From Schwartzia succinivorans DSM 10502 (GTDB taxonomy: Bacteria; Bacillota; Negativicutes; Selenomonadales; Selenomonadaceae): DNA of 64,000 nt. Shown here piece by piece: positions 1 through 64,000 of the stretch; position 1 is the first letter of the stretch, and each line of letters begins with the position of its first letter. The notes below the pieces were generated by a model, which did not search any database, was not told the DNA's origin, and saw only the letters and a program-made list of their open reading frames with translations. Made by a program: the position numbers and the translations under genes. The DNA is taken from contig NZ_FQUG01000002.1 of the NCBI RefSeq assembly GCF_900129225.1, positions 372,001-436,000 of the forward strand, read 5' to 3'.

Positions 1-1332
1 TTACTTTTGATTGCTGTGCTGATTCTTCTCAACGGTTTTTTCGTTGCAGCAGAGTTTACAATTGTCAAGGTTCGCCCGTCACAGCTTGAAGAGCTCATCA
101 AGGCAGGAAAGACACGGGCCAGGTATGCCAAGATGCTTGTAGACAGTATGGATGTTTCACTGTCTGTCACACAGCTGGGAATTACTCTTGTATCCCTTGC
201 TCTTGGCTGGATTGGTGAGCCATTTTTGAGCCGTCTCATGCAGCCCTTTTTTGAGCTGGTCGGCCTTGAGGGGGCGGCTGCGGAGACTGTTTCCTTCACT
301 GTCGCGTTTTCCCTCATCACAGCAGGCCATATTATATTGGGAGAGCTTGCCCCGAAAAACATAGCGATACAAAAAGCTCTGGACGCGCTTTTGTTTCTCG
401 CTGTTCCGCTGCTGCTCTTCAAGAAAATTACATATCCGTTTGTATGGCTTCTGAATCATGTCGCGAATTTCGTAACACGTCTTTTTGGCTTTGAGCCGAC
501 TTCTGAAAAGGAGGATGTGCATTCTGAGGAAGAGCTCCGCATTTTGATGGCGGAGAGCAGGAAGCACGGCGCAATCAATAAGACTGAATACGATTTCGTG
601 GACAATGTTTTTGACTTCTCGGATAAGGCGGTGCGTGACATCATGGTGCCCCGTACCGATATGGTGTGTCTTTTTCTGGAAAATACAGTGGAAGAAAATA
701 TACAGGTTGCGCTCAAAAACCGTATGACACGCTATCCGATTTGCCGCGAAGGCAAGGATGATATTATAGGCTTTCTGCACATAAAGGACCTTCTGGATCC
801 GCTGTGTCACGGGCGTAGGCCGAATCTTCGCCGTCTGGCAAGGAGGACGCTCTTTGTACCTGAGCCGATGTCTGTACCGCGTCTTTTGAAGACAATGCAG
901 GATAAGAAGGTACAGCTGGCCATTGTCGTTGATGAATACGGCGGGACAGCAGGTATGGTTACAATCGAGGATGTCGTAGAGGAAATTGTCGGGGATATTC
1001 AGGATGAATTTGACCAGGAAAGACCGACAGTCGAGCGCAAGGGAAAACGTCTCTTCTCTGTTGACGCCAAGCTGATGCTTGAGGAGGTCAACGAGATTCT
1101 TGAGATAAATATTCAGGAGGATAATGTAGATACGCTTGGAGGATGGCTCTATGCAAGGGTGGAAACTCCGCCGCGTATCGGACAGAAGGCTTCATTCGGA
1201 GGCAGTTCGTTCTTTGTCGAGGAGGTCGAGCATCTCCGCATCACACGCGTGCTTGTGAAGCTTGGACATGACCTGAAGGAGGAGCATGACGAAATTCACG
1301 AGCTCGGAAAACAGGAGGAAGATGCGGAATGA
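1..1332 (+). CDS. CorC/HlyC-family CBS-domain membrane protein (5' partial)
   Basis: Membrane protein of the CNNM/CorC family, thought to act in divalent cation (Mg2+/Co2+) transport or homeostasis. The reading frame is open to the first base of the window (codons TTA-CTT-TTG), so the true start lies upstream. The visible part has a hydrophobic DUF21 domain with several membrane segments (about residues 1-160, including AAEFTIVKVRPSQL and GELAPKNIAIQ), a CBS pair (about 205-330, with VPRTDM and VDEYGGTAGMVTIEDVVEEI) and a C-terminal CorC_HlyC domain (about 345-425). Its stop overlaps the ATG of the next gene in ATGA, so the two are probably translationally coupled. The substrate cannot be read from the sequence; 'hemolysin' in old family names should not be taken literally. 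Confidence 0.9.
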   Translation, partial: LLLIAVLILLNGFFVAAEFTIVKVRPSQLEELIKAGKTRARYAKMLVDSMDVSLSVTQLGITLVSLALGWIGEPFLSRLMQPFFELVGLEGAAAETVSFTVAFSLITAGHIILGELAPKNIAIQKALDALLFLAVPLLLFKKITYPFVWLLNHVANFVTRLFGFEPTSEKEDVHSEEELRILMAESRKHGAINKTEYDFVDNVFDFSDKAVRDIMVPRTDMVCLFLENTVEENIQVALKNRMTRYPICREGKDDIIGFLHIKDLLDPLCHGRRPNLRRLARRTLFVPEPMSVPRLLKTMQDKKVQLAIVVDEYGGTAGMVTIEDVVEEIVGDIQDEFDQERPTVERKGKRLFSVDAKLMLEEVNEILEINIQEDNVDTLGGWLYARVETPPRIGQKASFGGSSFFVEEVEHLRITRVLVKLGHDLKEEHDEIHELGKQEEDAE

Positions 1333-3218
1333 TTTTGTCTTTGGAAGGATGGACAAAGAGTTACGGTGAGAAAAGACTTTTTACCGATGTGAATCTTGCT
1401 GTTTCCGAAGGTGACAAGATTGGTATAGTCGGTGTTAACGGTACAGGAAAATCTACATTTTTGAAAACCATCGCCGGAGTACTTCCTGCAGATGAAGGTA
1501 CGATTCACCGCATGCGCGGGCTTGAAGTAGAGTATCTTGAACAGGAAAAGGAGCTTTCTCCGGAAAATACAGTTCTTATGGAAGCGCTCAGGGGAACAAG
1601 CCCTCTGATGGAGGCGCTGAGGTCTTATGAGATGGCAATGGCGGAAGGAAACGAAGAAAATATTGTCCGCTTTTCCTCGCGCATTGACGCTCTCGACGGC
1701 TGGCAGCTCGAAAGCAGAGCGAAGATGATTCTGACGCGTCTCGGCTTTCAGGATTTTCGTAAGCAGGTCGGCACGCTGTCCGGCGGAGAAAGAAAAAGAC
1801 TTGCGCTTGCGGCGGCCCTGATACGTCCGGTGGATTTACTGCTGCTTGATGAGCCCACAAACCACCTGGACAGTGATACAATAGTATGGCTGGAGGAATA
1901 CCTCAGACAGCAGAAATGCGCCCTCCTTATGGTTACGCATGACCGCTATTTTCTTGACCATACGGCAGACCGCATATTGGAGCTTGATAAAGGCAAAACC
2001 TATACCTATACAGGAAACTACTCAAGCTTTCTTGAACAGAAGGCTGCCCGTATAGAACGGGAGGAAGCAGGTGAACGCAAACGCCAGAATTTTCTCAGGC
2101 GCGAGCTTTCGTGGATACGCCGCGGAGCACAGGCACGCTCAACAAAGCAGCGTGCCCGTATTGAGCGTTATGAGGCTGTAAAGGCAGAGAAGGTTGATCT
2201 GGCCAGACCGACTGTTGAAATCGGGCTGGCAGGAAGCCGTCTCGGACGCACTGTAATAGAGCTGGAAAATGTTTCTGCCTCGGCAGGAAGCAGACAGGTT
2301 GTCCGCGATTTTACGTACACGGTGCGGAGAAAAGACCGGCTGGCAATTCTCGGCCCAAGCGGAGCAGGAAAATCAACACTTCTTAATGTATTTTCAGGCA
2401 GACTTGAACCCGATAAGGGCTCGGTGACAATAGGACAGACGGTAAAAATCGGATATCTCACACAGGATACGGCCGAAATGGACACAAGGATGCGTTCTGT
2501 TGATTATATTCAGGAGACTGCGCGTCATGTTACTCTGGCCGACGGGACACGCCTTTCGGCTGTGCAGCTTATGGAGAGGTTTTTATTCCCTGAGGATTTG
2601 CAGTGGGCACCTATCTCAAAGCTGTCAGGCGGTGAAAAAAGACGGCTGTTCCTTCTTCGTATTTTGATGGAGTCGCCGAATGTACTGCTTCTTGATGAAC
2701 CGACCAATGACCTCGATCTTGAGACTATGCAGGCTCTCGAGGGATTTATTGATGATTTTGCGGGAGCTATTATTTTCGTATCCCATGACCGTTACTTTGT
2801 TGACCGTCTGGCAGATCGTGTGCTCGTGCCGGAGGCAGATGGTAAATGGGTGGTTTACACGGGAGGCTGGTCTGAGCAGCAGGCCCGTATAGAAGAAAGC
2901 ATCGAAGCCGCGAAGGAAGAAGGAAGCAGGACAGAAAAAATACCCGTGCCGGAGGAACAAAAGCAGGAAGTGAAGCCGTCCTCCCCGAAGAAAAAGCTTA
3001 CCTTCAAAGAACAGAAGGAATACGCAGAGATAGAGGATGTTATAGCATCCAAGGAGGCTGAGCTCAAGGGCGTGGAGGTGCAGATGACGCTTGTGGCGGC
3101 CGATGATTATGCGGAGCTTGCAGAGCTTACAAGGGAGCAGACGCGGCTCAGTGAAGAACTTGACGCGCTCATTGAGCGCTGGACATATTTGGAAAGTGTT
3201 GCAGAGCAGGGGAATTGA
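1329..3218 (+). CDS. ABC-F family ATPase (Uup/YfmR-like)
   Basis: Soluble ATPase with two ABC cassettes and no membrane segments, the layout of ABC-F translation factors. Cassette 1 has Walker A GVNGTGKS (residues 35-42), signature LSGGERKR and Walker B LLLLDEPTNHLD. Cassette 2 has GPSGAGKS, LSGGEKRR and VLLLDEPTNDLD. An Arg/Lys-rich interdomain linker (about residues 235-290, with RRGAQARSTKQRARIERYE) matches the P-site tRNA interaction motif region. The last roughly 100 residues are charged and predicted coiled coil, as in Uup. The family acts on the ribosome to resolve stalled or structured states; an antibiotic-resistance role is not implied by this subtype. It overlaps the upstream gene by ATGA and ends 23 nt before the glyoxalase start. 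Confidence 0.9.
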   Translation: MILSLEGWTKSYGEKRLFTDVNLAVSEGDKIGIVGVNGTGKSTFLKTIAGVLPADEGTIHRMRGLEVEYLEQEKELSPENTVLMEALRGTSPLMEALRSYEMAMAEGNEENIVRFSSRIDALDGWQLESRAKMILTRLGFQDFRKQVGTLSGGERKRLALAAALIRPVDLLLLDEPTNHLDSDTIVWLEEYLRQQKCALLMVTHDRYFLDHTADRILELDKGKTYTYTGNYSSFLEQKAARIEREEAGERKRQNFLRRELSWIRRGAQARSTKQRARIERYEAVKAEKVDLARPTVEIGLAGSRLGRTVIELENVSASAGSRQVVRDFTYTVRRKDRLAILGPSGAGKSTLLNVFSGRLEPDKGSVTIGQTVKIGYLTQDTAEMDTRMRSVDYIQETARHVTLADGTRLSAVQLMERFLFPEDLQWAPISKLSGGEKRRLFLLRILMESPNVLLLDEPTNDLDLETMQALEGFIDDFAGAIIFVSHDRYFVDRLADRVLVPEADGKWVVYTGGWSEQQARIEESIEAAKEEGSRTEKIPVPEEQKQEVKPSSPKKKLTFKEQKEYAEIEDVIASKEAELKGVEVQMTLVAADDYAELAELTREQTRLSEELDALIERWTYLESVAEQGN

Positions 3219-3241
3219 TATGCGAACAGGGGGAATCTGAT

Positions 3242-3619
3242 ATGCAGTTTACATTTGTTCATAATAATCTGCACGTTTTTGATTTGGAGCGCTCAATCGC
3301 ATTTTACGGTGAGGCATTGGGACTTCGCGAGAGCCGCCGCGTGGAAGGACGCGGACGTACCTTTGTTTATCTCAGTGACGGACATTCCGGTCACGAGCTT
3401 GAGCTTACGTATGTGCATGACCGTACGGCACCTTATGACCTTGGAGAGAATGAAGTTCATCTTGCCTTTTCCGTGGACAATTTTGCGGTTGCGCACATGC
3501 TTCATGAGCAGATGAACTGCATTTGCTATGAAGATCCTGAGCATGAAATATACTTTATAAGTGATCCCGATGGATATTGGACGGAAATCCTCCCGTCAGA
3601 TCACGGGAGCTTCCGTTGA
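3242..3619 (+). CDS. Glyoxalase I-type metalloenzyme (lactoylglutathione lyase family)
   Basis: A 125-residue vicinal-oxygen-chelate protein close in length to bacterial glyoxalase I. The four metal-ligand positions of the family appear to be present: His in FVHNNLHVFDLERS, Glu in ELELTY, His in NEVHLAF and Glu near the end in YWTEIL. The expected reaction is isomerisation of the methylglyoxal-thiol hemithioacetal. Glutathione use is not established here, so the thiol substrate is open. I chose the ATG at 3242 because AGGGGG lies about 9 nt upstream; a longer reading from TTG 3215 would overlap the previous gene and add residues absent from the family. It is followed by a hexokinase, which suggests a link to sugar catabolism. 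Confidence 0.85.
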   Translation: MQFTFVHNNLHVFDLERSIAFYGEALGLRESRRVEGRGRTFVYLSDGHSGHELELTYVHDRTAPYDLGENEVHLAFSVDNFAVAHMLHEQMNCICYEDPEHEIYFISDPDGYWTEILPSDHGSFR

Positions 3620-4887
3620 GCGGCGGCTGGGACAGTGTAAGGGCGCAGGCGGCTGAAGCTGCCTTTTGCATCCGCGCCGGAGAGCTTGCACAGACGGCAG
3701 CGTCGTTCCGGTTTGATATTGAACAGGGACTCAAAAATAAGGATGTTTCCTCACTTCGGATGCTTCCTTCATATACCGCGCTTCCGGACGGCGGGGAACA
3801 GGGAGATTTTCTTGCTCTGGATTTCGGCGGCACGAATGTACGGGTGCAGCGTATACGCCTTTTGGGCGGGGGAAAATGGGAGATACTGAAAAAGGCAGCG
3901 GCTCCGCTCCGTTGTGCCGTATATGATTTTACATCACAGGACACCCCGCGGGAGGAGCTTTTTGATTTCTTGGCAGGACTTGTAGATTCTGCAATGGACG
4001 GAGATACAAAAACGCCATGCAGGCTCGGACATACCTTTTCCTTCCCCTCGGAGCAGGATTCTCTGAAGGATGCAAAACTGATTATCTGGACAAAGGAATT
4101 TGCCGTGCCGGGAGTCGAGGGTGAATACGTCAACGCTCTTTTGAGTGAAGCTCTGGTGCGTCACGGATTTGCAAACGTAAAGCCTGTGGCTGTCGTAAAT
4201 GATACCGTCGCGGTGCTTTTGGCTGCGGCATACTGTATGAGTCCGGTGTTTATCGGCTCGATATACGCAACAGGTCATAATGTCTGCTATCTGGAAAGCT
4301 TTGAAGGAAAACAGCCGAAGATGATTTTGAATATGGAGTCAGGCGGTTTTTCGAAGCTTATTCCCAATGAGTACGATAATGCTCTTGACGCACGCTCGGA
4401 AAAGCCGGGAGAGCAGCGGATGGAAAAAATGACTTCGGGCAGATATCTTGGAGAGCTGTATGCTCTTGCGCTGGAATACTGTCTCGGCCGTGAGAAAGGA
4501 ACTGTTCCTGTGTTTTCGGCTGCGGAGCTTTCGGGTATTCTTTCCGACGGAGCGGAAAATATTCTTCATTTTCATGGAATAGACGGTCTGTCCAAAGAAG
4601 AGTACGAAGAGGCAGAAGCTCTTGCAGAGGCGGTTCTCAGACGCTCGGCAAGACTTGTGGCGGCAGAATTCGCAGGGACGCTTTGGCATCTTGCAGGCAG
4701 CGGCATGATACTTCCTCAGAGCATTGCGGTGGACGGCTCTGTTTACGAAAAAATTCCGTTTTTGCAAGCTGCCATTCACGACGCGTTAGTGGAGCTTTTG
4801 GGAAGCGATTCAAGGAAAATTACAGTCGCGTGTGTCAAGGACGGATCTGCTTTGGGAGCTGCGATTGCGGCATGTATTTCAGAATAA
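3616..4887 (+). CDS. Hexokinase (eukaryote-type hexokinase family)
   Basis: Phosphorylates hexose with ATP at the entry to glycolysis. The sequence matches the Hexokinase_1/Hexokinase_2 family of eukaryotes and some bacteria rather than the shorter bacterial glucokinases: phosphate-binding ALDFGGTNVRVQ near residue 65, sugar-binding LGHTFSFPSEQ, VVNDTVAVLLAA and a C-terminal adenosine motif LAGSGMILPQSIAVDGS. The length (423 residues from this start) fits a single hexokinase unit. I prefer TTG 3616, which overlaps the previous stop in TTGA and has GGGAG 7 nt upstream. An alternative ATG at 3577 has no clear ribosome site and would overlap the glyoxalase by 43 nt. Confidence 0.85.
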   Translation: MSGGWDSVRAQAAEAAFCIRAGELAQTAASFRFDIEQGLKNKDVSSLRMLPSYTALPDGGEQGDFLALDFGGTNVRVQRIRLLGGGKWEILKKAAAPLRCAVYDFTSQDTPREELFDFLAGLVDSAMDGDTKTPCRLGHTFSFPSEQDSLKDAKLIIWTKEFAVPGVEGEYVNALLSEALVRHGFANVKPVAVVNDTVAVLLAAAYCMSPVFIGSIYATGHNVCYLESFEGKQPKMILNMESGGFSKLIPNEYDNALDARSEKPGEQRMEKMTSGRYLGELYALALEYCLGREKGTVPVFSAAELSGILSDGAENILHFHGIDGLSKEEYEEAEALAEAVLRRSARLVAAEFAGTLWHLAGSGMILPQSIAVDGSVYEKIPFLQAAIHDALVELLGSDSRKITVACVKDGSALGAAIAACISE

Positions 4888-5002
4888 TTTGATGAAATCG
4901 CGTTTTTAATGAGATTTTAGAAGGAAAATATCCATAAAGCGCGAATTATATATAGTTGAGGAAATGTGAAGGAATTATTCCCTTGGGGAGGAGACGAACC
5001 CT

Positions 5003-6262
5003 ATGGATTTTGATGGAAATATCCGCAACGCAATCGTTAGGATTAAGGTAGTCGGTATCGGCGGAGGCGGAAACAGCGTACTGCTCAGATTGGCGCAGGA
5101 CCAGCTTCCGGGAGTTGAGCTTCTGGCAATCAACACGGATGCAAAGCAGCTTGGCGCACTGCAGCTGGCAGGCGTGCCGACGCTTCAGATTGGAGAACGC
5201 CTGACAAAGGGACGCGGGACAGGCGGCTCTGCCGAAATCGGCGAAAAGAGTGCGGTGAGCGATGAAAGACGTCTTCAGGTTGCGCTTCGCGACGCTGACC
5301 TTGTGTTTATTACAGCAGGTATGGGAGGCGGTGTCGGAACCGGTGCGGCTCCTGTTGTTGCCCGCTGCATCCGCGATATGGGTATTCTTTCGATAGGTGT
5401 CGTTACTGCGCCGTTTTCCTTTGAAGGAAGAAGAAAGCTTCGCGTTGCTATGGACGGTATTGCAAAGCTTCAGTCGCAGATGGATGCGCTTGTCGTAATT
5501 CACAATGATAATCTCATGAAGATGATTGACAACCGCAAGATGCCTCTTATGGAAGCGTTCAAGCTGGCGGACGGAGTTTTGAAGCAGGCAATCAGCTGTA
5601 TTTCCGAAGTTATCCTGACTACAGGTGTCGTGAATGTTGACTTTGCCGATATAAATTCAATTTTCCGTCAGAGCGAGTCCAGTGATGCTATTCTCGGAAT
5701 CGGAGAAAGCGAAACGGGAAGTGCGGTCGAAGCCGTAAAGAACGCTGTCGCAAGCCCTCTGATTGAGCGCTCCCTCAGTGGTGCCCGGGGAATCATTCTT
5801 AACGTAAGCGGAGATGAAACGCTCAGTCTCTTTGAGGTCAATGAAGCAACGCAGTACATTTATGATAATACTCATCCCGACGTTAATATCATATTCGGAA
5901 CAGTTATCGATAAAAGTCTTAACGGAGTTGTCCGTGCAACCATTGTTGCAACCGATTTCGTAGATAGTCTCATTGTGCGTAAGCCGATGCTTGGGCAGCA
6001 GCTTCCGGAGACGCCGCAGGTTGCTATGCAGCCTGCATCGGTGGATAGAAACAGAATTCCGACAGAAAATACAGCTGCAGCGATGCCTGCGCAGCAGCCT
6101 CCGGTGCGTGAAATACCGAATGTCCGCCCGCTGCCTGCCGTGGAAGGGGCGGAAAAGCTTTCTCTGGAACAGAAGAAAGGCGCGGAGGATATCAAGGTTC
6201 CTGATTTTTTCAATTCGAAATCCTCGGGCGTTATTCCACCCTTCAGACCTTTTGGAAAATAA
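5003..6262 (+). CDS. ftsZ: FtsZ-family tubulin-like GTPase, stand-alone variant
   Basis: A 419-residue FtsZ homologue: N-terminal GTPase (GGGGNSV at 20-26, NTDAKQL, tubulin signature at 108-114), C-terminal tubulin domain, a Pro/Gln-rich linker and a short C-terminal tail (IKVPDFF) like the FtsA/SepF-binding peptide. The T7 loop that completes the neighbour's GTPase site is intact (NVDFAD, 211-216). The signature reads GGGVGTG instead of GGGTGTG, and the upstream GxGAGxxP loop reads GRGTGGSA. The gene stands alone, away from ftsA or murein genes, with GGGGAGGAG upstream and a terminator directly after. It may be the only FtsZ or a second, divergent copy; the window cannot tell. It most likely polymerises at the division site. 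Confidence 0.85.
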   Translation: MDFDGNIRNAIVRIKVVGIGGGGNSVLLRLAQDQLPGVELLAINTDAKQLGALQLAGVPTLQIGERLTKGRGTGGSAEIGEKSAVSDERRLQVALRDADLVFITAGMGGGVGTGAAPVVARCIRDMGILSIGVVTAPFSFEGRRKLRVAMDGIAKLQSQMDALVVIHNDNLMKMIDNRKMPLMEAFKLADGVLKQAISCISEVILTTGVVNVDFADINSIFRQSESSDAILGIGESETGSAVEAVKNAVASPLIERSLSGARGIILNVSGDETLSLFEVNEATQYIYDNTHPDVNIIFGTVIDKSLNGVVRATIVATDFVDSLIVRKPMLGQQLPETPQVAMQPASVDRNRIPTENTAAAMPAQQPPVREIPNVRPLPAVEGAEKLSLEQKKGAEDIKVPDFFNSKSSGVIPPFRPFGK

Positions 6263-6269
6263 TTAACGT

Positions 6270-6310
6270 AAAAAACGGACCTTTGGCAAATGCCAAAGGC
6301 CCGTTTTTTG
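6270..6310. terminator. Bidirectional rho-independent terminator
   Basis: A near-perfect inverted repeat (AAAAACGG-CCTTTGGCA, then TGCCAAAGG-CCGTTTTTT) sits between the convergent ftsZ and trpS genes. A-runs on one side and T-runs on the other mean it can end transcription from both strands. Confidence 0.9.
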
Positions 6311-6315
6311 TTTTC

Positions 6316-7362
6316 TCATGAGAAGTAATCAATCTGCATGGCATGCTTTACTTCAGCCAATGTCTGTGCGGCTGTTTCTTCTGCTTTTTCACAGCCCTTC
6401 TTGAGCATATCATAAACTGCGGGAATATCCTTTGCGTATTCCTCACGGCGTTTGCGGATCGGCTCAAGCTCCTCCTGAAGAATTTCGTTGAGGAACTTCT
6501 TGATTTTGACATCGCCGAGACCGCCGTGTTCGTAATGCGCCTTGAGCTCGTCGAGATTTGCGTAATCAGGAAGATATCTTCCGAAATGTTCCGGCTTGCA
6601 GAAGGCATCAAGATAAGTGAAGACAGTGTTGCCCTCCACATGTCCGGGATCGTTGACCTGAATATGAGTCGGGTCAGTATACATGGACATGATTTTCTTT
6701 TTAATGTCGTCTGCGGAATCCGAGAGGTAAATGCAGTTGCCGATTGATTTTGACATCTTTGCCTTTCCGTCTGTTCCCGGAAGACGCAGGCATGCCTCAT
6801 TGGATGCGAGAAGAATTTCAGGCTCTACGAGGACAGGCGCGTAAATGTCGTTGAACTTGCGTACAATCTCACGTGTCTGCTCGAGCATAGGCTTCTGGTC
6901 TTCACCGACAGGCACGGTAGTTGCCTTGAAGGCTGTGATGTCGGAGGCCTGGCTTATAGGATAGCAGACAAAGCCTGTAGGCACACCCTCACCAAAATTT
7001 TTCTGCTGAATCTCAGCCTTGACGGTCGGGTTGCGTTCGACGCGTGCAAGGGAGACAAGATTCATGTAATACATTGTAAGCTCTGTGAGCTCAGGTATCT
7101 GAGACTGAATGAAGATGACCGATTTTTCCGGGTCAAGACCGATGCCGAGATAATCAAGAGCTACCTCGGTGATGTTTCTGCGCACCTTGCCTGGGTCGGC
7201 AAAGTTATCTGTAAGAGCCTGCGCATCCGCAATCATTATGAATATTTTTTTGAATTCACCAGTATTCTGAAGCGCAACACGCTGCCGAAGAGAACCGACA
7301 TAGTGGCCGATGTGAAGATGCCCTGTCGGGCGGTCGCCTGTAAGAATTATTTTATCGCTCAA
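6316..7362 (-). CDS. trpS: Tryptophanyl-tRNA synthetase
   Basis: Class I aminoacyl-tRNA synthetase charging tRNA-Trp. Class motifs are exact: HIGH in [15 protein letters not shown] near the N-terminus and KMSKS in [13 protein letters not shown]. The length of 348 residues fits bacterial TrpRS. I chose TTG 7362 because GGGGAGGAAA lies 5-6 nt upstream and the protein then begins [13 protein letters not shown], as in homologues. Reading from 7446 would add about 28 residues unlike the family and run into the promoter. No T-box leader is visible between promoter and start, so tryptophan control by that route is unlikely. It is transcribed divergently from rsmD. Confidence 0.92.
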
Positions 7363-7402
7363 AGTTATTTCCTCCCCGTTTGTGGTTATAACAACAATAT
7401 TT

Positions 7403-7431
7403 ATTATACGGCATTGTTTGTGTTTTGCCAA
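7403..7431 (-). promoter_or_regulatory. trpS promoter (sigma-A type)
   Basis: On the minus strand, TTGGCA and TATAAT are separated by exactly 17 nt. The expected start of transcription lies about 35 nt before the trpS TTG codon. Confidence 0.7.
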
Positions 7432-7513
7432 AGGCAAAATACTCAAATCATGTCTGAAAAGTGTAAAGATGACAATGAGATTTTGATTTTTTTGTACTTA
7501 ATATGTATATATG

Positions 7514-7542
7514 TTCACGAATATAGAAAAATGTGTTAAAAT
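7514..7542 (+). promoter_or_regulatory. Candidate rsmD-coaD promoter
   Basis: TTCACG and TAAAAT with a 17-nt spacer, about 65 nt before the rsmD start and divergent from the trpS promoter. The -35 box is weak. Confidence 0.4.
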
Positions 7543-7607
7543 AAAAGCGGTTTGTTAGTTTGGGATGCCGTAGGAAAATCGGCAGTCCCGAAGATTGGAG
7601 TGGCTGT

Positions 7608-8174
7608 ATGAGGATTATTACCGGAACAGCACGCGGTATGAAGCTGAAAACGCCGAAGGGAATGGAAACACGGCCAACTGCTGACCGCATCAAGGAATCG
7701 CTGTTCAATATCCTCGGCACGCGTGTATATGGCACACGGGTGCTTGATGTTTTTGCCGGTACAGGAAATCTCGGACTTGAGGCGCTTTCCCGCGGTGCTG
7801 AGCATGCTGTTTTTATTGACAGAACGACTGCCGCGCTGGTAAAGGAAAATGCCGAGCATACGCATCTTTCCGACAGAGCCGAGGTTTATCGCGGAGATTC
7901 GGAGGCCATTCTCGGACGTCTTGCCCGTGACGGCAGGGAGTTTGATCTTGTGTTTTCCGATCCTCCGTATCACAAAGGTCTTTGGGAAAAGGTGCTTACT
8001 ATGCTTGATACAATGCCGCTGCTTTCGGAGAAGGCACTTGTTGTCGTCGAGCATGGACGGGATGAAAATGAGCTTCCCGTGCTTTTAAGGCTTGAACGTG
8101 TACGAAATGAGACTTATGGACGCACTACGCAGCTGAGCTTTTTTGAGCTGAAAAGCGGGGAGGAGAATATATGA
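7608..8174 (+). CDS. rsmD: 16S rRNA (guanine(966)-N2)-methyltransferase RsmD
   Basis: SAM-dependent methyltransferase that modifies G966 of 16S rRNA in the 30S subunit. The N-terminus MRIITGTARGMKL and the pattern RPTADRIKESLFNIL are typical of the family. The SAM site reads VLDVFAGTGNLGLEAL and the catalytic motif IV is DPPY (in FSDPPYHKG). The length (188 residues) is normal. The start at ATG 7608 has GGAG 7 nt upstream; the reading frame continues upstream without family similarity. Its stop overlaps the coaD start in ATGA, a common rsmD-coaD arrangement in Firmicutes. Confidence 0.93.
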   Translation: MRIITGTARGMKLKTPKGMETRPTADRIKESLFNILGTRVYGTRVLDVFAGTGNLGLEALSRGAEHAVFIDRTTAALVKENAEHTHLSDRAEVYRGDSEAILGRLARDGREFDLVFSDPPYHKGLWEKVLTMLDTMPLLSEKALVVVEHGRDENELPVLLRLERVRNETYGRTTQLSFFELKSGEENI

Positions 8175-8665
8175 CGAAGGCGGTTTGTTCCGGAAGCTTT
8201 GATCCCGTAACATACGGTCATATTGATGTTTTCGAGCGCGCCAGCAAAATGTTTGATGAGCTGACCGTTGCAGTTTTTCATAATATAAGGAAGGAACCCT
8301 TTTTCTCGGTGGAGGAACGTGTACGGTTGATAGAGGAATCAACCGGGCATATTCCAAATATCAAGGTCAGTTCCTTCTCAGGGCTGATTCCTGATTATCT
8401 GCACGCCAACGGAGCAAATGTCATTGTACGTGGACTTCGTTCGGTGACAGACTTTGAATATGAGGTTCAGCAGGCGCAGATGCTGAAGCATATCGCGCCG
8501 GATTTGGAAACAGTATTTATACTTACAGGTCAGGAGTATTACTTCGTAAGCTCCTCGGGGATTCGTGAGCTTGCGATGTTCCACGGTGATATTCACGGAC
8601 TTGTACCTGAATGCGTGGAAGAGGCTGTGAAGCGGCGCATTATGGAAATAGAAGCGAAAAGCTGA
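8171..8665 (+). CDS. coaD: Phosphopantetheine adenylyltransferase
   Basis: Penultimate enzyme of coenzyme A synthesis, transferring AMP from ATP to 4'-phosphopantetheine. The nucleotidyltransferase motif GSFDPVTYGHIDV is at the N-terminus and the second motif is VSSSGIRE (usually ISSTxVRE). NVIVRGLRSVTDFEYE is the substrate loop. At 164 residues it has the usual length. It is translationally coupled to rsmD through ATGA. Confidence 0.95.
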   Translation: MTKAVCSGSFDPVTYGHIDVFERASKMFDELTVAVFHNIRKEPFFSVEERVRLIEESTGHIPNIKVSSFSGLIPDYLHANGANVIVRGLRSVTDFEYEVQQAQMLKHIAPDLETVFILTGQEYYFVSSSGIRELAMFHGDIHGLVPECVEEAVKRRIMEIEAKS

Positions 8666-8714
8666 CAGTCTTGTCAGACTAAGCTTAAATGGATAAAAAG
8701 GAGAGCTGGGGCAG

Positions 8715-9242
8715 ATGGCAGTAAGCAATATCTTGGATGAAATTGAAAATCTCGTTGTTGATGGAAAGCATATCGTATTTACCAATAAAAGTATAATCGA
8801 GGAACCGGACCTGGTTCGTCTCATTGATGACCTCCGCAACGAGCTTCCTTTGGAGCTGCAGCAGGCCGAACAGGTAATGCAGGATAAAGAAGCTATTCTT
8901 ACTGAGGCCCGTGAGGAAGCGGAGCGTATTGTCAATCAGGCTAAGGAATATGCAAATCATCTTGTGGACGAAAGTGAAGTCGTCAAGCAGTCGCAGGAAA
9001 AGGCGGCACTCATCATGGAGCAGACAAAGGCCCAGGAGCAGGAGATTTTGAACACGGCCTATTCCACTGCACAGCAGCTGCGCACGGATTCGAGCCAGTA
9101 TGCAAATCAGGTATTTGACCACCTTATTGTAAACGTAGGAAATGCCCTGCAGGTTCTCCAGCAGGCAAAGGATGAGTTGCAGCGCATGCCTGTTCAGCAG
9201 CCGATGCCGCAGGAACGTGACTACGGGCAGCAGGAACAGTAA
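8715..9242 (+). CDS. Coiled-coil protein of unknown function (coaD-linked)
   Basis: A 175-residue soluble protein. The N-terminal 55 residues resemble a small folded cap (ILDEIENLV, PDLVRLIDDLRNELP), followed by a long charged helix rich in Glu/Gln/Ala (about 55-160) and a short Gln/Pro tail. Similar proteins are found next to coaD in Firmicutes and are often labelled ATPase or V-type ATPase subunit H-like, but no ATP-binding motif is visible here. It could be a DivIVA-like scaffolding protein; that is only a guess from shape. AAAAGGAGAG lies upstream of the ATG, and a terminator follows. Confidence 0.7.
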   Translation: MAVSNILDEIENLVVDGKHIVFTNKSIIEEPDLVRLIDDLRNELPLELQQAEQVMQDKEAILTEAREEAERIVNQAKEYANHLVDESEVVKQSQEKAALIMEQTKAQEQEILNTAYSTAQQLRTDSSQYANQVFDHLIVNVGNALQVLQQAKDELQRMPVQQPMPQERDYGQQEQ

Positions 9243-9260
9243 TAATACTATTGAAGCTGA

Positions 9261-9296
9261 AGCACAGCAGCCTATATGGCGGCTGTGCTTTTTTGC
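9261..9296 (+). terminator. Rho-independent terminator
   Basis: AAGCACAGC pairs with GCTGTGCTT and is followed by a run of T. It closes the rsmD-coaD transcription unit and lies inside the upstream extension of the larB reading frame, which shows that extension is not coding. Confidence 0.85.
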
Positions 9297-9418
9297 TGTT
9301 GAAGGAAAATCCCGGGGATTTGTGTGATACACAGGTCAAAATACAAATGAAAAAAGGATTTGCCAAAGAAGTGTCGAATTTTATCTGTAGATATTACCTT
9401 GAGAAAGCAGGTGAGGAA

Positions 9419-10177
9419 TTGGACAGAAAATCAATTCGTGAATTACTTGAGCAATATAAAGAAGGAAAAATATCAATAGATGACGGAGTGGATGCTCTTT
9501 CACAGCTGCCTTATGAAAACCTCGGCTTTGCGCAGATAGACCATCATCGTGAGCTCAGGCAGGGCTTTCCGGAGGTAATATACGGAGAGGGCAAGACAAA
9601 GGAGCAGATTCTTGCCATAATGAAATCACTTGCGGAGGAAAGCCGTCATAATGTGATGGCAACCCATGTGTCTGCGGAAAAGGCGGACTTTGTAAGAAAT
9701 GAGCTTCCTGATGCGGTCTATGATGAGGTCTCAAGGATACTTTACATAGAGCAGAAAAGAAGCGAACCGGTTGATGAAACGCGAAGAATTTTGGTGCTGT
9801 CGGCAGGAACAAGCGATATTCCTGTAGCTGAGGAAGCCGCGCTCACGGCAAGACTCATGGGGAATGCCGTGGATACCTGCTTTGATGTCGGCGTTGCCGG
9901 AATCCATCGTCTTTTTGCCCATAAGGAAGAGATAGTCAAAGCAAATGTTATTATAGTCACCGCGGGCATGGAAGGAGCTCTTGCCAGCGTAGTCGGAGGG
10001 CTGACTGATAAGCCGGTTATTGCTGTTCCTACGAGTGTGGGATACGGAGCAAGCTTCCACGGAGTCTCCGCGCTTTTGGCTATGCTTAACTGCTGCGCAG
10101 CAGGAGTTGCTGTTATGAATATTGATAACGGGTTCGGTGCGGGAGTACTCGCCGGGAAGATAAATCGTATGAGGTGA
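9419..10177 (+). CDS. larB: LarB, pyridinium-3,5-biscarboxylate mononucleotide synthase
   Basis: First enzyme of nickel-pincer nucleotide synthesis: carboxylates and hydrolyses nicotinic acid adenine dinucleotide. The C-terminal half is PurE/AIR-carboxylase-like (ILVLSAGTSDIPVAEEA, DVGVAGIHRL, TAGMEGALASVVGG). The N-terminal part has the LarB pattern ENLGFAQIDHHRELRQGFPEVIYGEGK (shown here only to name the block, about residues 28-54). I chose TTG 9419, which gives 252 residues as in Lactiplantibacillus LarB and has AGGTGAGG upstream. ATG 9347 is an alternative. The larC ribosome site overlaps its stop codon. Confidence 0.85.
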   Translation: MDRKSIRELLEQYKEGKISIDDGVDALSQLPYENLGFAQIDHHRELRQGFPEVIYGEGKTKEQILAIMKSLAEESRHNVMATHVSAEKADFVRNELPDAVYDEVSRILYIEQKRSEPVDETRRILVLSAGTSDIPVAEEAALTARLMGNAVDTCFDVGVAGIHRLFAHKEEIVKANVIIVTAGMEGALASVVGGLTDKPVIAVPTSVGYGASFHGVSALLAMLNCCAAGVAVMNIDNGFGAGVLAGKINRMR

Positions 10178-10183
10178 ATATTG

Positions 10184-11485
10184 ATGAAGGCTGTTTATTT
10201 GGATTGTTTTGCAGGAATCAGCGGCAACATGCTTCTCGGCGCGTTTCTCCAGCTGGGAGTTCCGCAGAAGCATTTGGAGCAGGAGCTTCATAAGCTTATC
10301 ACGGGAGACGAGTTTGAGCTTCATGTTTCTGATGTAATGAAAAATGGGATTCAGGCAAAATATGTTGATGTTGAGGTCAAGGGGACGGGGGCTGAGTTTG
10401 AATCGAAATCCAAAGATGATGGGGAACATGGCCATACCCACGAACATGATGGACACGACCATGTTCACCGTCATGATTTCGGGCATACCCCGGAGCATCT
10501 GCACCGTGCCCATGTCCACCGTTCGATGCTGGATATAAGGCGTATGATTGAGGATTCCGAGCTAAGCGATGCGGTCAAGAAAAAAAGCATTGCAATTTTC
10601 TCCTGCCTTGCGGAAGCAGAGGGAAAGGTACATGGAATGCCGATGGAAAAGGTGCATTTTCACGAAGTGGGAGCGACAGATTCCATCGTTGACATTGTAG
10701 GGGCTGCGGTATGCCTTGAATACCTTGAGATTGAAAAAATTTTTGTTTCCCGTGTCAATACCGGAAGCGGATTCGTAAAATGCGCGCATGGAACCATGAT
10801 GGTTCCGGCACCTGCAACGGCAGAGCTTTTGAACGGCTTCCCGTTCTATCATGCGGCAGATGAAAAGGAGCTTACGACACCGACCGGAGCGGCTGTGATT
10901 CATGCACTTGCCGAATTCTCGGATAATATTCCCTATGAATTTGAAGGTTCATCAGTTGCCTATGGCGCGGGTTCGTGGGATTTAAGTATTCCAAACGTGC
11001 TTCGTGTATATTTTGGCGAATTCAAAGGGACACGCGGGCAGAACAGGTATATCCTTGAGACCAATATTGACGATATGAATCCGCAGAACTTCGGATATAT
11101 TTATGACAGACTTTTTGCGGCAGGCTGCCTTGACGCATGGTCAACTCCTATATATATGAAGAAAAACCGTCCTGCGTATATGCTGTCGGTTCTTACAGAC
11201 GCGGAAAACAAGGAAGCCTGCACGGAAATCATCCTGCAGGAGACAACGAGTCTTGGGATTCGTGTTCTTGCCGTGGACGAACGCATTGAGGCAACCCGCC
11301 GCACGGCACATGTGGATACTCCTTATGGAGAGGTCAATTGTAAAATCGGAGCATACAGAGGTCATATTGTATCTGTATCTGCAGAGTACGATGACTGCAG
11401 ACGGCTCGCTGAGGAGAATCAGGTGCCCCTTAAAAAGGTCCGTTTTGCGGCACTTGCTGAGCTTAACCGTCGTCTCGGAGAGTGA
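10184..11485 (+). CDS. larC: LarC, nickel insertion protein (pyridinium bisthiocarboxylate nickel chelatase)
   Basis: CTP-dependent nickel insertase, the last step of nickel-pincer nucleotide synthesis. The N-terminus KAVYLDCFAGISGNMLLGAF is diagnostic, and MVPAPATAELL and YILETNIDDMNPQ are further family blocks. Between residues about 80 and 115 there is a His-rich stretch (EHGHTHEHDGHDHVHRHD) that probably binds or stores Ni2+. The gene is one continuous 433-codon frame; in Lactiplantibacillus larC is split in two frames joined by programmed frameshifting, which is not needed here. ATG 10184 follows GAGGTGA at the end of larB. Confidence 0.93.
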   Translation: MKAVYLDCFAGISGNMLLGAFLQLGVPQKHLEQELHKLITGDEFELHVSDVMKNGIQAKYVDVEVKGTGAEFESKSKDDGEHGHTHEHDGHDHVHRHDFGHTPEHLHRAHVHRSMLDIRRMIEDSELSDAVKKKSIAIFSCLAEAEGKVHGMPMEKVHFHEVGATDSIVDIVGAAVCLEYLEIEKIFVSRVNTGSGFVKCAHGTMMVPAPATAELLNGFPFYHAADEKELTTPTGAAVIHALAEFSDNIPYEFEGSSVAYGAGSWDLSIPNVLRVYFGEFKGTRGQNRYILETNIDDMNPQNFGYIYDRLFAAGCLDAWSTPIYMKKNRPAYMLSVLTDAENKEACTEIILQETTSLGIRVLAVDERIEATRRTAHVDTPYGEVNCKIGAYRGHIVSVSAEYDDCRRLAEENQVPLKKVRFAALAELNRRLGE

Positions 11486-11497
11486 GGAAATAATATA

Positions 11498-12298
11498 ATG
11501 GAAGAAAAGTTGCAAAAACTGCTGGATTATCTAAGTGGATGCGGGAGCCTGGTCGTAGCATTGTCGGGGGGAGTGGACAGCTCAACTCTTCTATATGCGG
11601 CACATCTCGCTCTTGGTGAAAAAGTAGTCGCTGTGACTGCAAAATCCGAAATGATGTCAGTGGAAGAGCTTCAGATTGCCAAAGAAATGGCTGAAAAGGC
11701 AGGCGTGCGCCATATTATCATAGATGCGCATGACCTTGATGATCCCGACGTGTGCGCGAACACTCCGGAGCGCTGCTATTACTGCAAAAGGGGACGTTTT
11801 CAAAAGCTTGTGAATTTCGCGAAAAAAGAAGGATTTGCGTTCGTTGCGGACGGAGGAAATATCGACGACACAAAAGATTACCGTCCGGGTATGCGCGCTT
11901 TGGAGGAGCTTGCCCCGACAGTAGTTTCTCCCTTCATGATTTGCGGATGGGGTAAGTCTGACATCAGACGTCAGGCAAAAGAGTGGGGACTTTCAGTGTG
12001 GGACCGTCCAAGTGCAGCCTGCCTGGCTTCACGCATTGAATACGGAATTGAACTTACACCGAAACGTCTTCGTCAGGTAGATGCCGCGGAGGAAATTCTA
12101 CGCTCGTATATTTCGGGGCAGCTGCGTGTAAGGCATCACGGGAAGCTTGCACGTGTTGAGGCAGAACCGGCGGCCTTTCAGATTTTACTGAATCAGCGGG
12201 AAAATATTACAAAAGAACTGCGCATGCTTGGATTTCAATATGTGACCCTTGACCTTTTGGGCTATCGTATGGGAAGTACAAACGAAGTTTTGGATTAA
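11498..12298 (+). CDS. larE: LarE, ATP-dependent sulfur transferase
   Basis: Second step of nickel-pincer nucleotide synthesis: adenylates the pyridinium dicarboxylate and converts it to the thiocarboxylate. The PP-loop is ALSGGVDSSTLL near residue 24, followed by NTPERCYYCKRGRF and PSAACLASRIEYG. The Cys in AACLASR matches the position of the sacrificial sulfur-donating Cys of the Lactiplantibacillus enzyme. The additional CxxC (CYYC) might instead help to hold an Fe-S cluster as in cluster-type LarE; the sequence alone does not decide. It starts 12 nt after larC and is followed by a terminator, so the operon is larBCE. Confidence 0.9.
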   Translation: MEEKLQKLLDYLSGCGSLVVALSGGVDSSTLLYAAHLALGEKVVAVTAKSEMMSVEELQIAKEMAEKAGVRHIIIDAHDLDDPDVCANTPERCYYCKRGRFQKLVNFAKKEGFAFVADGGNIDDTKDYRPGMRALEELAPTVVSPFMICGWGKSDIRRQAKEWGLSVWDRPSAACLASRIEYGIELTPKRLRQVDAAEEILRSYISGQLRVRHHGKLARVEAEPAAFQILLNQRENITKELRMLGFQYVTLDLLGYRMGSTNEVLD

Positions 12299-12300
12299 AT

Positions 12301-12329
12301 AAAAGGCGGGGCGGTGTCCTGCCTTTTTT
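12301..12329 (+). terminator. Rho-independent terminator after larE
   Basis: AAAGGCGGG pairs with CCTGCCTTT with one mismatch and is followed by a T-run. Confidence 0.75.
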
Positions 12330-12384
12330 CAATTTTTTTTGATAATATTATGATGGAATGATAATAAATGGGGGGCTTTCAATT

Positions 12385-13338
12385 ATGCCTACAGAGATGC
12401 AGGATGCGTCGAAGCCTAAGGCGGCAGAAGATAATATCCCTGTCGTCGGGGAGATTATGACTACAATAAAGAAAAAACAAAGACCGATAAAAAGAAGGAT
12501 CGCTGTTTATATCAGAAAATATATTACGATTTTTATCGGCGCCTTTTTTACTGCCATAGGACTTGAGGAATTTCTGATACCGAATCACGTCATTGACGGA
12601 GGTATAGTCGGTCTTTCTATCATGGGCAGTGTAATCACAGACCTGCCCTTCACGGTTTTCCTCATTTTACTCAACATACCATTTTTGTATCTTGGGTATA
12701 AGCAGATAGGCAAGAGCTTTGCAGTCACGACAATCGTTGCGATTTTGTGTCTGTCCTTCTGGTCGGAGGTTTTTGAGCCGATACCGAATGTTACGGAGGA
12801 TGTTTTTTTGGCGGTCATTTTCGGCGGCATTATTGACGGTATCGGTGTCGGACTCATAATGCGGGCAGGCGGCTCGCTGGATGGTACAGAAATAGTTGCG
12901 ATTATCGCTGACAGGCGTACGGTGTTTTCCGTCGGTGAGATTGTAATGTTTATGAATCTCTTCATTCTGTCAGGCGCGGGCTTCCTCTTCGGATGGGATA
13001 AAGCAATGTATTCCCTCATTGCCTACTTCGTCATTGCAAAAATGATTGACGTGGTTCTGAAGGGTATTGACGAATCCTATGCGGTAATGATTGTTACCTC
13101 TGAGCATAAGAAAGTCAGCGAGGCGCTTCTTCACCGTCTTGGACGAGGTGTCACCATGCTGCACGGTGCAGGAGGCTTCAGCGGAATAGACAAGGAAATT
13201 CTTTACTCGGTTGTCACCCGTCTTGAGTTAAGAAAGCTCAAGGAGGTTGTTCTCGAGGAGGACCCGAACGCTTTTCTTACGATTAACGCGGTCAGTGATA
13301 TTGTCGGAGGACGCGTGCGTAAAAAAGCAATTCATTGA
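12385..13338 (+). CDS. YitT family membrane protein
   Basis: Integral membrane protein with about five or six segments followed by a C-terminal DUF2179 domain (about residues 230-317, with VTMLHGAGGFSG and LRKLKEVVLEEDPNAFLTI). Family blocks are GLEEFLIPNHVIDGGIVGLS and GGSLDGTEIVA. The substrate of the family is unknown. A Lys/Arg-rich cytosolic N-terminus precedes the first membrane helix. I chose ATG 12385 because GGGGGG is 9 nt upstream; the earlier ATG at 12358 lacks a site. It is a single-gene unit between a terminator and the fatty-acid locus promoter. Confidence 0.85.
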   Translation: MPTEMQDASKPKAAEDNIPVVGEIMTTIKKKQRPIKRRIAVYIRKYITIFIGAFFTAIGLEEFLIPNHVIDGGIVGLSIMGSVITDLPFTVFLILLNIPFLYLGYKQIGKSFAVTTIVAILCLSFWSEVFEPIPNVTEDVFLAVIFGGIIDGIGVGLIMRAGGSLDGTEIVAIIADRRTVFSVGEIVMFMNLFILSGAGFLFGWDKAMYSLIAYFVIAKMIDVVLKGIDESYAVMIVTSEHKKVSEALLHRLGRGVTMLHGAGGFSGIDKEILYSVVTRLELRKLKEVVLEEDPNAFLTINAVSDIVGGRVRKKAIH

Positions 13339-13392
13339 CAAAATGTGGTATACTTATCAAATGACTGTGCCCTTTCACGTTGTCGGATTTTC

Positions 13393-13421
13393 TTGACAAG
13401 GGGAAAGTCGGTCGCTATAAT
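13393..13421 (+). promoter_or_regulatory. Consensus sigma-A promoter of the DUF177-rpmF unit
   Basis: TTGACA and TATAAT match consensus exactly, with a 17-nt spacer. The expected start of transcription is near 13428, which leaves a leader of only about 6-15 nt before the first candidate start codons. Confidence 0.85.
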
Positions 13422-13442
13422 AGAACGAGGTTGATGCTGAAC

Positions 13443-13961
13443 ATGAGTATAAAACTGAAGGTTACTGATGCGGCGGCGCTTGGTGAGCGCGTGGATTTCC
13501 GCTTCGTAACAACAGCAAAAGCATTAGATGCTGTTCCGCAGAATTCATCTATCCCGGATGATGTTGTCATTGAGGGAACGATGGAGAATACGGGCGGTGC
13601 ATATCGATTGACCGGGGCGGTGAAATGTATCCGCTCTTTTGTCTGTGACCGATGTCTTGAAAAGATTGAACGGGAGGAAGAATATCCCTTCCGTGAGGAT
13701 TTTCGGGAATCGTCGGAAGAGGATTCTGAGGTCGGGGAAGACGGGTGTACTGTTTTTTCCGGAGATATGATAGATCTTGCTGCTCTGATTCGGGATACGA
13801 TTCTGACAGCGCAGCCCATGCAAAACCTGTGCCGGACGGATTGTCGGGGCCTTTGCTCCCGGTGCGGCGCGAATCTGAACCAGGGCGAGTGCGGCTGTAA
13901 CCGCCGCTCGGTGGATCCGCGGCTGGCTGCCTTGCAGGATTTCATGACGACCGAAGATTGA
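13443..13961 (+). CDS. DUF177 (YceD-like) protein
   Basis: Conserved companion of rpmF in bacteria; in plants and bacteria the family is linked to 23S rRNA accumulation. It has the family pattern of a CxxC (RSFVCDRCLEKIE) in the middle, acidic stretch (about 85-105) and a C-terminal Cys cluster (NLCRTDCRGLCSRCGANL, ECGC) that probably binds zinc. The start is uncertain: ATG 13443 gives the usual N-terminus, while ATG 13434 lies in the same frame and GAGG at 13427 suits neither perfectly. Reading from further upstream would run through the promoter. The rpmF gene follows after 36 nt. Confidence 0.85.
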   Translation: MSIKLKVTDAAALGERVDFRFVTTAKALDAVPQNSSIPDDVVIEGTMENTGGAYRLTGAVKCIRSFVCDRCLEKIEREEEYPFREDFRESSEEDSEVGEDGCTVFSGDMIDLAALIRDTILTAQPMQNLCRTDCRGLCSRCGANLNQGECGCNRRSVDPRLAALQDFMTTED

Positions 13962-13997
13962 GTTCAAGAAGTGGATGTTTAAGGAGGTGTACCCCGT

Positions 13998-14177
13998 ATG
14001 GCAGCGCCAAAGCGTAAAATGTCTAAGTCGCGCCGCGATTCGCGTCGCTCTAACTGGAAACTTACTGCGCCGGGCTATGTTTCTTGCCCGCAGTGCCATG
14101 AGCCGAAGCTCCCGCATCATGTATGCATGGAATGCGGCTATTATGACGGCAAAGAAGTTATCTCCCAGGGTGAATAA
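13998..14177 (+). CDS. rpmF: 50S ribosomal protein L32
   Basis: A 59-residue basic protein starting [18 protein letters not shown], the hallmark of L32. It is the zinc-binding form: CPQC and CMEC make one four-Cys ribbon. The ribosome site AAGGAGGTGT is close to perfect and 7 nt from the ATG, as expected for a highly expressed gene. A terminator follows directly, so DUF177-rpmF can be a separate transcript from plsX. Confidence 0.96.
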
Positions 14178-14187
14178 GAAAATGTTG

Positions 14188-14222
14188 AAAGAGAGCAGGA
14201 ATTTGCCCCTGCTCTCTTTTTG
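14188..14222 (+). terminator. Rho-independent terminator after rpmF
   Basis: AAAGAGAGCAGG pairs perfectly with CCTGCTCTCTTT and is followed by T-rich sequence. Confidence 0.9.
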
Positions 14223-14223
14223 C

Positions 14224-14252
14224 TTGCATTTTATTTAAAAAGTCGTTATAAT
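14224..14252 (+). promoter_or_regulatory. plsX promoter
   Basis: TTGCAT and TATAAT with a 17-nt spacer, starting inside the T-run of the rpmF terminator. It gives plsX its own transcript with a leader of about 105 nt. Confidence 0.75.
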
Positions 14253-14365
14253 AATTCACTATGATTGCCTGTTCAGTTATGAAGCAGGTCTATCATATGC
14301 TTAAATAGCTTAATGCGAGGGTGCGGATGCAGTGCACCCGTGTTGTTACAGGAAGGAGTTTCCTG

Positions 14366-15403
14366 ATGAAGATTGCAGTTGACGCTATGGGCGGTGACTT
14401 TGCTCCGGAGCAGATTGTATTCGGAGCGGTGCGCGCCGCTAAACAGTTTGATTGTGAGATTGTGCTGGTCGGTGATGAGCCTCAGATCCGCAAGGTGCTG
14501 GAGCGTGAAAAGGGCTGGGAAAAGCTCCCGATTACGATTCATCATACGACACAGGTCGTCGAAATGGGAGAGCATCCGGCAGATGCCGTACGGCAGAAAA
14601 AGGATTCCTCGGTTGTTGTTGCAATGCGTCTTGTCCATGAAGGCCAGTGCGACGCAGTTATTTCGGCGGGAAGCACAGGCGCAGCGGTTGCGGCTGCACA
14701 GCTTGTGCTGAAGCGCATACGGGGAATCAAGCGTCCTACAATAGCGACTCCGATTCCAACGCCAAAGGGAGCAACCCTGCTTTTGGATTCCGGCGCGAAC
14801 GTTGACAGCAAGCCGCTGCATTTGGTGCAGAGCGCTGTCATGGGTTCAATTTATTCGGAGCTTGTTTTCGGGCATAAGCAGCCACGCGTCGGTCTTTTGA
14901 ATATCGGGGAAGAGGATACGAAGGGCTGCGAGCTTGTAAAAGAGACATACCAGCGGCTTAAAACCGTATCGCTTCTGAACTTCGTTGGAAATGCGGAGGG
15001 ACGTGATATTCCAAAGGGCACGGTTGATGTTGTTGTCTGCGACGGTTTTGTCGGAAACGTTGTTCTGAAGTTCGGTGAAGGACTTGCAAAGACAATAATC
15101 CGGCTGATTAAAGATGAAATTAAGAGCGCGGGAATCCTCACAAAGATAGGTGCGCTCATGATAAAACCTGCACTTAAACGTCTCGGCAAGCGCCTTGATG
15201 TTTCCGAATATGGAGGAGCACCGCTCCTTGGAGTCAACGGCTGCTGTATCATAAGCCACGGCTCCTCAAACGCAAAGGCAATCTGCAACGCGATACGCGT
15301 GGCAAATGATTTTGCGAAGAGCAACGTGCTTGAGGTCATAAAGGAAACAATAATCAAGGATGAGGCTCTTCAGAATGATTTTGAGGAGACCGAAAAAATC
15401 TGA
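14366..15403 (+). CDS. plsX: Phosphate acyltransferase PlsX
   Basis: Converts acyl-ACP to acyl-phosphate for phospholipid synthesis at the inner face of the membrane. It begins MKIAVDAMGGDFAPEQIV, the family signature; further blocks are SAGSTGAAVAAAQL, VDVVVCDGFVGNVVLK and EYGGAPLLGVNG. The length of 345 residues is typical. ATG 14366 has GGAAGGAG 7 nt upstream. The leader holds a hairpin (GGGTGC / GCACCC, 14319-14339) and an imperfect dyad near 14270-14290 that could serve regulation. The usual next gene, fabH, is absent. Confidence 0.95.
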   Translation: MKIAVDAMGGDFAPEQIVFGAVRAAKQFDCEIVLVGDEPQIRKVLEREKGWEKLPITIHHTTQVVEMGEHPADAVRQKKDSSVVVAMRLVHEGQCDAVISAGSTGAAVAAAQLVLKRIRGIKRPTIATPIPTPKGATLLLDSGANVDSKPLHLVQSAVMGSIYSELVFGHKQPRVGLLNIGEEDTKGCELVKETYQRLKTVSLLNFVGNAEGRDIPKGTVDVVVCDGFVGNVVLKFGEGLAKTIIRLIKDEIKSAGILTKIGALMIKPALKRLGKRLDVSEYGGAPLLGVNGCCIISHGSSNAKAICNAIRVANDFAKSNVLEVIKETIIKDEALQNDFEETEKI

Positions 15404-15436
15404 ATCGCTGATTTTACGGCTGATTTTTGACACTAC

Positions 15437-15464
15437 TTGCCAGAGTGTAGGAAAAAGTTATAAT
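15437..15464 (+). promoter_or_regulatory. Promoter of the fabK operon
   Basis: TTGCCA and TATAAT with a 16-nt spacer, located 30 nt after plsX. It starts a long 5' leader of about 155 nt before fabK. Confidence 0.7.
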
Positions 15465-15470
15465 ATAGAG

Positions 15471-15612
15471 TTTAGAATGCAAAAAATTCCAACGCATCGA
15501 TTCCAAAAAAGCCCAGGCTTAAGCAGCGGGCACAGCGCTTTGCGGCATAATGCTGCTGCGTAGGCGGGATTCGATGCCGGACTTATGCGGTTGTCCTGCA
15601 TGAAACGATGGG
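15471..15612 (+). ncRNA. Candidate structured 5' leader (cis-regulatory RNA) of the fabK operon
   Basis: The 225 nt between plsX and fabK carry no credible gene. A long-range stem joins 15494-15504 (GCATCGATTCC) to 15566-15577 (GGGATTCGATGC) with one mismatch. Inside lie a hairpin AAGCC-CA-GGCTT (15509-15520) and a stem GCAGC (15523-15527) with GCTGC (15552-15556) capped by CGC-TTT-GCG. Downstream, GGAC (15579) can pair with GTCC (15593), or ATGC with GCAT, as alternatives. This is a junction-like fold between promoter and ribosome site and resembles a regulatory leader; the ligand or protein is unknown. No known riboswitch class was recognised. Confidence 0.5.
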
Positions 15613-15628
15613 CTAAGGAGGAACAAAC

Positions 15629-16576
15629 ATGTTTGAAGAGAATGTAATCTGCCGAATGCTTAACATCAAGTATCCGGTGTTTCAGGGCGGTATGGCCTGG
15701 CTGGGGACGGCTGAGCTTGCGGCTGCTGTTTCAAATGCCGGCGGACTCGGTATAATAGGTGCCGGTCACATGCCGCCTGACGTTCTGCGTGCAGAAATTC
15801 AGAAAGCAAAGGCCGGTACAGATAAGCCTTTCGGTGTAAACATCATGCTGATGTCTCCTTTTGTTAAGGAGGTAATGCAGGTTGTTGTTGATGAAAGAGT
15901 TGCGGTTGTTACAACAGGCGCAGGAAATCCGGGTGAGTATATCCCGGCCCTGAAGGAAATCGGTACAAAGGTTATTCCGGTCGTTGCATCGGTTGCTCTT
16001 GCAAAGCGTCTTGTCCGCACAGGCGTTGACGCTGTTATCGCCGAGGGTATGGAGAGCGGCGGTCATATCGGTGAGGTAACGACAATGGCGCTCGTTCCGC
16101 AGATTATTGACGCTGTAGACGTTCCTGTAATTGCCGCAGGCGGTATCGGTGATTCCAGAGGAATCGCTGCTGCTTTTGCTATGGGTGCAAAGGCAGTCCA
16201 GATGGGTTCCCGTTTTGTACTTTCCAAAGAATGTATCGCACATGAAAACTATAAGAACATGGTTCTCAAGGCACGTGACCGTTCCACGGTAGTTACGGGA
16301 ATGGCAACAGGTCATCCTGCACGTGTTCTGCAGAATAAGCTTTCCCGTATTTATCTTGACCGTGAGCGCAACGGCGCGCCGGTTGAGGAGCTGGAGAAGC
16401 TTGGTATCGGAACGCTCCGTCTTGCCGCACGCGAGGGTGACGTAGAGATGGGTTCCGTAATGATTGGACAGATTTCAGGTCTGCTCAAGGATATCAAATC
16501 CTGCGACGAGATTATGCAGGAGCTCGTAAACGGTATTCAGCCGGCTATTGAACAGGCACAGTCGGCATTGAAATAA
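15629..16576 (+). CDS. fabK: Enoyl-[acyl-carrier-protein] reductase II FabK
   Basis: FMN-dependent NAD(P)H enoyl-ACP reductase for the last step of each elongation cycle. The sequence follows FabK over its length: PVFQGGMAWLGTAELAAAVSNAGG at the N-terminus (family block), GMESGGHIGEVTTMALVPQ with the catalytic His in GGHIG, VPVIAAGGIGDSRG and AVQMGSRFVLS for FMN phosphate binding. 315 residues is typical. It starts with AAGGAGGA upstream and is followed closely by fabD, fabG and acpP. A second FabK-like flavoprotein lies further down the operon, but this copy is the clear enoyl reductase. Confidence 0.93.
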   Translation: MFEENVICRMLNIKYPVFQGGMAWLGTAELAAAVSNAGGLGIIGAGHMPPDVLRAEIQKAKAGTDKPFGVNIMLMSPFVKEVMQVVVDERVAVVTTGAGNPGEYIPALKEIGTKVIPVVASVALAKRLVRTGVDAVIAEGMESGGHIGEVTTMALVPQIIDAVDVPVIAAGGIGDSRGIAAAFAMGAKAVQMGSRFVLSKECIAHENYKNMVLKARDRSTVVTGMATGHPARVLQNKLSRIYLDRERNGAPVEELEKLGIGTLRLAAREGDVEMGSVMIGQISGLLKDIKSCDEIMQELVNGIQPAIEQAQSALK

Positions 16577-16599
16577 TTGTAAGGAAAGGAGGAAACTGA

Positions 16600-18286
<1,687 letters not shown>

Positions 18287-18332
18287 TATAACTAGGATAT
18301 TGAGTTAGAACCTGTGGAGGGAGGTGAAAGAC

Positions 18333-18563
18333 ATGTCGACATTTGAAAAGGTTAGAGATATCGTTGTTGAACAGCTCGGCGTAGAGGCTGATGAAGTTAC
18401 AATCGAATCTACATTCATTGATGACCTGGGTGCTGATTCCCTGGATATCGTTGAGCTTATCATGGCTTTCGAAGAAGAATTTGGTATCGAGATCCCGGAC
18501 GAAGCCGCCGAAAAGATTAAGACGGTTCAGGATGTTGTGACCTATATTGATCAGAACAAGTAA
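18333..18563 (+). CDS. acpP: Acyl carrier protein
   Basis: Small acidic carrier of fatty acyl chains, 76 residues. The phosphopantetheine attachment site is Ser36 in [15 protein letters not shown] 18333 follows GGAGGGAGGTG; the GTG 9 nt earlier would fall on the ribosome site. A strong stem-loop terminator follows, so acpP can also be made in excess over the downstream genes. Confidence 0.97.
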
Positions 18564-18591
18564 TCGTTCTGGTATGTTCCTTTCTTTTAGT

Positions 18592-18622
18592 AAAATCCCG
18601 TGAATTATTCACGGGATTTTCT
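18592..18622 (+). terminator. Stem-loop terminator/attenuator after acpP
   Basis: AAAATCCCGTGAA pairs perfectly with TTCACGGGATTTT around a 3-nt loop. It lies inside the gene series, so it probably lets only part of the transcripts reach the downstream reductase, fabF and rnc. Confidence 0.85.
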
Positions 18623-18655
18623 AAAGGCAGGGTACAGAGATGGGAGGAGTTACAC

Positions 18656-19600
18656 TTGAAGCTTCCAGAGCTGAGAATTGGCGCCAAAATTGCAAAGGTT
18701 CCTGTCGTACAGGGCGGCATGGCGATTCGTCTCTCAACGGCCCGGCTGGCTTCGGCAGTGGCAAATCAGGGAGGCATTGGCCTCATAGCGGCTTCAGGCA
18801 TGTCGGAGGAAGAACTTCGTTATGAAATCCGGCTTGCGCGCTCGCTGACAGATGGAATTATTGGAATCAACATAATGGTGGCAGCGAAAAAGTTCAGTGA
18901 AGTCGTGAAGACGGCAATTGACGAGGGAATTGACCTCGTAGTAGCCGGCGCTGGTTTTTCCAGGGATATGTTTGGATTAGGTAAAGAGTCGGGGACTCCG
19001 ATCGTTCCGATCGTGTCTTCCGTTAAATTAGCGAAAATATCACAGCGTCTTGGTGCATCGGCGATTGTCGTAGAAGGAAAGGAAGCCGGCGGTCATCTGG
19101 GAACATCCACGTCCGTACGCGAGCTTATTCCTGATATAGCTGCGGCTGTCGATATCCCCGTTATTGCCGCGGGTGGAGTTCTGCACGGTCAGGATGTTGT
19201 TGACCTGATAAAGATGGGTGCGAGCGGAGTCCAGATGGGTTCCAGGTTCGCTTCCAGTGTTGAAGCAAATTCAGCTCCTATGTTGAAGGAGTTTTATCTT
19301 AAATCGAAGCCTGAGGATATTGTTGTAATTCACAGTCCTGTCGGACTTCCGGGCCGTGCGGTGCGCAATCCGTTCGCGGAGCGTATCATGAACGGGCCTG
19401 TTCCGCCGACACGCTGCGACAACTGCCTTAAGGCATGTAAGCACAATTTCTGTATTATTCGCTCTCTTATACGCGCACAGCAGGGTGATGTTGAAACAGG
19501 ACTTGTTTTCACCGGTGAGTATATCTCAAGGATTAAGAAGATTATTCCGGTGAAGGATATTTTTGATCAGCTGCTTGCTGAAGTGGCTGTTGCGAACTAA
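18656..19600 (+). CDS. FabK-like / nitronate monooxygenase family flavoprotein with Cys cluster
   Basis: A 314-residue FMN-dependent TIM-barrel oxidoreductase of the 2-nitropropane dioxygenase/FabK family. It shares PVVQGGMAIRLSTARLASAV, GKEAGGHLGTSTSV and GVQMGSRFASS with FabK. It differs from fabK in a C-terminal segment CDNCLKACKHNFC (C-x2-C-x3-C-x4-C) that could hold an Fe-S cluster or zinc. The start is TTG 18656 with GGGAGGAG 6 nt upstream. The place between acpP and fabF suggests a role in lipid synthesis, such as a second enoyl reductase, but the family also includes detoxifying enzymes and the substrate cannot be told. Confidence 0.8.
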   Translation: MKLPELRIGAKIAKVPVVQGGMAIRLSTARLASAVANQGGIGLIAASGMSEEELRYEIRLARSLTDGIIGINIMVAAKKFSEVVKTAIDEGIDLVVAGAGFSRDMFGLGKESGTPIVPIVSSVKLAKISQRLGASAIVVEGKEAGGHLGTSTSVRELIPDIAAAVDIPVIAAGGVLHGQDVVDLIKMGASGVQMGSRFASSVEANSAPMLKEFYLKSKPEDIVVIHSPVGLPGRAVRNPFAERIMNGPVPPTRCDNCLKACKHNFCIIRSLIRAQQGDVETGLVFTGEYISRIKKIIPVKDIFDQLLAEVAVAN

Positions 19601-19616
19601 GAGTGAGGTGTTTTTT

Positions 19617-20861
19617 TTGACGAATCGAGTAGTGGTGACTGGTCTTGGCGTTGTTTCTCCAATCGGTATCGGCCGTGAAGCTTTTTGGCAGGCACTGATG
19701 GACGGAAAAAACGGTATTGATAAAATCACTCGATTTGATGCAGCGGATTATCCGTCGCAGATTGCAGGCGAGGTTAAGGATTTCAACCCTGCGGATTTCA
19801 TTGATAAAAAAGAATCAAAGCGCATGGATCGTTATGCACAGTTTGCTGTTGCTGCATCTGCTATGGCTTTGAAGGATGCGGGCATTGACCTTGAGAAAGA
19901 GGACAAGGACCGTATTGGTACATATATCGGTGCAGGCATCGGCGGTATCGAAACGATGCACTCCCAGTATGAGAAGCTTTTTGCAAAGGGACAGCGCTTT
20001 ATCAGCCCGTTCTTCATCCCGATGATGATTGCAAACATGGCTGCCGCGCAGACGGCTATCACATTTGGTCTGCACGGTCCGTCCAGCTGTAATGTTACAG
20101 CATGCGCAACGGGTTCGAACTGCATTGGCGATGCTCTGCGTGTTCTTCAGCGCGGTGATGCTGACGTTATGGTCGCAGGAGGAACTGAGGCAAGTGTTTC
20201 CCCGGCTGCTGTTGCCGGCTTCTGCTCCATGAAGGCACTTTGCACGGATCATAACGATGACCCGGCTCACGCTTCCCGTCCGTTCGATAAAAACCGCAGC
20301 GGTTTTGTAATGGGCGAGGGCTCAGGTATTGTCGTACTTGAGACTCTTGAGCATGCCCAGAAACGCGGTGCTCATATCTATGCAGAGCTTGCGGGCTATG
20401 GCTCGAACTCTGATGCATACCATATCACAAGCCCGGCTCCTGAGGGAGAATATCAGGCTAAATGCATGCAGCTCGCTATTGAGGATGCAGGACTTACACC
20501 TGATGATATTGACTACGTAAACGCTCACGGTACATCAACACACATGAATGACCAGGGCGAGACAGAAGCCTGCAAGAAGGTCTTCGGCGCACGTGCCAAG
20601 GATGTTCCTGTAAGCTCCATCAAATCAATGACAGGTCATCTTCTTGGCGCGGCCGGCGGCGTGGAGTGCATCGCTTCCGTTCTTGCTGTAGAGAACGATA
20701 TGCTGCCTCCGACAATCAATTATGAGACACAGGATGATGGAATGGATCTTGACTATGTTCCGAACAAATCCCGTGCCCATAAGGTTCGTGCAGCTATTTC
20801 CAACAACTTTGGTTTCGGCGGACACAATGCGTGCCTTGTTGTGAAGAAATTCAGCGAATAA
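19617..20861 (+). CDS. fabF: 3-oxoacyl-[acyl-carrier-protein] synthase II FabF
   Basis: Condensing enzyme that elongates acyl-ACP with malonyl-ACP. The active-site set is Cys in NVTACATGSN, His in NAHGTSTHMND and His in MTGHLLGAAGG. 414 residues from TTG 19617, which has GAGTGAGGTG about 7 nt upstream and gives the normal start TNRVVVTGLGVVSPIG. rnc begins one base after its stop. Confidence 0.95.
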   Translation: MTNRVVVTGLGVVSPIGIGREAFWQALMDGKNGIDKITRFDAADYPSQIAGEVKDFNPADFIDKKESKRMDRYAQFAVAASAMALKDAGIDLEKEDKDRIGTYIGAGIGGIETMHSQYEKLFAKGQRFISPFFIPMMIANMAAAQTAITFGLHGPSSCNVTACATGSNCIGDALRVLQRGDADVMVAGGTEASVSPAAVAGFCSMKALCTDHNDDPAHASRPFDKNRSGFVMGEGSGIVVLETLEHAQKRGAHIYAELAGYGSNSDAYHITSPAPEGEYQAKCMQLAIEDAGLTPDDIDYVNAHGTSTHMNDQGETEACKKVFGARAKDVPVSSIKSMTGHLLGAAGGVECIASVLAVENDMLPPTINYETQDDGMDLDYVPNKSRAHKVRAAISNNFGFGGHNACLVVKKFSE

Positions 20862-20862
20862 G

Positions 20863-21582
20863 ATGGATAGAGTATTAACTGCCGAGAGGGAGGCCGATTT
20901 ACAGAAGCTTTCCTCTCGGCTTGGAATTTCATTTAATAATCTTGCCCTTCTGGATCAGGCACTTACGCATACCTCGTATGCCAATGAAGCCCATGATGCG
21001 AGGGTGCAGCATAACGAACGGCTGGAATTTTTGGGAGATGCCGTGCTTGAGCTTGCGACAAGTACATATCTTTTCAAGCATTTTCCGCAGCTTTCGGAGG
21101 GCGACCTTTCGAAGGCAAGGGCGTCTGTAGTCTGCGAGCCGGCTCTTCACCGCCGTGCAGCGGAGGTCAGTCTCGGGACATTTCTTCTTCTCGGTCACGG
21201 AGAACGGCTGACGGGAGGAGCAGAACGTCCTTCTATTCTTGCTGACGCATTCGAAGCGGTAATCGGAGCAATATATCTTGACCGCGGCTTTGATGTGGCA
21301 AGAGAATACGTTCTTGACCAGCTCCATGAGGAGCTTGTTGAAGTAGACCTTGGGGAGAATCTCAAGGACTATAAGACAATGTTCCAGGAGGTTGTGCAGC
21401 GTCATCCGGGGAAAAAGGCTGTTTATTCCCTTATTGGTGAAACTGGCCCTGACCACGCCAAGGAATTCAGATTTTCTGTATCCGTGGATGGTAAGGTCTT
21501 CGGCGAAGGAACAGGACGTACAAAAAAGGCTGCAGAGCAGAATGCTGCCCGTGCGGCATTGGAGAAATACAATAAAAAATAA
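20863..21582 (+). CDS. rnc: Ribonuclease III
   Basis: Double-strand specific endoribonuclease used in rRNA and mRNA processing. The catalytic signature ERLEFLGDAVLEL is present, with the acidic residues in DAFEAVIGAIYLD, followed by a C-terminal double-stranded RNA binding domain (about residues 160-235, ending GRTKKAAEQNAARAALEKY). 239 residues is typical. It is the last gene of the fatty-acid unit, as in many Firmicutes. Confidence 0.95.
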   Translation: MDRVLTAEREADLQKLSSRLGISFNNLALLDQALTHTSYANEAHDARVQHNERLEFLGDAVLELATSTYLFKHFPQLSEGDLSKARASVVCEPALHRRAAEVSLGTFLLLGHGERLTGGAERPSILADAFEAVIGAIYLDRGFDVAREYVLDQLHEELVEVDLGENLKDYKTMFQEVVQRHPGKKAVYSLIGETGPDHAKEFRFSVSVDGKVFGEGTGRTKKAAEQNAARAALEKYNKK

Positions 21583-21591
21583 TGACAGGAC

Positions 21592-21639
21592 GGACTCATT
21601 GCCGTTGCCGCGTCAGCGGTGATGACATGAGTCCTTTTT
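21592..21639 (+). terminator. Rho-independent terminator after rnc
   Basis: GGACTCAT pairs with ATGAGTCC across a 27-nt loop that can form a smaller inner stem, followed by TTTTTG. Confidence 0.8.
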
Positions 21640-21657
21640 GTCTGTGGAGGGAAAACG

Positions 21658-22470
21658 ATGAAACAGCTTATCTTTCTCGGAACCGGAATGGCGATGGCAA
21701 CAGAGTGCTATAACACCTGTTTCCTTCTGCAGCTTTCGGAGCATGAGTATTTCCTGACCGATGCGGGGGGCGGCAATGGTATTCTTAAAAGGATGAAGCA
21801 GGCAGGAGTCAGCTTTGCCGACATTCATCACATGTTCGTAACCCACGGCCATACTGACCACATTGTCGGGTGCGTATGGGTTGTGAGAAAAATCGCTGCC
21901 ATGATGAACAAGGGCGGGTATGAGGGAGAGTTTCATATATATGCCCATGATACCGCGTGTCATATCATCGAAACGATGGTTCGGATGATGCTGAAAAAAT
22001 CTGAGGCAGCATGTCTTGGTGAGCGCATTTTCCTTCATGAAGTAAAGGACAGACAGACAGTACATTTTCTTGACGTGACTCTCACTGCATTTGATATACT
22101 CTCAACCAAGGCAAAGCAGTTCGGGTATGAGCTTCGGTTCGATGATTCTCCCCTGCGTCTTACATGTCTTGGGGATGAACCGTACAATGAACATAACAGA
22201 CAGTATGCGGAGGGCGCTGACTGGCTCCTTTCCGAAGCCTTCTGCAGATATGAGGACCGTGATATTTTCAAGCCCTATGAGAAAAATCACAGCACCGTCA
22301 AGGAGGCTGCGGAGCTTGGCGAAACGCTCCATGCGAAAAATCTTGTTCTCTATCATACGGAGGACAAGAACCTTGATAAAAGAAAAGAAAGCTATACCCG
22401 TGAGGCTGAGGAATACTACAAGGGAAATATCTTTGTGCCTGACGATCTTGACGTCATAAAAATTGACTAG
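21658..22470 (+). CDS. MBL-fold metallo-hydrolase (RNase Z-like)
   Basis: A 270-residue metallo-beta-lactamase fold protein. The metal motif is THGHTDHIVG, with further ligands plausible in SEAFCRYED and KNHSTVKEAAE, and a C-terminal YHTED. The layout resembles RNase Z/arylsulfatase-like members without the exosite arm, so it may act on nucleic acid or small phosphoesters; the substrate is unknown. It is a single-gene unit with GGAGGGAAAACG before the ATG. Confidence 0.8.
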   Translation: MKQLIFLGTGMAMATECYNTCFLLQLSEHEYFLTDAGGGNGILKRMKQAGVSFADIHHMFVTHGHTDHIVGCVWVVRKIAAMMNKGGYEGEFHIYAHDTACHIIETMVRMMLKKSEAACLGERIFLHEVKDRQTVHFLDVTLTAFDILSTKAKQFGYELRFDDSPLRLTCLGDEPYNEHNRQYAEGADWLLSEAFCRYEDRDIFKPYEKNHSTVKEAAELGETLHAKNLVLYHTEDKNLDKRKESYTREAEEYYKGNIFVPDDLDVIKID

Positions 22471-22473
22471 GGA

Positions 22474-22515
22474 GTGTTGATTAAATGAACTTGAGCTAGG
22501 CGAATTAATCAACAC
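22474..22515. repeat. Inverted repeat without T-run
   Basis: GTGTTGATTAA pairs with TTAATCAACAC around a 20-nt loop, with GGG and CCC extending the stem after one unpaired base on each side. No T-run follows on either strand, so it is not a simple terminator. Confidence 0.6.
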
Positions 22516-22523
22516 GCCCTGAA

Positions 22524-22576
22524 TAAAAAAGAGCATTCTGCCGGCGAAAAACTGCCGATGCAGAATGCTTTTTTTA
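22524..22576. terminator. Bidirectional terminator between MBL gene and marR
   Basis: AGCATTCTGC pairs with GCAGAATGCT; T-runs flank both ends on the respective strands. It serves both convergent genes and touches the marR stop codon. Confidence 0.85.
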
Positions 22577-23041
22577 TTTCTTTGACTGATGTTCAGCTAT
22601 TTTTTTCAGAAGCGGAATAAGATTTTCGGTTGACTTGGCAAAAACAGCAAGCTCATCCTTGGAAAGAGCGGTAAGACCTGCCTGTATCTTTGTTTTTAGA
22701 AGCTCGTTGCACTCCTTTATAAAAGCATGGCCTTCGTCGGTCAGCACCAAATCAATATACCGTTTGTCGTTCGCACGTCCCTGTCGTATGATGTACCCCA
22801 TGCGTACAAGCTTGTCGACCAAGGGCGTCATCTGCTGCTTTACCAGATGGAGCCGGTCACCCACCTCACTCATGGTAAGGTGTCCTTCTGCTTCAAGAAC
22901 CTTCAGAACGGAAAACTGGTTGATTGGTATAAGAAGGGATGTTTTCCTGAGAAAGCTTTGACTTATAAGACGCATGACCTCCGTAAAATAACCGGATGTA
23001 ACCTGCGAAAGGGAATCCTGCTGATTGGAAGAAGCGGTCAT
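22574..23041 (-). CDS. MarR-family transcriptional regulator
   Basis: A 155-residue winged-helix regulator. The wHTH core is visible as NQFSVLKVLEAEGHLTMSEV, LHLVKQQMTPLVDKLVRMGY and the wing RANDKRYIDLVLTDEG. Dimerisation helices flank it. ATG 23041 has AAGGAGAG 9 nt upstream. A perfect palindrome overlaps the -35 box of its own promoter, which fits autorepression. The same palindrome lies at the promoter of the RND efflux operon near 46.8 kb, so this protein is the likely repressor of that pump. The inducing ligand is unknown. Confidence 0.88.
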   Translation of the reverse strand: MTASSNQQDSLSQVTSGYFTEVMRLISQSFLRKTSLLIPINQFSVLKVLEAEGHLTMSEVGDRLHLVKQQMTPLVDKLVRMGYIIRQGRANDKRYIDLVLTDEGHAFIKECNELLKTKIQAGLTALSKDELAVFAKSTENLIPLLKKIAEHQSKK

Positions 23042-23091
23042 ATTCTGATATCTCTCCTTGAATATGAAATACAATGAAAAACTCTTTAAGT

Positions 23092-23120
23092 ATTATACTA
23101 TATGGACAATAAATAGTAAA
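23092..23120 (-). promoter_or_regulatory. marR promoter
   Basis: On the minus strand, TTTACT and TATAAT are spaced by 17 nt. The -35 box lies inside the palindromic operator. Confidence 0.65.
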
Positions 23121-23136
23121 TAGATGTTTACTATTT
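23111..23136. promoter_or_regulatory. Palindromic operator at marR (copy 1)
   Basis: AAATAGTAAA and TTTACTATTT are perfect 10-nt inverted arms around TAGATG. The central 22 nt (23113-23134) recur without a mismatch, including the asymmetric spacer, at 46797-46818. It lies between the divergent marR and PreA-like genes. Confidence 0.85.
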
Positions 23137-23250
23137 AAGATTAGGTATCACTTAAAGACGTGATGCAAAAAGGATTTTGAAAATTTTTATAGAATATGAA
23201 AAGTGTAGGGTAATGTTTGAAGGCATAATTAAAAAGCAGGAGGTGGCACA

Positions 23251-24750
23251 ATGTTTATACGTGAAAAAATTGCGGCGGAGGCAGGGAGATGCGTTTTGTG
23301 CGCGGAACCCTTGTGCTCGACGGTGTGCCCACGGGAAATAGATACAGGACGTATAATAAGAGCGCTTAACTTTGAAAATATCATGGGTGCGGCCCGCGCT
23401 CTCGGAGATAAAAGCTGTGAAGGCTGTGAGGCTCCATGCGAGGGAGTGTGCAGACGTGCGGATATGGATTATCCTGTGCACATTCAGTCGCTTATGAATA
23501 ACCTGAGAGAAGCTGCCCAAGAGCTGAAGGTGCCGGATAAACAGGTTGACCTCTCAATTGACTTCTGCGGCGTGCGCTGCGAGAATCCGTTTTTTCTATC
23601 ATCCTCCGTGGTGGGAAGCGGCTATGAGATGATTGCAAAAGCGTTCAGAATGGGATGGGCAGGAGTCAGCGTAAAGACCATATCAAAGCTGGACATCAGA
23701 GAGGTATCTCCACGTTTCTCCGTTCTGAAGAAGGAAGGACGTTCCTTCGTTGGCTTCAAAAATCTCGAACAGCTCTCAACATGCGAGTACGAAGAAAATC
23801 TTGATATGATAAGACGTCTGAAGCAGGATTTCCCGTCAAAGGTTATTATCGCCTCAATAATGGGACGAAACGTCATGGATTGGTCGCAGATTGCTCATGA
23901 TGTGGAGGAAGCAGGCGCTGATATCATAGAGTGCAATTTCTCCTGTCCTCAGATGGTGGGAGACAAGCTGGGCTCAGAGATAGGAATAGACCCGTCTCTC
24001 GTGTGGATGTATACGAGGGCGGTACGGCGCGGCACAGGACTTCCCATCCTCGCCAAAATGACTCCAAACATAACAGCAATGGAGGTTCCTGCCGTGGCTG
24101 CGATTGAGTCGGGGGCGCAGGGAATTGCCGCAATAAACACTATCAAGAGCATAATGAATATCGACCTTGACAGCTTCGCCTCGGAGCCGAATATTCACGG
24201 AAAATGCACCGTCGGAGGATACTCAGGAAAAGCAGTCAAGCCGATAGCGCTGAGATTTATAAGCGACATCCATAAAAATGAGATATTGAAGGATTACCCT
24301 GTAAGCGGCATGGGTGGAATTGAAACATGGCGCGACGCGGCGGAATTTCTTGCCATGGGCTGCGAAAATATCCAGATTACGACAGCCGTCATGGAGTATG
24401 GCTATCGCATAATTGATGACCTGAAGGAAGGGCTTTCCGATTATCTGGCCGCCAATGGAATGCATTCGGTAGCAGAGCTTGTCGGAAAGGCTCTGCCGGA
24501 TGTTGTTTCGGCTGAGGACCTGGAGCGCGACACCATCGAATATCCGAAATTCAATCCCGGGGAATGCATTGGCTGCGGACGCTGCTACCTCTCCTGCTAC
24601 GACGGAGGACATCAGGCCATTGTGATGAATGAGAAGGGCAAAGCGCAGATGAATCCGAAAAAATGCGTAGGCTGCCAGCTCTGCCGTCTGGTATGCCCGG
24701 CGGGCGCCATTACCGTAGGAAAACGCGTACCGAAGCAATTGACAAGGTAA
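23251..24750 (+). CDS. PreA-like Fe-S flavoprotein with added N-terminal Fe-S domain
   Basis: A 499-residue protein related to dihydropyrimidine dehydrogenase. The N-terminal domain has two four-Cys sets (Cys14, 17, 22, 26 and 56, 59, 63, 67), as in domain I of the mammalian enzyme and in PreT. A dihydroorotate-dehydrogenase-like FMN barrel follows (about 105-420, with NPFFLSSSVVGSGYEM). The C-terminus has two [4Fe-4S] motifs (CIGCGRCYLSC and CVGCQLCRLVCP). The FAD/NADPH domains are absent, so an external electron donor is needed. The catalytic Cys of dihydropyrimidine dehydrogenase appears replaced (GSEIGIDP where the family has a Cys before GQDP), so pyrimidine reduction is doubtful. It may be regulated by the adjacent operator. 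Confidence 0.8.
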   Translation: MFIREKIAAEAGRCVLCAEPLCSTVCPREIDTGRIIRALNFENIMGAARALGDKSCEGCEAPCEGVCRRADMDYPVHIQSLMNNLREAAQELKVPDKQVDLSIDFCGVRCENPFFLSSSVVGSGYEMIAKAFRMGWAGVSVKTISKLDIREVSPRFSVLKKEGRSFVGFKNLEQLSTCEYEENLDMIRRLKQDFPSKVIIASIMGRNVMDWSQIAHDVEEAGADIIECNFSCPQMVGDKLGSEIGIDPSLVWMYTRAVRRGTGLPILAKMTPNITAMEVPAVAAIESGAQGIAAINTIKSIMNIDLDSFASEPNIHGKCTVGGYSGKAVKPIALRFISDIHKNEILKDYPVSGMGGIETWRDAAEFLAMGCENIQITTAVMEYGYRIIDDLKEGLSDYLAANGMHSVAELVGKALPDVVSAEDLERDTIEYPKFNPGECIGCGRCYLSCYDGGHQAIVMNEKGKAQMNPKKCVGCQLCRLVCPAGAITVGKRVPKQLTR

Positions 24751-24808
24751 CATGCTCCGATGGATTTATCCGGTGATAACAGTTGCCGGGGAATCTTTCA
24801 AAAACTAG

Positions 24809-24837
24809 TTGCAAATTATAGCATTTAGGGATATTAT
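24809..24837 (+). promoter_or_regulatory. Candidate promoter of the hydrogenase operon
   Basis: TTGCAA and TATTAT with a 17-nt spacer, about 125 nt upstream of hyfB. Confidence 0.55.
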
Positions 24838-24904
24838 TAAATTTATCTATAGCTATGAAACTGATAGCGTATTAATGCAAGATATCAACATCATAGGTAT
24901 GACA

Positions 24905-24943
24905 GGAAAACAGACAGGGGAAACTCTTGTCTGTTTTCCTTTT
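24905..24943 (+). terminator. Stem-loop with T-run between PreA-like gene and hydrogenase operon
   Basis: GGAAAACAGACA pairs perfectly with TGTCTGTTTTCC, then TTTTG. It ends the PreA-like transcript. If the promoter at 24809 is real, it also lies in the hydrogenase leader and could act as an attenuator. Confidence 0.75.
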
Positions 24944-24963
24944 GCATAGCTGAAGGAGGATGT

Positions 24964-26946
24964 ATGGATTACTTATTTGGAGCGCTGGGGCTTTTTGTTC
25001 TTGGTGTATTGACTATGTTCCTGCCGAAGAGGCTGGAGCTTGGGGCGCATTATTCGGGAATGCTTCTGGCGGCAGGGGCAAGCATGCTGGTTTTGCTGTT
25101 CAGCCTTGGGATTCTTGTCACCGGTATGACTGTAGGCCCTCTGGTGTTCGGGAGATATTCTCTCATGGTAGATACCTGGAGTGCTGCCTTTCTGCTTATC
25201 ACAGGGCTTTCCGGCGCGGCAGTGAGCATCTACGGTATAGGCTACGGAAAGGGCTACCTCGGACAGCGCATCCGTCTGCTTTCCGGACTCTGGAACCTTT
25301 TCATACTGTCTATGGTGCTTGTCATCGTGGCAGGAGATGCCTTTACCTTTATCCTTTCATGGGAGGTAATGGCGCTGGTGTCCTTCCTTCTCGTGAATCA
25401 CGAGAGTGAAAAGAAGGAGGTCGTGTACGCGGCATATCAGTACATGGTCATGACGCATCTCGGCACGGCGGCCATACTTGTTGCGTTTTATCTTTTGGGC
25501 AGCGCCTCGGAGGATTTTTCATTTGCTGCCATGGCTGCAAATACCCTTGACACGCCTATGCGTCACATCGTGTTTGCATCGGCCTTTATCGGCTTCGCAC
25601 TGAAATCCGGCCTCATGCCGCTTCATGTGTGGCTGCCAAACGCCCATCCGGCTGCGCCGAGCCACGTGTCCGCCCTCATGAGCGGTGTCATGCTGAAGGT
25701 CGCTGTTTACGGCTTCGGACGCTTCATGTTCTGGTTTCTGGACTGCTCGACCTTTGCATACGGACTTATCGTCATGTGCGTGGGACTCGTCTCCGCTTTC
25801 CTCGGCGTTCTTTACGCGTCCATGGAAAAGGATATGAAACGGATCCTCGCATATTCCTCCGTTGAAAATATGGGTATCATATACACGGCCTTCGGCTGCG
25901 GTATGCTTTTGACGGCAACGGGGAAGGGCAGCATGGCGTTCATTGCCTTTACTGCTGTACTGGTTCATTCCCTGAGCCACAGTATGATGAAATGCCTGCT
26001 CTTCATGGGGGCAGGCTCTGTTCTTCATGCCACGGGCACGAAAAACATCGAGCAGCTTGGCGCTCTTGCATCCCGTATGCCGCTGACGGCATTTTTTACC
26101 CTGATTGGAGCCATGTCCCTCGCTTCACTGCCGTTTACAAGCGGCCTCGTGGGTGAATGGATGACGCTGCAGAGCGTCATCACACTGGCGTGGCAGGCAG
26201 ACGCGCAGGAGATGCGCGTATTTGTCATACTGGCATTTATCCTCATGGGACTTACAGGAGCGCTGGCTCTTGGCTGCTTCGTCCGCCTTTACGGAGTGAC
26301 CTTCCTGGGACGCCGTCGCTCAAGCCTCGTCCTGAAGGCACATGAAATGCCGGCCTCCATGCTCATTGGCATGGGGCTTGAGGCAGTTCTTATCCTCTTT
26401 TTCGGAATCCTGCCCGCGCCTATGGTAGGCTTTATGCAGAGTGCCCTCACAGGGGGCGTTATTATCATGCCCATGGAAAATCTTTTCGGGGTGTTCTGGG
26501 CAGGAAACGGAAGCTTTTCCATCTATAGTCCGCTGATTCTCGCGATTTTGGCGGTATTTATAGGAGGCATTCTCTGGTTCACTCTTTCAGGCAAAAAGTG
26601 CTTCGTGGAGCAGGAGGAAACATGGAACTGCGGTACAGTGCCGACACGCCGGGAGCAGTATTCGGCTACAGGCTTTTCAAAGCCTTTGCGCCGTGCCTTT
26701 GATTTCATTTTGAATCCGCAGAGAAAACGTGTATATCTGAAGAAAAATCACGAGTATTTCGGACGGCAGCAGGAATATCATCTGCATATCCCCGATCAGT
26801 TCTCGGAGTTTCTTTATAAGCCGGTGGAGCATTTCGTAGTGCGCTCGGCTGACACAATGCGCGCACTGCAGCAGGGCAGCGTGCGCCTCTATATCGGCTA
26901 CACAATGATAGCTATGATTGCCGTTTTGATTTGGGGGGTGATGTAA
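24964..26946 (+). CDS. hyfB: Hydrogenase-4 component B-like antiporter subunit
   Basis: Large membrane subunit (660 residues, about 16 helices) related to complex I NuoL and Mrp antiporters, expected to move ions in a group 4 [NiFe] hydrogenase. Family landmarks are the Glu in FILSWEVMALVSF, the Lys in FALKSGLMPLHVWLPNAHPAAPSHVSALMSG (block only named, about residues 207-237) and DMKRILAYSSVENMG. A soluble C-terminal tail of about 100 residues (from ETWNCGTVP) is like that of HyfB. GAAGGAGG lies just before the ATG, and the stop overlaps the next start. Confidence 0.9.
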   Translation: MDYLFGALGLFVLGVLTMFLPKRLELGAHYSGMLLAAGASMLVLLFSLGILVTGMTVGPLVFGRYSLMVDTWSAAFLLITGLSGAAVSIYGIGYGKGYLGQRIRLLSGLWNLFILSMVLVIVAGDAFTFILSWEVMALVSFLLVNHESEKKEVVYAAYQYMVMTHLGTAAILVAFYLLGSASEDFSFAAMAANTLDTPMRHIVFASAFIGFALKSGLMPLHVWLPNAHPAAPSHVSALMSGVMLKVAVYGFGRFMFWFLDCSTFAYGLIVMCVGLVSAFLGVLYASMEKDMKRILAYSSVENMGIIYTAFGCGMLLTATGKGSMAFIAFTAVLVHSLSHSMMKCLLFMGAGSVLHATGTKNIEQLGALASRMPLTAFFTLIGAMSLASLPFTSGLVGEWMTLQSVITLAWQADAQEMRVFVILAFILMGLTGALALGCFVRLYGVTFLGRRRSSLVLKAHEMPASMLIGMGLEAVLILFFGILPAPMVGFMQSALTGGVIIMPMENLFGVFWAGNGSFSIYSPLILAILAVFIGGILWFTLSGKKCFVEQEETWNCGTVPTRREQYSATGFSKPLRRAFDFILNPQRKRVYLKKNHEYFGRQQEYHLHIPDQFSEFLYKPVEHFVVRSADTMRALQQGSVRLYIGYTMIAMIAVLIWGVM

Positions 26947-27836
26947 TGCTGCAAAATTCTGTTGCGGGGCTTTTGGTTCCCGGTATCCTGCAGGCGTTGT
27001 GCCTTGTGCTTTTCGCGCCTCTTGTAGCAGGCATCATCAACAAAACGAAGGCTGTTCTCCAGAAACGGCAGGGCGCAAGCATCCTTCAGGAGTATTTTGA
27101 CCTTTATAAATGGTGGAAAAAGCCTGTAATTCTCACGAAGTACACGGGATGGATATTTGTGGCGGCGCCTGTCGTCTACCTCACTACGAGCATTATCGCC
27201 GCAATGATGGTGCCGGGGCTTCTAACAGGGAGCTTCAGCTTCGGTGATGCCTTTGTATTCGTTTACGTGCTGGCACTGGGCCGCTTCTTCATGACACTTT
27301 CTTCCATGGATGCTGCCACAGCCTTCGGGGGTATGGGCGGGAGCCGTGAAATATATATCTCCGTACTGGTAGAGCCTGCCGTCATGCTGGCAGTGCTTGT
27401 CAACGCGACACGCTACGGCTCCACGACTCTTTCACAGATGGTCATCCAGTACGACCAGTTCTTCTTCACCGTGCCCGCGGTTCTCAGCTGCGCGGCGTTC
27501 TTCCTCATCATGCTGGCGGAAAACAGCCGCCTGCCGGTGGACAATCCGGACACACATCTTGAGCTTACGATGATTCACGAGTGCATGACTCTCGAATATT
27601 CGGGACGTCTGCTGGCATTCATCCACCTCGGAAGCATGATAAAGCTTCTTGTGTTCCTCGTTATGTTCGGAGCGCTTTACCTTCCGCTGCCGATTCCGAT
27701 GGCGTTGAAGGTACTGGCAGGAACACTCATCATAGGTCTCGTTGAGACGCTCAACAACAAAATGCGTCTCTTCAAGGTTCGTGTTTATCTCTCTGCAGCC
27801 GTCATTCTTTTGGCGGTAGCCGTCATCGCTCAGTAA
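26946..27836 (+). CDS. hyfC: Hydrogenase-4 component C-like membrane subunit (NuoH family)
   Basis: A 296-residue membrane protein of the NuoH/HycD/HyfC family, linking the catalytic arm to the membrane arm. The family blocks are LLVPGILQALCLVLFAPLVAG, RQGASILQEYFDLYKWW and the acidic loop AENSRLPVDNPDTHLELTMIHE (about residues 185-206). ATG 26946 overlaps the stop of hyfB; GGGGGGTGAT is its ribosome site. About eight membrane helices. Confidence 0.9.
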   Translation: MLQNSVAGLLVPGILQALCLVLFAPLVAGIINKTKAVLQKRQGASILQEYFDLYKWWKKPVILTKYTGWIFVAAPVVYLTTSIIAAMMVPGLLTGSFSFGDAFVFVYVLALGRFFMTLSSMDAATAFGGMGGSREIYISVLVEPAVMLAVLVNATRYGSTTLSQMVIQYDQFFFTVPAVLSCAAFFLIMLAENSRLPVDNPDTHLELTMIHECMTLEYSGRLLAFIHLGSMIKLLVFLVMFGALYLPLPIPMALKVLAGTLIIGLVETLNNKMRLFKVRVYLSAAVILLAVAVIAQ

Positions 27837-27848
27837 AGGAGGAAGATT

Positions 27849-28478
27849 ATGCAGTATCTTGTTGTTTTGCTTATTTTTGCCGTCTTCCTGCAAACGCGAA
27901 TGACAGGGCTTAAACGGGCGGTTGTGTGCCTCGCGGCTCAGTCGGGTATCATTGCCTGTGCCTGCCTTGTGGTAGGATTTTCTGTGGGTGGAGGACTTCA
28001 TGCGGTGCTTCCGGGACTGCTGACTCTCGTTGTCAAGGTCATCTTCATACCCGGGGCAATGCTCCGTCTTGTGAAAAAAATCACGGACGACAGGGAAATC
28101 ACCTCCACCAGCCGGGTGAATTATTCATCCCTTGCGGCGGCGGTGTTCCTCGTGATGGGCTATCTTCTGGTGGACAGACTCTTCCCGGGCATTGAGGGGC
28201 GCGATATCATCGCGGCATCAATCCTCATGATAATGACGGGACTCTCCATGATGGTGCTCAGAAAACGTGCCATCATACAGATGTGCGGACTCATCACATT
28301 GGAAAACGGAATCTATCTTCTCGGCCTTCTCATTACAGAAGGGCTTCCCATGGTGGTAGAGCTTGGCGTCTTTCTGGACGTGCTCATCGCCGCGGTGGTG
28401 CTTGTAATACTGACAAACCGCATGAGCCTTTCCTTTATGACGACGGACACGACGGTTATGCGCAAACTGAAAGGATAA
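27849..28478 (+). CDS. hyfE: Hydrogenase-4 component E-like membrane subunit
   Basis: A 209-residue membrane protein with about six helices, in the position and of the size of HyfE (its C-terminal half is NuoK-like: ITLENGIYLLGLL with the conserved Glu). It lies between the HyfC-like and HyfF-like genes, separated by 12 and 7 nt. AAAGGAGGAAG precedes the ATG. Confidence 0.85.
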   Translation: MQYLVVLLIFAVFLQTRMTGLKRAVVCLAAQSGIIACACLVVGFSVGGGLHAVLPGLLTLVVKVIFIPGAMLRLVKKITDDREITSTSRVNYSSLAAAVFLVMGYLLVDRLFPGIEGRDIIAASILMIMTGLSMMVLRKRAIIQMCGLITLENGIYLLGLLITEGLPMVVELGVFLDVLIAAVVLVILTNRMSLSFMTTDTTVMRKLKG

Positions 28479-28485
28479 AGAAAAC

Positions 28486-29988
28486 ATGGAATTTACGACA
28501 ACGCAGCTCCTGTATTTCATCCTGGCGCTGCCGATTATTTTCAGCGTGACGGCTGCAGCAAATGTGCTGAGCCTGCCGCTTCTGCACTGGGCTGACCGCC
28601 TGACCGCGACACTTGTCGCCGGCGCCGCGGGCCTGCTCCTTATAACATTTAATCCTGACATGCCGGTGCATGACGGATATTTCTATATCGACGCGCTGAG
28701 CGTGTGGATGCTTCTGATTATCTCAACGCTCTACCTCGCCTTTGCGTGGACAAGCAAGGCTTACCTTGAGCGCGATACAAACATCCGCTACGGCTATCTT
28801 AGACGCTTCACCCATCTTGAAGGACGCTTCTACGCACTCTCCCATATCTTCGTATGGACAATGATGCTGGTGGTGCTGGTGGACAGCCTCGGCCTCATGT
28901 GGGTAACGATTGAGGCGACAACACTCGTTTCCGCGCTTCTCGTTGCCTTCAAATTCACCCGTACTTCTCTTGAAGCAGCGTGGAAATACGTCATGGTCTG
29001 CACCGTGGGTATCTGCCTTGCGCTACTGGGTACAATCCTCGTATATTACGCGCAGCTTGGTGCCCTTGGCGGAGATATGCCCCTTGACTGGGCGTATCTC
29101 GCGGAGCATGGCAGTGAGCTCAATCCACGCCTTGCAAAAATGGCATTCTGCTTCCTCTTTGTAGGCTACGGCACAAAGATTGGCCTTGCGCCTATGCACG
29201 CATGGCTTCCCGATACATATTCCGAAGCGCCGTCCCTTACCAGCGGCATGCTCTCGGGAGCGCTCTGCACCTGCGTTATTTACGTCCTCCTGCGTGCGAC
29301 AATCATCCTGATGCCCGCGGTAGGTGTTGATTTCATCGGCACCATGAGCATATTCTTCGGACTCCTTACCATAGGTATCGCTATCCCCTTCGTGGTAGTT
29401 CAGCGTGATGTCAAACGTATGCTTGCGTACTCCTCCATGGAAAACTACGGACTCATGGTGGCTGGCTTCGGACTGTTTATTCCGATGGCAGTGGAGGCCT
29501 CCCTGCTTCACATGATGAACCATGCCTTCGTAAAATACATTCTGTTCTACATGGCAGGAACTATCGTAGAAACCTACTCGACGAAAAACCTTATGCGTAT
29601 CCACGGCATGATACATCAGGCGCCGCGCACGGCAATGTTCTGGCTTTTGGGTATCGTAGGCATCCTGGGCATGCCGCCTATGGGCGTATTCTTCAGCGAG
29701 TTTTATATCCTTGCCGGCTTCTTTAAGGCAAATCATCCGTATCTGGGGATTCTCGCCCTTGTACTGCTGGCAGGTATGCTCATAGGTATCCTTTACCATG
29801 CAATGCGAATGCTGGGAGGCAGACCGAAGCGCAAGGCGGCAGGCGAGCTTATGGGCCGAGTTGATGCCCTTGCAATGCTCGTTCTCCTGCTTGGCAGCGG
29901 AATCGTAAGCGGATTTATCCATGAGCTGCCGTATCTTGGCGAGCTTTTGACAAAGGCAGCAGGAATTGTGATGGGAGGTGCCCTCTGA
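28486..29988 (+). CDS. hyfF: Hydrogenase-4 component F-like antiporter subunit
   Basis: A 500-residue antiporter-like subunit related to NuoN/NuoM and HyfF, about 14 helices. Landmarks are the Glu in LMWVTIEATTLVSALLVAF, the Lys in GYGTKIGLAPMHAWLPDTY and DVKRMLAYSSMENYGLM. With the HyfB-like protein it makes two antiporter-type subunits in this complex. The last base of its stop is the first base of the next ATG. Confidence 0.9.
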   Translation: MEFTTTQLLYFILALPIIFSVTAAANVLSLPLLHWADRLTATLVAGAAGLLLITFNPDMPVHDGYFYIDALSVWMLLIISTLYLAFAWTSKAYLERDTNIRYGYLRRFTHLEGRFYALSHIFVWTMMLVVLVDSLGLMWVTIEATTLVSALLVAFKFTRTSLEAAWKYVMVCTVGICLALLGTILVYYAQLGALGGDMPLDWAYLAEHGSELNPRLAKMAFCFLFVGYGTKIGLAPMHAWLPDTYSEAPSLTSGMLSGALCTCVIYVLLRATIILMPAVGVDFIGTMSIFFGLLTIGIAIPFVVVQRDVKRMLAYSSMENYGLMVAGFGLFIPMAVEASLLHMMNHAFVKYILFYMAGTIVETYSTKNLMRIHGMIHQAPRTAMFWLLGIVGILGMPPMGVFFSEFYILAGFFKANHPYLGILALVLLAGMLIGILYHAMRMLGGRPKRKAAGELMGRVDALAMLVLLLGSGIVSGFIHELPYLGELLTKAAGIVMGGAL

Positions 29989-31508
29989 TGGAGCCAATGA
30001 AAATTGAACTTGTAAAGCCCTCTGAGCTTCCTGAGGCGGCAAAGCGCCTTTCGGCAGAGGGCACACACCCTCTTACAGCAATGTTCGGACGCGACGAGCG
30101 AAGGGACGAAAACGTAAAAGGCCTGTCTATATACTGCGTCTTTGAAAATACAGGCACACATGAAATGGAAGCACTGAAAGCCGTGTTCAAAGAAGGAGTG
30201 CCGTACCGCTTCCCTACACTGACCTACGTGCTTCCTGCGGCAGCCTGGTACGAGCGAGAAATACAGGACATGTTCGGCATAGTCCCCGAGGGACACCCCG
30301 ACCCGCGTCCACTGGTACTCCATGAGAGCTTCCCGGAGGGCTTTCACCCGCTTCTGAAGGACGTGGCGAAGAACACCGAGGCGCGGGGTGAGCGCCGATA
30401 TGACATCCATGTAGCCCACGGCGAAGGACTCTTTGAGGTTCCCGTCGGCCCTATACACGCAGGTATCATAGAGCCGGGACATTTCCGCTTCAGTCAGGCA
30501 GGCGAAGCAATGCTTCAGCTTGACGCGAAGCTTTTCTACACCCACCGCGGACTTGAGAAAATAATGGAAGGAAAAACACCCTTTGAGGCGCTTCCGATTG
30601 TTGAAAGAATCTGCGGAGCCTGCAGCATCGCCAACACATGGAGCTTCTGTCAGGCTGTGGAGCAGATTGCGAAAACAAAAATTCCGCGCCGAGCGGAGAT
30701 TATCCGTACACTTCTTTCAGAGCTTGAGCGTGTCACGAACCATGTGGGAGACCTTGGAAACATCCCCGGCGGTGTTGGCTTTAACCCGGCCATCAGCCTC
30801 GGCGGACGCACGAAGGAAATGCTCATGCGTCTGCAGGAAGCCGTCGCAGGGAACAGATTCCTCCGCGGCATCATAGTCCCCGGCGGAGTCTCCATGGACA
30901 TCACGCCCGAGCTTCGCGCAAAAATACGCGAGGTGCTTGCTGCCGCAAAGAAGAACATTGAAGACCTCTCAGAGATGTTTGCTGACCAGTCGAACTTCCG
31001 GAACCGCGTGCGCACCACAGGCATCGTGCGCAAAAGCACGGCGGCAGACCTCGCCATGGTGGGCGTGGGCGCCCGTGCCAGCGGATTCCTGCACGACAGC
31101 CGCAGGGATTTTTCCTACGGAGTTTACCCGGAGCTGCCCTTCGAGCCTGCGCTGGAAAAGGACGGAGACGTGGCGGCCCGCATCAAAATCCGCATCAAAG
31201 AATTTCATGTATCCCTGCGCATGATAGAAAAGCTTCTGACGCTGCTTGATGAGGAGCAGGAAATGACACTCTCTGTGGAGCTTCCTTCAGTAAAGGGTGA
31301 AGGCTTCGGAATATCCGAATCGGCGCGGGGGAGCAATTTCCACTACGTCGCCCTTGACGGCGAAGGACGCATCGACCGCATATTTGTCCGCTCCGCTTCA
31401 TACGCGAACTGGCCTGCTCTGCCGATTGCCGTGCAGGGAGACATCATCCCTGACTTCCCGCTTATAAACAAGAGCTTTGAGCTTTGCTATGCGTGTATTG
31501 ACAGGTGA
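29988..31508 (+). CDS. hyfG: Group 4 [NiFe] hydrogenase large subunit (HyfG/HycE-like) with fused 30-kDa domain
   Basis: Catalytic subunit. The first about 125 residues are a NuoC-like domain (WYEREIQDMFGIVPEGHPDPR); the rest is the NuoD/large-subunit domain. The four Ni ligands are present as Cys209/Cys212 (RICGAC) and Cys500/Cys503 (CYAC). Three things differ from HycE/HyfG: the position that is usually His after CGxC is Asn (CSIAN), DP before the last CxxC is EL, and the protein ends right at CIDR, without the C-terminal extension that a protease removes in most hydrogenases. H2 evolution or uptake coupled to ion movement is inferred. Confidence 0.87.
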   Translation: MEPMKIELVKPSELPEAAKRLSAEGTHPLTAMFGRDERRDENVKGLSIYCVFENTGTHEMEALKAVFKEGVPYRFPTLTYVLPAAAWYEREIQDMFGIVPEGHPDPRPLVLHESFPEGFHPLLKDVAKNTEARGERRYDIHVAHGEGLFEVPVGPIHAGIIEPGHFRFSQAGEAMLQLDAKLFYTHRGLEKIMEGKTPFEALPIVERICGACSIANTWSFCQAVEQIAKTKIPRRAEIIRTLLSELERVTNHVGDLGNIPGGVGFNPAISLGGRTKEMLMRLQEAVAGNRFLRGIIVPGGVSMDITPELRAKIREVLAAAKKNIEDLSEMFADQSNFRNRVRTTGIVRKSTAADLAMVGVGARASGFLHDSRRDFSYGVYPELPFEPALEKDGDVAARIKIRIKEFHVSLRMIEKLLTLLDEEQEMTLSVELPSVKGEGFGISESARGSNFHYVALDGEGRIDRIFVRSASYANWPALPIAVQGDIIPDFPLINKSFELCYACIDR

Positions 31509-31523
31509 GGGGAGGAAAACAAT

Positions 31524-32264
31524 ATGCTGAAAATGTTTGAACGACTATTTTCCGATAAAATTGCCACCGAGCCTGTCACCTTTACTGGCAGCGAACGCTA
31601 CAGAGGACGTATAGAAGGTAAATGCCCGGCGGAAGCACTTTCGGACTGCGCCAAGGCGTGCCCCGTGCAGGCTTTTCAGGCGAAGGGGGACGGAGAATAT
31701 ACGATTGACTACCGCCGCTGCATCTTCTGCGGACGCTGCGTCGAGGCAGCCATGAAGACCGCGGCAGAGGAAGCAGGACTTCATCATTCTTCTGAGGACG
31801 TCATGCCTGTGCTCATGGAAAACGCCCGGCAGATAACATCGGAAATAATAAAAGAAAAGCTGGGGCGGAGCCTTCATGTACGTCATCTCGATGCCGGCTC
31901 CTGCAACGCCTGTGATTTTGAGATGGGTGCCATGTCAAACCCCGTCTACGACCTGCACCGCTTCGGCGTGCACTTTGACGCTTCACCGCGCCACGCGGAC
32001 CTTCTCATGGTCACCGGTGTAGTCACGCGCAACCTTGAGGAAGCACTCAGAAAATCCTATGAAGCAATGCCTGAGCCTAAGCTGGTTCTCGCCTGCGGAG
32101 CGTGTGCCGCAGGAGGAAACACCTATGGAGAGAGCTATGCTGTCGTGGGCGCTGCGGACAAGGTCGTGCCTGTAGACCTCTATGTGCCGGGCTGTCCCCC
32201 GAGACCGTCTGCCATGATTGCCGCGCTTCTCGCTGCCGCGGACATGCTCAGCGAACGGCTTTGA
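31524..32264 (+). CDS. Fused ferredoxin-small subunit of group 4 hydrogenase (HyfH/HyfI-like)
   Basis: A 246-residue fusion. The N-terminal third resembles a HycF/HyfH ferredoxin: first Cys set KCPAEALSDCAKACP, second RRCIFCGRCVEA. The second set lacks its fourth Cys and the first is irregular, so only one [4Fe-4S] cluster seems fully ligated. The C-terminal part is the NuoB/HycG small subunit, with ligands in GSCNACDFE, ACGACAAGG and PGCPPRP for the proximal cluster. No separate iron-sulfur or formate dehydrogenase gene is present, so electrons probably come from ferredoxin. It is the last gene of the operon. Confidence 0.88.
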   Translation: MLKMFERLFSDKIATEPVTFTGSERYRGRIEGKCPAEALSDCAKACPVQAFQAKGDGEYTIDYRRCIFCGRCVEAAMKTAAEEAGLHHSSEDVMPVLMENARQITSEIIKEKLGRSLHVRHLDAGSCNACDFEMGAMSNPVYDLHRFGVHFDASPRHADLLMVTGVVTRNLEEALRKSYEAMPEPKLVLACGACAAGGNTYGESYAVVGAADKVVPVDLYVPGCPPRPSAMIAALLAAADMLSERL

Positions 32265-32280
32265 AAAATGTTTTTTACTT

Positions 32281-32308
32281 GCCTTCCCCATTGGGGAAGG
32301 CTTTTTTT
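32281..32308 (+). terminator. Terminator of the hydrogenase operon
   Basis: GCCTTCCCC pairs with GGGGAAGGC, followed by seven T. Confidence 0.92.
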
Positions 32309-32422
32309 AGTCCCTTTTTCTTGCGCTTTTCATAATTATCTCCTATCATAGAAATGAAATTATGAAATGAAATACAAATCAGTAACGAAGAATATGCAAA
32401 TCTTAAAAAGGGAGGATTTTTC

Positions 32423-33697
32423 ATGGGACTTATCAAAGCTGCTGCAGGAGCTGCAGGTGGAACCTTGGCTGACCAGTGGAAAGAATTTTTTACCTGTGAG
32501 GCGCTTGAAGCAGATGTTCTCGTGGCGAAGGGAGAGAAACGCCGCAGCTCGCAGGGACGCAGTTCAAATACGACAGCCGAGGACAATATTATTTCCAACG
32601 GCTCACTGATTGCCGTTGCTGACGGACAGTGCATGATTATAGTTGAGCAGGGCAAGGTCGTTGAGGTCTGCGCCGAGCCGGGCGAATACACCTACGACAC
32701 CTCCACGGAGCCTTCCGTGTTTACAGGAAGCCTTGGTGAAGGAATAGTCAATGTCTTCAAAACCATGGGAAAACGCTTCACCTTTGGCGGAGATCCGGGA
32801 AAAGACCAGCGCATCTATTATTTCAATACAAAAGAAATTCCCGGAAACAAATACGGCACACCGACACCGATTCCTTTCCGTGTAGTTGACCACAACGTGG
32901 GGCTTGACGTGGATGTTTCACTTCGCTGTTTTGGCGAATACAGCTACAAAATCGAGAACCCGATTCTTTTCTATACCAATGTCTGCGGAAACGTGGACGA
33001 TATCTACACGCGGGACAAAATCGACAGCCAGCTGAAATCCGAGCTTATGTCGGCGCTTCAGCCTGCCTTCGCAAAAATCTCCGAAATGGGAATACGATAC
33101 AGTGCGCTCCCTGCGCATACGACGGAGATTGCCGATTCGCTGAACGAAGTGCTCTCAAAGAAATGGGGAGAGCTCAGAGGAATTAAGGTTGTTTCCTTTG
33201 GTGTTTCCAGTGCAAACGTGAGCGATGAAGACGCCGAGATGATTAAGGAGCTTCAGCGCAACGGTGCTCTCCGCAACCCGACTATGGCGGCGGCTCATCT
33301 CACGGGCGCTCAGGCTGACGCAATGAAGAATGCCGCAGCCAACGAAGGCGGAGCAGGGGCAATGGGGGCCTTCATCGGTATGGGTATGGCACAGAACGCA
33401 GGCGGCATGAATGCCGGCCAGCTTTATCAGATGGGGGCGCAGCAGCAACAGCAGCCGCAGCCTGCTGACGGATGGACCTGCGGATGCGGTACACATAACA
33501 GCGGGAAATTCTGCTCCAACTGCGGAAAACCAAAGCCGCAGCCTGCAGCCTCGTGGACATGCGAATGCGGCTCGCAAAACACAGGGAAATTCTGCCCCAA
33601 CTGCGGAAAGCCGATGCCTGCAGGACCGTGGACATGTGAGTGCGGTACGCAGAACGAAGGAAAATTCTGCTCAAACTGCGGCAAACCAAGAGCATAA
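32423..33697 (+). CDS. SPFH-domain protein with three C-terminal zinc ribbons
   Basis: A 424-residue protein. Residues about 1-300 are an SPFH/Band-7 domain of the type labelled virion core protein or YdjI-like in Firmicutes (GLIKAAAGAAGGTLADQWKE, then IIVEQGKVVEVCAEPGEY and LKSELMSALQPAFAKISEMG). A Gly/Ala/Met and Gln-rich linker follows. The C-terminus carries three near-identical units of the form W-T-C-x-C-G-x2-N-x-G-K-F-C-x-N-C-G-K-P, each a four-Cys zinc ribbon. The role is unknown; related proteins associate with membrane stress response. It is alone between two terminators. Confidence 0.82.
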   Translation: MGLIKAAAGAAGGTLADQWKEFFTCEALEADVLVAKGEKRRSSQGRSSNTTAEDNIISNGSLIAVADGQCMIIVEQGKVVEVCAEPGEYTYDTSTEPSVFTGSLGEGIVNVFKTMGKRFTFGGDPGKDQRIYYFNTKEIPGNKYGTPTPIPFRVVDHNVGLDVDVSLRCFGEYSYKIENPILFYTNVCGNVDDIYTRDKIDSQLKSELMSALQPAFAKISEMGIRYSALPAHTTEIADSLNEVLSKKWGELRGIKVVSFGVSSANVSDEDAEMIKELQRNGALRNPTMAAAHLTGAQADAMKNAAANEGGAGAMGAFIGMGMAQNAGGMNAGQLYQMGAQQQQQPQPADGWTCGCGTHNSGKFCSNCGKPKPQPAASWTCECGSQNTGKFCPNCGKPMPAGPWTCECGTQNEGKFCSNCGKPRA

Positions 33698-33734
33698 ATT
33701 TCATATCAATTTAAAAGCACTGTGTAATTTTCTT

Positions 33735-33762
33735 GCCTTCCCCTTTAGGGGGAGGCTTTTTT
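33735..33762 (+). terminator. Rho-independent terminator
   Basis: GCCTTCCCC pairs with GGGGGAGGC and is followed by six T. It resembles the hydrogenase terminator in sequence. Confidence 0.9.
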
Positions 33763-33958
33763 GTGTCCTTTTTCCTATCAAATTGTCTACAAAAATGAGA
33801 AAATAAAAAGTCAAAAGGTATAAAAATTCATCACTTTTTCGTTTTTTCCATCACTTTTTGATTTGCTATAGATTTTTTTCAGAATTTATTGTATGTTCAA
33901 AAATGGATATGAGTGTTTTTGCAGGGAGCATTAATTTCAGGGAGAAGGGCAAATTGAG

Positions 33959-36900
33959 ATGAAAATGAAGAAAATATCCAAAATGAAGAACAACTGTACA
34001 TCAATGTGGAACAGAGGACACTTTGACAGAAAAGCACAGGCAGCTCTGGCACTGGCCGTTTCGCTGTGGATAGCGGGAGGCGGTGTTGTCGTGGCGGGAC
34101 AGATTACGACTGTCGAGACGGATTACACAGGGGAGGTAAACGGAAATCATAGCGGAGATAATTGGGGGGATCGGACTGGCGACCCCAATGACAATGAGGT
34201 CACAGTAAATGCGGCCGTTAAGGTTACGGGAGATGTCCGTGGGGGATACTACTTCAACAAAGATGGTAAAGTAACCAATAATATCGTTACTATCAACGGC
34301 ACGGTGACAAAAGCTGTTTATGGCGGCGAGTCTGGCCACGGTTACGACGTCATGGGCAATCAGGTTACCGTCACTGGCACGGTGGGCGAAAATGTCTATG
34401 GTGGTCGCGTAAGGGGAGGTGATGGTACTGCTACAGGCAATACCGCCACGGTCAACGGCGGCACAATAAACATGAATGTTTATGGCGGATATTCGTTCAG
34501 AGGGGATGCTGAGAAAAATACTGTGACCATTGAGGGGGGGGAAGTAGAACACGTTTATGGTGGCCACTCAGACAATGGTCAGGCCACGAATAATAAAGTC
34601 ACCATCAGCGGTGGTGAAGTGAGTGGACATGTTTATGGTGGCCACTCAGACAATGGTCAGGCCACGAATAATAAAGTCACCATCAGCGGTGGTGTAGTGC
34701 GTGGACAGGTTTATGGTGGCGAAACCTTCGGGTCTATGGAAAATGCCACGGGCAATGAAGTTACCATCAACAGTGGCACAGTGCTATTAGATGTTTATGG
34801 AGGCGATGCCCGATTTGGCGGAGCTGCGCATAATCATGTTATCATAAAGGGCAAAGTGTCGGGCAGTGTCTATGGTGGACGTTCGAGTAATCCCTCTGAT
34901 GGTGGATGGAACAAAGTTGAAATTCTAGGCGGAACGGTGGATAGCGACGTCTATGGTGATTTTAAAAATAGCTGTAATAACACTGTGGTCCTTCATGATG
35001 CCACAGTTGGAGGAAGTGTTTGTGGCGACGCAGAGCTTCATGATGACACTGGTAATACGCTAATCCTTTCTGGCAGCAGTACAGTGAATGATAGTGTGAA
35101 TAACTTCGAGACCATCGAGTTCGACGCATCCAAGCTGACATGGAATACCACTGCCCCGGTGCTGACCTCGAAGTGGGGCTTTAATAATTGCGGGGTGCTG
35201 GACGTCTCGGGAGTGCAGTCAATCGTGGGAACAAACAGCGGCACCATGACGCTGTTGAAGACGGAGGGAGGGTTTAACCCGCCCCAAAAGGTAGCCTATA
35301 CCGGCGCCAGCGGCAAGACCGAGGCGACGTTGAGTGCAGAGAGTCCCGTGACGGTACAGAGCACGGCGAAGACCGCGGGCGCGGACGGCGTCACCATCGG
35401 CTACAACAGCACCCACTCCGTGGTTCGTGACGATACAAACCAGGCGATAAACTACGTTGTCGCCAACAGCCCCGTCAACAACATCACCCTTGGCACCATC
35501 GCGTGGAACGCTGGCGGCACGGTATTTAACGGCACGGGGTATGATTTTGCTACCAATGCTGTTGTTAATGCCAATAACCTCAAATTTACAAATCCTGAGA
35601 ATGTCACAAAAAATGATACCATGACTTTGCTTTCCAGTGCAGCGGGATTAGCAACAGGGGATAGCATTACCCATAGCCAGAATTTTACCAAAGAAGTAAA
35701 CGGCGCAACTTTGTCGGCCACCCTTTCCGGCAACGTGACCAGAGAAACTGAAGGACAAATCGGCTATACAGCTATGGGAACTGCTCTTAATGGTATCGAC
35801 CTTACGGGCTGGGACTGCAACACTGCAGCGGTTCCTACCGGCTGGACATCGGCCCTTGGTAACAGCTCAATAACGGCAGTGAGCGTCGATGGATCGAGCG
35901 TGGCCCCGGGAAATGAACAAAACATTTTGACCTCGGGCACGGAAAACTTTTTCAACGACAATCAAATTACCGACGCACTGAAATATAAAGAGTACGGCTC
36001 CAGCTCTGATACGTGTAAAGGTGTTACATTAACTTACTCCGAGTCCAAGGGAGTGAAAGCCTCCACTGACGGCAAAAATCTTGTCTATGCCCGGAGCGAT
36101 AAAAATGTAAGCAATATTTCCTTTGGCGGGATGGAATGGGGCTGGGATATGGATGCCAAAGGCGGATATGATTATACAAACGCCAATATTGACTTTTCAA
36201 AGTTTACCTTCACGAATCCCGACGCCGTCACGGGAAGCACGACCCTCTTAAAGGCGAATAATACCCTCGCTGAGATTGCGGCAACGGAGAAGAAAGTTTC
36301 CTATGCCTACAGTCCTGTTGCCGGCGTCACGGTCAACGGCACCGTAAACGGCAGCTACAAGACGACAAATGCTAATGAAGTACAATACACGGCGACTGAG
36401 AACAAGGCCGACAAGCTCACCTTCGGTAATGTGGAATGGAAGGATACAGGGGCACTTATGGAGCGTCCTGCGAATATCACCTTCGCAGGGGCAGCTGTAG
36501 ATACCTCCAACATCAACTTCACCAACATCTCCGAGCTTGAAGCCAATAAAGAAATGACTCTTGTGGGGAACTTCGGCGATACCGTGGGAACCATCACGGG
36601 CACGAAATACATGGTAGGCTCGACGCTGCAGGGTGAGGGAAAAGCATCCCTTGAAGGAAGCAATCTTGTTTTCCGTACCGATACCACGGCGGAAAAAATG
36701 GAAGTACAGGAGCAGACACACAACACCGTCATGAGCGAAGAGGTTGCTCTTGAAGCTCTTGGCGCAGGCGACGACTTCATCGCGGCAGCTGAGGACGGGC
36801 TCGGTCATGCGTCTAATGTGGGTGCTGACGGTATTGCTTCCTTTGCAACGATGGGCGGAGGCTCCATACGTCAGGAAACAGGCAGCCATGTGGATACACG

Positions 36901-37618
36901 CACATGGAATGCTATCATTGCTCTCGGCCATAAAAACGAAAAGGAAAAATGCTCCTTCGAGTACGGCGCCTTCTTCGAATACGGCAGAGGAAACTACACT
37001 ACCTACAACGGAGACCAGCGGGGCGACGGCTCCACCTACTACACCGGCGGCGGACTCCTGGCGAAATGGCAGAAGAAGGACGGCATCTATGTTGAAGGAA
37101 GCCTTCGCGCAGGAAATGTTCACGACGACGCGAAGAACGTTCTCCGTGATGCCATGGGAAATTCCTACAGCTACGAGACAGACGCGTCATACTGGGGCGT
37201 TCATGTGGGTGTGGGCAAGGTCATTCAGCTCAATGAAAGCAGTGAGCTTGACGTCTACGGAAAATTCTTCCATAACCACAGGAACAGCGTAAGCTTCGAC
37301 GCAGGCGGCCACTATGACCTTGATGCAGTGAACAGCGACGTTCTGAGGCTCGGTACACGGTATGTCATGAAGCGTGAAAAGTGGGATTTTTACGGTGGAC
37401 TGGCATACGAGCAGGAATTCTCCGGCAAGGCAGAGGGTACGGCAGACGGCAGAGCAATCCGCGGCGCTGACACCAGCGGCGGAAGCCTGCGTGCAGAGCT
37501 GGGCGCGGTCCTGAACCCGAAGAAGGACGGGCCCATTACGCTGGACTTCAACCTCTCGGGCTTCGCGGGAAAGAAACGCGGCTTAACAGGCGGCGTGGCT
37601 GTGACGTTTAACTTCTAA
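33959..37618 (+). CDS. Autotransporter (type Va) with VYGG-repeat passenger
   Basis: A 1219-residue outer-membrane autotransporter. It has a long signal peptide (about 45 residues; basic start, core AALALAVSLWIAGGG). The passenger (about 46-800) has at its front some ten degenerate repeats of about 26 residues centred on VYGG, a beta-helix type pattern. A linker with DTSNINFTN and TLQGEGKASLEGS leads into a C-terminal barrel of about 290 residues that ends in VTFNF, with the terminal Phe needed for Bam recognition. It is likely a surface adhesin. AAGGG lies 9 nt before the ATG. It is 52 nt upstream of a paralogue with nearly the same barrel. Confidence 0.88.
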   Translation: MKMKKISKMKNNCTSMWNRGHFDRKAQAALALAVSLWIAGGGVVVAGQITTVETDYTGEVNGNHSGDNWGDRTGDPNDNEVTVNAAVKVTGDVRGGYYFNKDGKVTNNIVTINGTVTKAVYGGESGHGYDVMGNQVTVTGTVGENVYGGRVRGGDGTATGNTATVNGGTINMNVYGGYSFRGDAEKNTVTIEGGEVEHVYGGHSDNGQATNNKVTISGGEVSGHVYGGHSDNGQATNNKVTISGGVVRGQVYGGETFGSMENATGNEVTINSGTVLLDVYGGDARFGGAAHNHVIIKGKVSGSVYGGRSSNPSDGGWNKVEILGGTVDSDVYGDFKNSCNNTVVLHDATVGGSVCGDAELHDDTGNTLILSGSSTVNDSVNNFETIEFDASKLTWNTTAPVLTSKWGFNNCGVLDVSGVQSIVGTNSGTMTLLKTEGGFNPPQKVAYTGASGKTEATLSAESPVTVQSTAKTAGADGVTIGYNSTHSVVRDDTNQAINYVVANSPVNNITLGTIAWNAGGTVFNGTGYDFATNAVVNANNLKFTNPENVTKNDTMTLLSSAAGLATGDSITHSQNFTKEVNGATLSATLSGNVTRETEGQIGYTAMGTALNGIDLTGWDCNTAAVPTGWTSALGNSSITAVSVDGSSVAPGNEQNILTSGTENFFNDNQITDALKYKEYGSSSDTCKGVTLTYSESKGVKASTDGKNLVYARSDKNVSNISFGGMEWGWDMDAKGGYDYTNANIDFSKFTFTNPDAVTGSTTLLKANNTLAEIAATEKKVSYAYSPVAGVTVNGTVNGSYKTTNANEVQYTATENKADKLTFGNVEWKDTGALMERPANITFAGAAVDTSNINFTNISELEANKEMTLVGNFGDTVGTITGTKYMVGSTLQGEGKASLEGSNLVFRTDTTAEKMEVQEQTHNTVMSEEVALEALGAGDDFIAAAEDGLGHASNVGADGIASFATMGGGSIRQETGSHVDTRTWNAIIALGHKNEKEKCSFEYGAFFEYGRGNYTTYNGDQRGDGSTYYTGGGLLAKWQKKDGIYVEGSLRAGNVHDDAKNVLRDAMGNSYSYETDASYWGVHVGVGKVIQLNESSELDVYGKFFHNHRNSVSFDAGGHYDLDAVNSDVLRLGTRYVMKREKWDFYGGLAYEQEFSGKAEGTADGRAIRGADTSGGSLRAELGAVLNPKKDGPITLDFNLSGFAGKKRGLTGGVAVTFNF
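34553..34694 (+). repeat. 78-bp tandem repeat in passenger (two copies)
   Basis: Two units 78 bp (26 codons) apart share 64 identical bases (34553-34616 and 34631-34694). Other, older units of the same 26-residue period lie on both sides. The reading frame is kept. Confidence 0.85.
36497..37618 (+). repeat. Autotransporter 3'-end duplication, copy 1
   Basis: 1,122 bp that align without gaps to 39747-40868. It covers the linker and barrel. Differences are scattered single bases; long blocks are identical. Confidence 0.88.
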
Positions 37619-37670
37619 AGGATAGGCAGACTGTTTTAATGGTGCAAAAATCAGGATGAGGGCTGATAGA

Positions 37671-40600
37671 ATGAAGATGAAAAGGACATTCAAAATGAAG
37701 AACAACTGCGCATCAATGGGGCATATCGGAAACTTTGACAGGAAAGCACAGGCAGCTCTGGCGCTTGCTGTATCGCTGTGGATAGCGGGAGGCGGTGTGG
37801 CGGGTGCGAATGCATCATACGAACTATACCTTAATGATGCAGATACCCCAACTTTTACAGGAACCTTGCCACCCGGAGTAACAGCGGAAAAAAGGTTTGA
37901 CTCCTCCGGTAAGCCGTACTTTTATGTCAGCTGCGGAGAGTGGAACACTGACACTGCTCTCTGGTATATTTGCGGCGGCTATGAAAGTAGTGGCAGCGGC
38001 TACACGCTGCAGGTAGAAAATTTTGTTAAAACCAATGACAGTTACCTTAAACTTTATGGTGCATATAGGGGAAATTCCGAAAATGGAAATACCGTTTACG
38101 TGAAAAATTCCACGGTTGGGGCAACCTATGGCCGTTACAGCAATAATGGCAGCGGTCCTGCCTCCAATAATACAGTGATTGGTGAAAACAGTATATTCAC
38201 GTCGTTTATTTCAGGTGGTGAGGCACTGGGAAATAATGCCGACAACAATAAGGTCATGCTCACGGGAGGAGAGGTGCAGGACGCTATCTATGGTGGCTAC
38301 AGTGAGAGCATGAATAATGTAAGCGACCTAAGTGCCAGTGACAATACCGTTATATTGCGAAATGTGAAGGTAAATACTGACATTTACGGTGGTGAAGCTG
38401 ATAGCAGCGGGGCTAAGGCTAATGGTAATTCCGTCAGGCTGCAGGACTGCGTCTTCGGGCCAAGGCGTTTAGATAATCCGAGACTCCTTCCACTTTACCC
38501 TTCAGGACTTTCCCCCGACTTATATTTGACTGGCGCTAGGAGCATGATGCTTGGGAAGGCAGAATATAATACTCTTGTCCTGCAGGGAACAATTAAGGAA
38601 GGCGTCCCAACTCTGCGTTTTAGCGAGAACGTGAATTTGAAAAATTATGATGTTAGCGCGTCTTCTACGAACAATGCAGACTCTAACAACAACGCCCTTA
38701 GTCTTGTGGGGGCAATGGGCGTCGATGGAAGTGACGGTGGAAAGGTTCGGCTTTTTGGAGCCTTTAAGGTTGGCACAGGCAGCCAAAGCGGCAACGAGCT
38801 GCATCTTGGCGGCGTCAAAACCTATACGAAAAGCGGTGACAGCTATACACCTGTTATAACCGACGGAGAGGTTTTTGCGGCCTATGCCAAGAATGACAGC
38901 GGTGCCTGGGTGCAAACGAATACTGTGAAGTCTGTAGAGAATTTTGATTCTATCGTCCTGCACAATGTGAAATGGAGTGAGACAATACCTGTTCTGGCGG
39001 CAAAATCCTTTGAGTATAATGAAAGTGTAATCAGCACTCCTCGTTCATACGATTTAACCAACACTACTTTGGATATCAGGGACATGAATATCAGTGGACC
39101 CGGCTGTGGAACTATGACGCTTTTACAGTCGGGGACAGAAAATAATTTCAATAATCTAAAGCTTAAATATTCGGATGCCGATGCGGCAGCTATTTCAGGA
39201 AGTGTCCAGCTCAAGACGGAAACGGGTGCGTCCAGTGCAGCAAACGGCGTTACGCTGGCATGTGATACTGTACACAGCATTTCCCTGGCAGATGTCGGAA
39301 GGAAGGTCAATTACAATATCAAGGGCACGGTCAAAAAGATTTCATTCGGAGAAATGGAGTGGGGAAAGGCCCGGGATGCCGGCGACTCGACTTATAACTA
39401 CGCGGGCGTGACAAATGGTGCGCTCGTGAATGTAGATGGGCTATCCTTCAAAAATCCGCAGGCTGTGACGGGGACAACAACGCTGCTTAAAGCCAATGAT
39501 ACGCTGACGGCTGCGCTGTCAGACGTTGAGAAGTCCGTTGACTACACGAACGCGTCCATTGCATCCGGCGTGACAATGGATGGCGTAATATTGGGTTCGG
39601 TGAAGCATAACGGAAATAATATCGAATATACCGCAACGGCGAACAACGCCTCGAAGCTGACCTTCGGCAACGTGGAGTGGAAGGACAGCGGCATGCTGAT
39701 TGACCATAATACGGAGCTGACGAATGTTTCCTTCAACGGCGCGGCGGTGGATACCTCCAACATCAACTTCACAAACATAAAGGAGCTGGAAGCCAATAAA
39801 GAAATGACTCTCGTGGGGGGCTTTGGCGATACCGTGGGAACCATCACGGGCACGAAATACATGGTAGGCTCCACACTGCAGGGTGAGGGAAAAGCATCCC
39901 TTGAAGGAAGCAATCTTGTTTTCCGTACCGATACCACGGCGGGAAAAATTGAAGTACAGGAGCAGACACATAATACTGTCATGAGCGAAGAGGTCGGAAT
40001 GGACACCATCGACATCGGAGATGATTTTATTCTCGCGGCTGAGGACGGCCTCGGGCATACAGCCAATGTTGGTGCTGACGGTATTGCTTCCTTCGCAACA
40101 ATGGGCGGAGGCGCTATGCGTCAGGAAACGGGCAGCCATGTGGATGCCCGTACATGGAATGCCATCATCGCTCTCGGCCATAAAAACGACAAGGAAAAAT
40201 GCTCCTTCGAGTACGGCGCCTTCTTCGAATACGGCAGAGGAAACTACACCACCCACAACGGAGACCAGCGGGGCGACGGCTCCACCTACTACGCAGGCGG
40301 CGGACTTCTGGCGAAATGGCAGAAGAAGGACGGCATCTATGTTGAAGGAAGCCTTCGCGCGGGAAATGTTCACGACGACGCGAAGAACGTTCTCCGTGAT
40401 GCCATGGGCAATCCCTACAGCTACGAGACAGACGCGCCATACTGGGGCGTTCATGTGGGTGTGGGCAAGGTCATCACCCTCAATGAAAGCAGTGAGCTTG
40501 ACGTCTACGGAAAATTCTTCCATAACCACAGGAACAGCGTAAGCTTTGATGCAGGCGGCCACTACGACCTGGACGCAGTGAACAGCGACGTTCTGAGGCT

Positions 40601-40868
40601 CGGTACACGGTATGTCATGAAGCGTGAAAAGTGGAATTTTTACGGTGGACTGGCATACGAGCAGGAATTCTCCGGCAAGGCAGAGGGTACGGCAGACGGC
40701 ATGGCAATCCGCGGCGCTGACACCAGCGGCGGAAGCCTGCGTGCAGAGCTGGGCGCGGTCCTGAACCCTAAGAAGGACGGCCCGATTACACTGGACTTCA
40801 ACCTCTCGGGCTTCGCAGGAAAGAAACGCGGCTTAACAGGCGGCGTGGCTGTGACGTTTAACTTCTAA
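37671..40868 (+). CDS. Autotransporter (type Va), tandem paralogue
   Basis: A 1065-residue autotransporter. The signal peptide is nearly the same as in the preceding gene (RKAQAALALAVSLWIAGGGV), and the last 374 codons (linker plus barrel) are almost identical. The passenger in between (about 45-690) is different: few YGG units (IYGGYSE, IYGGEAD) and long Asn/Ser-rich parts. I chose ATG 37671 by analogy with the first gene (MKMK start) and GAGGG 8 nt upstream; ATG 37656 is an alternative. With 52 nt between the genes they are probably co-transcribed. It is likely a surface protein with another binding specificity. Confidence 0.87.
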   Translation: MKMKRTFKMKNNCASMGHIGNFDRKAQAALALAVSLWIAGGGVAGANASYELYLNDADTPTFTGTLPPGVTAEKRFDSSGKPYFYVSCGEWNTDTALWYICGGYESSGSGYTLQVENFVKTNDSYLKLYGAYRGNSENGNTVYVKNSTVGATYGRYSNNGSGPASNNTVIGENSIFTSFISGGEALGNNADNNKVMLTGGEVQDAIYGGYSESMNNVSDLSASDNTVILRNVKVNTDIYGGEADSSGAKANGNSVRLQDCVFGPRRLDNPRLLPLYPSGLSPDLYLTGARSMMLGKAEYNTLVLQGTIKEGVPTLRFSENVNLKNYDVSASSTNNADSNNNALSLVGAMGVDGSDGGKVRLFGAFKVGTGSQSGNELHLGGVKTYTKSGDSYTPVITDGEVFAAYAKNDSGAWVQTNTVKSVENFDSIVLHNVKWSETIPVLAAKSFEYNESVISTPRSYDLTNTTLDIRDMNISGPGCGTMTLLQSGTENNFNNLKLKYSDADAAAISGSVQLKTETGASSAANGVTLACDTVHSISLADVGRKVNYNIKGTVKKISFGEMEWGKARDAGDSTYNYAGVTNGALVNVDGLSFKNPQAVTGTTTLLKANDTLTAALSDVEKSVDYTNASIASGVTMDGVILGSVKHNGNNIEYTATANNASKLTFGNVEWKDSGMLIDHNTELTNVSFNGAAVDTSNINFTNIKELEANKEMTLVGGFGDTVGTITGTKYMVGSTLQGEGKASLEGSNLVFRTDTTAGKIEVQEQTHNTVMSEEVGMDTIDIGDDFILAAEDGLGHTANVGADGIASFATMGGGAMRQETGSHVDARTWNAIIALGHKNDKEKCSFEYGAFFEYGRGNYTTHNGDQRGDGSTYYAGGGLLAKWQKKDGIYVEGSLRAGNVHDDAKNVLRDAMGNPYSYETDAPYWGVHVGVGKVITLNESSELDVYGKFFHNHRNSVSFDAGGHYDLDAVNSDVLRLGTRYVMKREKWNFYGGLAYEQEFSGKAEGTADGMAIRGADTSGGSLRAELGAVLNPKKDGPITLDFNLSGFAGKKRGLTGGVAVTFNF
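39747..40868 (+). repeat. Autotransporter 3'-end duplication, copy 2
   Basis: Second copy of the 1,122-bp block at 36497-37618, same length and frame. Confidence 0.88.
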
Positions 40869-40887
40869 AGGAATAATAAAAAAATAT

Positions 40888-40922
40888 ATCCCCGTCGGCA
40901 GGTACATACCGACGGGGATTTC
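40888..40922. terminator. Terminator between autotransporter and convergent secreted-protein gene
   Basis: CCCCGTCGG pairs with CCGACGGGG. An A-run precedes it and ATTTC follows, so it is stronger for the minus-strand gene, whose transcript ends in the T-run. Confidence 0.75.
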
Positions 40923-40950
40923 TGATATAAAGGGAATTTCGATTATTGCC

Positions 40951-41307
40951 TTACTGGAACGATGCAGTACCGTCGCCGTTCAGTGTGACCTGAGCGACGC
41001 TCAGAAGGTCAATGTTGTACCAGGAAAGGCTGCTGCCGTCCTCGAAAGCTGCCTGAAGATCCCAATACTGAACACCGTTTGTCGGGAAAGTAACTTCGCA
41101 GTACTGTCCGTTGCCAAGAATCTGGCTGCCGAGGATGTCGTTCTGCCAGTCATTGGAGCTTGCCGGGCTGACGTTGACAACATAAATCGGATAGCCTGTG
41201 TTGTTTACAAGCACGAAATCCTGTGCACCTGCAAATGCGACGCTGGCAAAAGCCATGACGAACATTGCAGCAAGTAAAAAGACTCTGAGGGATTTGATTC
41301 TCTTCAT
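40951..41307 (-). CDS. Small secreted protein of unknown function
   Basis: A 118-residue protein with a clear signal peptide (MKRIKSLRVFLLAAMFVMAF, cleavage likely after FAGA or VAFA). The mature part is a short all-beta pattern: FVLVNNTGYPIYVVNVSP, DWQNDILGSQIL and YWDLQAAFEDGSSLSW. Similar short NNTG...SP...W domains occur in secreted or Tat-exported proteins of unknown function. It has one Cys. AGGAGGCG lies upstream of the start. It is probably periplasmic. Confidence 0.75.
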   Translation of the reverse strand: MKRIKSLRVFLLAAMFVMAFASVAFAGAQDFVLVNNTGYPIYVVNVSPASSNDWQNDILGSQILGNGQYCEVTFPTNGVQYWDLQAAFEDGSSLSWYNIDLLSVAQVTLNGDGTASFQ

Positions 41308-41591
41308 AAGTGGATACGCCTCCTGATGAATAGGTATTTTCCTGGTGAGATGACGTGTACCCGCATCTCTGTCATTATCAGTTTATCATCTAATTTTCAG
41401 AAAACAAGGATTTGGGAGCAGATAGTAAATTTATGGCGTGAATGAAAATTTTTTTATTGTTTACGGAATGAATTTACTGTCTACGGCATAATCGTTGACA
41501 ATAGAAAAAACGGGTGTAAGGTAACATAGGATAAACAGTTTTTCCTATTTGGGGAAAGATTTCGGAGTTCATTTTCAAAGGAGGAATACAC

Positions 41592-42281
41592 ATGGATTAC
41601 AAAATTCTCTACCCGGAGGCGTTCCCGGTCGTTCAGGTAGAAATGCAGAAGGGCGAATCACTGCAGGCGGAGTCTGATGCTATGATTGCCATGTCGCCGA
41701 CTATTGATGTTGAGGGCAAGACAAGCGGCGGTATCATGGGGGGACTCATGAGGAAGATGCTAACGGGTGAGAGCTTTTTCATGCAGCAGCTTGTTGCCAG
41801 CCGTGGGGCAGGGCGCGTGCTGATAGGTCATCCTCTGCCGGGTGGTATCCATGCTGTAGAGCTTGACGGTTCTCATGGGCTGACTGTTCAGAAGGGCGGA
41901 TTTTTGGCTGCTTCTCAGGGCGTTGATATTGATACGAAGGTGCAGAATCTTTCAAAGGGCCTGTTTTCCGGTGAGGGCTTCTTTGTGATGAATATGAGAG
42001 GCCGGGGCACGGTTTTCGTATCAAGCTACGGGATGATACATCCTATTGAGGTTCCTGCGGGAGAGGAAGTTATTATTGACAACGGTCATTTGGTGGCATG
42101 GCCTGATACTATGCATTATGAAATCGAAAAGGCTTCAAGCGGCGGTATTTTGTCCAGCCTGAAATCGGGAGAGGGGCTCGTCTGTCGTTTCAGGGGGCCT
42201 GGCACTGTGCTGATACAGACACGCAATCCTGAGGGCTTCGCAGGATGGATTCGTTCTATGTTCCCGAGCAGTGGCGACTGA
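41592..42281 (+). CDS. AIM24 / TIGR00266 family protein
   Basis: A 229-residue all-beta protein of the AIM24 family. Family blocks are FPVVQVEMQKGESLQAESDAM near the start (about residues 11-31), LTGESFFMQQ, GEGFFVMNMRGRGTVFVSSYG and LVCRFRGPGTVLIQTRN at the end. The cellular role of bacterial members is unknown; in yeast the family is mitochondrial. AAAGGAGGAA precedes the ATG. It lies near the SPFH zinc-ribbon protein, and both families are often found with membrane-associated stress proteins, but no direct link is shown. Confidence 0.85.
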   Translation: MDYKILYPEAFPVVQVEMQKGESLQAESDAMIAMSPTIDVEGKTSGGIMGGLMRKMLTGESFFMQQLVASRGAGRVLIGHPLPGGIHAVELDGSHGLTVQKGGFLAASQGVDIDTKVQNLSKGLFSGEGFFVMNMRGRGTVFVSSYGMIHPIEVPAGEEVIIDNGHLVAWPDTMHYEIEKASSGGILSSLKSGEGLVCRFRGPGTVLIQTRNPEGFAGWIRSMFPSSGD

Positions 42282-42334
42282 GGCGGATGTCTGATATTAT
42301 ATAGGCAGGTATTCTATATCGGGGGGAAACTGCC

Positions 42335-44521
42335 ATGAAACGAAGGCTTATCAAAAAACTTGCAGCGGCTGCCGTTGCTGCGTGCATATTCTTTATGGGC
42401 TTCAGCACGGAGGTCAGTGCTGCGGCACATACGCGCTACGGAGCTGATTTTTCAAGTCCCTACAGTTCGTCTGATACGTGGGTGATTTACTGGTATCTCT
42501 GCGGTACTGACCTTGAGACGAATGAGGGTGCTGCTTCTGATGATTTGGCAGAGCTTATGAAGGTTCAGCTGCCGCCTAACGTGAAGGTCGTAATCCAGAC
42601 CGGCGGCGCGGACAGATGGCACACAAATGGTATCCCGACGGGGGCTGTGGGCCGTTTTGTTTATGATTCGGACGGGCTCCACAGTCTCGGTGTGAGTGCG
42701 GATGTGAATATGGGCTCGGGAGAGGGGCTTACGGATTTCCTGCGCTTTGGCAAGGAGAATTTTTCCGCAGACCACAGTGTTTTCGTTTTCTGGGATCACG
42801 GCGGCGGCAGTGCCGGAGGCATCTGTCTTGATGAACGCTATCAGACTATGATTAGTCTCGACGAGGTTCACGATGCCTTTGATTCGGTATATGGAGCGAA
42901 CCCCGATAATCCGCCTTTTGAGGTTATCGGCTTTGACGCCTGTCTGATGGCGACAGTTGATACGCTTAATTCGGTGCATGGCTTTTCGCGGTATATGGTG
43001 GCTTCACAGGAGACTGAGCCGGGCTGCGGCTGGAATTACAGTGGCTGGGTAGGGGCTCTTGCAAGGGATCCTTCCATGGGCGGAGCCGCGCTGGGCAAAG
43101 TAATCTGCGATACCTATATGGACGGCTGCAGGGCGTATGATGTGGATGATATAGCTACGCTGTCTCTTTCCGATGTGTCAAAAGCTCCTGAGCTGTTCAA
43201 CGCTTACGGTGCTTACGGTGTGGAGGCGCTTCAGGCTGCCGCGGAAAATCCCCGTCAGCTGTTCTCTCAGCTGTCCCGTGGCGCGGAGGCTGCGGAGAAC
43301 TATGGCGGCAACACCCGTGAGCAGGGCTATTACGATATGGTGGATATGGGAGGACTTGCACGGAATACGCAAAGCGCGATGCCTGCCACTACAGGGAGGC
43401 TGCTCTCTGCACTGGATGACTGTGTGCTGTATCGTGTGAACGGTAATTATCGTCCCAAAGGTCTCGGACTTTCCTGTTATCATCCATACGATGGCGACGC
43501 GGATGTATGGCGTGCTTACGCGGAGCTGGATGTTTCGCCTGCGTCGATTAAGTATCTGTACTATTACCTGATTTTCGGATATATGCCCGATGCTGCGCAG
43601 GAATATATTTCCGGCGCGCCTGTCTATACTCAGGAAGCACCGGGGACGGGCGCGGCGATTGCAGGCTCTGCACCTGCGCATGCGCCGGGGCCGTCGGCAC
43701 ATCCGATATATAATGTCCAGCAGCTGGAGGATACGCCGGTTGATGTCGACCGTGATGGTGTAGCCTTTGTACGGCTTACGCCGGCGGCGGCGGACCTTTT
43801 GAGTTCCGTACACTGCCAGCTCATCTATATGGATGCAGAGCAGGATGTTATACTCGACCTTGGCTCTGATTCGAATATCGTAGCTGACTGGGATACGGGG
43901 GTATTCAAGGACAATTTCTACGGCACATGGCCTATGCTGGACGGTCATCCTGTTTATGTTGAGATTACCTATGAGGAGGACGGCTTTAATCTGTACTCCA
44001 TTCCTATCAAGCTGAACGGAGTTCCCTGTAATCTGCAGGTAGTGTATGATTTCGGACGGGAGGAATATAGAATCCTCGGCGCAAGAAGGGACGAAAATAC
44101 AGGCATTGCCAGTATGGTGGCGAGCCGTGAGCTGATAAAGCTGAAGCCGGGTGACGTTATTACGACACTTCATTACGGTATGACTCTTTCAGGCTCGGAC
44201 ACCGAATACACCGAGGTCGAGGTGGACACCTTCACTATCGGTGCTAATCCTACGGTGCGGGACGAAGAGGTAGGCGACGGCACATACGGGTATTTCTTCG
44301 AGTTTGTTGACCCGCTGAATAATTCCGCGTTGTCGGAAATGGTCACCTACACGATTAGAAACGGAGAAATTACTACATATGTAGGCAATCCGTTTGCAGG
44401 GACAGGTGGGGGACTGCAGCCGACCGGCGGCAGCAGTATTGCTGACTCCCTGTCGGGCGGTTCTGTTTTAGGCAGTGCGCCGTCAGGCGGCGGAAGCATT
44501 GCCGAGTCGCTTGGAGTGTAG
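42335..44521 (+). CDS. Clostripain-family (C11) cysteine peptidase, exported
   Basis: A 728-residue exported protein: signal peptide of about 30 residues ending VSAAAH, then a C11 peptidase domain (about 45-420). The catalytic His155 is in VFWDHGGGSAGG and Cys203 in IGFDACLMAT. The start of the domain, TWVIYWYLCGTDLE, is typical. The C-terminal 300 residues are beta-rich with no known motif and end in a Gly/Ser-rich tail with repeats of SIADSL and SIAESL. C11 peptidases cut after Arg/Lys and self-activate. Its closest neighbour is a sensor kinase on the opposite strand. Confidence 0.87.
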   Translation: MKRRLIKKLAAAAVAACIFFMGFSTEVSAAAHTRYGADFSSPYSSSDTWVIYWYLCGTDLETNEGAASDDLAELMKVQLPPNVKVVIQTGGADRWHTNGIPTGAVGRFVYDSDGLHSLGVSADVNMGSGEGLTDFLRFGKENFSADHSVFVFWDHGGGSAGGICLDERYQTMISLDEVHDAFDSVYGANPDNPPFEVIGFDACLMATVDTLNSVHGFSRYMVASQETEPGCGWNYSGWVGALARDPSMGGAALGKVICDTYMDGCRAYDVDDIATLSLSDVSKAPELFNAYGAYGVEALQAAAENPRQLFSQLSRGAEAAENYGGNTREQGYYDMVDMGGLARNTQSAMPATTGRLLSALDDCVLYRVNGNYRPKGLGLSCYHPYDGDADVWRAYAELDVSPASIKYLYYYLIFGYMPDAAQEYISGAPVYTQEAPGTGAAIAGSAPAHAPGPSAHPIYNVQQLEDTPVDVDRDGVAFVRLTPAAADLLSSVHCQLIYMDAEQDVILDLGSDSNIVADWDTGVFKDNFYGTWPMLDGHPVYVEITYEEDGFNLYSIPIKLNGVPCNLQVVYDFGREEYRILGARRDENTGIASMVASRELIKLKPGDVITTLHYGMTLSGSDTEYTEVEVDTFTIGANPTVRDEEVGDGTYGYFFEFVDPLNNSALSEMVTYTIRNGEITTYVGNPFAGTGGGLQPTGGSSIADSLSGGSVLGSAPSGGGSIAESLGV

Positions 44522-44538
44522 AAGATAAAAAATATTAG

Positions 44539-45879
44539 CTATGATTCCTGTTTTGTTTCGTTCCAGTACATAAAAAGACGCACCCAGCCGTCTGTCTGCT
44601 CGAATAATACCTCCGCATTGTATTTCCTGCTGAAGCTTCTGAGGGAAATCATACCCGTTCCATGGCCGCTTTCCTTCGCTACCGGAAGGCCGTCGTCCCC
44701 AAAAAGGAGCGGCGTGCTGCAGCGGTTCTCGACAACAAGCGCGTATTCATGATTTGTGCATGCAAGGGATATGCGGATTTCACGTTCACCCTCAGGCTGT
44801 CTGCGGCTGGCGATTACAGCGTTTTCTATTACGTTGGAGAGAAGGATTGAGAGGTCGTTGTCTGCTTCATTGAGGGCATCGTCCTTGAGGTTTACCTCAC
44901 AGGAAATACGTATGCCGTCTTTTTGCGCAAGCTTGATATAGACGGTCAGTGCCGCGTTTACGATAGGGCTTTTGCAGTAAGCGGCTATGGGCTGCGCAAG
45001 AAGCTCTTTGTCCTGTGACTTCACCAGCTCCAGGGCTTTTTCCACCTCTCCTGATTCAAGCAGTGTTGCCAAAAGGCGGTTGTAATGACGTAGGTCGTGG
45101 CGTACACGCTGCACATCCTCTGCTCTGGACTGAAGCATCGCTGCGTGGGTTTTCAGTGCTTCCAGCTGCTGCGTCACAAGCTCGTTGGTATGCAGGTCGC
45201 TCTGTATACGCGCGGCGCGTTCACCGGCGTACAGTGAATATTGATAAAGTATGACACCCCAGAAGAACAGGGCGAAGCGCAAAAGTATATCTGATTTCGT
45301 ATGCATCAGCGGACGGTCGATCAGCATGATGAGCGGAGTGGAGCAGAGTCCGAAGGGGAAGATTGCGAAGCACCAGTTCTCCAGTTTGCTGCCGGAGAAA
45401 AGATGAGGGGGAAGAAGCTTCCGAAAGAGTGGTTTTTCCAACGGAAGAAACACAAGGAACAGGGCGACGTAAATAGCTGTCTGTGTCGTAAGACGATAGG
45501 CTCCTGTCCCGAAAAACGGCGGAAGCAGTGTAAGAATCAGAGCGCCGCTCAGTGTATGCAGCAAAAAATACCAAAGCATCTGCATGCCAACCACGAAAAT
45601 ATGATGTGTGACCTCGTGGCGGATGACGATGAGAGAAAACGCGAAGAACGGAAGCCATCCGAAAAACTGGACGCGCTTGAAGGATTCGGCATCGAGTCCT
45701 GTATGATAAAAATATATGGCATATATCGTCAGGGTGACGGGAGCCCAAAGAAGAAAGTATTTCCAAAGGCGGACGCGTTCTTCGAAGCTGAGCTTTGACT
45801 CAAAGGGCAGATAGCGCAGATACGCGCCTATGAGCTGAATCAGTGTAATCCCCAAAGCCATACCTATGATAAAAGTCAT
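44539..45879 (-). CDS. Membrane sensor histidine kinase (AgrC/GHKL type)
   Basis: A 446-residue kinase. The N-terminal half has six or seven membrane helices, then a coiled linker, a HisKA-like box VRHDLRHYNRLL (HDLRHYN at about 261-267) and a GHKL ATPase with N-box SNVIENAV and G-box GHGTGMISLRS. This is the layout of peptide-sensing AgrC-type kinases, although no signal-peptide gene is visible nearby. ATG 45879 has GAAGGG 7 nt upstream, which removes 14 residues of the longer frame. It is divergent from the response-regulator gene, 84 nt away. Confidence 0.87.
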   Translation of the reverse strand: MTFIIGMALGITLIQLIGAYLRYLPFESKLSFEERVRLWKYFLLWAPVTLTIYAIYFYHTGLDAESFKRVQFFGWLPFFAFSLIVIRHEVTHHIFVVGMQMLWYFLLHTLSGALILTLLPPFFGTGAYRLTTQTAIYVALFLVFLPLEKPLFRKLLPPHLFSGSKLENWCFAIFPFGLCSTPLIMLIDRPLMHTKSDILLRFALFFWGVILYQYSLYAGERAARIQSDLHTNELVTQQLEALKTHAAMLQSRAEDVQRVRHDLRHYNRLLATLLESGEVEKALELVKSQDKELLAQPIAAYCKSPIVNAALTVYIKLAQKDGIRISCEVNLKDDALNEADNDLSILLSNVIENAVIASRRQPEGEREIRISLACTNHEYALVVENRCSTPLLFGDDGLPVAKESGHGTGMISLRSFSRKYNAEVLFEQTDGWVRLFMYWNETKQES

Positions 45880-45963
45880 ACGAATCCCTTCGTTTCTATC
45901 ATGAAATGTATTTTCACACAAAAATTATATGATAAATTATACCATAAAAGAAGGTGATGAAGC

Positions 45964-46674
45964 ATGCGAATTGCAATCGTTGAAGATGATAAAAAGGATA
46001 TGGAGCAGCTTGTGGATGTAATTAAGGCATACGCTGCAGGTCATGAAATAAGCCTTGAGCTTGACACGTTTGCTTCCGGTGAGGATTTTTTGCGTGCTTT
46101 TGCACCGCAGAAATATAAGCTGATATTCTTCGATAATTATATAGGAAGCGGATTGGGAATTGATCTGGCGCGTAAGGCACGTGAGCTTGACAATGATGTG
46201 GAATTTGTTTTCGTAAGCATGAGCATGGAGTTCGCGCTGTCCGGCTATGAGGTGCGGGCGCTGCATTATCTCATCAAGCCTGCTACCTTCGGTGAGATAG
46301 AAAAAATCTTCGAGAGGCTTTGGCGGAATACGTCGAAGCCGCAGGAATCCATGGTGGAGGTAGTCTGCGATTATCATCCGGTTCTGATTCCTGCCTCGTC
46401 CATCCGATATGTTGAGGTCGTGGGGAAGGCGTGTATTATACACGCGGCGGAGGATATCAAGACGTATATGCGGCTGGGCAGTCTCATGGAGCTATTGCCG
46501 AAGAATGATTTTATCCGTCCGCACCGAAGCTTTGCCGTCGCTCTCGACTGCATACAGTCGATGAACCGTAATGAGTTTTTGCTGAAGGACGGAGAACGGG
46601 TTCCCATCGGTCAGTCCTATCACAACGAATGCAAGCGCGCATATATCGAATACCGCGCTCACAGTAAAAGATGA
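45964..46674 (+). CDS. LytTR-family response regulator
   Basis: A 236-residue regulator: receiver domain (1-120) with acidic pair VEDDKKD, phospho-acceptor Asp in LIFFDNYIG, Ser in VFVSMS and Lys in LIKPAT, then a LytTR DNA-binding domain (about 135-232, with IRYVEVVGKACIIH and FIRPHRSFAVAL). The pairing with the divergent kinase is clear from position and type. AAGGTGAT lies upstream of the ATG. Targets are unknown; the neighbouring C11 protease is one candidate. A terminator follows. Confidence 0.9.
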   Translation: MRIAIVEDDKKDMEQLVDVIKAYAAGHEISLELDTFASGEDFLRAFAPQKYKLIFFDNYIGSGLGIDLARKARELDNDVEFVFVSMSMEFALSGYEVRALHYLIKPATFGEIEKIFERLWRNTSKPQESMVEVVCDYHPVLIPASSIRYVEVVGKACIIHAAEDIKTYMRLGSLMELLPKNDFIRPHRSFAVALDCIQSMNRNEFLLKDGERVPIGQSYHNECKRAYIEYRAHSKR

Positions 46675-46680
46675 TTTCAG

Positions 46681-46719
46681 AGTGCCGTTCGAATGAATGA
46701 AAATTCGGCGGCACTTTTT
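46681..46719 (+). terminator. Rho-independent terminator
   Basis: AGTGCCG pairs with CGGCACT, followed by five T. Confidence 0.75.
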
Positions 46720-46757
46720 GTTTTCGTTGAAAGCGGCTGGCTTGCCAATCAAAATTC

Positions 46758-46786
46758 TTGACATTTATCATGGGATAAGATACCAT
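46758..46786 (+). promoter_or_regulatory. Promoter of the RND efflux operon
   Basis: TTGACA and TACCAT are 17 nt apart. A second possible -10 (TATACT, 46786-46791) is further off. The operator lies just downstream, over the start of transcription. Confidence 0.6.
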
Positions 46787-46796
46787 ATACTATACG

Positions 46797-46818
46797 ATAG
46801 TAAATAGATGTTTACTAT
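46797..46818. promoter_or_regulatory. Palindromic operator at RND operon (copy 2)
   Basis: ATAGTAAA and TTTACTAT around TAGATG, identical over 22 nt to the operator at 23113-23134. It sits between promoter and start codon, a position that fits repression. Confidence 0.85.
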
Positions 46819-46891
46819 TATCGACTTTAGTCAGACATCCGTGTCGGCTTCCTGATGGGGATTCCGGGCGGTGAAGGAGGGTATATTCATT

Positions 46892-48070
46892 TTGAAGAAG
46901 CAAAAAAAATGGATGGGTGCTGCGTTGGCCGCTATGATAGCAGCCGGCTCATTTTTTGTTACGGGCTGTGGAGGAGTGCAGCAGCAGCAGACAAGCGCCG
47001 TATCCGTTAAGGCAATGCAGGTGCTGCAGCAGGATACTCCGTTGTCCTCTGAGTACGCAGGACAGGTACGAGGCCTGGATGAGGTCAAAATCATGCCCCG
47101 CGTATCCGGTACTATTATGGAGAAATATGTACGAGGCGGTCAGTTTGTAACCGCAGGGCAGCCGCTTTACAAGATTGACTCCCGTCAGTATGAGTCAACG
47201 GTGCTTTCTGCCCGTGCAAATCTTGCCCAGTCCGAGGCAACTCTGAACAACGGCCTTATTGACTTACGACGTGATGAGGCTCTTCTGGAGTCGGATGCGA
47301 TTTCCGAGCAGACAGTCACGACACAGCGTGCTCAGGTAAGCCAGTATAAGGCGCTTGTTGATGCGAACCGCGCTCTTTTGAAGAAGGCACAGGAGGATCT
47401 TGATGATACGCTTGTATGCGCTCCGATGGACGGCCGTGTTGACGTTAATGATGTTGCAATCGGAACGTATGCTGTTGCAGGACAGACAACGCTCATGACA
47501 CTCGGTTCTGTTGACCCGGTGTATGTTCAGTTCAGTATTTCTGAGACCGAGTATCTGAAGTTCATGAATCTCCATAATCTGAACTCCGGAAGCATGGATG
47601 ATGCAGTTGTTTCGGTTACTCTTTCAAACGGGCAGCTTTATCCTGTCCGCGGACGTCTTGTGCAGGCTGACCGCGCTCTCTCTGAGAACACCGGTACACT
47701 GACAGTAAAGGCAATATTCGAGAATCCGAAGGGTATCCTTTTGCCGGGAATGTTCGCCCGCGTCCGTCTTGGGGGAGAGGTTGTACCGAATGCAATTCTT
47801 ATTCCTCAGCGTGCAGTGCAGCAGATTCTTGATAAGACCTTTGTAATTGTTGTCGGTGCAGACAACAAGTCCGAAACCCGCAATGTTGAACTCGGAGAAA
47901 AGGTCGGAAGCTACTATATTGTTAAGAGCGGAGTTACCGCAGCCGACAAGGTGGTTGTCGAGGGACTCACAAAGCTCCAGGCAGGCATGGACCTGAATGT
48001 TACGGATGTTACTCCTGAACAGATGGGCTTCACCCTGGATGCGGCTCCGGCTGAAAAAAGCAAGTCGTGA
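46892..48070 (+). CDS. RND efflux periplasmic adaptor (AcrA/MexA-like lipoprotein)
   Basis: A 392-residue membrane fusion protein. The N-terminus has a lipoprotein signal with lipobox VTGC, so it is anchored in the inner membrane. The order of parts is beta-barrel/lipoyl halves (VRGLDEVKIMPRVSGTI, AGQPLYKID), a coiled-coil hairpin (about 85-150) and the C-terminal membrane-proximal domain. TTG 46892 with AAGGAGGG 10 nt upstream is the likely start. It works with the AcrB-like transporter 20 nt downstream. Confidence 0.9.
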   Translation: MKKQKKWMGAALAAMIAAGSFFVTGCGGVQQQQTSAVSVKAMQVLQQDTPLSSEYAGQVRGLDEVKIMPRVSGTIMEKYVRGGQFVTAGQPLYKIDSRQYESTVLSARANLAQSEATLNNGLIDLRRDEALLESDAISEQTVTTQRAQVSQYKALVDANRALLKKAQEDLDDTLVCAPMDGRVDVNDVAIGTYAVAGQTTLMTLGSVDPVYVQFSISETEYLKFMNLHNLNSGSMDDAVVSVTLSNGQLYPVRGRLVQADRALSENTGTLTVKAIFENPKGILLPGMFARVRLGGEVVPNAILIPQRAVQQILDKTFVIVVGADNKSETRNVELGEKVGSYYIVKSGVTAADKVVVEGLTKLQAGMDLNVTDVTPEQMGFTLDAAPAEKSKS

Positions 48071-48090
48071 TATCTTAAGGGGGTTGCGTT

Positions 48091-51000
48091 TTGGCTAAAT
48101 TCTTTATACAGCGTCCGATATTCGCCATTGTCATTTCCCTGATTCTGGTAATAGTCGGAACGCTGGCGGCATTTAGTCTGCCGGTTGCACAATATCCGCA
48201 GATTTCACCGCCGACAGTTTCGGTTTCTACAACGTATACAGGTGCGAACGCAAACGTTATCAATGAGACGGTTGCTCAGGTAATAGAGCAGCAGGTTAAT
48301 GGTACACAGGGCGTTGATTATATGTCATCAAGCTCAGATGACTCAGGTAAATACAGTCTTTCGGTCGTGTTTACCCTTGGCACGGACGGCGACATGGACT
48401 CTGTCAAGGTACAGAACAACGTTGCTATCGCGAATGCCAGCCTTCCTGCCGATGTTCAGACCCGTGGTGTTACCACGAAAAAGGCATCGTCAGATATGGC
48501 ACTCATCGGGTCTATATATTCACCGAATGGGACATATTCCCGTGAGTTCCTTAAAAACTACGTAGATATTTACATCATGGATAAAATCAAGCGCGTTCCG
48601 GGTGTCGGCGATGTCAACATCTTTGGCCCTGATTATTCCATGCGTGTATGGCTGAATCCTGACCGCCTTGCCGAGCTGGGGCTCACGGTAGCCGATGTTA
48701 CGTCTGCGGTAAAGGAGCAGAATATACAGGCTCCTGCAGGTACAGTCGGTATGATGCCTGCTCCTGATACACAGGAGAAGCAGTATACAGGTAAGGTTGC
48801 AGGACGTCTTGTTACAGCCGAGGATTTCGGAAATGTTATTGTTCGTTCCGGCGCAAACGGCTCCTTTGTGCGTCTGAAGGATATTGCCCGTATTGAAGAG
48901 GGCGCCCGTACAAATTCCGTAGAATCTAACACAGACGGTAAGGTCGGTATCGGTTTTGGTATCATGCTTACCAACGATGCAAATGCTATGGATACTGTAA
49001 GCGGTGTCAAACAGGTCATTGAGGAGGCTAAACGCGATTTCCCGCCTGATATGGAGTATGTGGAAATCAACGATACTACCGACTTCATAAAGGCATCCAT
49101 ATTTGAGGTTGCAGAGACCTTCTTTGAAGCACTGCTTCTCGTTATGATTATCGTGTTTGTGTTCCTGCAGAGCTGGCGCGCGACGGTTATCCCGATGCTT
49201 GCCGTGCCTGTTTCTTTGATTGCAACCTTTGGTTCATTTGTCATTCTTGGGTTCTCAATCAATACACTGACACTCTTTGCTATGGTTCTCGCAATCGGTC
49301 TTGTTGTCGATGATGCTATCGTTGTTATCGAGAACGTCGAGCGTAACATGACAGAGAGAAATCTTGACCCGAAGACGGCGACGGAAATCGCTATGGATGA
49401 GGTGCAGGGACCTGTTGTGGCTATCGCTATTGTTCTGGCGGCGGTATTTGTGCCGGTTGCTTTCCTTGGCGGTATGATGGGCGTGCTGTACAGACAGTTT
49501 GCTCTTACGATTGCAGTGTCCGTTATGCTCTCAGCATTTGTGGCATTGACGCTGACACCGGCTCTCTGTGCGACTATGCTTAAGCCGCATCAGGAAAATG
49601 AGGAAAAGGGAAGAATTGATAAATTCTTTGATTCCTTCAATGTATGGTTTGAAAAAATTACCAAACGCTATCTTGGCGGAGTCAGCTGGCTGACAGGCAA
49701 TATCAAGCTGGCAGTGCTCAGCCTTGTGATACTGACTGTACTGGCAGGCGCATTGTTCAAGGTTGTGCCGTCTACCTTCGTTCCGGACGAGGACCAGGGC
49801 TTTGTAATTGCGTCACTGCAGCTGCCTGAGGGTGCTTCCCTTAACCAGACAGGCAGATCCATGATGAAGCTGAACAGTGTAATTGCAGAAAATCCGGGTG
49901 TCAGAAATGTCATGGCCATTACAGGCTATGATGTATTGACTTCGGCAGCGAAATCCAATGCAGGAACGCTGTTCATCGGTTACGATGACTGGAGCAAGCG
50001 TAAAACTGCAGAAACGCAGATAAAGGCTGCTATCGGAAGGATTTTTGGTGAGGGCGCGCAGGTAACTCCTGAGGCATCTGTCATCGCGTTTATTCCACCT
50101 GCTCTTCCGGGCCTTGGTATGGTCGGCGGCTTTAACCTGCAGCTGCAGGATATGTCGGGACATACTGACGAAGAGCTTGATGTAATCGTCAAGGAAATAG
50201 TCGCGGCAGCAAACCAGCGTCCTGAGCTTCAGGGTGTTTATTCAACCTTCAAAATCAATTCACTGGTTTATCAGTTCGATGTTGACCGTGAAAAGGTCAA
50301 GAACCTCGGCGTACAGCTTTCCGACGTGTTCACGGCACTTCAGGTAAACTTCGGCGGATACGAGGTCAATGACTTCAACCGTTTCGGACGTACCTATAAG
50401 GTTGTCATGCAGTCGGATACGACCTACAGAAACGAGGCAGAGGCTGCGAAATTCGTATTTGTAAAGAGCAACACGGGTACTCTTGTACCGCTGGATACAC
50501 TGCTTAAACCGCGTGTAACAACAGGTACATCCGTTATTTCCCGTTTCAATGCGGCGCGTGCAGTCGCAATCCAGGGTTCTCCTGCTCCGGGCTACAGCTC
50601 CGGTCAGGCCATGAACGCCATCGAAGAGGTTGTTCGTGAAAAGGCACCTGCGGGCTTCAACATTGACTGGTCCGGTCAGAGCCGTGAGGAAAAATCCTCG
50701 GGAAGCAAGACAGTCCAGGTTCTTGCAATGGCGCTGATTTTCGTATTCCTGTGTCTTGCCGCGCTCTATGAAAGCTGGAGCGTACCTTTTGCGGTACTGC
50801 TTACTGTTCCGACAGGTATTTTCGGAGCACTGCTTTCAGAGTATGTAATGAATCAGCAGAACAGTATCTACATGCAGATCGGTATCATTACGATTATCGG
50901 TCTTGCCGCAAAGAATGCTATTCTTATCGTTGAGTTCGCAAAGGCGCGTACAGATAAGGGAATGGATCCGATTAAGGCGGCTGTTGAGGCTGCAGGACTT

Positions 51001-51246
51001 CGTCTGAGACCTATCATCATGACGTCGCTTGCCTTCATCATCGGCTGTCTGCCTTTGGCTGTTGCGTCAGGTGCAGGTGCTGCGGCGCGTAACAACATGG
51101 GTATCGCTGTTGTTGGCGGAATGATTTTCGCGACGGCGCTCGGTGTATTCCTGATACCGATATTCTTCGTAATTGTCGAGATTATTTCGGCTAAGTTATC
51201 AGGCGCGCATGGGGCAAAGAAGAAAACGGCAGAGGATTATATGTGA
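48091..51246 (+). CDS. RND efflux transporter (AcrB/MexB-like, HAE1 family)
   Basis: A 1051-residue inner-membrane proton-drug antiporter. It has 12 membrane helices in two halves with two large periplasmic loops. The start AKFFIQRPIFAIVISLILV, the paired Asp in helix 4 (GLVVDDAIVVIENVERNM) and the Lys in helix 10 (AKNAILIVEFAK) are as in AcrB. TTG 48091 has AAGGGGG upstream. Substrates cannot be predicted, though such HAE1 pumps usually export hydrophobic drugs or bile-type amphiphiles. No outer-membrane channel gene (TolC/OprM) follows, so that part must be elsewhere. Confidence 0.93.
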   Translation: MAKFFIQRPIFAIVISLILVIVGTLAAFSLPVAQYPQISPPTVSVSTTYTGANANVINETVAQVIEQQVNGTQGVDYMSSSSDDSGKYSLSVVFTLGTDGDMDSVKVQNNVAIANASLPADVQTRGVTTKKASSDMALIGSIYSPNGTYSREFLKNYVDIYIMDKIKRVPGVGDVNIFGPDYSMRVWLNPDRLAELGLTVADVTSAVKEQNIQAPAGTVGMMPAPDTQEKQYTGKVAGRLVTAEDFGNVIVRSGANGSFVRLKDIARIEEGARTNSVESNTDGKVGIGFGIMLTNDANAMDTVSGVKQVIEEAKRDFPPDMEYVEINDTTDFIKASIFEVAETFFEALLLVMIIVFVFLQSWRATVIPMLAVPVSLIATFGSFVILGFSINTLTLFAMVLAIGLVVDDAIVVIENVERNMTERNLDPKTATEIAMDEVQGPVVAIAIVLAAVFVPVAFLGGMMGVLYRQFALTIAVSVMLSAFVALTLTPALCATMLKPHQENEEKGRIDKFFDSFNVWFEKITKRYLGGVSWLTGNIKLAVLSLVILTVLAGALFKVVPSTFVPDEDQGFVIASLQLPEGASLNQTGRSMMKLNSVIAENPGVRNVMAITGYDVLTSAAKSNAGTLFIGYDDWSKRKTAETQIKAAIGRIFGEGAQVTPEASVIAFIPPALPGLGMVGGFNLQLQDMSGHTDEELDVIVKEIVAAANQRPELQGVYSTFKINSLVYQFDVDREKVKNLGVQLSDVFTALQVNFGGYEVNDFNRFGRTYKVVMQSDTTYRNEAEAAKFVFVKSNTGTLVPLDTLLKPRVTTGTSVISRFNAARAVAIQGSPAPGYSSGQAMNAIEEVVREKAPAGFNIDWSGQSREEKSSGSKTVQVLAMALIFVFLCLAALYESWSVPFAVLLTVPTGIFGALLSEYVMNQQNSIYMQIGIITIIGLAAKNAILIVEFAKARTDKGMDPIKAAVEAAGLRLRPIIMTSLAFIIGCLPLAVASGAGAAARNNMGIAVVGGMIFATALGVFLIPIFFVIVEIISAKLSGAHGAKKKTAEDYM

Positions 51247-51254
51247 TTTTAAGG

Positions 51255-51288
51255 AGACGGCTGGGGATATACTCACAGCCGTCTCTTT
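51255..51288 (+). terminator. Stem-loop after the RND operon
   Basis: AGACGGCTG pairs with CAGCCGTCT; a short TTTA tract follows, so it may be leaky. Confidence 0.6.
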
Positions 51289-51399
51289 ACATGTACAGAG
51301 AAAGAAAATGATGTGGTTTTTTGAAAAGATGGAGATTTTTTTATTAACGTGGTACAATATCAGAGTTGTCGAAAACGATTTGAAAGGAAGGCGTTATAA

Positions 51400-51732
51400 A
51401 TGGCTAAATCTTGTTCAAACTGTGGAAATGAAATTGCGGAGGGAGCAGCGTTCTGTGCTGAATGCGGTGCTGCAGCAGAAGCAGGTACTGATACGCAGGC
51501 AGTTCCGCCGTTTCAGTATCATGGAAAGAAGAAAATGTGGCTTGCTCTGCTTCTGACTTTCCTGTTCGGACCAATCGGTCTGCTGTACGCGAATGTCAAG
51601 CACGCTCTGATTCTGGTTGTCGCAACTGTTGTTGTCAGCTTCCTGACAGGTGGAATGGGCAGCATTGCAGGCTGGATTGCAAGCATGATCTGGGCTTATA
51701 AGGACGTCAAAGAATACAACGGCGAGTGCTGA
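51400..51732 (+). CDS. Zinc-ribbon membrane protein
   Basis: A 110-residue protein. It begins with a zinc ribbon (CSNCGNEIAEGAAFCAECG), then a short linker and two membrane helices (about 46-66 and 70-95) with FGPIGLLYAN between, and a cytosolic KDVKEYNGEC tail. The layout resembles TM2-like or zinc-ribbon DUF families of unknown role. AAAGGAAGG lies before the ATG. A long hairpin terminator follows. Confidence 0.8.
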   Translation: MAKSCSNCGNEIAEGAAFCAECGAAAEAGTDTQAVPPFQYHGKKKMWLALLLTFLFGPIGLLYANVKHALILVVATVVVSFLTGGMGSIAGWIASMIWAYKDVKEYNGEC

Positions 51733-51740
51733 AAACAATG

Positions 51741-51783
51741 AAAAACGCCGTGAAGAACGATTTCGTTCTTCACGGCGTTTTTG
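51741..51783 (+). terminator. Rho-independent terminator with very long stem
   Basis: AAAAACGCCGTGAAGAACGA pairs perfectly with its complement around a 2-3 nt loop, followed by TTTTT; the stem is about 20 bp. Confidence 0.92.
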
Positions 51784-51875
51784 TGTGGTATTTCAATCTG
51801 AACGACGGTTTTTATCAACTATTTAAACTTTTTTTACAGCACGTTTGTATTTTGTCCTCTTCAGGGCATGTATAT

Positions 51876-52383
51876 AGGTGAAAGGGTAATTAAATAAAAA
51901 CATTCAACCGTAACAGCACTCCGATATACCGTACAAGTAATTTCTCGCTGCAGCTGATGAGGCAGCAATGTTTTACTAAGCACCCTTCACACACAAACCG
52001 CCGAAGATGGAACTGTATTTTAAAAGACTCCGCAAGGAGCCGCGCGCAGCAGGGAAGTTCAGGCATACAAACGAACCAAAGTTTTACATTATTAAAAGTA
52101 TTGAAATTGACCTAGGGGAAAGTACGTCCCAAAACCGTATAACGCTCTTTGAATTGCAAAAATCGACAGCAATGCCCGCACTCTGTAGAAGCTGCCAAAG
52201 GTGACTTCTATCCCCGGCCGGGAGAGTACAGGAATTACAGTCGCATATAGTCTCTGTCGCAATCTCTGCGTCAGCCCGACAAACGGAAGCAAAACACCGA
52301 ATGCCGGGACAGACAGAGAGTAGCCCCGAAAGTTAATATCTACTTAAACGCCTGAATCCAATGACGGATTCAGGCGTTTTTTC
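51876..52383 (+). ncRNA. Candidate structured non-coding RNA (about 500 nt)
   Basis: The longest gene-free stretch of the window (51784-52562). Short frames inside have no ribosome site and no protein-like pattern. Nested stems can be drawn by eye: GTGAAAGGGT (51878-51887) with ACCCTTCAC (51982-51990, one bulge), inside it AAAACATT (51897-51904) with AATGTTTT (51967-51974) and GCTGC with GCAGC. Further on are CTCC-GCAA-GGAG with a GNRA loop (52028-52039), TAGAAG/CTTCTA (52186-52210) and the long-range TCTCTGTC (52251-52258) with GACAGAGA (52312-52319). A strong terminator ends it at 52382. No match to tmRNA, RNase P, 6S or SRP RNA could be recognised. The 5' end is approximate. Confidence 0.5.
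52346..52382 (+). terminator. Rho-independent terminator of the candidate ncRNA
   Basis: AAACGCCTGAATCC pairs perfectly with GGATTCAGGCGTTT around a 6-nt loop, then TTTT. No coding gene ends before it on this strand. Confidence 0.9.
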
Positions 52384-52426
52384 ATGTTTTTCTTAAATGG
52401 TTAAATTTATGATGAATTTTTAAGCA

Positions 52427-52455
52427 TTACAAGCAGGAAAAACAAGGTGTATACT
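52427..52455 (+). promoter_or_regulatory. Candidate promoter of the type I R-M locus
   Basis: TTACAA and TATACT with a 17-nt spacer, about 107 nt before hsdM. Confidence 0.5.
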
Positions 52456-52562
52456 AGAATCTATAGTGGATATAGGAAAAAGTTACTGTGAGTGATTAAA
52501 TGATTTAATTATAGGTTTTATTGCCATATTAACAAGAACAATAAAAGAGAAGAGGTCTTTTG

Positions 52563-54035
52563 ATGATAACAGGTGAGTTGAAAAACAAAGTAGATAGGAT
52601 TTGGGAGACATTTTGGACTGGTGGTATTACGAATCCGCTGGATGTTATTGAACAGTTTACGTATTTGCTGTTTATCAAACAGCTTGATGAAGTAGAGACT
52701 AAGAGAGAAGCGGATGCGGCTGTTTTGGGATATGAGCCTGACAGAATATTTCCTGATGATGCACAGGAATACAGATGGAGTAAATTTAAAAATTTAGGCG
52801 ATTCGGCTAAAATGTATGCCCTTATACAAAACAAGGTGTTTCCATTTATCAAGAATCTTCATAGTGATAGTGATTCTGCGTATTCTCGTTATATGGGAGA
52901 TGCGATATTTAAGATACCGACACCTGGCATGTTGAGTAAGGTTGTTGATGGTATTGAAGGATTGGGATTGGATGAAGCTAGTGAGGGTGGAGACACTAAA
53001 GGAGATTTGTACGAGTATTTGCTGTCAAAGGTCGCAACCGCTGGTACTAATGGTCAATTTCGTACTCCACGGCACATCATAAAAATGATGGTGGATATGG
53101 TTCAGCCCAATCCGGGAGATACAATTATTGATCCGGCAATGGGTTCTGCCGGATTCTTGATAGAAGCTCAGACTTATCTTAGAGAGCATCACAGTGATTT
53201 GTTCATGGATGATGCTCAGCGTGAGCACTTTAATAACACGATGTTCTACGGCAATGATATGGATTCTACTATGCTTCGTATCGGAGCTATGAATATGATG
53301 CTGCATGGTGTTGAAAATCCTAATATCAGTTACAGGGACAGCTTGTCGGAATTCAATACTGATGAAGAAAAATATTCCTTGGTTTTAGCTAATCCACCGT
53401 TTAAAGGCAGTTTGGATGCCGAGGCTGTGGCATCAAGCCTCTTAAAAGTAACTAAAACGAAGAAAACAGAGCTGTTGTTTTTGGCTTTGTTTCTTCGTGT
53501 ACTGAAAAAAGGTGGACGTGCTGCGGTAATTGTTCCTGATGGGGTGCTTTTTGGCAGCAGTAAAGCCCATAAACAGATACGGAAAGAAATAATTGATAAT
53601 AACAAACTAACTGCAGTAGTATCAATGCCAAGTGGCGTGTTTAAACCTTATGCAGGTGTATCTACGGCAATACTGTTCTTCACAAAGACAGGAGCTGGTG
53701 GTACAGATAAGGTTTGGTTTTACGATATGAAGGCTGATGGCTTCAGTCTTGATGATAAACGTCAGCCTGTGCAGGAAAATGATATTCCTGATATCGTTGC
53801 AAGATACTCTAATTTAGAAGCTGAATCAAGCAGAAAACGTACAGAACAGTCTTTCTTTGTGCCTGTAGAGGAAATCAAGAAAAATGATTATGATTTGTCG
53901 ATAAACGAGTACAAGGAAATTGAATATGTACCTGTAGAATATCCTCCAACAGAGGAAATCTTGAGCAATATTGATGCACTTGAGAGCGAAATACAGGCAG
54001 AATTAGCGGAATTAAAGAAATTATTGAAAAAATAA
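52563..54035 (+). CDS. hsdM: Type I restriction-modification methyltransferase subunit HsdM
   Basis: DNA N6-adenine methyltransferase of a type I system, 490 residues. An N-terminal helical domain (about 1-140, with WETFWTGGITNPLDVIEQFTY) is followed by the catalytic domain: SAM motif DPAMGSAGFL (about 190-199) and NPPF (277-280). The order hsdM-hsdS and the AT-rich codon use fit a horizontally acquired locus. ATG 52563 is used; TTG one codon before is in frame. Confidence 0.95.
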   Translation: MITGELKNKVDRIWETFWTGGITNPLDVIEQFTYLLFIKQLDEVETKREADAAVLGYEPDRIFPDDAQEYRWSKFKNLGDSAKMYALIQNKVFPFIKNLHSDSDSAYSRYMGDAIFKIPTPGMLSKVVDGIEGLGLDEASEGGDTKGDLYEYLLSKVATAGTNGQFRTPRHIIKMMVDMVQPNPGDTIIDPAMGSAGFLIEAQTYLREHHSDLFMDDAQREHFNNTMFYGNDMDSTMLRIGAMNMMLHGVENPNISYRDSLSEFNTDEEKYSLVLANPPFKGSLDAEAVASSLLKVTKTKKTELLFLALFLRVLKKGGRAAVIVPDGVLFGSSKAHKQIRKEIIDNNKLTAVVSMPSGVFKPYAGVSTAILFFTKTGAGGTDKVWFYDMKADGFSLDDKRQPVQENDIPDIVARYSNLEAESSRKRTEQSFFVPVEEIKKNDYDLSINEYKEIEYVPVEYPPTEEILSNIDALESEIQAELAELKKLLKK

Positions 54036-54058
54036 ATTGAGATTTGTAGGGATGATAG

Positions 54059-55228
54059 ATGGAGATTGAATTAAAAAAACTGGGAAAAATAACAACAGGA
54101 AATACCCCTAGTAAGAAAGATGCAAGATATTGGGATTCGACAGATATATGTTTTGTAAAACCAGATGGAATAGCAGACGAAGGAATTACACTAATTAATG
54201 ATTCATCAGAATATATATCGGAGAATGCACGTGGCAAGGCCAGAGTAGTATCTAAAGATGCGATATTTGTTACCTGTATTGGTAGTATTGGTAAAGTAGG
54301 AATAGCGGATTATGGTGACTATGCTTTTAATCAACAGATAAATGTCATAGAGTCGAATGAAAAAGTTCTACCACGTTACCTGGCATACAATCTTTTATAT
54401 TCAAAACCTAAGCTTGTAGCCATAGCAAATTCACCTGTAGTTCCAATAATAAATAAAACACAATTTGGTGAGTTCGTTGTAAACATAGAAGAAGATAAAA
54501 CAAAACAAGCTGAAATTATATCTGTATTAGATAAACTGACAGGAGTAATAGATTCTCGGAGAAAGGAACTTGAGTATTTTGATGAACTTATCAAAGCCCG
54601 ATTTGTCGAGTTCTTTGGCGATTTGATGAAAAATCCATTAGGATGGCCAGTTGTGACAATTGCTGATGTCTCTACATTTCTAAAAAGTGGATTGTCACGA
54701 AAATTGTCAGATGATGATATAGGTTTACCGGTTATACGATCTGGAAATATACGGGATGGGCTGTTCATATTCGATGATGTAAAATATTGGTATATTGACG
54801 ATCCGCAGGGCGCAAATACAAAGGATTATATTCTCGATGACGGTGATGTTTTGGTGAATTTCATTAATAGTGCATCACAGATTGGTAAGACAGCAATATA
54901 TCGTGATATAGGGCGTGATTGCATTTATACAACAAATATTTTCAGAATGAAGCTTGCTGATAATTGTGATGAATATTACTATAATTGGTTTGCTATGAGT
55001 GATTATTACTATAGACATTTGCAAAATATAATTCAACCAGCGGTCAATCAAGCGAGTTTTACTACTGTAAATTTCTTAAAATTACCAATTCCGCTTCCTT
55101 CAAAAGAGAAACAAGGGGAGTTTGCAGATTTCGTAAAACAAGTCGACAAATCAAAAGTTGTCGTTCAAAAAGCACTTGATGAAACACAAAAATTATTTGA
55201 CAGTTTGATGCAGGAGTATTTCGCTTAA
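54059..55228 (+). CDS. hsdS: Type I restriction-modification specificity subunit HsdS
   Basis: A 389-residue specificity subunit with two target-recognition domains (about 1-150 and 200-345) separated by conserved helices (EIISVLDKLTGVIDSRRKEL and FADFVKQVDKSKVVVQKAL, which are similar to one another). Each half recognises one part of a bipartite DNA target. It is intact. The recognition sequence cannot be predicted by eye. No inverted second hsdS copy was seen next to it. Confidence 0.93.
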   Translation: MEIELKKLGKITTGNTPSKKDARYWDSTDICFVKPDGIADEGITLINDSSEYISENARGKARVVSKDAIFVTCIGSIGKVGIADYGDYAFNQQINVIESNEKVLPRYLAYNLLYSKPKLVAIANSPVVPIINKTQFGEFVVNIEEDKTKQAEIISVLDKLTGVIDSRRKELEYFDELIKARFVEFFGDLMKNPLGWPVVTIADVSTFLKSGLSRKLSDDDIGLPVIRSGNIRDGLFIFDDVKYWYIDDPQGANTKDYILDDGDVLVNFINSASQIGKTAIYRDIGRDCIYTTNIFRMKLADNCDEYYYNWFAMSDYYYRHLQNIIQPAVNQASFTTVNFLKLPIPLPSKEKQGEFADFVKQVDKSKVVVQKALDETQKLFDSLMQEYFA

Positions 55229-55371
55229 AACTTGTTTTGTTATGAAAGATTACAAAAGTAAGGCGCACGTTGCTGAAATGTGTAATAAATAAACATGGTA
55301 AAAGGGATATATATTATAAGGTGAATGAAATTTGATTTATAACTTGTGGACTTTATTTAAGGAGAATGTAT

Positions 55372-57459
55372 ATGAATACAATGCCACAATGGGGTAACAA
55401 GGAACGTAGTGATGAAAAACTATACCCAGATATGATAAGAATATTTTTTGAGACCATAGTTCAAAAATTAAATTGTCATAACATTTATATTCCACATGCT
55501 AAAGGCAAAGATGTGATTGATTTTCATGATGCAGGGTTGTCGGTTGCGTATCAAAATATAAATGCAGAAATTTGTAGCTATATTAAGGAAAAAACAGGTA
55601 TAGACGCATTGCCTGATGCTGAGGTAGATGGAAAAAATTTTGATGTAGTTATTGCGAATTTACCTCTTTTACGTGTAATGTGTAATGCAATGCATCTATC
55701 TATCGTAGATAAGGCTTGCAAAATTGGATTTGATAAATATGCGATTTTTTCCATTAATGGTGATATCACATTAAACACTATAGGGAAAAAATGGCTTAAC
55801 AATCTTGAGGAGAATGGTATATTTGCTTCTGCTATAATTGATTTGCCGTCTGGAGTGTACACGCCGGTTTCATTGGTTGCAAGCAAGATTATTATTTTTA
55901 GCAAAGGTGAAAAAGATGATGTTTTTCTTGCGAAGGTAAATAATATTCAAGATATTGAGTTAGTGATTACAAATTTCTTGAATCATAAATCTTCTAAAAT
56001 AGAACACTTGGGGAAATGGGTCATTAGGGGGGAATATCCTGATTATTTAACGTATGAAAACCACAACAGAATATTGAATCTTGAACAAAAACTAGAGAGA
56101 AATTATCAGGGAGAATTAAAGTCACTTAGCGACTTGCACGTGAAATTAGAACGTTCTCCTAAAACTGGGTTTCAAGATGAAATAGAAAGTGTAATTTATA
56201 TTCCTAGGATTGGCAAATCGAATGTTGTTACGAGAATTGCAGATTTTACGCTTAAAAGTCAGAATTACTTTAGACTAATAATTGACCATAATAAGATTTT
56301 TCCAGAATTTTTAGCATTTGTTTTAAATACAGAAGCAGGTATTGAGCTTAGATTAAGATATATGACAGGAGCAGGTACGGCAACAATTCCTTCGTTAAAT
56401 TCGGCAGATGTTTTAGATATAAAAATCCCAGTCCCTGACATTGAGTTTCAGATTAAAATTTTAAAATTAGATGACGAGTTACAGCAGATAGCGACGACAA
56501 GCAGTAATTTGCGAGAGAAGTTACGTAAAATGCCAGCTGCATACAGATGTGTCATTAAAGAAATGAAAGATATAAACAATAAAGGTGACAGATTTGAACA
56601 GTGGATAGAAGAAATGCCATACCCTATGGCTACAATTTTAAAAAAATATCAAGTAGCTATTGACGAGGCGCAAAAACAAGAGATGCTGCTTTTCTTCTTT
56701 GAAGCGTATTCTATATTTGAAACGGCTATTTTAGTTGGAGCTTATGGGAAAAATTTATGCGCAGATAAAGATTCTATTGATGTCAGTGCATCGTTTTTTG
56801 AAAAAGCATCATTTGGATCATGGGTAAAAATGAATAGAGCTCTATCTAAGTCTATAAGAAAAAGAGTCGATGATAAAAAAAGCATGGATATGATTCTTGA
56901 ATGTTTCCATACAGAAGATAGAGGAACTATTAAAGCGTTATGTAATAATGAAATATGTAAAATATTGCAAACAGCGGCTGATAATAGAAATTCTTGGCGG
57001 GGACATTCAGGAATAACAAGTGAGAAGATATACGGAGAACATGTGCGTGTTTTGGAAAAGGATTTATATGAATTTCAATCTAAAATGCGAGAAGCATATG
57101 AAAATATTCAGTTGGTTCGCCCGGTATATTTAAAACGAAAAGACGGTATTTTTATAAACACTGTTGAAATTTTAACGGGATCAAATGCTATATTCAAAAA
57201 AGGTGAAATAAAAGGTGATATGGCTCTTGAGGAAGGAAAACTTTATATTAGAATGCTTGATTCAGATGGAGTTTTTGAGCTGCCGCCGTTTTTGGTTATG
57301 AAAAATTCACCAATTGATGCGAAAAATGCTTGTTATTTTTATAGCCGATTGGAGGGGAATAATACGAAATATATTTCATATCATTATGAAGGTCAGCCAG
57401 AAGATATAGAAATTGGAAAAGATGCTTATGGTGTAATAAAAAGTGTTTTGGGTGACTGA
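55372..57459 (+). CDS. Pseudo-methyltransferase / TRD / HEPN-like fusion protein in R-M locus
   Basis: A 695-residue protein that I could not assign to a named family. Residues about 1-215 follow the fold pattern of HsdM-type methyltransferases (FDVVIANLPLL, LEENGIFASAIIDLPSGVYTPVSLVASKIIIF), but motif I is degenerate (YIPHAKGKDV) and the catalytic NPPF reads NLPL, so it is probably inactive. Residues about 245-375 resemble one HsdS target-recognition domain (FPEFLAFVLNT, GTATIPSLNSADVLDIKIPVP) followed by a coiled helix. Residues about 400-580 are helical with R-N-S-W-R-G-H (539-545), an R-N-x4-H motif as in HEPN ribonucleases. A beta-rich tail of about 100 residues ends it. ATG 55372 has AAGGAG 7 nt upstream. 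It might be a DNA-sensing effector or a regulator of the R-M system. Confidence 0.6.
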   Translation: MNTMPQWGNKERSDEKLYPDMIRIFFETIVQKLNCHNIYIPHAKGKDVIDFHDAGLSVAYQNINAEICSYIKEKTGIDALPDAEVDGKNFDVVIANLPLLRVMCNAMHLSIVDKACKIGFDKYAIFSINGDITLNTIGKKWLNNLEENGIFASAIIDLPSGVYTPVSLVASKIIIFSKGEKDDVFLAKVNNIQDIELVITNFLNHKSSKIEHLGKWVIRGEYPDYLTYENHNRILNLEQKLERNYQGELKSLSDLHVKLERSPKTGFQDEIESVIYIPRIGKSNVVTRIADFTLKSQNYFRLIIDHNKIFPEFLAFVLNTEAGIELRLRYMTGAGTATIPSLNSADVLDIKIPVPDIEFQIKILKLDDELQQIATTSSNLREKLRKMPAAYRCVIKEMKDINNKGDRFEQWIEEMPYPMATILKKYQVAIDEAQKQEMLLFFFEAYSIFETAILVGAYGKNLCADKDSIDVSASFFEKASFGSWVKMNRALSKSIRKRVDDKKSMDMILECFHTEDRGTIKALCNNEICKILQTAADNRNSWRGHSGITSEKIYGEHVRVLEKDLYEFQSKMREAYENIQLVRPVYLKRKDGIFINTVEILTGSNAIFKKGEIKGDMALEEGKLYIRMLDSDGVFELPPFLVMKNSPIDAKNACYFYSRLEGNNTKYISYHYEGQPEDIEIGKDAYGVIKSVLGD

Positions 57460-57531
57460 GTTATATTCGATAATATTTAGACGTTAATGGATGTATTATG
57501 GTATTTTTAGTGGCTGGAGGATGCTGGTATC

Positions 57532-57690
57532 ATGGGGGATGCCAGCATGGAAGAAAAAGTAGCCGCAATTTTGAATAAGATATCCGGATATCTGTCGGTA
57601 GCACAGATGAGAAAGCTTAAGGAAGTAATGTCAAAGACTTTTAAAGAGAAGACAGTAAATGTCTATGAAATTTCAAATCAAAAGTTGTAG
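57532..57690 (+). pseudogene. Short recombinase-like remnant (N-terminal fragment)
   Basis: A 52-codon frame with an amphipathic helical start (MEEKVAAILNKISGYLSVAQ, then MRKLKEVMSKTFKE) that looks like the N-terminus of the tyrosine recombinases found in many type I R-M loci, where they invert hsdS segments. It stops where the core-binding domain would begin. GGAGG at 57516 or GGGGGA at 57534 could serve as ribosome site (second start ATG 57547). It could also be a genuine small protein; similarity is from memory of the family, not a search. Confidence 0.35.
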
Positions 57691-57728
57691 AAGTGAATGT
57701 AAATAAAGTATAGATAGGAGTGTTCGCT

Positions 57729-60700
57729 ATGGCATCAAATTTTGAGCATTTAATCAATAAAAAAGGCTATAAGAACTTTGCTCAAGCAGCAGTTGAAGCT
57801 GAGAAATGTCTGGCGGTATCTCCTGCAAGTTCGGCAATCCATGCTCGAAAAGCACTGGAATTGGGCGTGAAGTTTATATACTCAGTAGAGCCGGAACTGA
57901 ACATTCCCTACAGGGAGACTTTGTCTGCTTTGATTCATAACTATACCTTCAAAGGTAAAATTGGCGTGCAGTTATTTCACTTGATTAAGTTCATCGTGCA
58001 TTTGGGAAATATGGCGGTGCATTCCAACAGCCCCATCAAGCGTGATGACGCGGTATTGGCATTGCGAAATCTGCATAATTTCTGTGACTGGATAGATTAT
58101 TCGTATTCTGACGAGTATGAGCAGACGGAATTTGATGTCAGCATTTTGCCTTCATCGGATTCTGAACGTCAGACTAAGGAACAGCTGCAGAAGTTAGCTG
58201 ATACATTGAATAGCAAGACTCAAAGCATTGAGGAACTGACCAAAATAAACAAGGAATTGATGGTTCAGCTTCAGCAAATGAAGGAAACCTATCAACAGCA
58301 GCGCACCTTCCAAGTAGATAAGATTAGTGAAGCGGAAACAAGAAAGAAATATATCGATGTTGCGCTTATGGATGCTGGGTGGCGTATGGCGGAGTCTGGG
58401 GTGACGTCCCCGAATTGTTATCCTGAAGTTCCTGTTGAGGGCATGCCTAATGCCACAGGACAAGGTTTTGTAGATTATGTTCTTTATGGGCAGGACCAGA
58501 TTCCTTTAGCTGTTGTGGAGGCGAAGAAGGCTTCGGTAGACCCTTTGGTTGGAAGCCAGCAGGCCAAATTATATGCTGATTGCTTGGAAAAGCAGTATGG
58601 GCGGAGGCCTTTGATATTCACCACTAATGGTTTTGATATTTTTTACACCAATGACTATATGCAAGAGGCAAGACGCCCGATATCAGGGTTCTTCACTCAG
58701 GATGAATTGCAGCTTGAGATGGACAGACGGACGAGCCGTATTCCTTTGACGAATATTGAAATTGATGACAAAATAACGAATCGTCCATACCAGAAAAATG
58801 CAGTGATTAATGCCTGTGAGGATATCAGCAATCGTCATCGCAAGTTTTTGATTGTGCAGGCTACCGGTACAGGAAAAACCAGGGTAAGTATCAGCTTGGT
58901 TGATGTGCTTTTGAAGCATAACTACATAAAGAATATATTGTTTTTGGCGGATAGAACGGCTTTGGTGCGTCAGGCTAAAAGGAATTTTGTGGATCTTTTG
59001 ACAAATCTGACCTGCTGCAATCTGATGGAAAATAAAGAAGACCCGGAGCAGTGCCGGATGATTTTTTCTACCTATCCGACGATTATGAATGCTATAGATG
59101 AGACAAAGAGCAAAGATGGAAGTCGCCTGTTTACGCCGGGGCATTTTGATCTCATCATTTTGGATGAAGCTCATAGGTCTGTATATAACAAGTATCAGGA
59201 TATTTTTAACTATTTTGATGCAATGCTTTTGGGGTTGACGGCTACACCGAAGAGCGAGATTGATAAAGATACCTATGCGGTATTTGATTTGGAAAAGGGA
59301 AATCCTACTTTTGCCTATGAATATGATTCTGCGGTATCTGAAGGCTATTTGGTGACATACAGCACCATAGAGTACAAAGATAAGATTATAGAGAATGGCG
59401 TGCATTACGACCAGCTTTCTGAAGCGGAGAAGCGTCATTTTGAAGATACTTTCGCTGATGATCCGATGGTAAGTGTGACTAAAACAGTTCCGAATACTGC
59501 GGTGAATAAGTGGCTTTTTAATCAGGATACCATTGATAATATGCTGAAAGAACTTATGGATAAAGGATTGAAGGTCGCGGGCGGAGATATTCTTGGCAAG
59601 ACTATAATTTTTGCTAGGAGCAGTCTGCATGCTAAAGCTATTGTTGAACGGTTTAATAAGCTGTTCCCTGAGTACGGCGGCGACTTTATCAAGGAAATTG
59701 ACTACAGCATAAAATATGCGGATAGCCTGCTGGATGAGTTCAGTACGAAGGAGAAGTATCCGCAGATTGCAGTGTCCGTGGATATGCTGGACACCGGAAT
59801 TGATGTGCCTGAAATTCTTAATTTGGTTTTCTACAAGAAGGTTAGGAGCTATACGAAATTCTGGCAGATGATTGGACGAGGTACGCGTCTTTGCAAAGAT
59901 TTGTTTGGACCGAGCCAGGACAAAGAGAAGTTCCTGATCTTTGATTTCTGTGGCAACTTTGATTTCTTCAGGGAAAATACGAATGGCCAGGAGAATAACA
60001 AGCAGTTAACTTTGATGGAGAAGATTTATAACACTAAAACTGAGATACTGCGCTCGCTGCAGGATGCTGAGTATACAGCGGACGCGGATTATGTCGCTTT
60101 TAGGCAGTCTATGGCAGAAGATATGTGTCAGGCTGTGGTGCGATTGGATGATGACAGTTTCCGTGTGAAGATGCGTCGGGAGCAGGTAGATGTTTATCGG
60201 GATATAAATAATTGGCAGGATTTGAATGAGCTGAAAGTTGCTGAGATAAAAAAGAAAATATCTCCAATTATAATGCCGACAGATAGAAACGAACTGGCTC
60301 GTCGGTTTGATTATCTGATGTACAGTATTATGCTTGGTAATCTTAATAAGACAAGCGTAGATAAACCAAGAAGTGTTGTAGTGCAGAGCTGTACTATGCT
60401 GACGAAGAAATATACTATTCCGCAAGTGGCGGCTAAACGTGCATTGATTGAGCGTGTTATTACTGACGGGTATTGGACTGAAGCAAAGCTGCCGGATTAC
60501 GAACAGGCACGAGAAGCTCTTAGGGAGTTAATGCAGTTTATTGATAAGGAAGAGCAGAAGATTTATTATTCTCATTTTGATGATATTTTCACGAATATTA
60601 CGCAAGGCGATCCTCTTGGCGGAGGCATAAACCTGAAGCCGTACAAGGAGCGTATAACCAGCTATTTGAAAGAACATGCGGATACTTTGGCTGTATATAA

Positions 60701-61118
60701 ACTCCGCAATAATAAGCCGCTGACTTCTGTGGATTTGAAGATGCTTGAAAAGATTTTGTGGGAAGAGTTAGGTACTAAAGACGAGTATGCTAAAGATTAC
60801 GGGGAAAAGCCCATTGGGTTGCTGGTCAGAGAAATTGTAGGAATGGAGCAGTCTGCCGTAAATGAAGCTTTTAGCGAGTTTATCTCTCAGGGGAATCTCA
60901 ACAGCAAGCAGATTGATTTTGTGAATATGATTATTGCCTATATTGTGAAGAACGGAAATATTGTGGACGTCAAAAAGACATTCAGCCAACAGCCTTTCAA
61001 GAATTTTGGCGGTGGAGTCAGTACGCTGTTTAGAGATAAAATGCCGCTGGTAAAGCGGATTATGGAGAGAGTCGCGCAAATCAAGAGAAACTCGGAAGAG
61101 ATAGTAGAGGCGTCATAA
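57729..61118 (+). CDS. hsdR: Type I restriction endonuclease subunit HsdR (DUF4145-containing)
   Basis: Motor and nuclease subunit, 1129 residues. Residues about 1-130 form a DUF4145 domain (SSAIHARKALELGVKFIY). After a coiled segment comes the PD-(D/E)xK nuclease (GFVDYVLYGQ, then LAVVEAKK at about 262-267). The helicase has Walker A ATGTGKT (378-384), DEAH in LIILDEAHRSVYNKY and the motif VI region MIGRGTRLCKDL. The C-terminal third matches EcoEI-type R subunits. It appears intact. ATG 57729 has TAGGAG upstream. With hsdM and hsdS it makes a complete system. Confidence 0.94.
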   Translation: MASNFEHLINKKGYKNFAQAAVEAEKCLAVSPASSAIHARKALELGVKFIYSVEPELNIPYRETLSALIHNYTFKGKIGVQLFHLIKFIVHLGNMAVHSNSPIKRDDAVLALRNLHNFCDWIDYSYSDEYEQTEFDVSILPSSDSERQTKEQLQKLADTLNSKTQSIEELTKINKELMVQLQQMKETYQQQRTFQVDKISEAETRKKYIDVALMDAGWRMAESGVTSPNCYPEVPVEGMPNATGQGFVDYVLYGQDQIPLAVVEAKKASVDPLVGSQQAKLYADCLEKQYGRRPLIFTTNGFDIFYTNDYMQEARRPISGFFTQDELQLEMDRRTSRIPLTNIEIDDKITNRPYQKNAVINACEDISNRHRKFLIVQATGTGKTRVSISLVDVLLKHNYIKNILFLADRTALVRQAKRNFVDLLTNLTCCNLMENKEDPEQCRMIFSTYPTIMNAIDETKSKDGSRLFTPGHFDLIILDEAHRSVYNKYQDIFNYFDAMLLGLTATPKSEIDKDTYAVFDLEKGNPTFAYEYDSAVSEGYLVTYSTIEYKDKIIENGVHYDQLSEAEKRHFEDTFADDPMVSVTKTVPNTAVNKWLFNQDTIDNMLKELMDKGLKVAGGDILGKTIIFARSSLHAKAIVERFNKLFPEYGGDFIKEIDYSIKYADSLLDEFSTKEKYPQIAVSVDMLDTGIDVPEILNLVFYKKVRSYTKFWQMIGRGTRLCKDLFGPSQDKEKFLIFDFCGNFDFFRENTNGQENNKQLTLMEKIYNTKTEILRSLQDAEYTADADYVAFRQSMAEDMCQAVVRLDDDSFRVKMRREQVDVYRDINNWQDLNELKVAEIKKKISPIIMPTDRNELARRFDYLMYSIMLGNLNKTSVDKPRSVVVQSCTMLTKKYTIPQVAAKRALIERVITDGYWTEAKLPDYEQAREALRELMQFIDKEEQKIYYSHFDDIFTNITQGDPLGGGINLKPYKERITSYLKEHADTLAVYKLRNNKPLTSVDLKMLEKILWEELGTKDEYAKDYGEKPIGLLVREIVGMEQSAVNEAFSEFISQGNLNSKQIDFVNMIIAYIVKNGNIVDVKKTFSQQPFKNFGGGVSTLFRDKMPLVKRIMERVAQIKRNSEEIVEAS

Positions 61119-61171
61119 GACTTTTAATTGGGCTCGGGGACTCAGGTTTTCATATGTGAGGAAGAGTAGCA

Positions 61172-61993
61172 ATGAAATATAAAAATTATCAAGACAATCT
61201 GTATGACACAAAGTATTACAAAAATATTGCAACTAAGCCAATAGATAGAAAAACATTGGATAAAGACATGATAGATGTAAAGATGGTGGATAAGGTCATA
61301 AAGGAAGCCATCTCAATCATGGATAAAAGCGACTCTTCCAAAAAAGTGCTTATCGGTATTGGTATTTTATGTATCTTTAAGTATGAATTTTTACTGGTTT
61401 TTATTCCGGTGTTCATTTACTTTTTTTATTATTCGTATTATAAGACCGTCGAGGTTAAATATCGTCTCACGGCAAAACAGAGCGCGCTTTATAGAAAAAC
61501 TATAAGCGACATAGAAAAAGTTAGACAATCATCGAGAATTTATTGGATAAAAAGTATCAGCAAGGTCCGTGAAATACGTTATACAGCAGGCGCCGGAACA
61601 TCAATAGATCCTCATCGCTGCGTAATATCTTCCGAGCCTCCATTGCCTTTTGAAACAAACATCAAGATATTATCCGTGCAATTGCCAAATGAGTCGGTTT
61701 CTTTTTTTCCTGACAGGATTGTGATTATTAAGGATGGGCGCATCGCGACTGTGGCATATGATCAGCTTAAGGTTGAGTATTCCGCCATACAATACATAGA
61801 AGAGCATGCTACATACGATACTAAAGTTCTTGAAATGACGTGGCAATATGTAAATAAGGACGGTTCGCCTGATCGCAGATTTAAAAATAATTGCCAACTG
61901 CCTGTTTGCGCTTATGGAGAATTGCATGTTACGGCGGGACAAGCTTTGAATTTGGTACTTGATTTTTCAAATAGAAAACCGTTTGAGAGTTAA
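61172..61993 (+). CDS. Membrane protein of unknown function in the R-M island
   Basis: A 273-residue protein. After a charged N-terminus come two membrane helices (about 55-90, with a very aromatic second half FIYFFYYSYY), a linker and a soluble C-terminal domain. The domain carries SVSFFPDRIVIIKDGRIATVAYDQL (about 175-199) and ending TWQYVNKDGSPDRRFKNN and QLPVCAYGELHVTAGQALNL. This PDRRFK block is known to me from hypothetical proteins beside mobile or defence genes, but no function is established. It lies 53 nt after hsdR, in the same AT-rich block. Confidence 0.7.
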   Translation: MKYKNYQDNLYDTKYYKNIATKPIDRKTLDKDMIDVKMVDKVIKEAISIMDKSDSSKKVLIGIGILCIFKYEFLLVFIPVFIYFFYYSYYKTVEVKYRLTAKQSALYRKTISDIEKVRQSSRIYWIKSISKVREIRYTAGAGTSIDPHRCVISSEPPLPFETNIKILSVQLPNESVSFFPDRIVIIKDGRIATVAYDQLKVEYSAIQYIEEHATYDTKVLEMTWQYVNKDGSPDRRFKNNCQLPVCAYGELHVTAGQALNLVLDFSNRKPFES

Positions 61994-62040
61994 TCGCTTT
62001 ACTCTTGTATTTCAGGGGTAAGGTTGGTTAAACGGAAAGT

Positions 62041-62093
62041 AAAAGAAGACACTGTGATAAAACATTTTACGTTTTGTCACAGTGTCTTCTTTT
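62041..62093. terminator. Bidirectional terminator closing the R-M island and putP
   Basis: A 23-bp perfect stem (AAAAGAAGACACTGTGA plus TAAAAC and its complement) with A- and T-runs at the ends. It sits between the convergent island gene and putP. Confidence 0.9.
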
Positions 62094-62100
62094 CGTGTTA

Positions 62101-63579
62101 TCAGATATTGCTGTGCTCTACAGCATCGAAGACGTCCGTTATTTCTTTGGGCGGTTCCTTGTCCAGCTTGCTTACGATATAAATCGCTGCGAGGGAGAGG
62201 ATGAAGCCCGGGATGATTTCATAAAGACCGAGCCATGCGAACTGCTTCCAGATAAGTACTGTAAGGCCGCCGACTACGATGCCGGCGATGACACCGCGGG
62301 ATGTGGTGCGTCTCCAGAAGAGTGCCATCAAAAGCGCAGGGCCGAAGGCTGCTCCGAAGCCTGCCCAGGCGTATGCGACAATATCCAGAATGAGGTTCTG
62401 CGGGTTCATGGCAAGTATTACCGCGATGAGGGCGATGCCGAGAACGGAAAAACGTCCAACCCAGACAAGCTCATTCGCAGAGGAGTTTTTGCGGATTGTG
62501 GTGTGGTAAAAGTCCTGAGCAAAAGCAGATGCCGCAACAAGAAGCTGCGAGGACGCCGTGCTCATGATTGCGGCCAGAACAGCAGAAAGAACTATGCCTG
62601 CCGCAAACGGGCTGAAAAGCTCGTTGGTCATTACGAGGAAAACTGTCTCGGTGTCTGCTCCTGTGAGGGCGTGGGTGAGATATGCTTTTCCTACCATGCC
62701 GACCAGAACTGCTGCAGCAAGGGAAATGGCTACCCATGTCATGGCGATATGCATGGCCTGCTTAAGCTCACCTGAGGAGCGGATTGCCATGAAGCGTACA
62801 AGGATATGCGGCTGACCGAAATACCCAAGTCCCCATCCAAGGAGCGAGATGCATTCGATGAAACCAATCATTGAGCCGTCAGGCTTTGTGAATGGGTTGA
62901 AAAACGAAGGATTGATTGTGTAGATTGCTTCTGCTGTTGTCTGGAAGCCTCCGATTGCCCAGGCACCCATTGCAGGTACGATGAGTATCGCAAAAAACAT
63001 CATGACGCCCTGGATAAAATCGGTCCATGCGACTGCAAGAAATCCGCCTACGAAGGTGTAGAACACGACAACGAAGGCGCCGAGGGCAAGGGACCAGAGA
63101 TATGGAAGACCGAATATGGTTTCGAAGAGCTTTCCTCCTGCGACAAAACCTGATGATGTGTAGATGATGAAAAAAATTAAGATAAATACGGCCGGAATAA
63201 TGCGCAGAAGATTGCTTTTGTCGTGAAAACGGTTCTGGAAAAATCCCGGAAGCGTAAGGGAATTGTCCGCAAGCTCGGTGTATTTTCGGAGCCGTGAGGC
63301 AACGAATTTCCAGTTTGCAAAGGTTCCCAGAGCGAGGCCGAGGGCAATCCAGCCTGCGTTGAGGCCTGCGACATAGGCGTAGCCCGGGAGTCCCATGAGC
63401 ATCCATCCGCTCATGTCGGATGCTTCGGCACTCAATGAGGTTACCCATGCCCCAAGCTTTCGGTTGCCGAGAATGTAGTCGGCCATGTTGTGTGTGCGGC
63501 GATAATAGTAAACGCCTATCATCATCATGCATGAGAGGTAAAAAATAAATGCAATGATGATATAGATATTCTGTGTCAC
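62101..63579 (-). CDS. putP: Sodium/proline symporter PutP
   Basis: Na+-coupled proline uptake carrier of the SSS family, 492 residues and 13 membrane helices. Characteristic blocks are LGAWVTSLSAEASDMSGWML in the first helices, GGFLAVAWTDFIQGVMMF, and STASSQLLVAASAF for the Na+ site region. The start is GTG 63579 with GAAGGAG about 12 nt upstream. It is a single gene and convergent with the R-M island. Confidence 0.93.
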   Translation of the reverse strand: MTQNIYIIIAFIFYLSCMMMIGVYYYRRTHNMADYILGNRKLGAWVTSLSAEASDMSGWMLMGLPGYAYVAGLNAGWIALGLALGTFANWKFVASRLRKYTELADNSLTLPGFFQNRFHDKSNLLRIIPAVFILIFFIIYTSSGFVAGGKLFETIFGLPYLWSLALGAFVVVFYTFVGGFLAVAWTDFIQGVMMFFAILIVPAMGAWAIGGFQTTAEAIYTINPSFFNPFTKPDGSMIGFIECISLLGWGLGYFGQPHILVRFMAIRSSGELKQAMHIAMTWVAISLAAAVLVGMVGKAYLTHALTGADTETVFLVMTNELFSPFAAGIVLSAVLAAIMSTASSQLLVAASAFAQDFYHTTIRKNSSANELVWVGRFSVLGIALIAVILAMNPQNLILDIVAYAWAGFGAAFGPALLMALFWRRTTSRGVIAGIVVGGLTVLIWKQFAWLGLYEIIPGFILSLAAIYIVSKLDKEPPKEITDVFDAVEHSNI

Positions 63580-63864
63580 GAATGGACACTCCTTCCATAA
63601 TATAATGGCATAAATAGCATACGTGATATATTATAATGCCTTTAATCAAAGTTTGCCATATGCAAACTTACTTCTGTGGCATTTCAACGAGGCGCAATAT
63701 GTTCAATTTCATTTGTTTTTCTCGTCGCCACTTACAGAAATGGGGGATATTTTTTGCCGGGTTATATGTTAAGAAAGTATGAAAAATCAACGGAATTTGG
63801 TGCTTTGCGGCAAAATGTGCTATCATTAATTGGTTGTTTATTTTTTCATATGGAGTGAAGAAAA

Positions 63865-64000
63865 ATGAAACAGTATGATGTTGCTATTGTTGGAGCAGGC
63901 CCGGCAGGAATTTTTGCTGCCTATGAGCTGATTGAAAAGAAGCCTGATCTGAAGATTGGTGTATTTGAGAGCGGAAACGATATTTATCATCGTGCGTGTC
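63865..64000 (+). CDS. FAD-dependent oxidoreductase (3' partial)
   Basis: First 45 codons of a gene cut by the window edge. It begins KQYDVAIVGAGPAGIFAAYE, the dinucleotide-binding GxGxxG fold of FAD-dependent proteins, followed by IGVFESGNDIYHRAC. This resembles the start of the large FAD-dependent dehydrogenases of unknown substrate in Firmicutes. GGAGTGAAG precedes the ATG. The subfamily cannot be set from this fragment. Confidence 0.75.
   Translation, partial: MKQYDVAIVGAGPAGIFAAYELIEKKPDLKIGVFESGNDIYHRAC

Follow-up and report, generated by a model that had tools for sequence, protein, structure and literature searches.

A probable non-coding transcription unit behind an alternative-sigma-type promoter at the head of a type I restriction-modification island in Schwartzia succinivorans

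The gene-free stretch ahead of the type I restriction-modification (R-M) genes of Schwartzia succinivorans is the probable source of a ~500-nt RNA, which, judging from the promoter in front of it, would be part of a co-regulated gene set that had not been described before. On balance, we favor the reading in which an alternative-sigma regulon has a complete non-coding transcription unit at 51,845-52,383 of the window (the whole 64-kb stretch of DNA that was analyzed), heading a type I R-M island, and we prefer the form of this reading in which the product is a separate regulatory RNA rather than a coding message. A sigma-70-family alternative sigma factor, encoded beside a DUF1659-DUF2922-amidase operon on another contig, would recognize 51,845-51,876, and RNA polymerase would then transcribe about 500 nt, beginning at approximately 51,878 and stopping at the terminator (52,383). 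Of this RNA, the first ~220 nt would constitute a transferable module common to two Schwartzia species, with the 3' half differing between them, and the RNA would be present only when the sigma program is on, along with DUF1659/DUF2922, a holin or amidase, a serine recombinase, and several hairpin RNAs of ~60 nt. Non-coding RNAs would in this way connect the sigma program with neighboring defense genes, a connection that we infer from position, since at least half of the regulon's non-coding sites immediately precede a restriction or defense gene.

The 827 bp between the end of the zinc-ribbon gene (51,732) and the start of hsdM (52,560) hold no credible gene, in line with the earlier note, which had described about 780 bp without one. 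The longest sense ORF, 52,007-52,204 (65 aa), has no match in Pfam, PHROGs, or plasmids and is frameshifted in a second Schwartzia species; the short ORFs of the stretch matched no protein family in Pfam or PHROGs, and the degraded protein gene whose possible presence the note had raised was not found with these or with tblastn, which gave no trace of a DUF1659, DUF2922, amidase, or recombinase gene. A bidirectional terminator closes the zinc-ribbon gene and sets the RNA unit apart from upstream transcription, and at the far end lies the perfect intrinsic terminator that the earlier note had described, indeed with no coding gene before it (Table 1). The RNA predicted between promoter and terminator, ~51,878 to ~52,383, is close in extent to the one first proposed. 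GC content falls from 0.49 upstream to 0.41-0.48 within the RNA and 0.26 in the spacer and is 0.38 over the R-M genes, and so the unit does sit at the border of an AT-richer R-M island, as had been suggested; the island itself is supported by PADLOC (MTase_I 5.5e-195, REase_I 5.1e-157) and Pfam (Methylase_S, ResIII, EcoEI_R_C) matches.

Table 1. Features of the window and other sites of the promoter motif and of the hairpin family. Positions without a prefix are those of the window; contig handles (C) refer to the S. succinivorans genome (own) or to the second Schwartzia species (second).
Feature	Position	Strand	Remarks
Zinc-ribbon gene	51,400-51,732		upstream neighbor; Pfam Zn_Ribbon_1
Bidirectional terminator, near-perfect	51,741-51,782	.	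20-nt inverted repeat, 100% complementary, 2-nt loop; terminator scan
Conserved DNA just upstream of promoter	51,829-51,844	+	conservation with second species begins at 51,829
Alternative-sigma-type promoter (own, site 6)	51,845-51,876	+	TTGTATTTTGTCCTCTTCAGGGCATGTATATA; -35-like TTGTATTTT, -10-like GGCATGTATATA; 0 mismatches to motif; then ~500-nt RNA, then hsdM-hsdS-hsdR
5' module of RNA, ~220 nt	51,877-52,094	+	shared with Schwartzia sp. RUI279
Predicted imperfect long hairpin	51,878-51,992	+	closing stem GUGAA.GGG / CCCUUCAC; predicted in both species
CTCC-GCAA-GGAG hairpin	52,028-52,039	+	GNRA-loop hairpin of the earlier note
3' module of RNA	52,095-52,345	+	own genome only; fold z -1.55
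Intrinsic terminator	52,346-52,383	+	perfect 14 bp, 7 GC pairs, 6-nt loop, T-run; no gene before
hsdM	52,560-54,035	+	first gene of type I R-M island; PADLOC MTase_I 5.5e-195
hsdS	54,059-55,228		R-M island, downstream of RNA
697-aa protein	55,366-57,459		between hsdS and hsdR; weak mid-protein HsdS-like similarity (PADLOC mad5 9e-11, Specificity_I 1e-8); other portions unassigned
hsdR	57,720-61,118		R-M island
Promoter site 1, own	C10		DUF1659 operon
Promoter site 2, own	C9:221,558	-	serine recombinase (Pfam Resolvase 1.2e-28), then terminator hairpin, then HsdM, HsdS
Promoter site 3, own	C9:52,300	-	hairpin, then type I methyltransferase (PADLOC 9.5e-183)
Promoter site 4, own	C2:9,668	-	hairpin, then HKD+Snf2 defense-type protein (4.3e-45)
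Promoter site 5, own	C9:277,021	-	hairpin, behind RelE-like toxin-antitoxin pair (by eye)
Promoter site, second	C98		5' module of RNA, then DUF4143-type ATPase
Promoter site, second	C139		hairpin, then type II MTase and REase
Promoter site, second	C51		hairpin, then YybS-like gene
Promoter site, second	C97		hairpin, then GNAT gene
Hairpin, own	C9:52213-52282		
Hairpin, own	C9:276944-277010		
Hairpin, own	C2:9595-9663		
Hairpin, own	C9:220793-220861		
Hairpin, second	C139:2874		
Hairpin, second	C51:9729		
Hairpin, second	C97:11991		

The promoter is an exact copy of the regulon motif TTGTWTTTT-N11-GGCATGTATRTR, which occurs once in the window, at this site, and in none of 100 window shuffles. 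Searched with TTGTW-N11-Y-N3-GGCATGTATR at ≤1 mismatch, the genome as a whole has six motif sites, against none for the reversed-pattern control. Two of the six lie ahead of protein genes, three are followed immediately by a short terminator hairpin, and one starts the RNA. BLAST against relatives returned matches of 32-56 bp around 51,828-51,886 in the same genome and in Pectinatus, and these short matches are promoters, TTGTATTTTTTGTGATTCAAGGCATGTATATAAGTGAAAGGGGG ahead of DUF1659-DUF2922 genes. The motif heads DUF1659-DUF2922(-holin/amidase) operons in Schwartzia and Pectinatus, with variants in other Selenomonadaceae genera, and DUF1659 itself is present in 91 of 107 Selenomonadaceae genomes. 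In S. succinivorans, the operon behind the motif encodes DUF1659, DUF2922, a 56-aa protein, and an Amidase_2 protein, and a sigma-70-family gene, at about 40,440-41,000 of C10, follows 1-2 kb on, its product having sigma-70 region 4 by Pfam and NCBIfam (locus L014). By eye, a sigma-like gene and an amidase gene also flank the DUF1659-DUF2922 pair of Pectinatus frisingensis (L006), so that a sigma-70-family gene adjoins the operon in both loci examined; the gene that the motif heads in another Pectinatus looks, again by eye, like one for a phage-type holin. Given this co-location of motif and sigma gene, which is the basis for the assignment, the promoter at 51,845-51,876 is most likely recognized by the sigma factor encoded beside the DUF1659 operon. 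The RNA starts with GGTGAAAGGG, as the DUF1659 leaders do, but without a start codon. A search of the literature on DUF1659/DUF2922 and an associated sigma regulon returned nothing relevant. Also beside the sigma gene, at L014:4528-4992 (-), is a 154-aa protein that looks ComK-like by eye and has no Pfam or NCBIfam match.

The promoter and the 5' module recur in the second species, Schwartzia sp. isolate RUI279, the only other genome of the genus among those compared, with 92% identity over 267 positions (51,829-52,094) to C98:9188-9450, a copy carried on JAILNL010000126.1 (10,191 bp). Identity rises from ~36% before 51,829 to >90% from there, with 93% in the alignment that begins at this position, and drops again at 52,094, and the genes on both sides differ, being recJ and a DUF4143-type ATPase gene in the second species and the zinc-ribbon gene and hsdM in S. 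succinivorans, whose own recJ is located elsewhere without the RNA beside it. The alignment of the 5' module contains frame-breaking indels of 1, 2, 1, and 1 nt, which rule out a conserved reading frame, and because 92% identity is maintained between different neighbors despite these indels, the module is, by its sequence, conserved but not coding. A covariance model of the 5' module (R1) found matches in the two Schwartzia genomes only, among 189 genomes of the family. In place of the 3' module, the second species has unrelated sequence, in which a hairpin with a short T-run (AAGCATCTTAGAAA...TTTCTAAGGTGCTTTT) can be seen by eye ~150-170 nt past the 5' module, although the terminator scan did not call it. 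A comparison aimed at an empty site did not find the upstream genes in the second-species assembly, which is 63% complete, and its downstream query matched mainly a dispersed repeat. This repeat of ~140 bp, at 63,625-63,770 of the window, is not in Rfam and has dozens of matches in the S. succinivorans genome and some twenty in that of the second species.

The same conservation is what gives weight to the foremost of the three strongest competing explanations, namely that the shared 267 bp are a small mobile or recently transferred segment at the edges of defense islands, kept by transfer and not by function, with the promoter riding along. Both flanks differ between the copies, and the promoter spacer is the same at 10 of 10 positions in the two species, although the spacers of other sites vary freely and a sigma site linked to bioB, which occupies the same place in both species, is strongly diverged. 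The spacer and the bioB-linked site together would indicate either recent horizontal exchange or an unusual constraint, and the high identity, spacer included, points no less to a recent horizontal transfer than to constraint acting on the RNA. However, there is one copy per genome, no adjoining terminal repeats or transposase were seen, and no homologues were found by BLAST or pattern search in phage, plasmid, and viral collections. Transfer would moreover be compatible with a functional RNA and does not exclude one; as an explanation in place of function, we consider it a real but minority possibility.

Only slightly less plausible, and still rather unlikely, is a relic, in which a sigma-controlled protein gene, comparable to the serine recombinase at C9:221k, has decayed or been deleted to leave a promoter, a scrap, and a terminator with no present function. 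The promoter and the GTGAAAGGG leader resemble those of the DUF1659 operons, the two copies have unrelated 3' halves, and there is no excess structure, as described below, all of which would fit a relic. Against it stand the failure, noted above, to find any remnant of a DUF1659, DUF2922, amidase, or recombinase gene or any family match for the short ORFs, and the identity of the 5' module, which at 92% exceeds that of coding DNA between the two species (75% for recJ, 85% for bioB) and is unlike a decaying relic unless it was recently transferred.

Fold stability does not add to the case for an RNA. The earlier note had pointed to nested long-range stems, and these turn out to be no better than chance once the terminator is set aside: 51,876-52,344 (469 nt) has a fold z of +0.32 against dinucleotide shuffles, and the 3' part reaches -1.55. 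Values of -2 to -4 are obtained only with the terminator included, and the z of -2.2 for the whole stretch arises because the terminator contributes. A 5' hairpin is predicted from GUGAAAGGG to CCCUUCAC in both species, a shared prediction that is expected at such identity. In the alignment of the two sequences (92% identity), the 49 consensus pairs include one one-sided and no two-sided changes, and whether folds were predicted as MFE, centroid, or MEA, and whichever of the two species served as reference, substitutions in these two sequences do not significantly avoid the predicted helices, although one of two circular-shift tests reached 0.04. The GNRA-loop hairpin that had been noticed is present, but the relative loses one base and with it the GNRA loop (CTCCGAAAGAG). 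The ordinary fold stability without the terminator and the lack of two-sided pair changes count against the reading that we favor, as does a comparison limited to two sequences of a single genus, one of which lacks the 3' half. The proposal of an unrecognized ~500-nt RNA is supported by promoter, non-coding conservation, and terminator, and its argument from nested stems is not supported.

The earlier statement that no standard RNA is recognizable here also stands. A scan of the whole window with 4,227 Rfam models gave no match at the gathering score and, with relaxed filters, no meaningful match at E ≤ 5, and ARAGORN found no tRNA or tmRNA. Sub-threshold S15-leader-like and miRNA-like Rfam matches were set aside as chance or simple terminator stems. 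A missed member of the known large ornate RNAs (ROOL, GOLLD, OLE, raiA, or HEARO class) would be of similar size, and the rumen origin would suit it, but with no model match it is refuted for the families of Rfam 15 and is very improbable.

The same promoter leads to a related terminator hairpin at three further sites in the S. succinivorans genome and three in the second species. The hairpins follow the pattern GCATCTTTT..CTG.TGA..CAG..AAAGATGC and stand directly behind the sigma promoter, except for one copy that stands behind the recombinase gene instead. A covariance model (R2) has seven clear members, at 41-82 bits or with the promoter, in the two Schwartzia genomes and scores ≤37 bits elsewhere; the hairpins behind the sigma promoter would give RNAs of ~60 nt. 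Across the eight non-coding sigma sites, the next genes on the same strand include two type I MTases, an Snf2/HKD defense helicase, a type II MTase, and the DUF4143 ATPase. Four of the eight lie directly ahead of a restriction or defense gene, or five if the DUF4143-type ATPase is counted, a homologue of which in L017 is the PADLOC candidate PDC-S01; the sites not ahead of a defense gene (3/8) are C9:277k in S. succinivorans and C51 and C97 in the second species. This bias was noticed after the fact and is suggestive only, because the binomial figures for it use rough counts (6/9 and 4/9) and a background rate assumed at 3-10%.

The arrangement of these sites bears on the last of the three explanations, by which the sigma promoter and the RNA form an untranslated 5' leader of hsdM-hsdS-hsdR with conditional read-through of the terminator at 52,346-52,383, which would bring the R-M genes themselves under the sigma program. 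As in attenuator leaders ahead of operons generally, a promoter, an untranslated stretch, and an intrinsic terminator precede a same-strand operon, with hsdM directly downstream, 177 nt past the terminator, and the order of sigma promoter, terminator, and defense gene recurs at C9:52k, at C2, and at C139 of the second species, and at C9:221k with the recombinase gene in between. Unlike such leaders, however, the stretch has no alternative anti-terminator stem that we could identify, and the hsdM operon may have its own promoter: a sigma-70-like element, ATTACA-18-TATACT (52,426-52,455), could serve hsdM, although such elements are expected by chance, and several of the hairpin sites have a separate promoter-like box after the terminator. 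We regard a leader as rather unlikely.

Small RNAs that depend on alternative sigma factors, such as sigma-E or sigma-B, are known in bacteria. The Schwartzia RNA would be an addition to this known kind, outside every Rfam family; it shares with them a non-coding unit, a regulon promoter held in common with protein operons, and an intrinsic terminator, and differs in its length of ~500 nt, in being accessory, in its position at the head of a defense island, and in a DUF1659-DUF2922-linked sigma factor and regulon that have no description in the literature searched. The large ornate RNAs ROOL, GOLLD, and OLE are hundreds of nucleotides long, intergenic, and without an ORF (PMC12286853), and the Schwartzia RNA resembles them in size, intergenic position, and lack of an ORF, but it has no covariance-model match, no excess fold stability, and, in two sequences, no covarying pairs. 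A long abundant non-coding RNA of Lactobacillus salivarius was found by RNA-seq (PMC5643018) and is likewise from a Firmicute, whereas transcription of the Schwartzia RNA is predicted from its promoter and terminator.

The DUF1659-DUF2922 pair is near-universal in Selenomonadaceae yet unstudied. If the adjoining sigma factor drives the promoter, the locus would point to a new regulon, a context for DUF1659/DUF2922, and a family of non-coding RNAs attached to defense islands. Very tentatively, an undescribed alternative-sigma program comprising DUF1659/DUF2922, holin/amidase, and serine recombinase might switch on non-coding RNAs, one of ~500 nt and several hairpins of ~60 nt, at the heads of restriction and defense operons and so tie a lysis- or DNA-exchange-type state, via RNA, to the control or reshuffling of defense genes. 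If the link is merely positional, the locus still serves as a good example of a probable unit, from promoter to terminator, that escapes both Rfam and structure statistics.

Two further observations concern the surroundings of the sigma sites. A sigma-promoter/hairpin site stands next to bioB in both species (C2:9.7k in S. succinivorans, C97:12.0k in the second species), and the genes behind it differ, an Snf2/HKD defense protein in the former and a GNAT gene in the latter, as if the site marked a junction with exchangeable cargo. Separately, a promoter-like box of ~110 bp lies between ACGTATACGTT repeats at L118:1563-1672 and L117:2184-2288, with homologues in L008, L021, and L028. The repeats are inverted, with arms of 16-28 nt, in L118, L117, and L008, the boxes precede HsdM, Snf2, MTase, or GNAT genes, and the arrangement looks like a candidate invertible promoter (inverton). 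The motif ACGTATACGT of such candidate boxes is absent next to the ~500-nt RNA, and the sigma-driven serine recombinase gene at C9:221k adjoins one of the ACGTATACGTT-flanked boxes.
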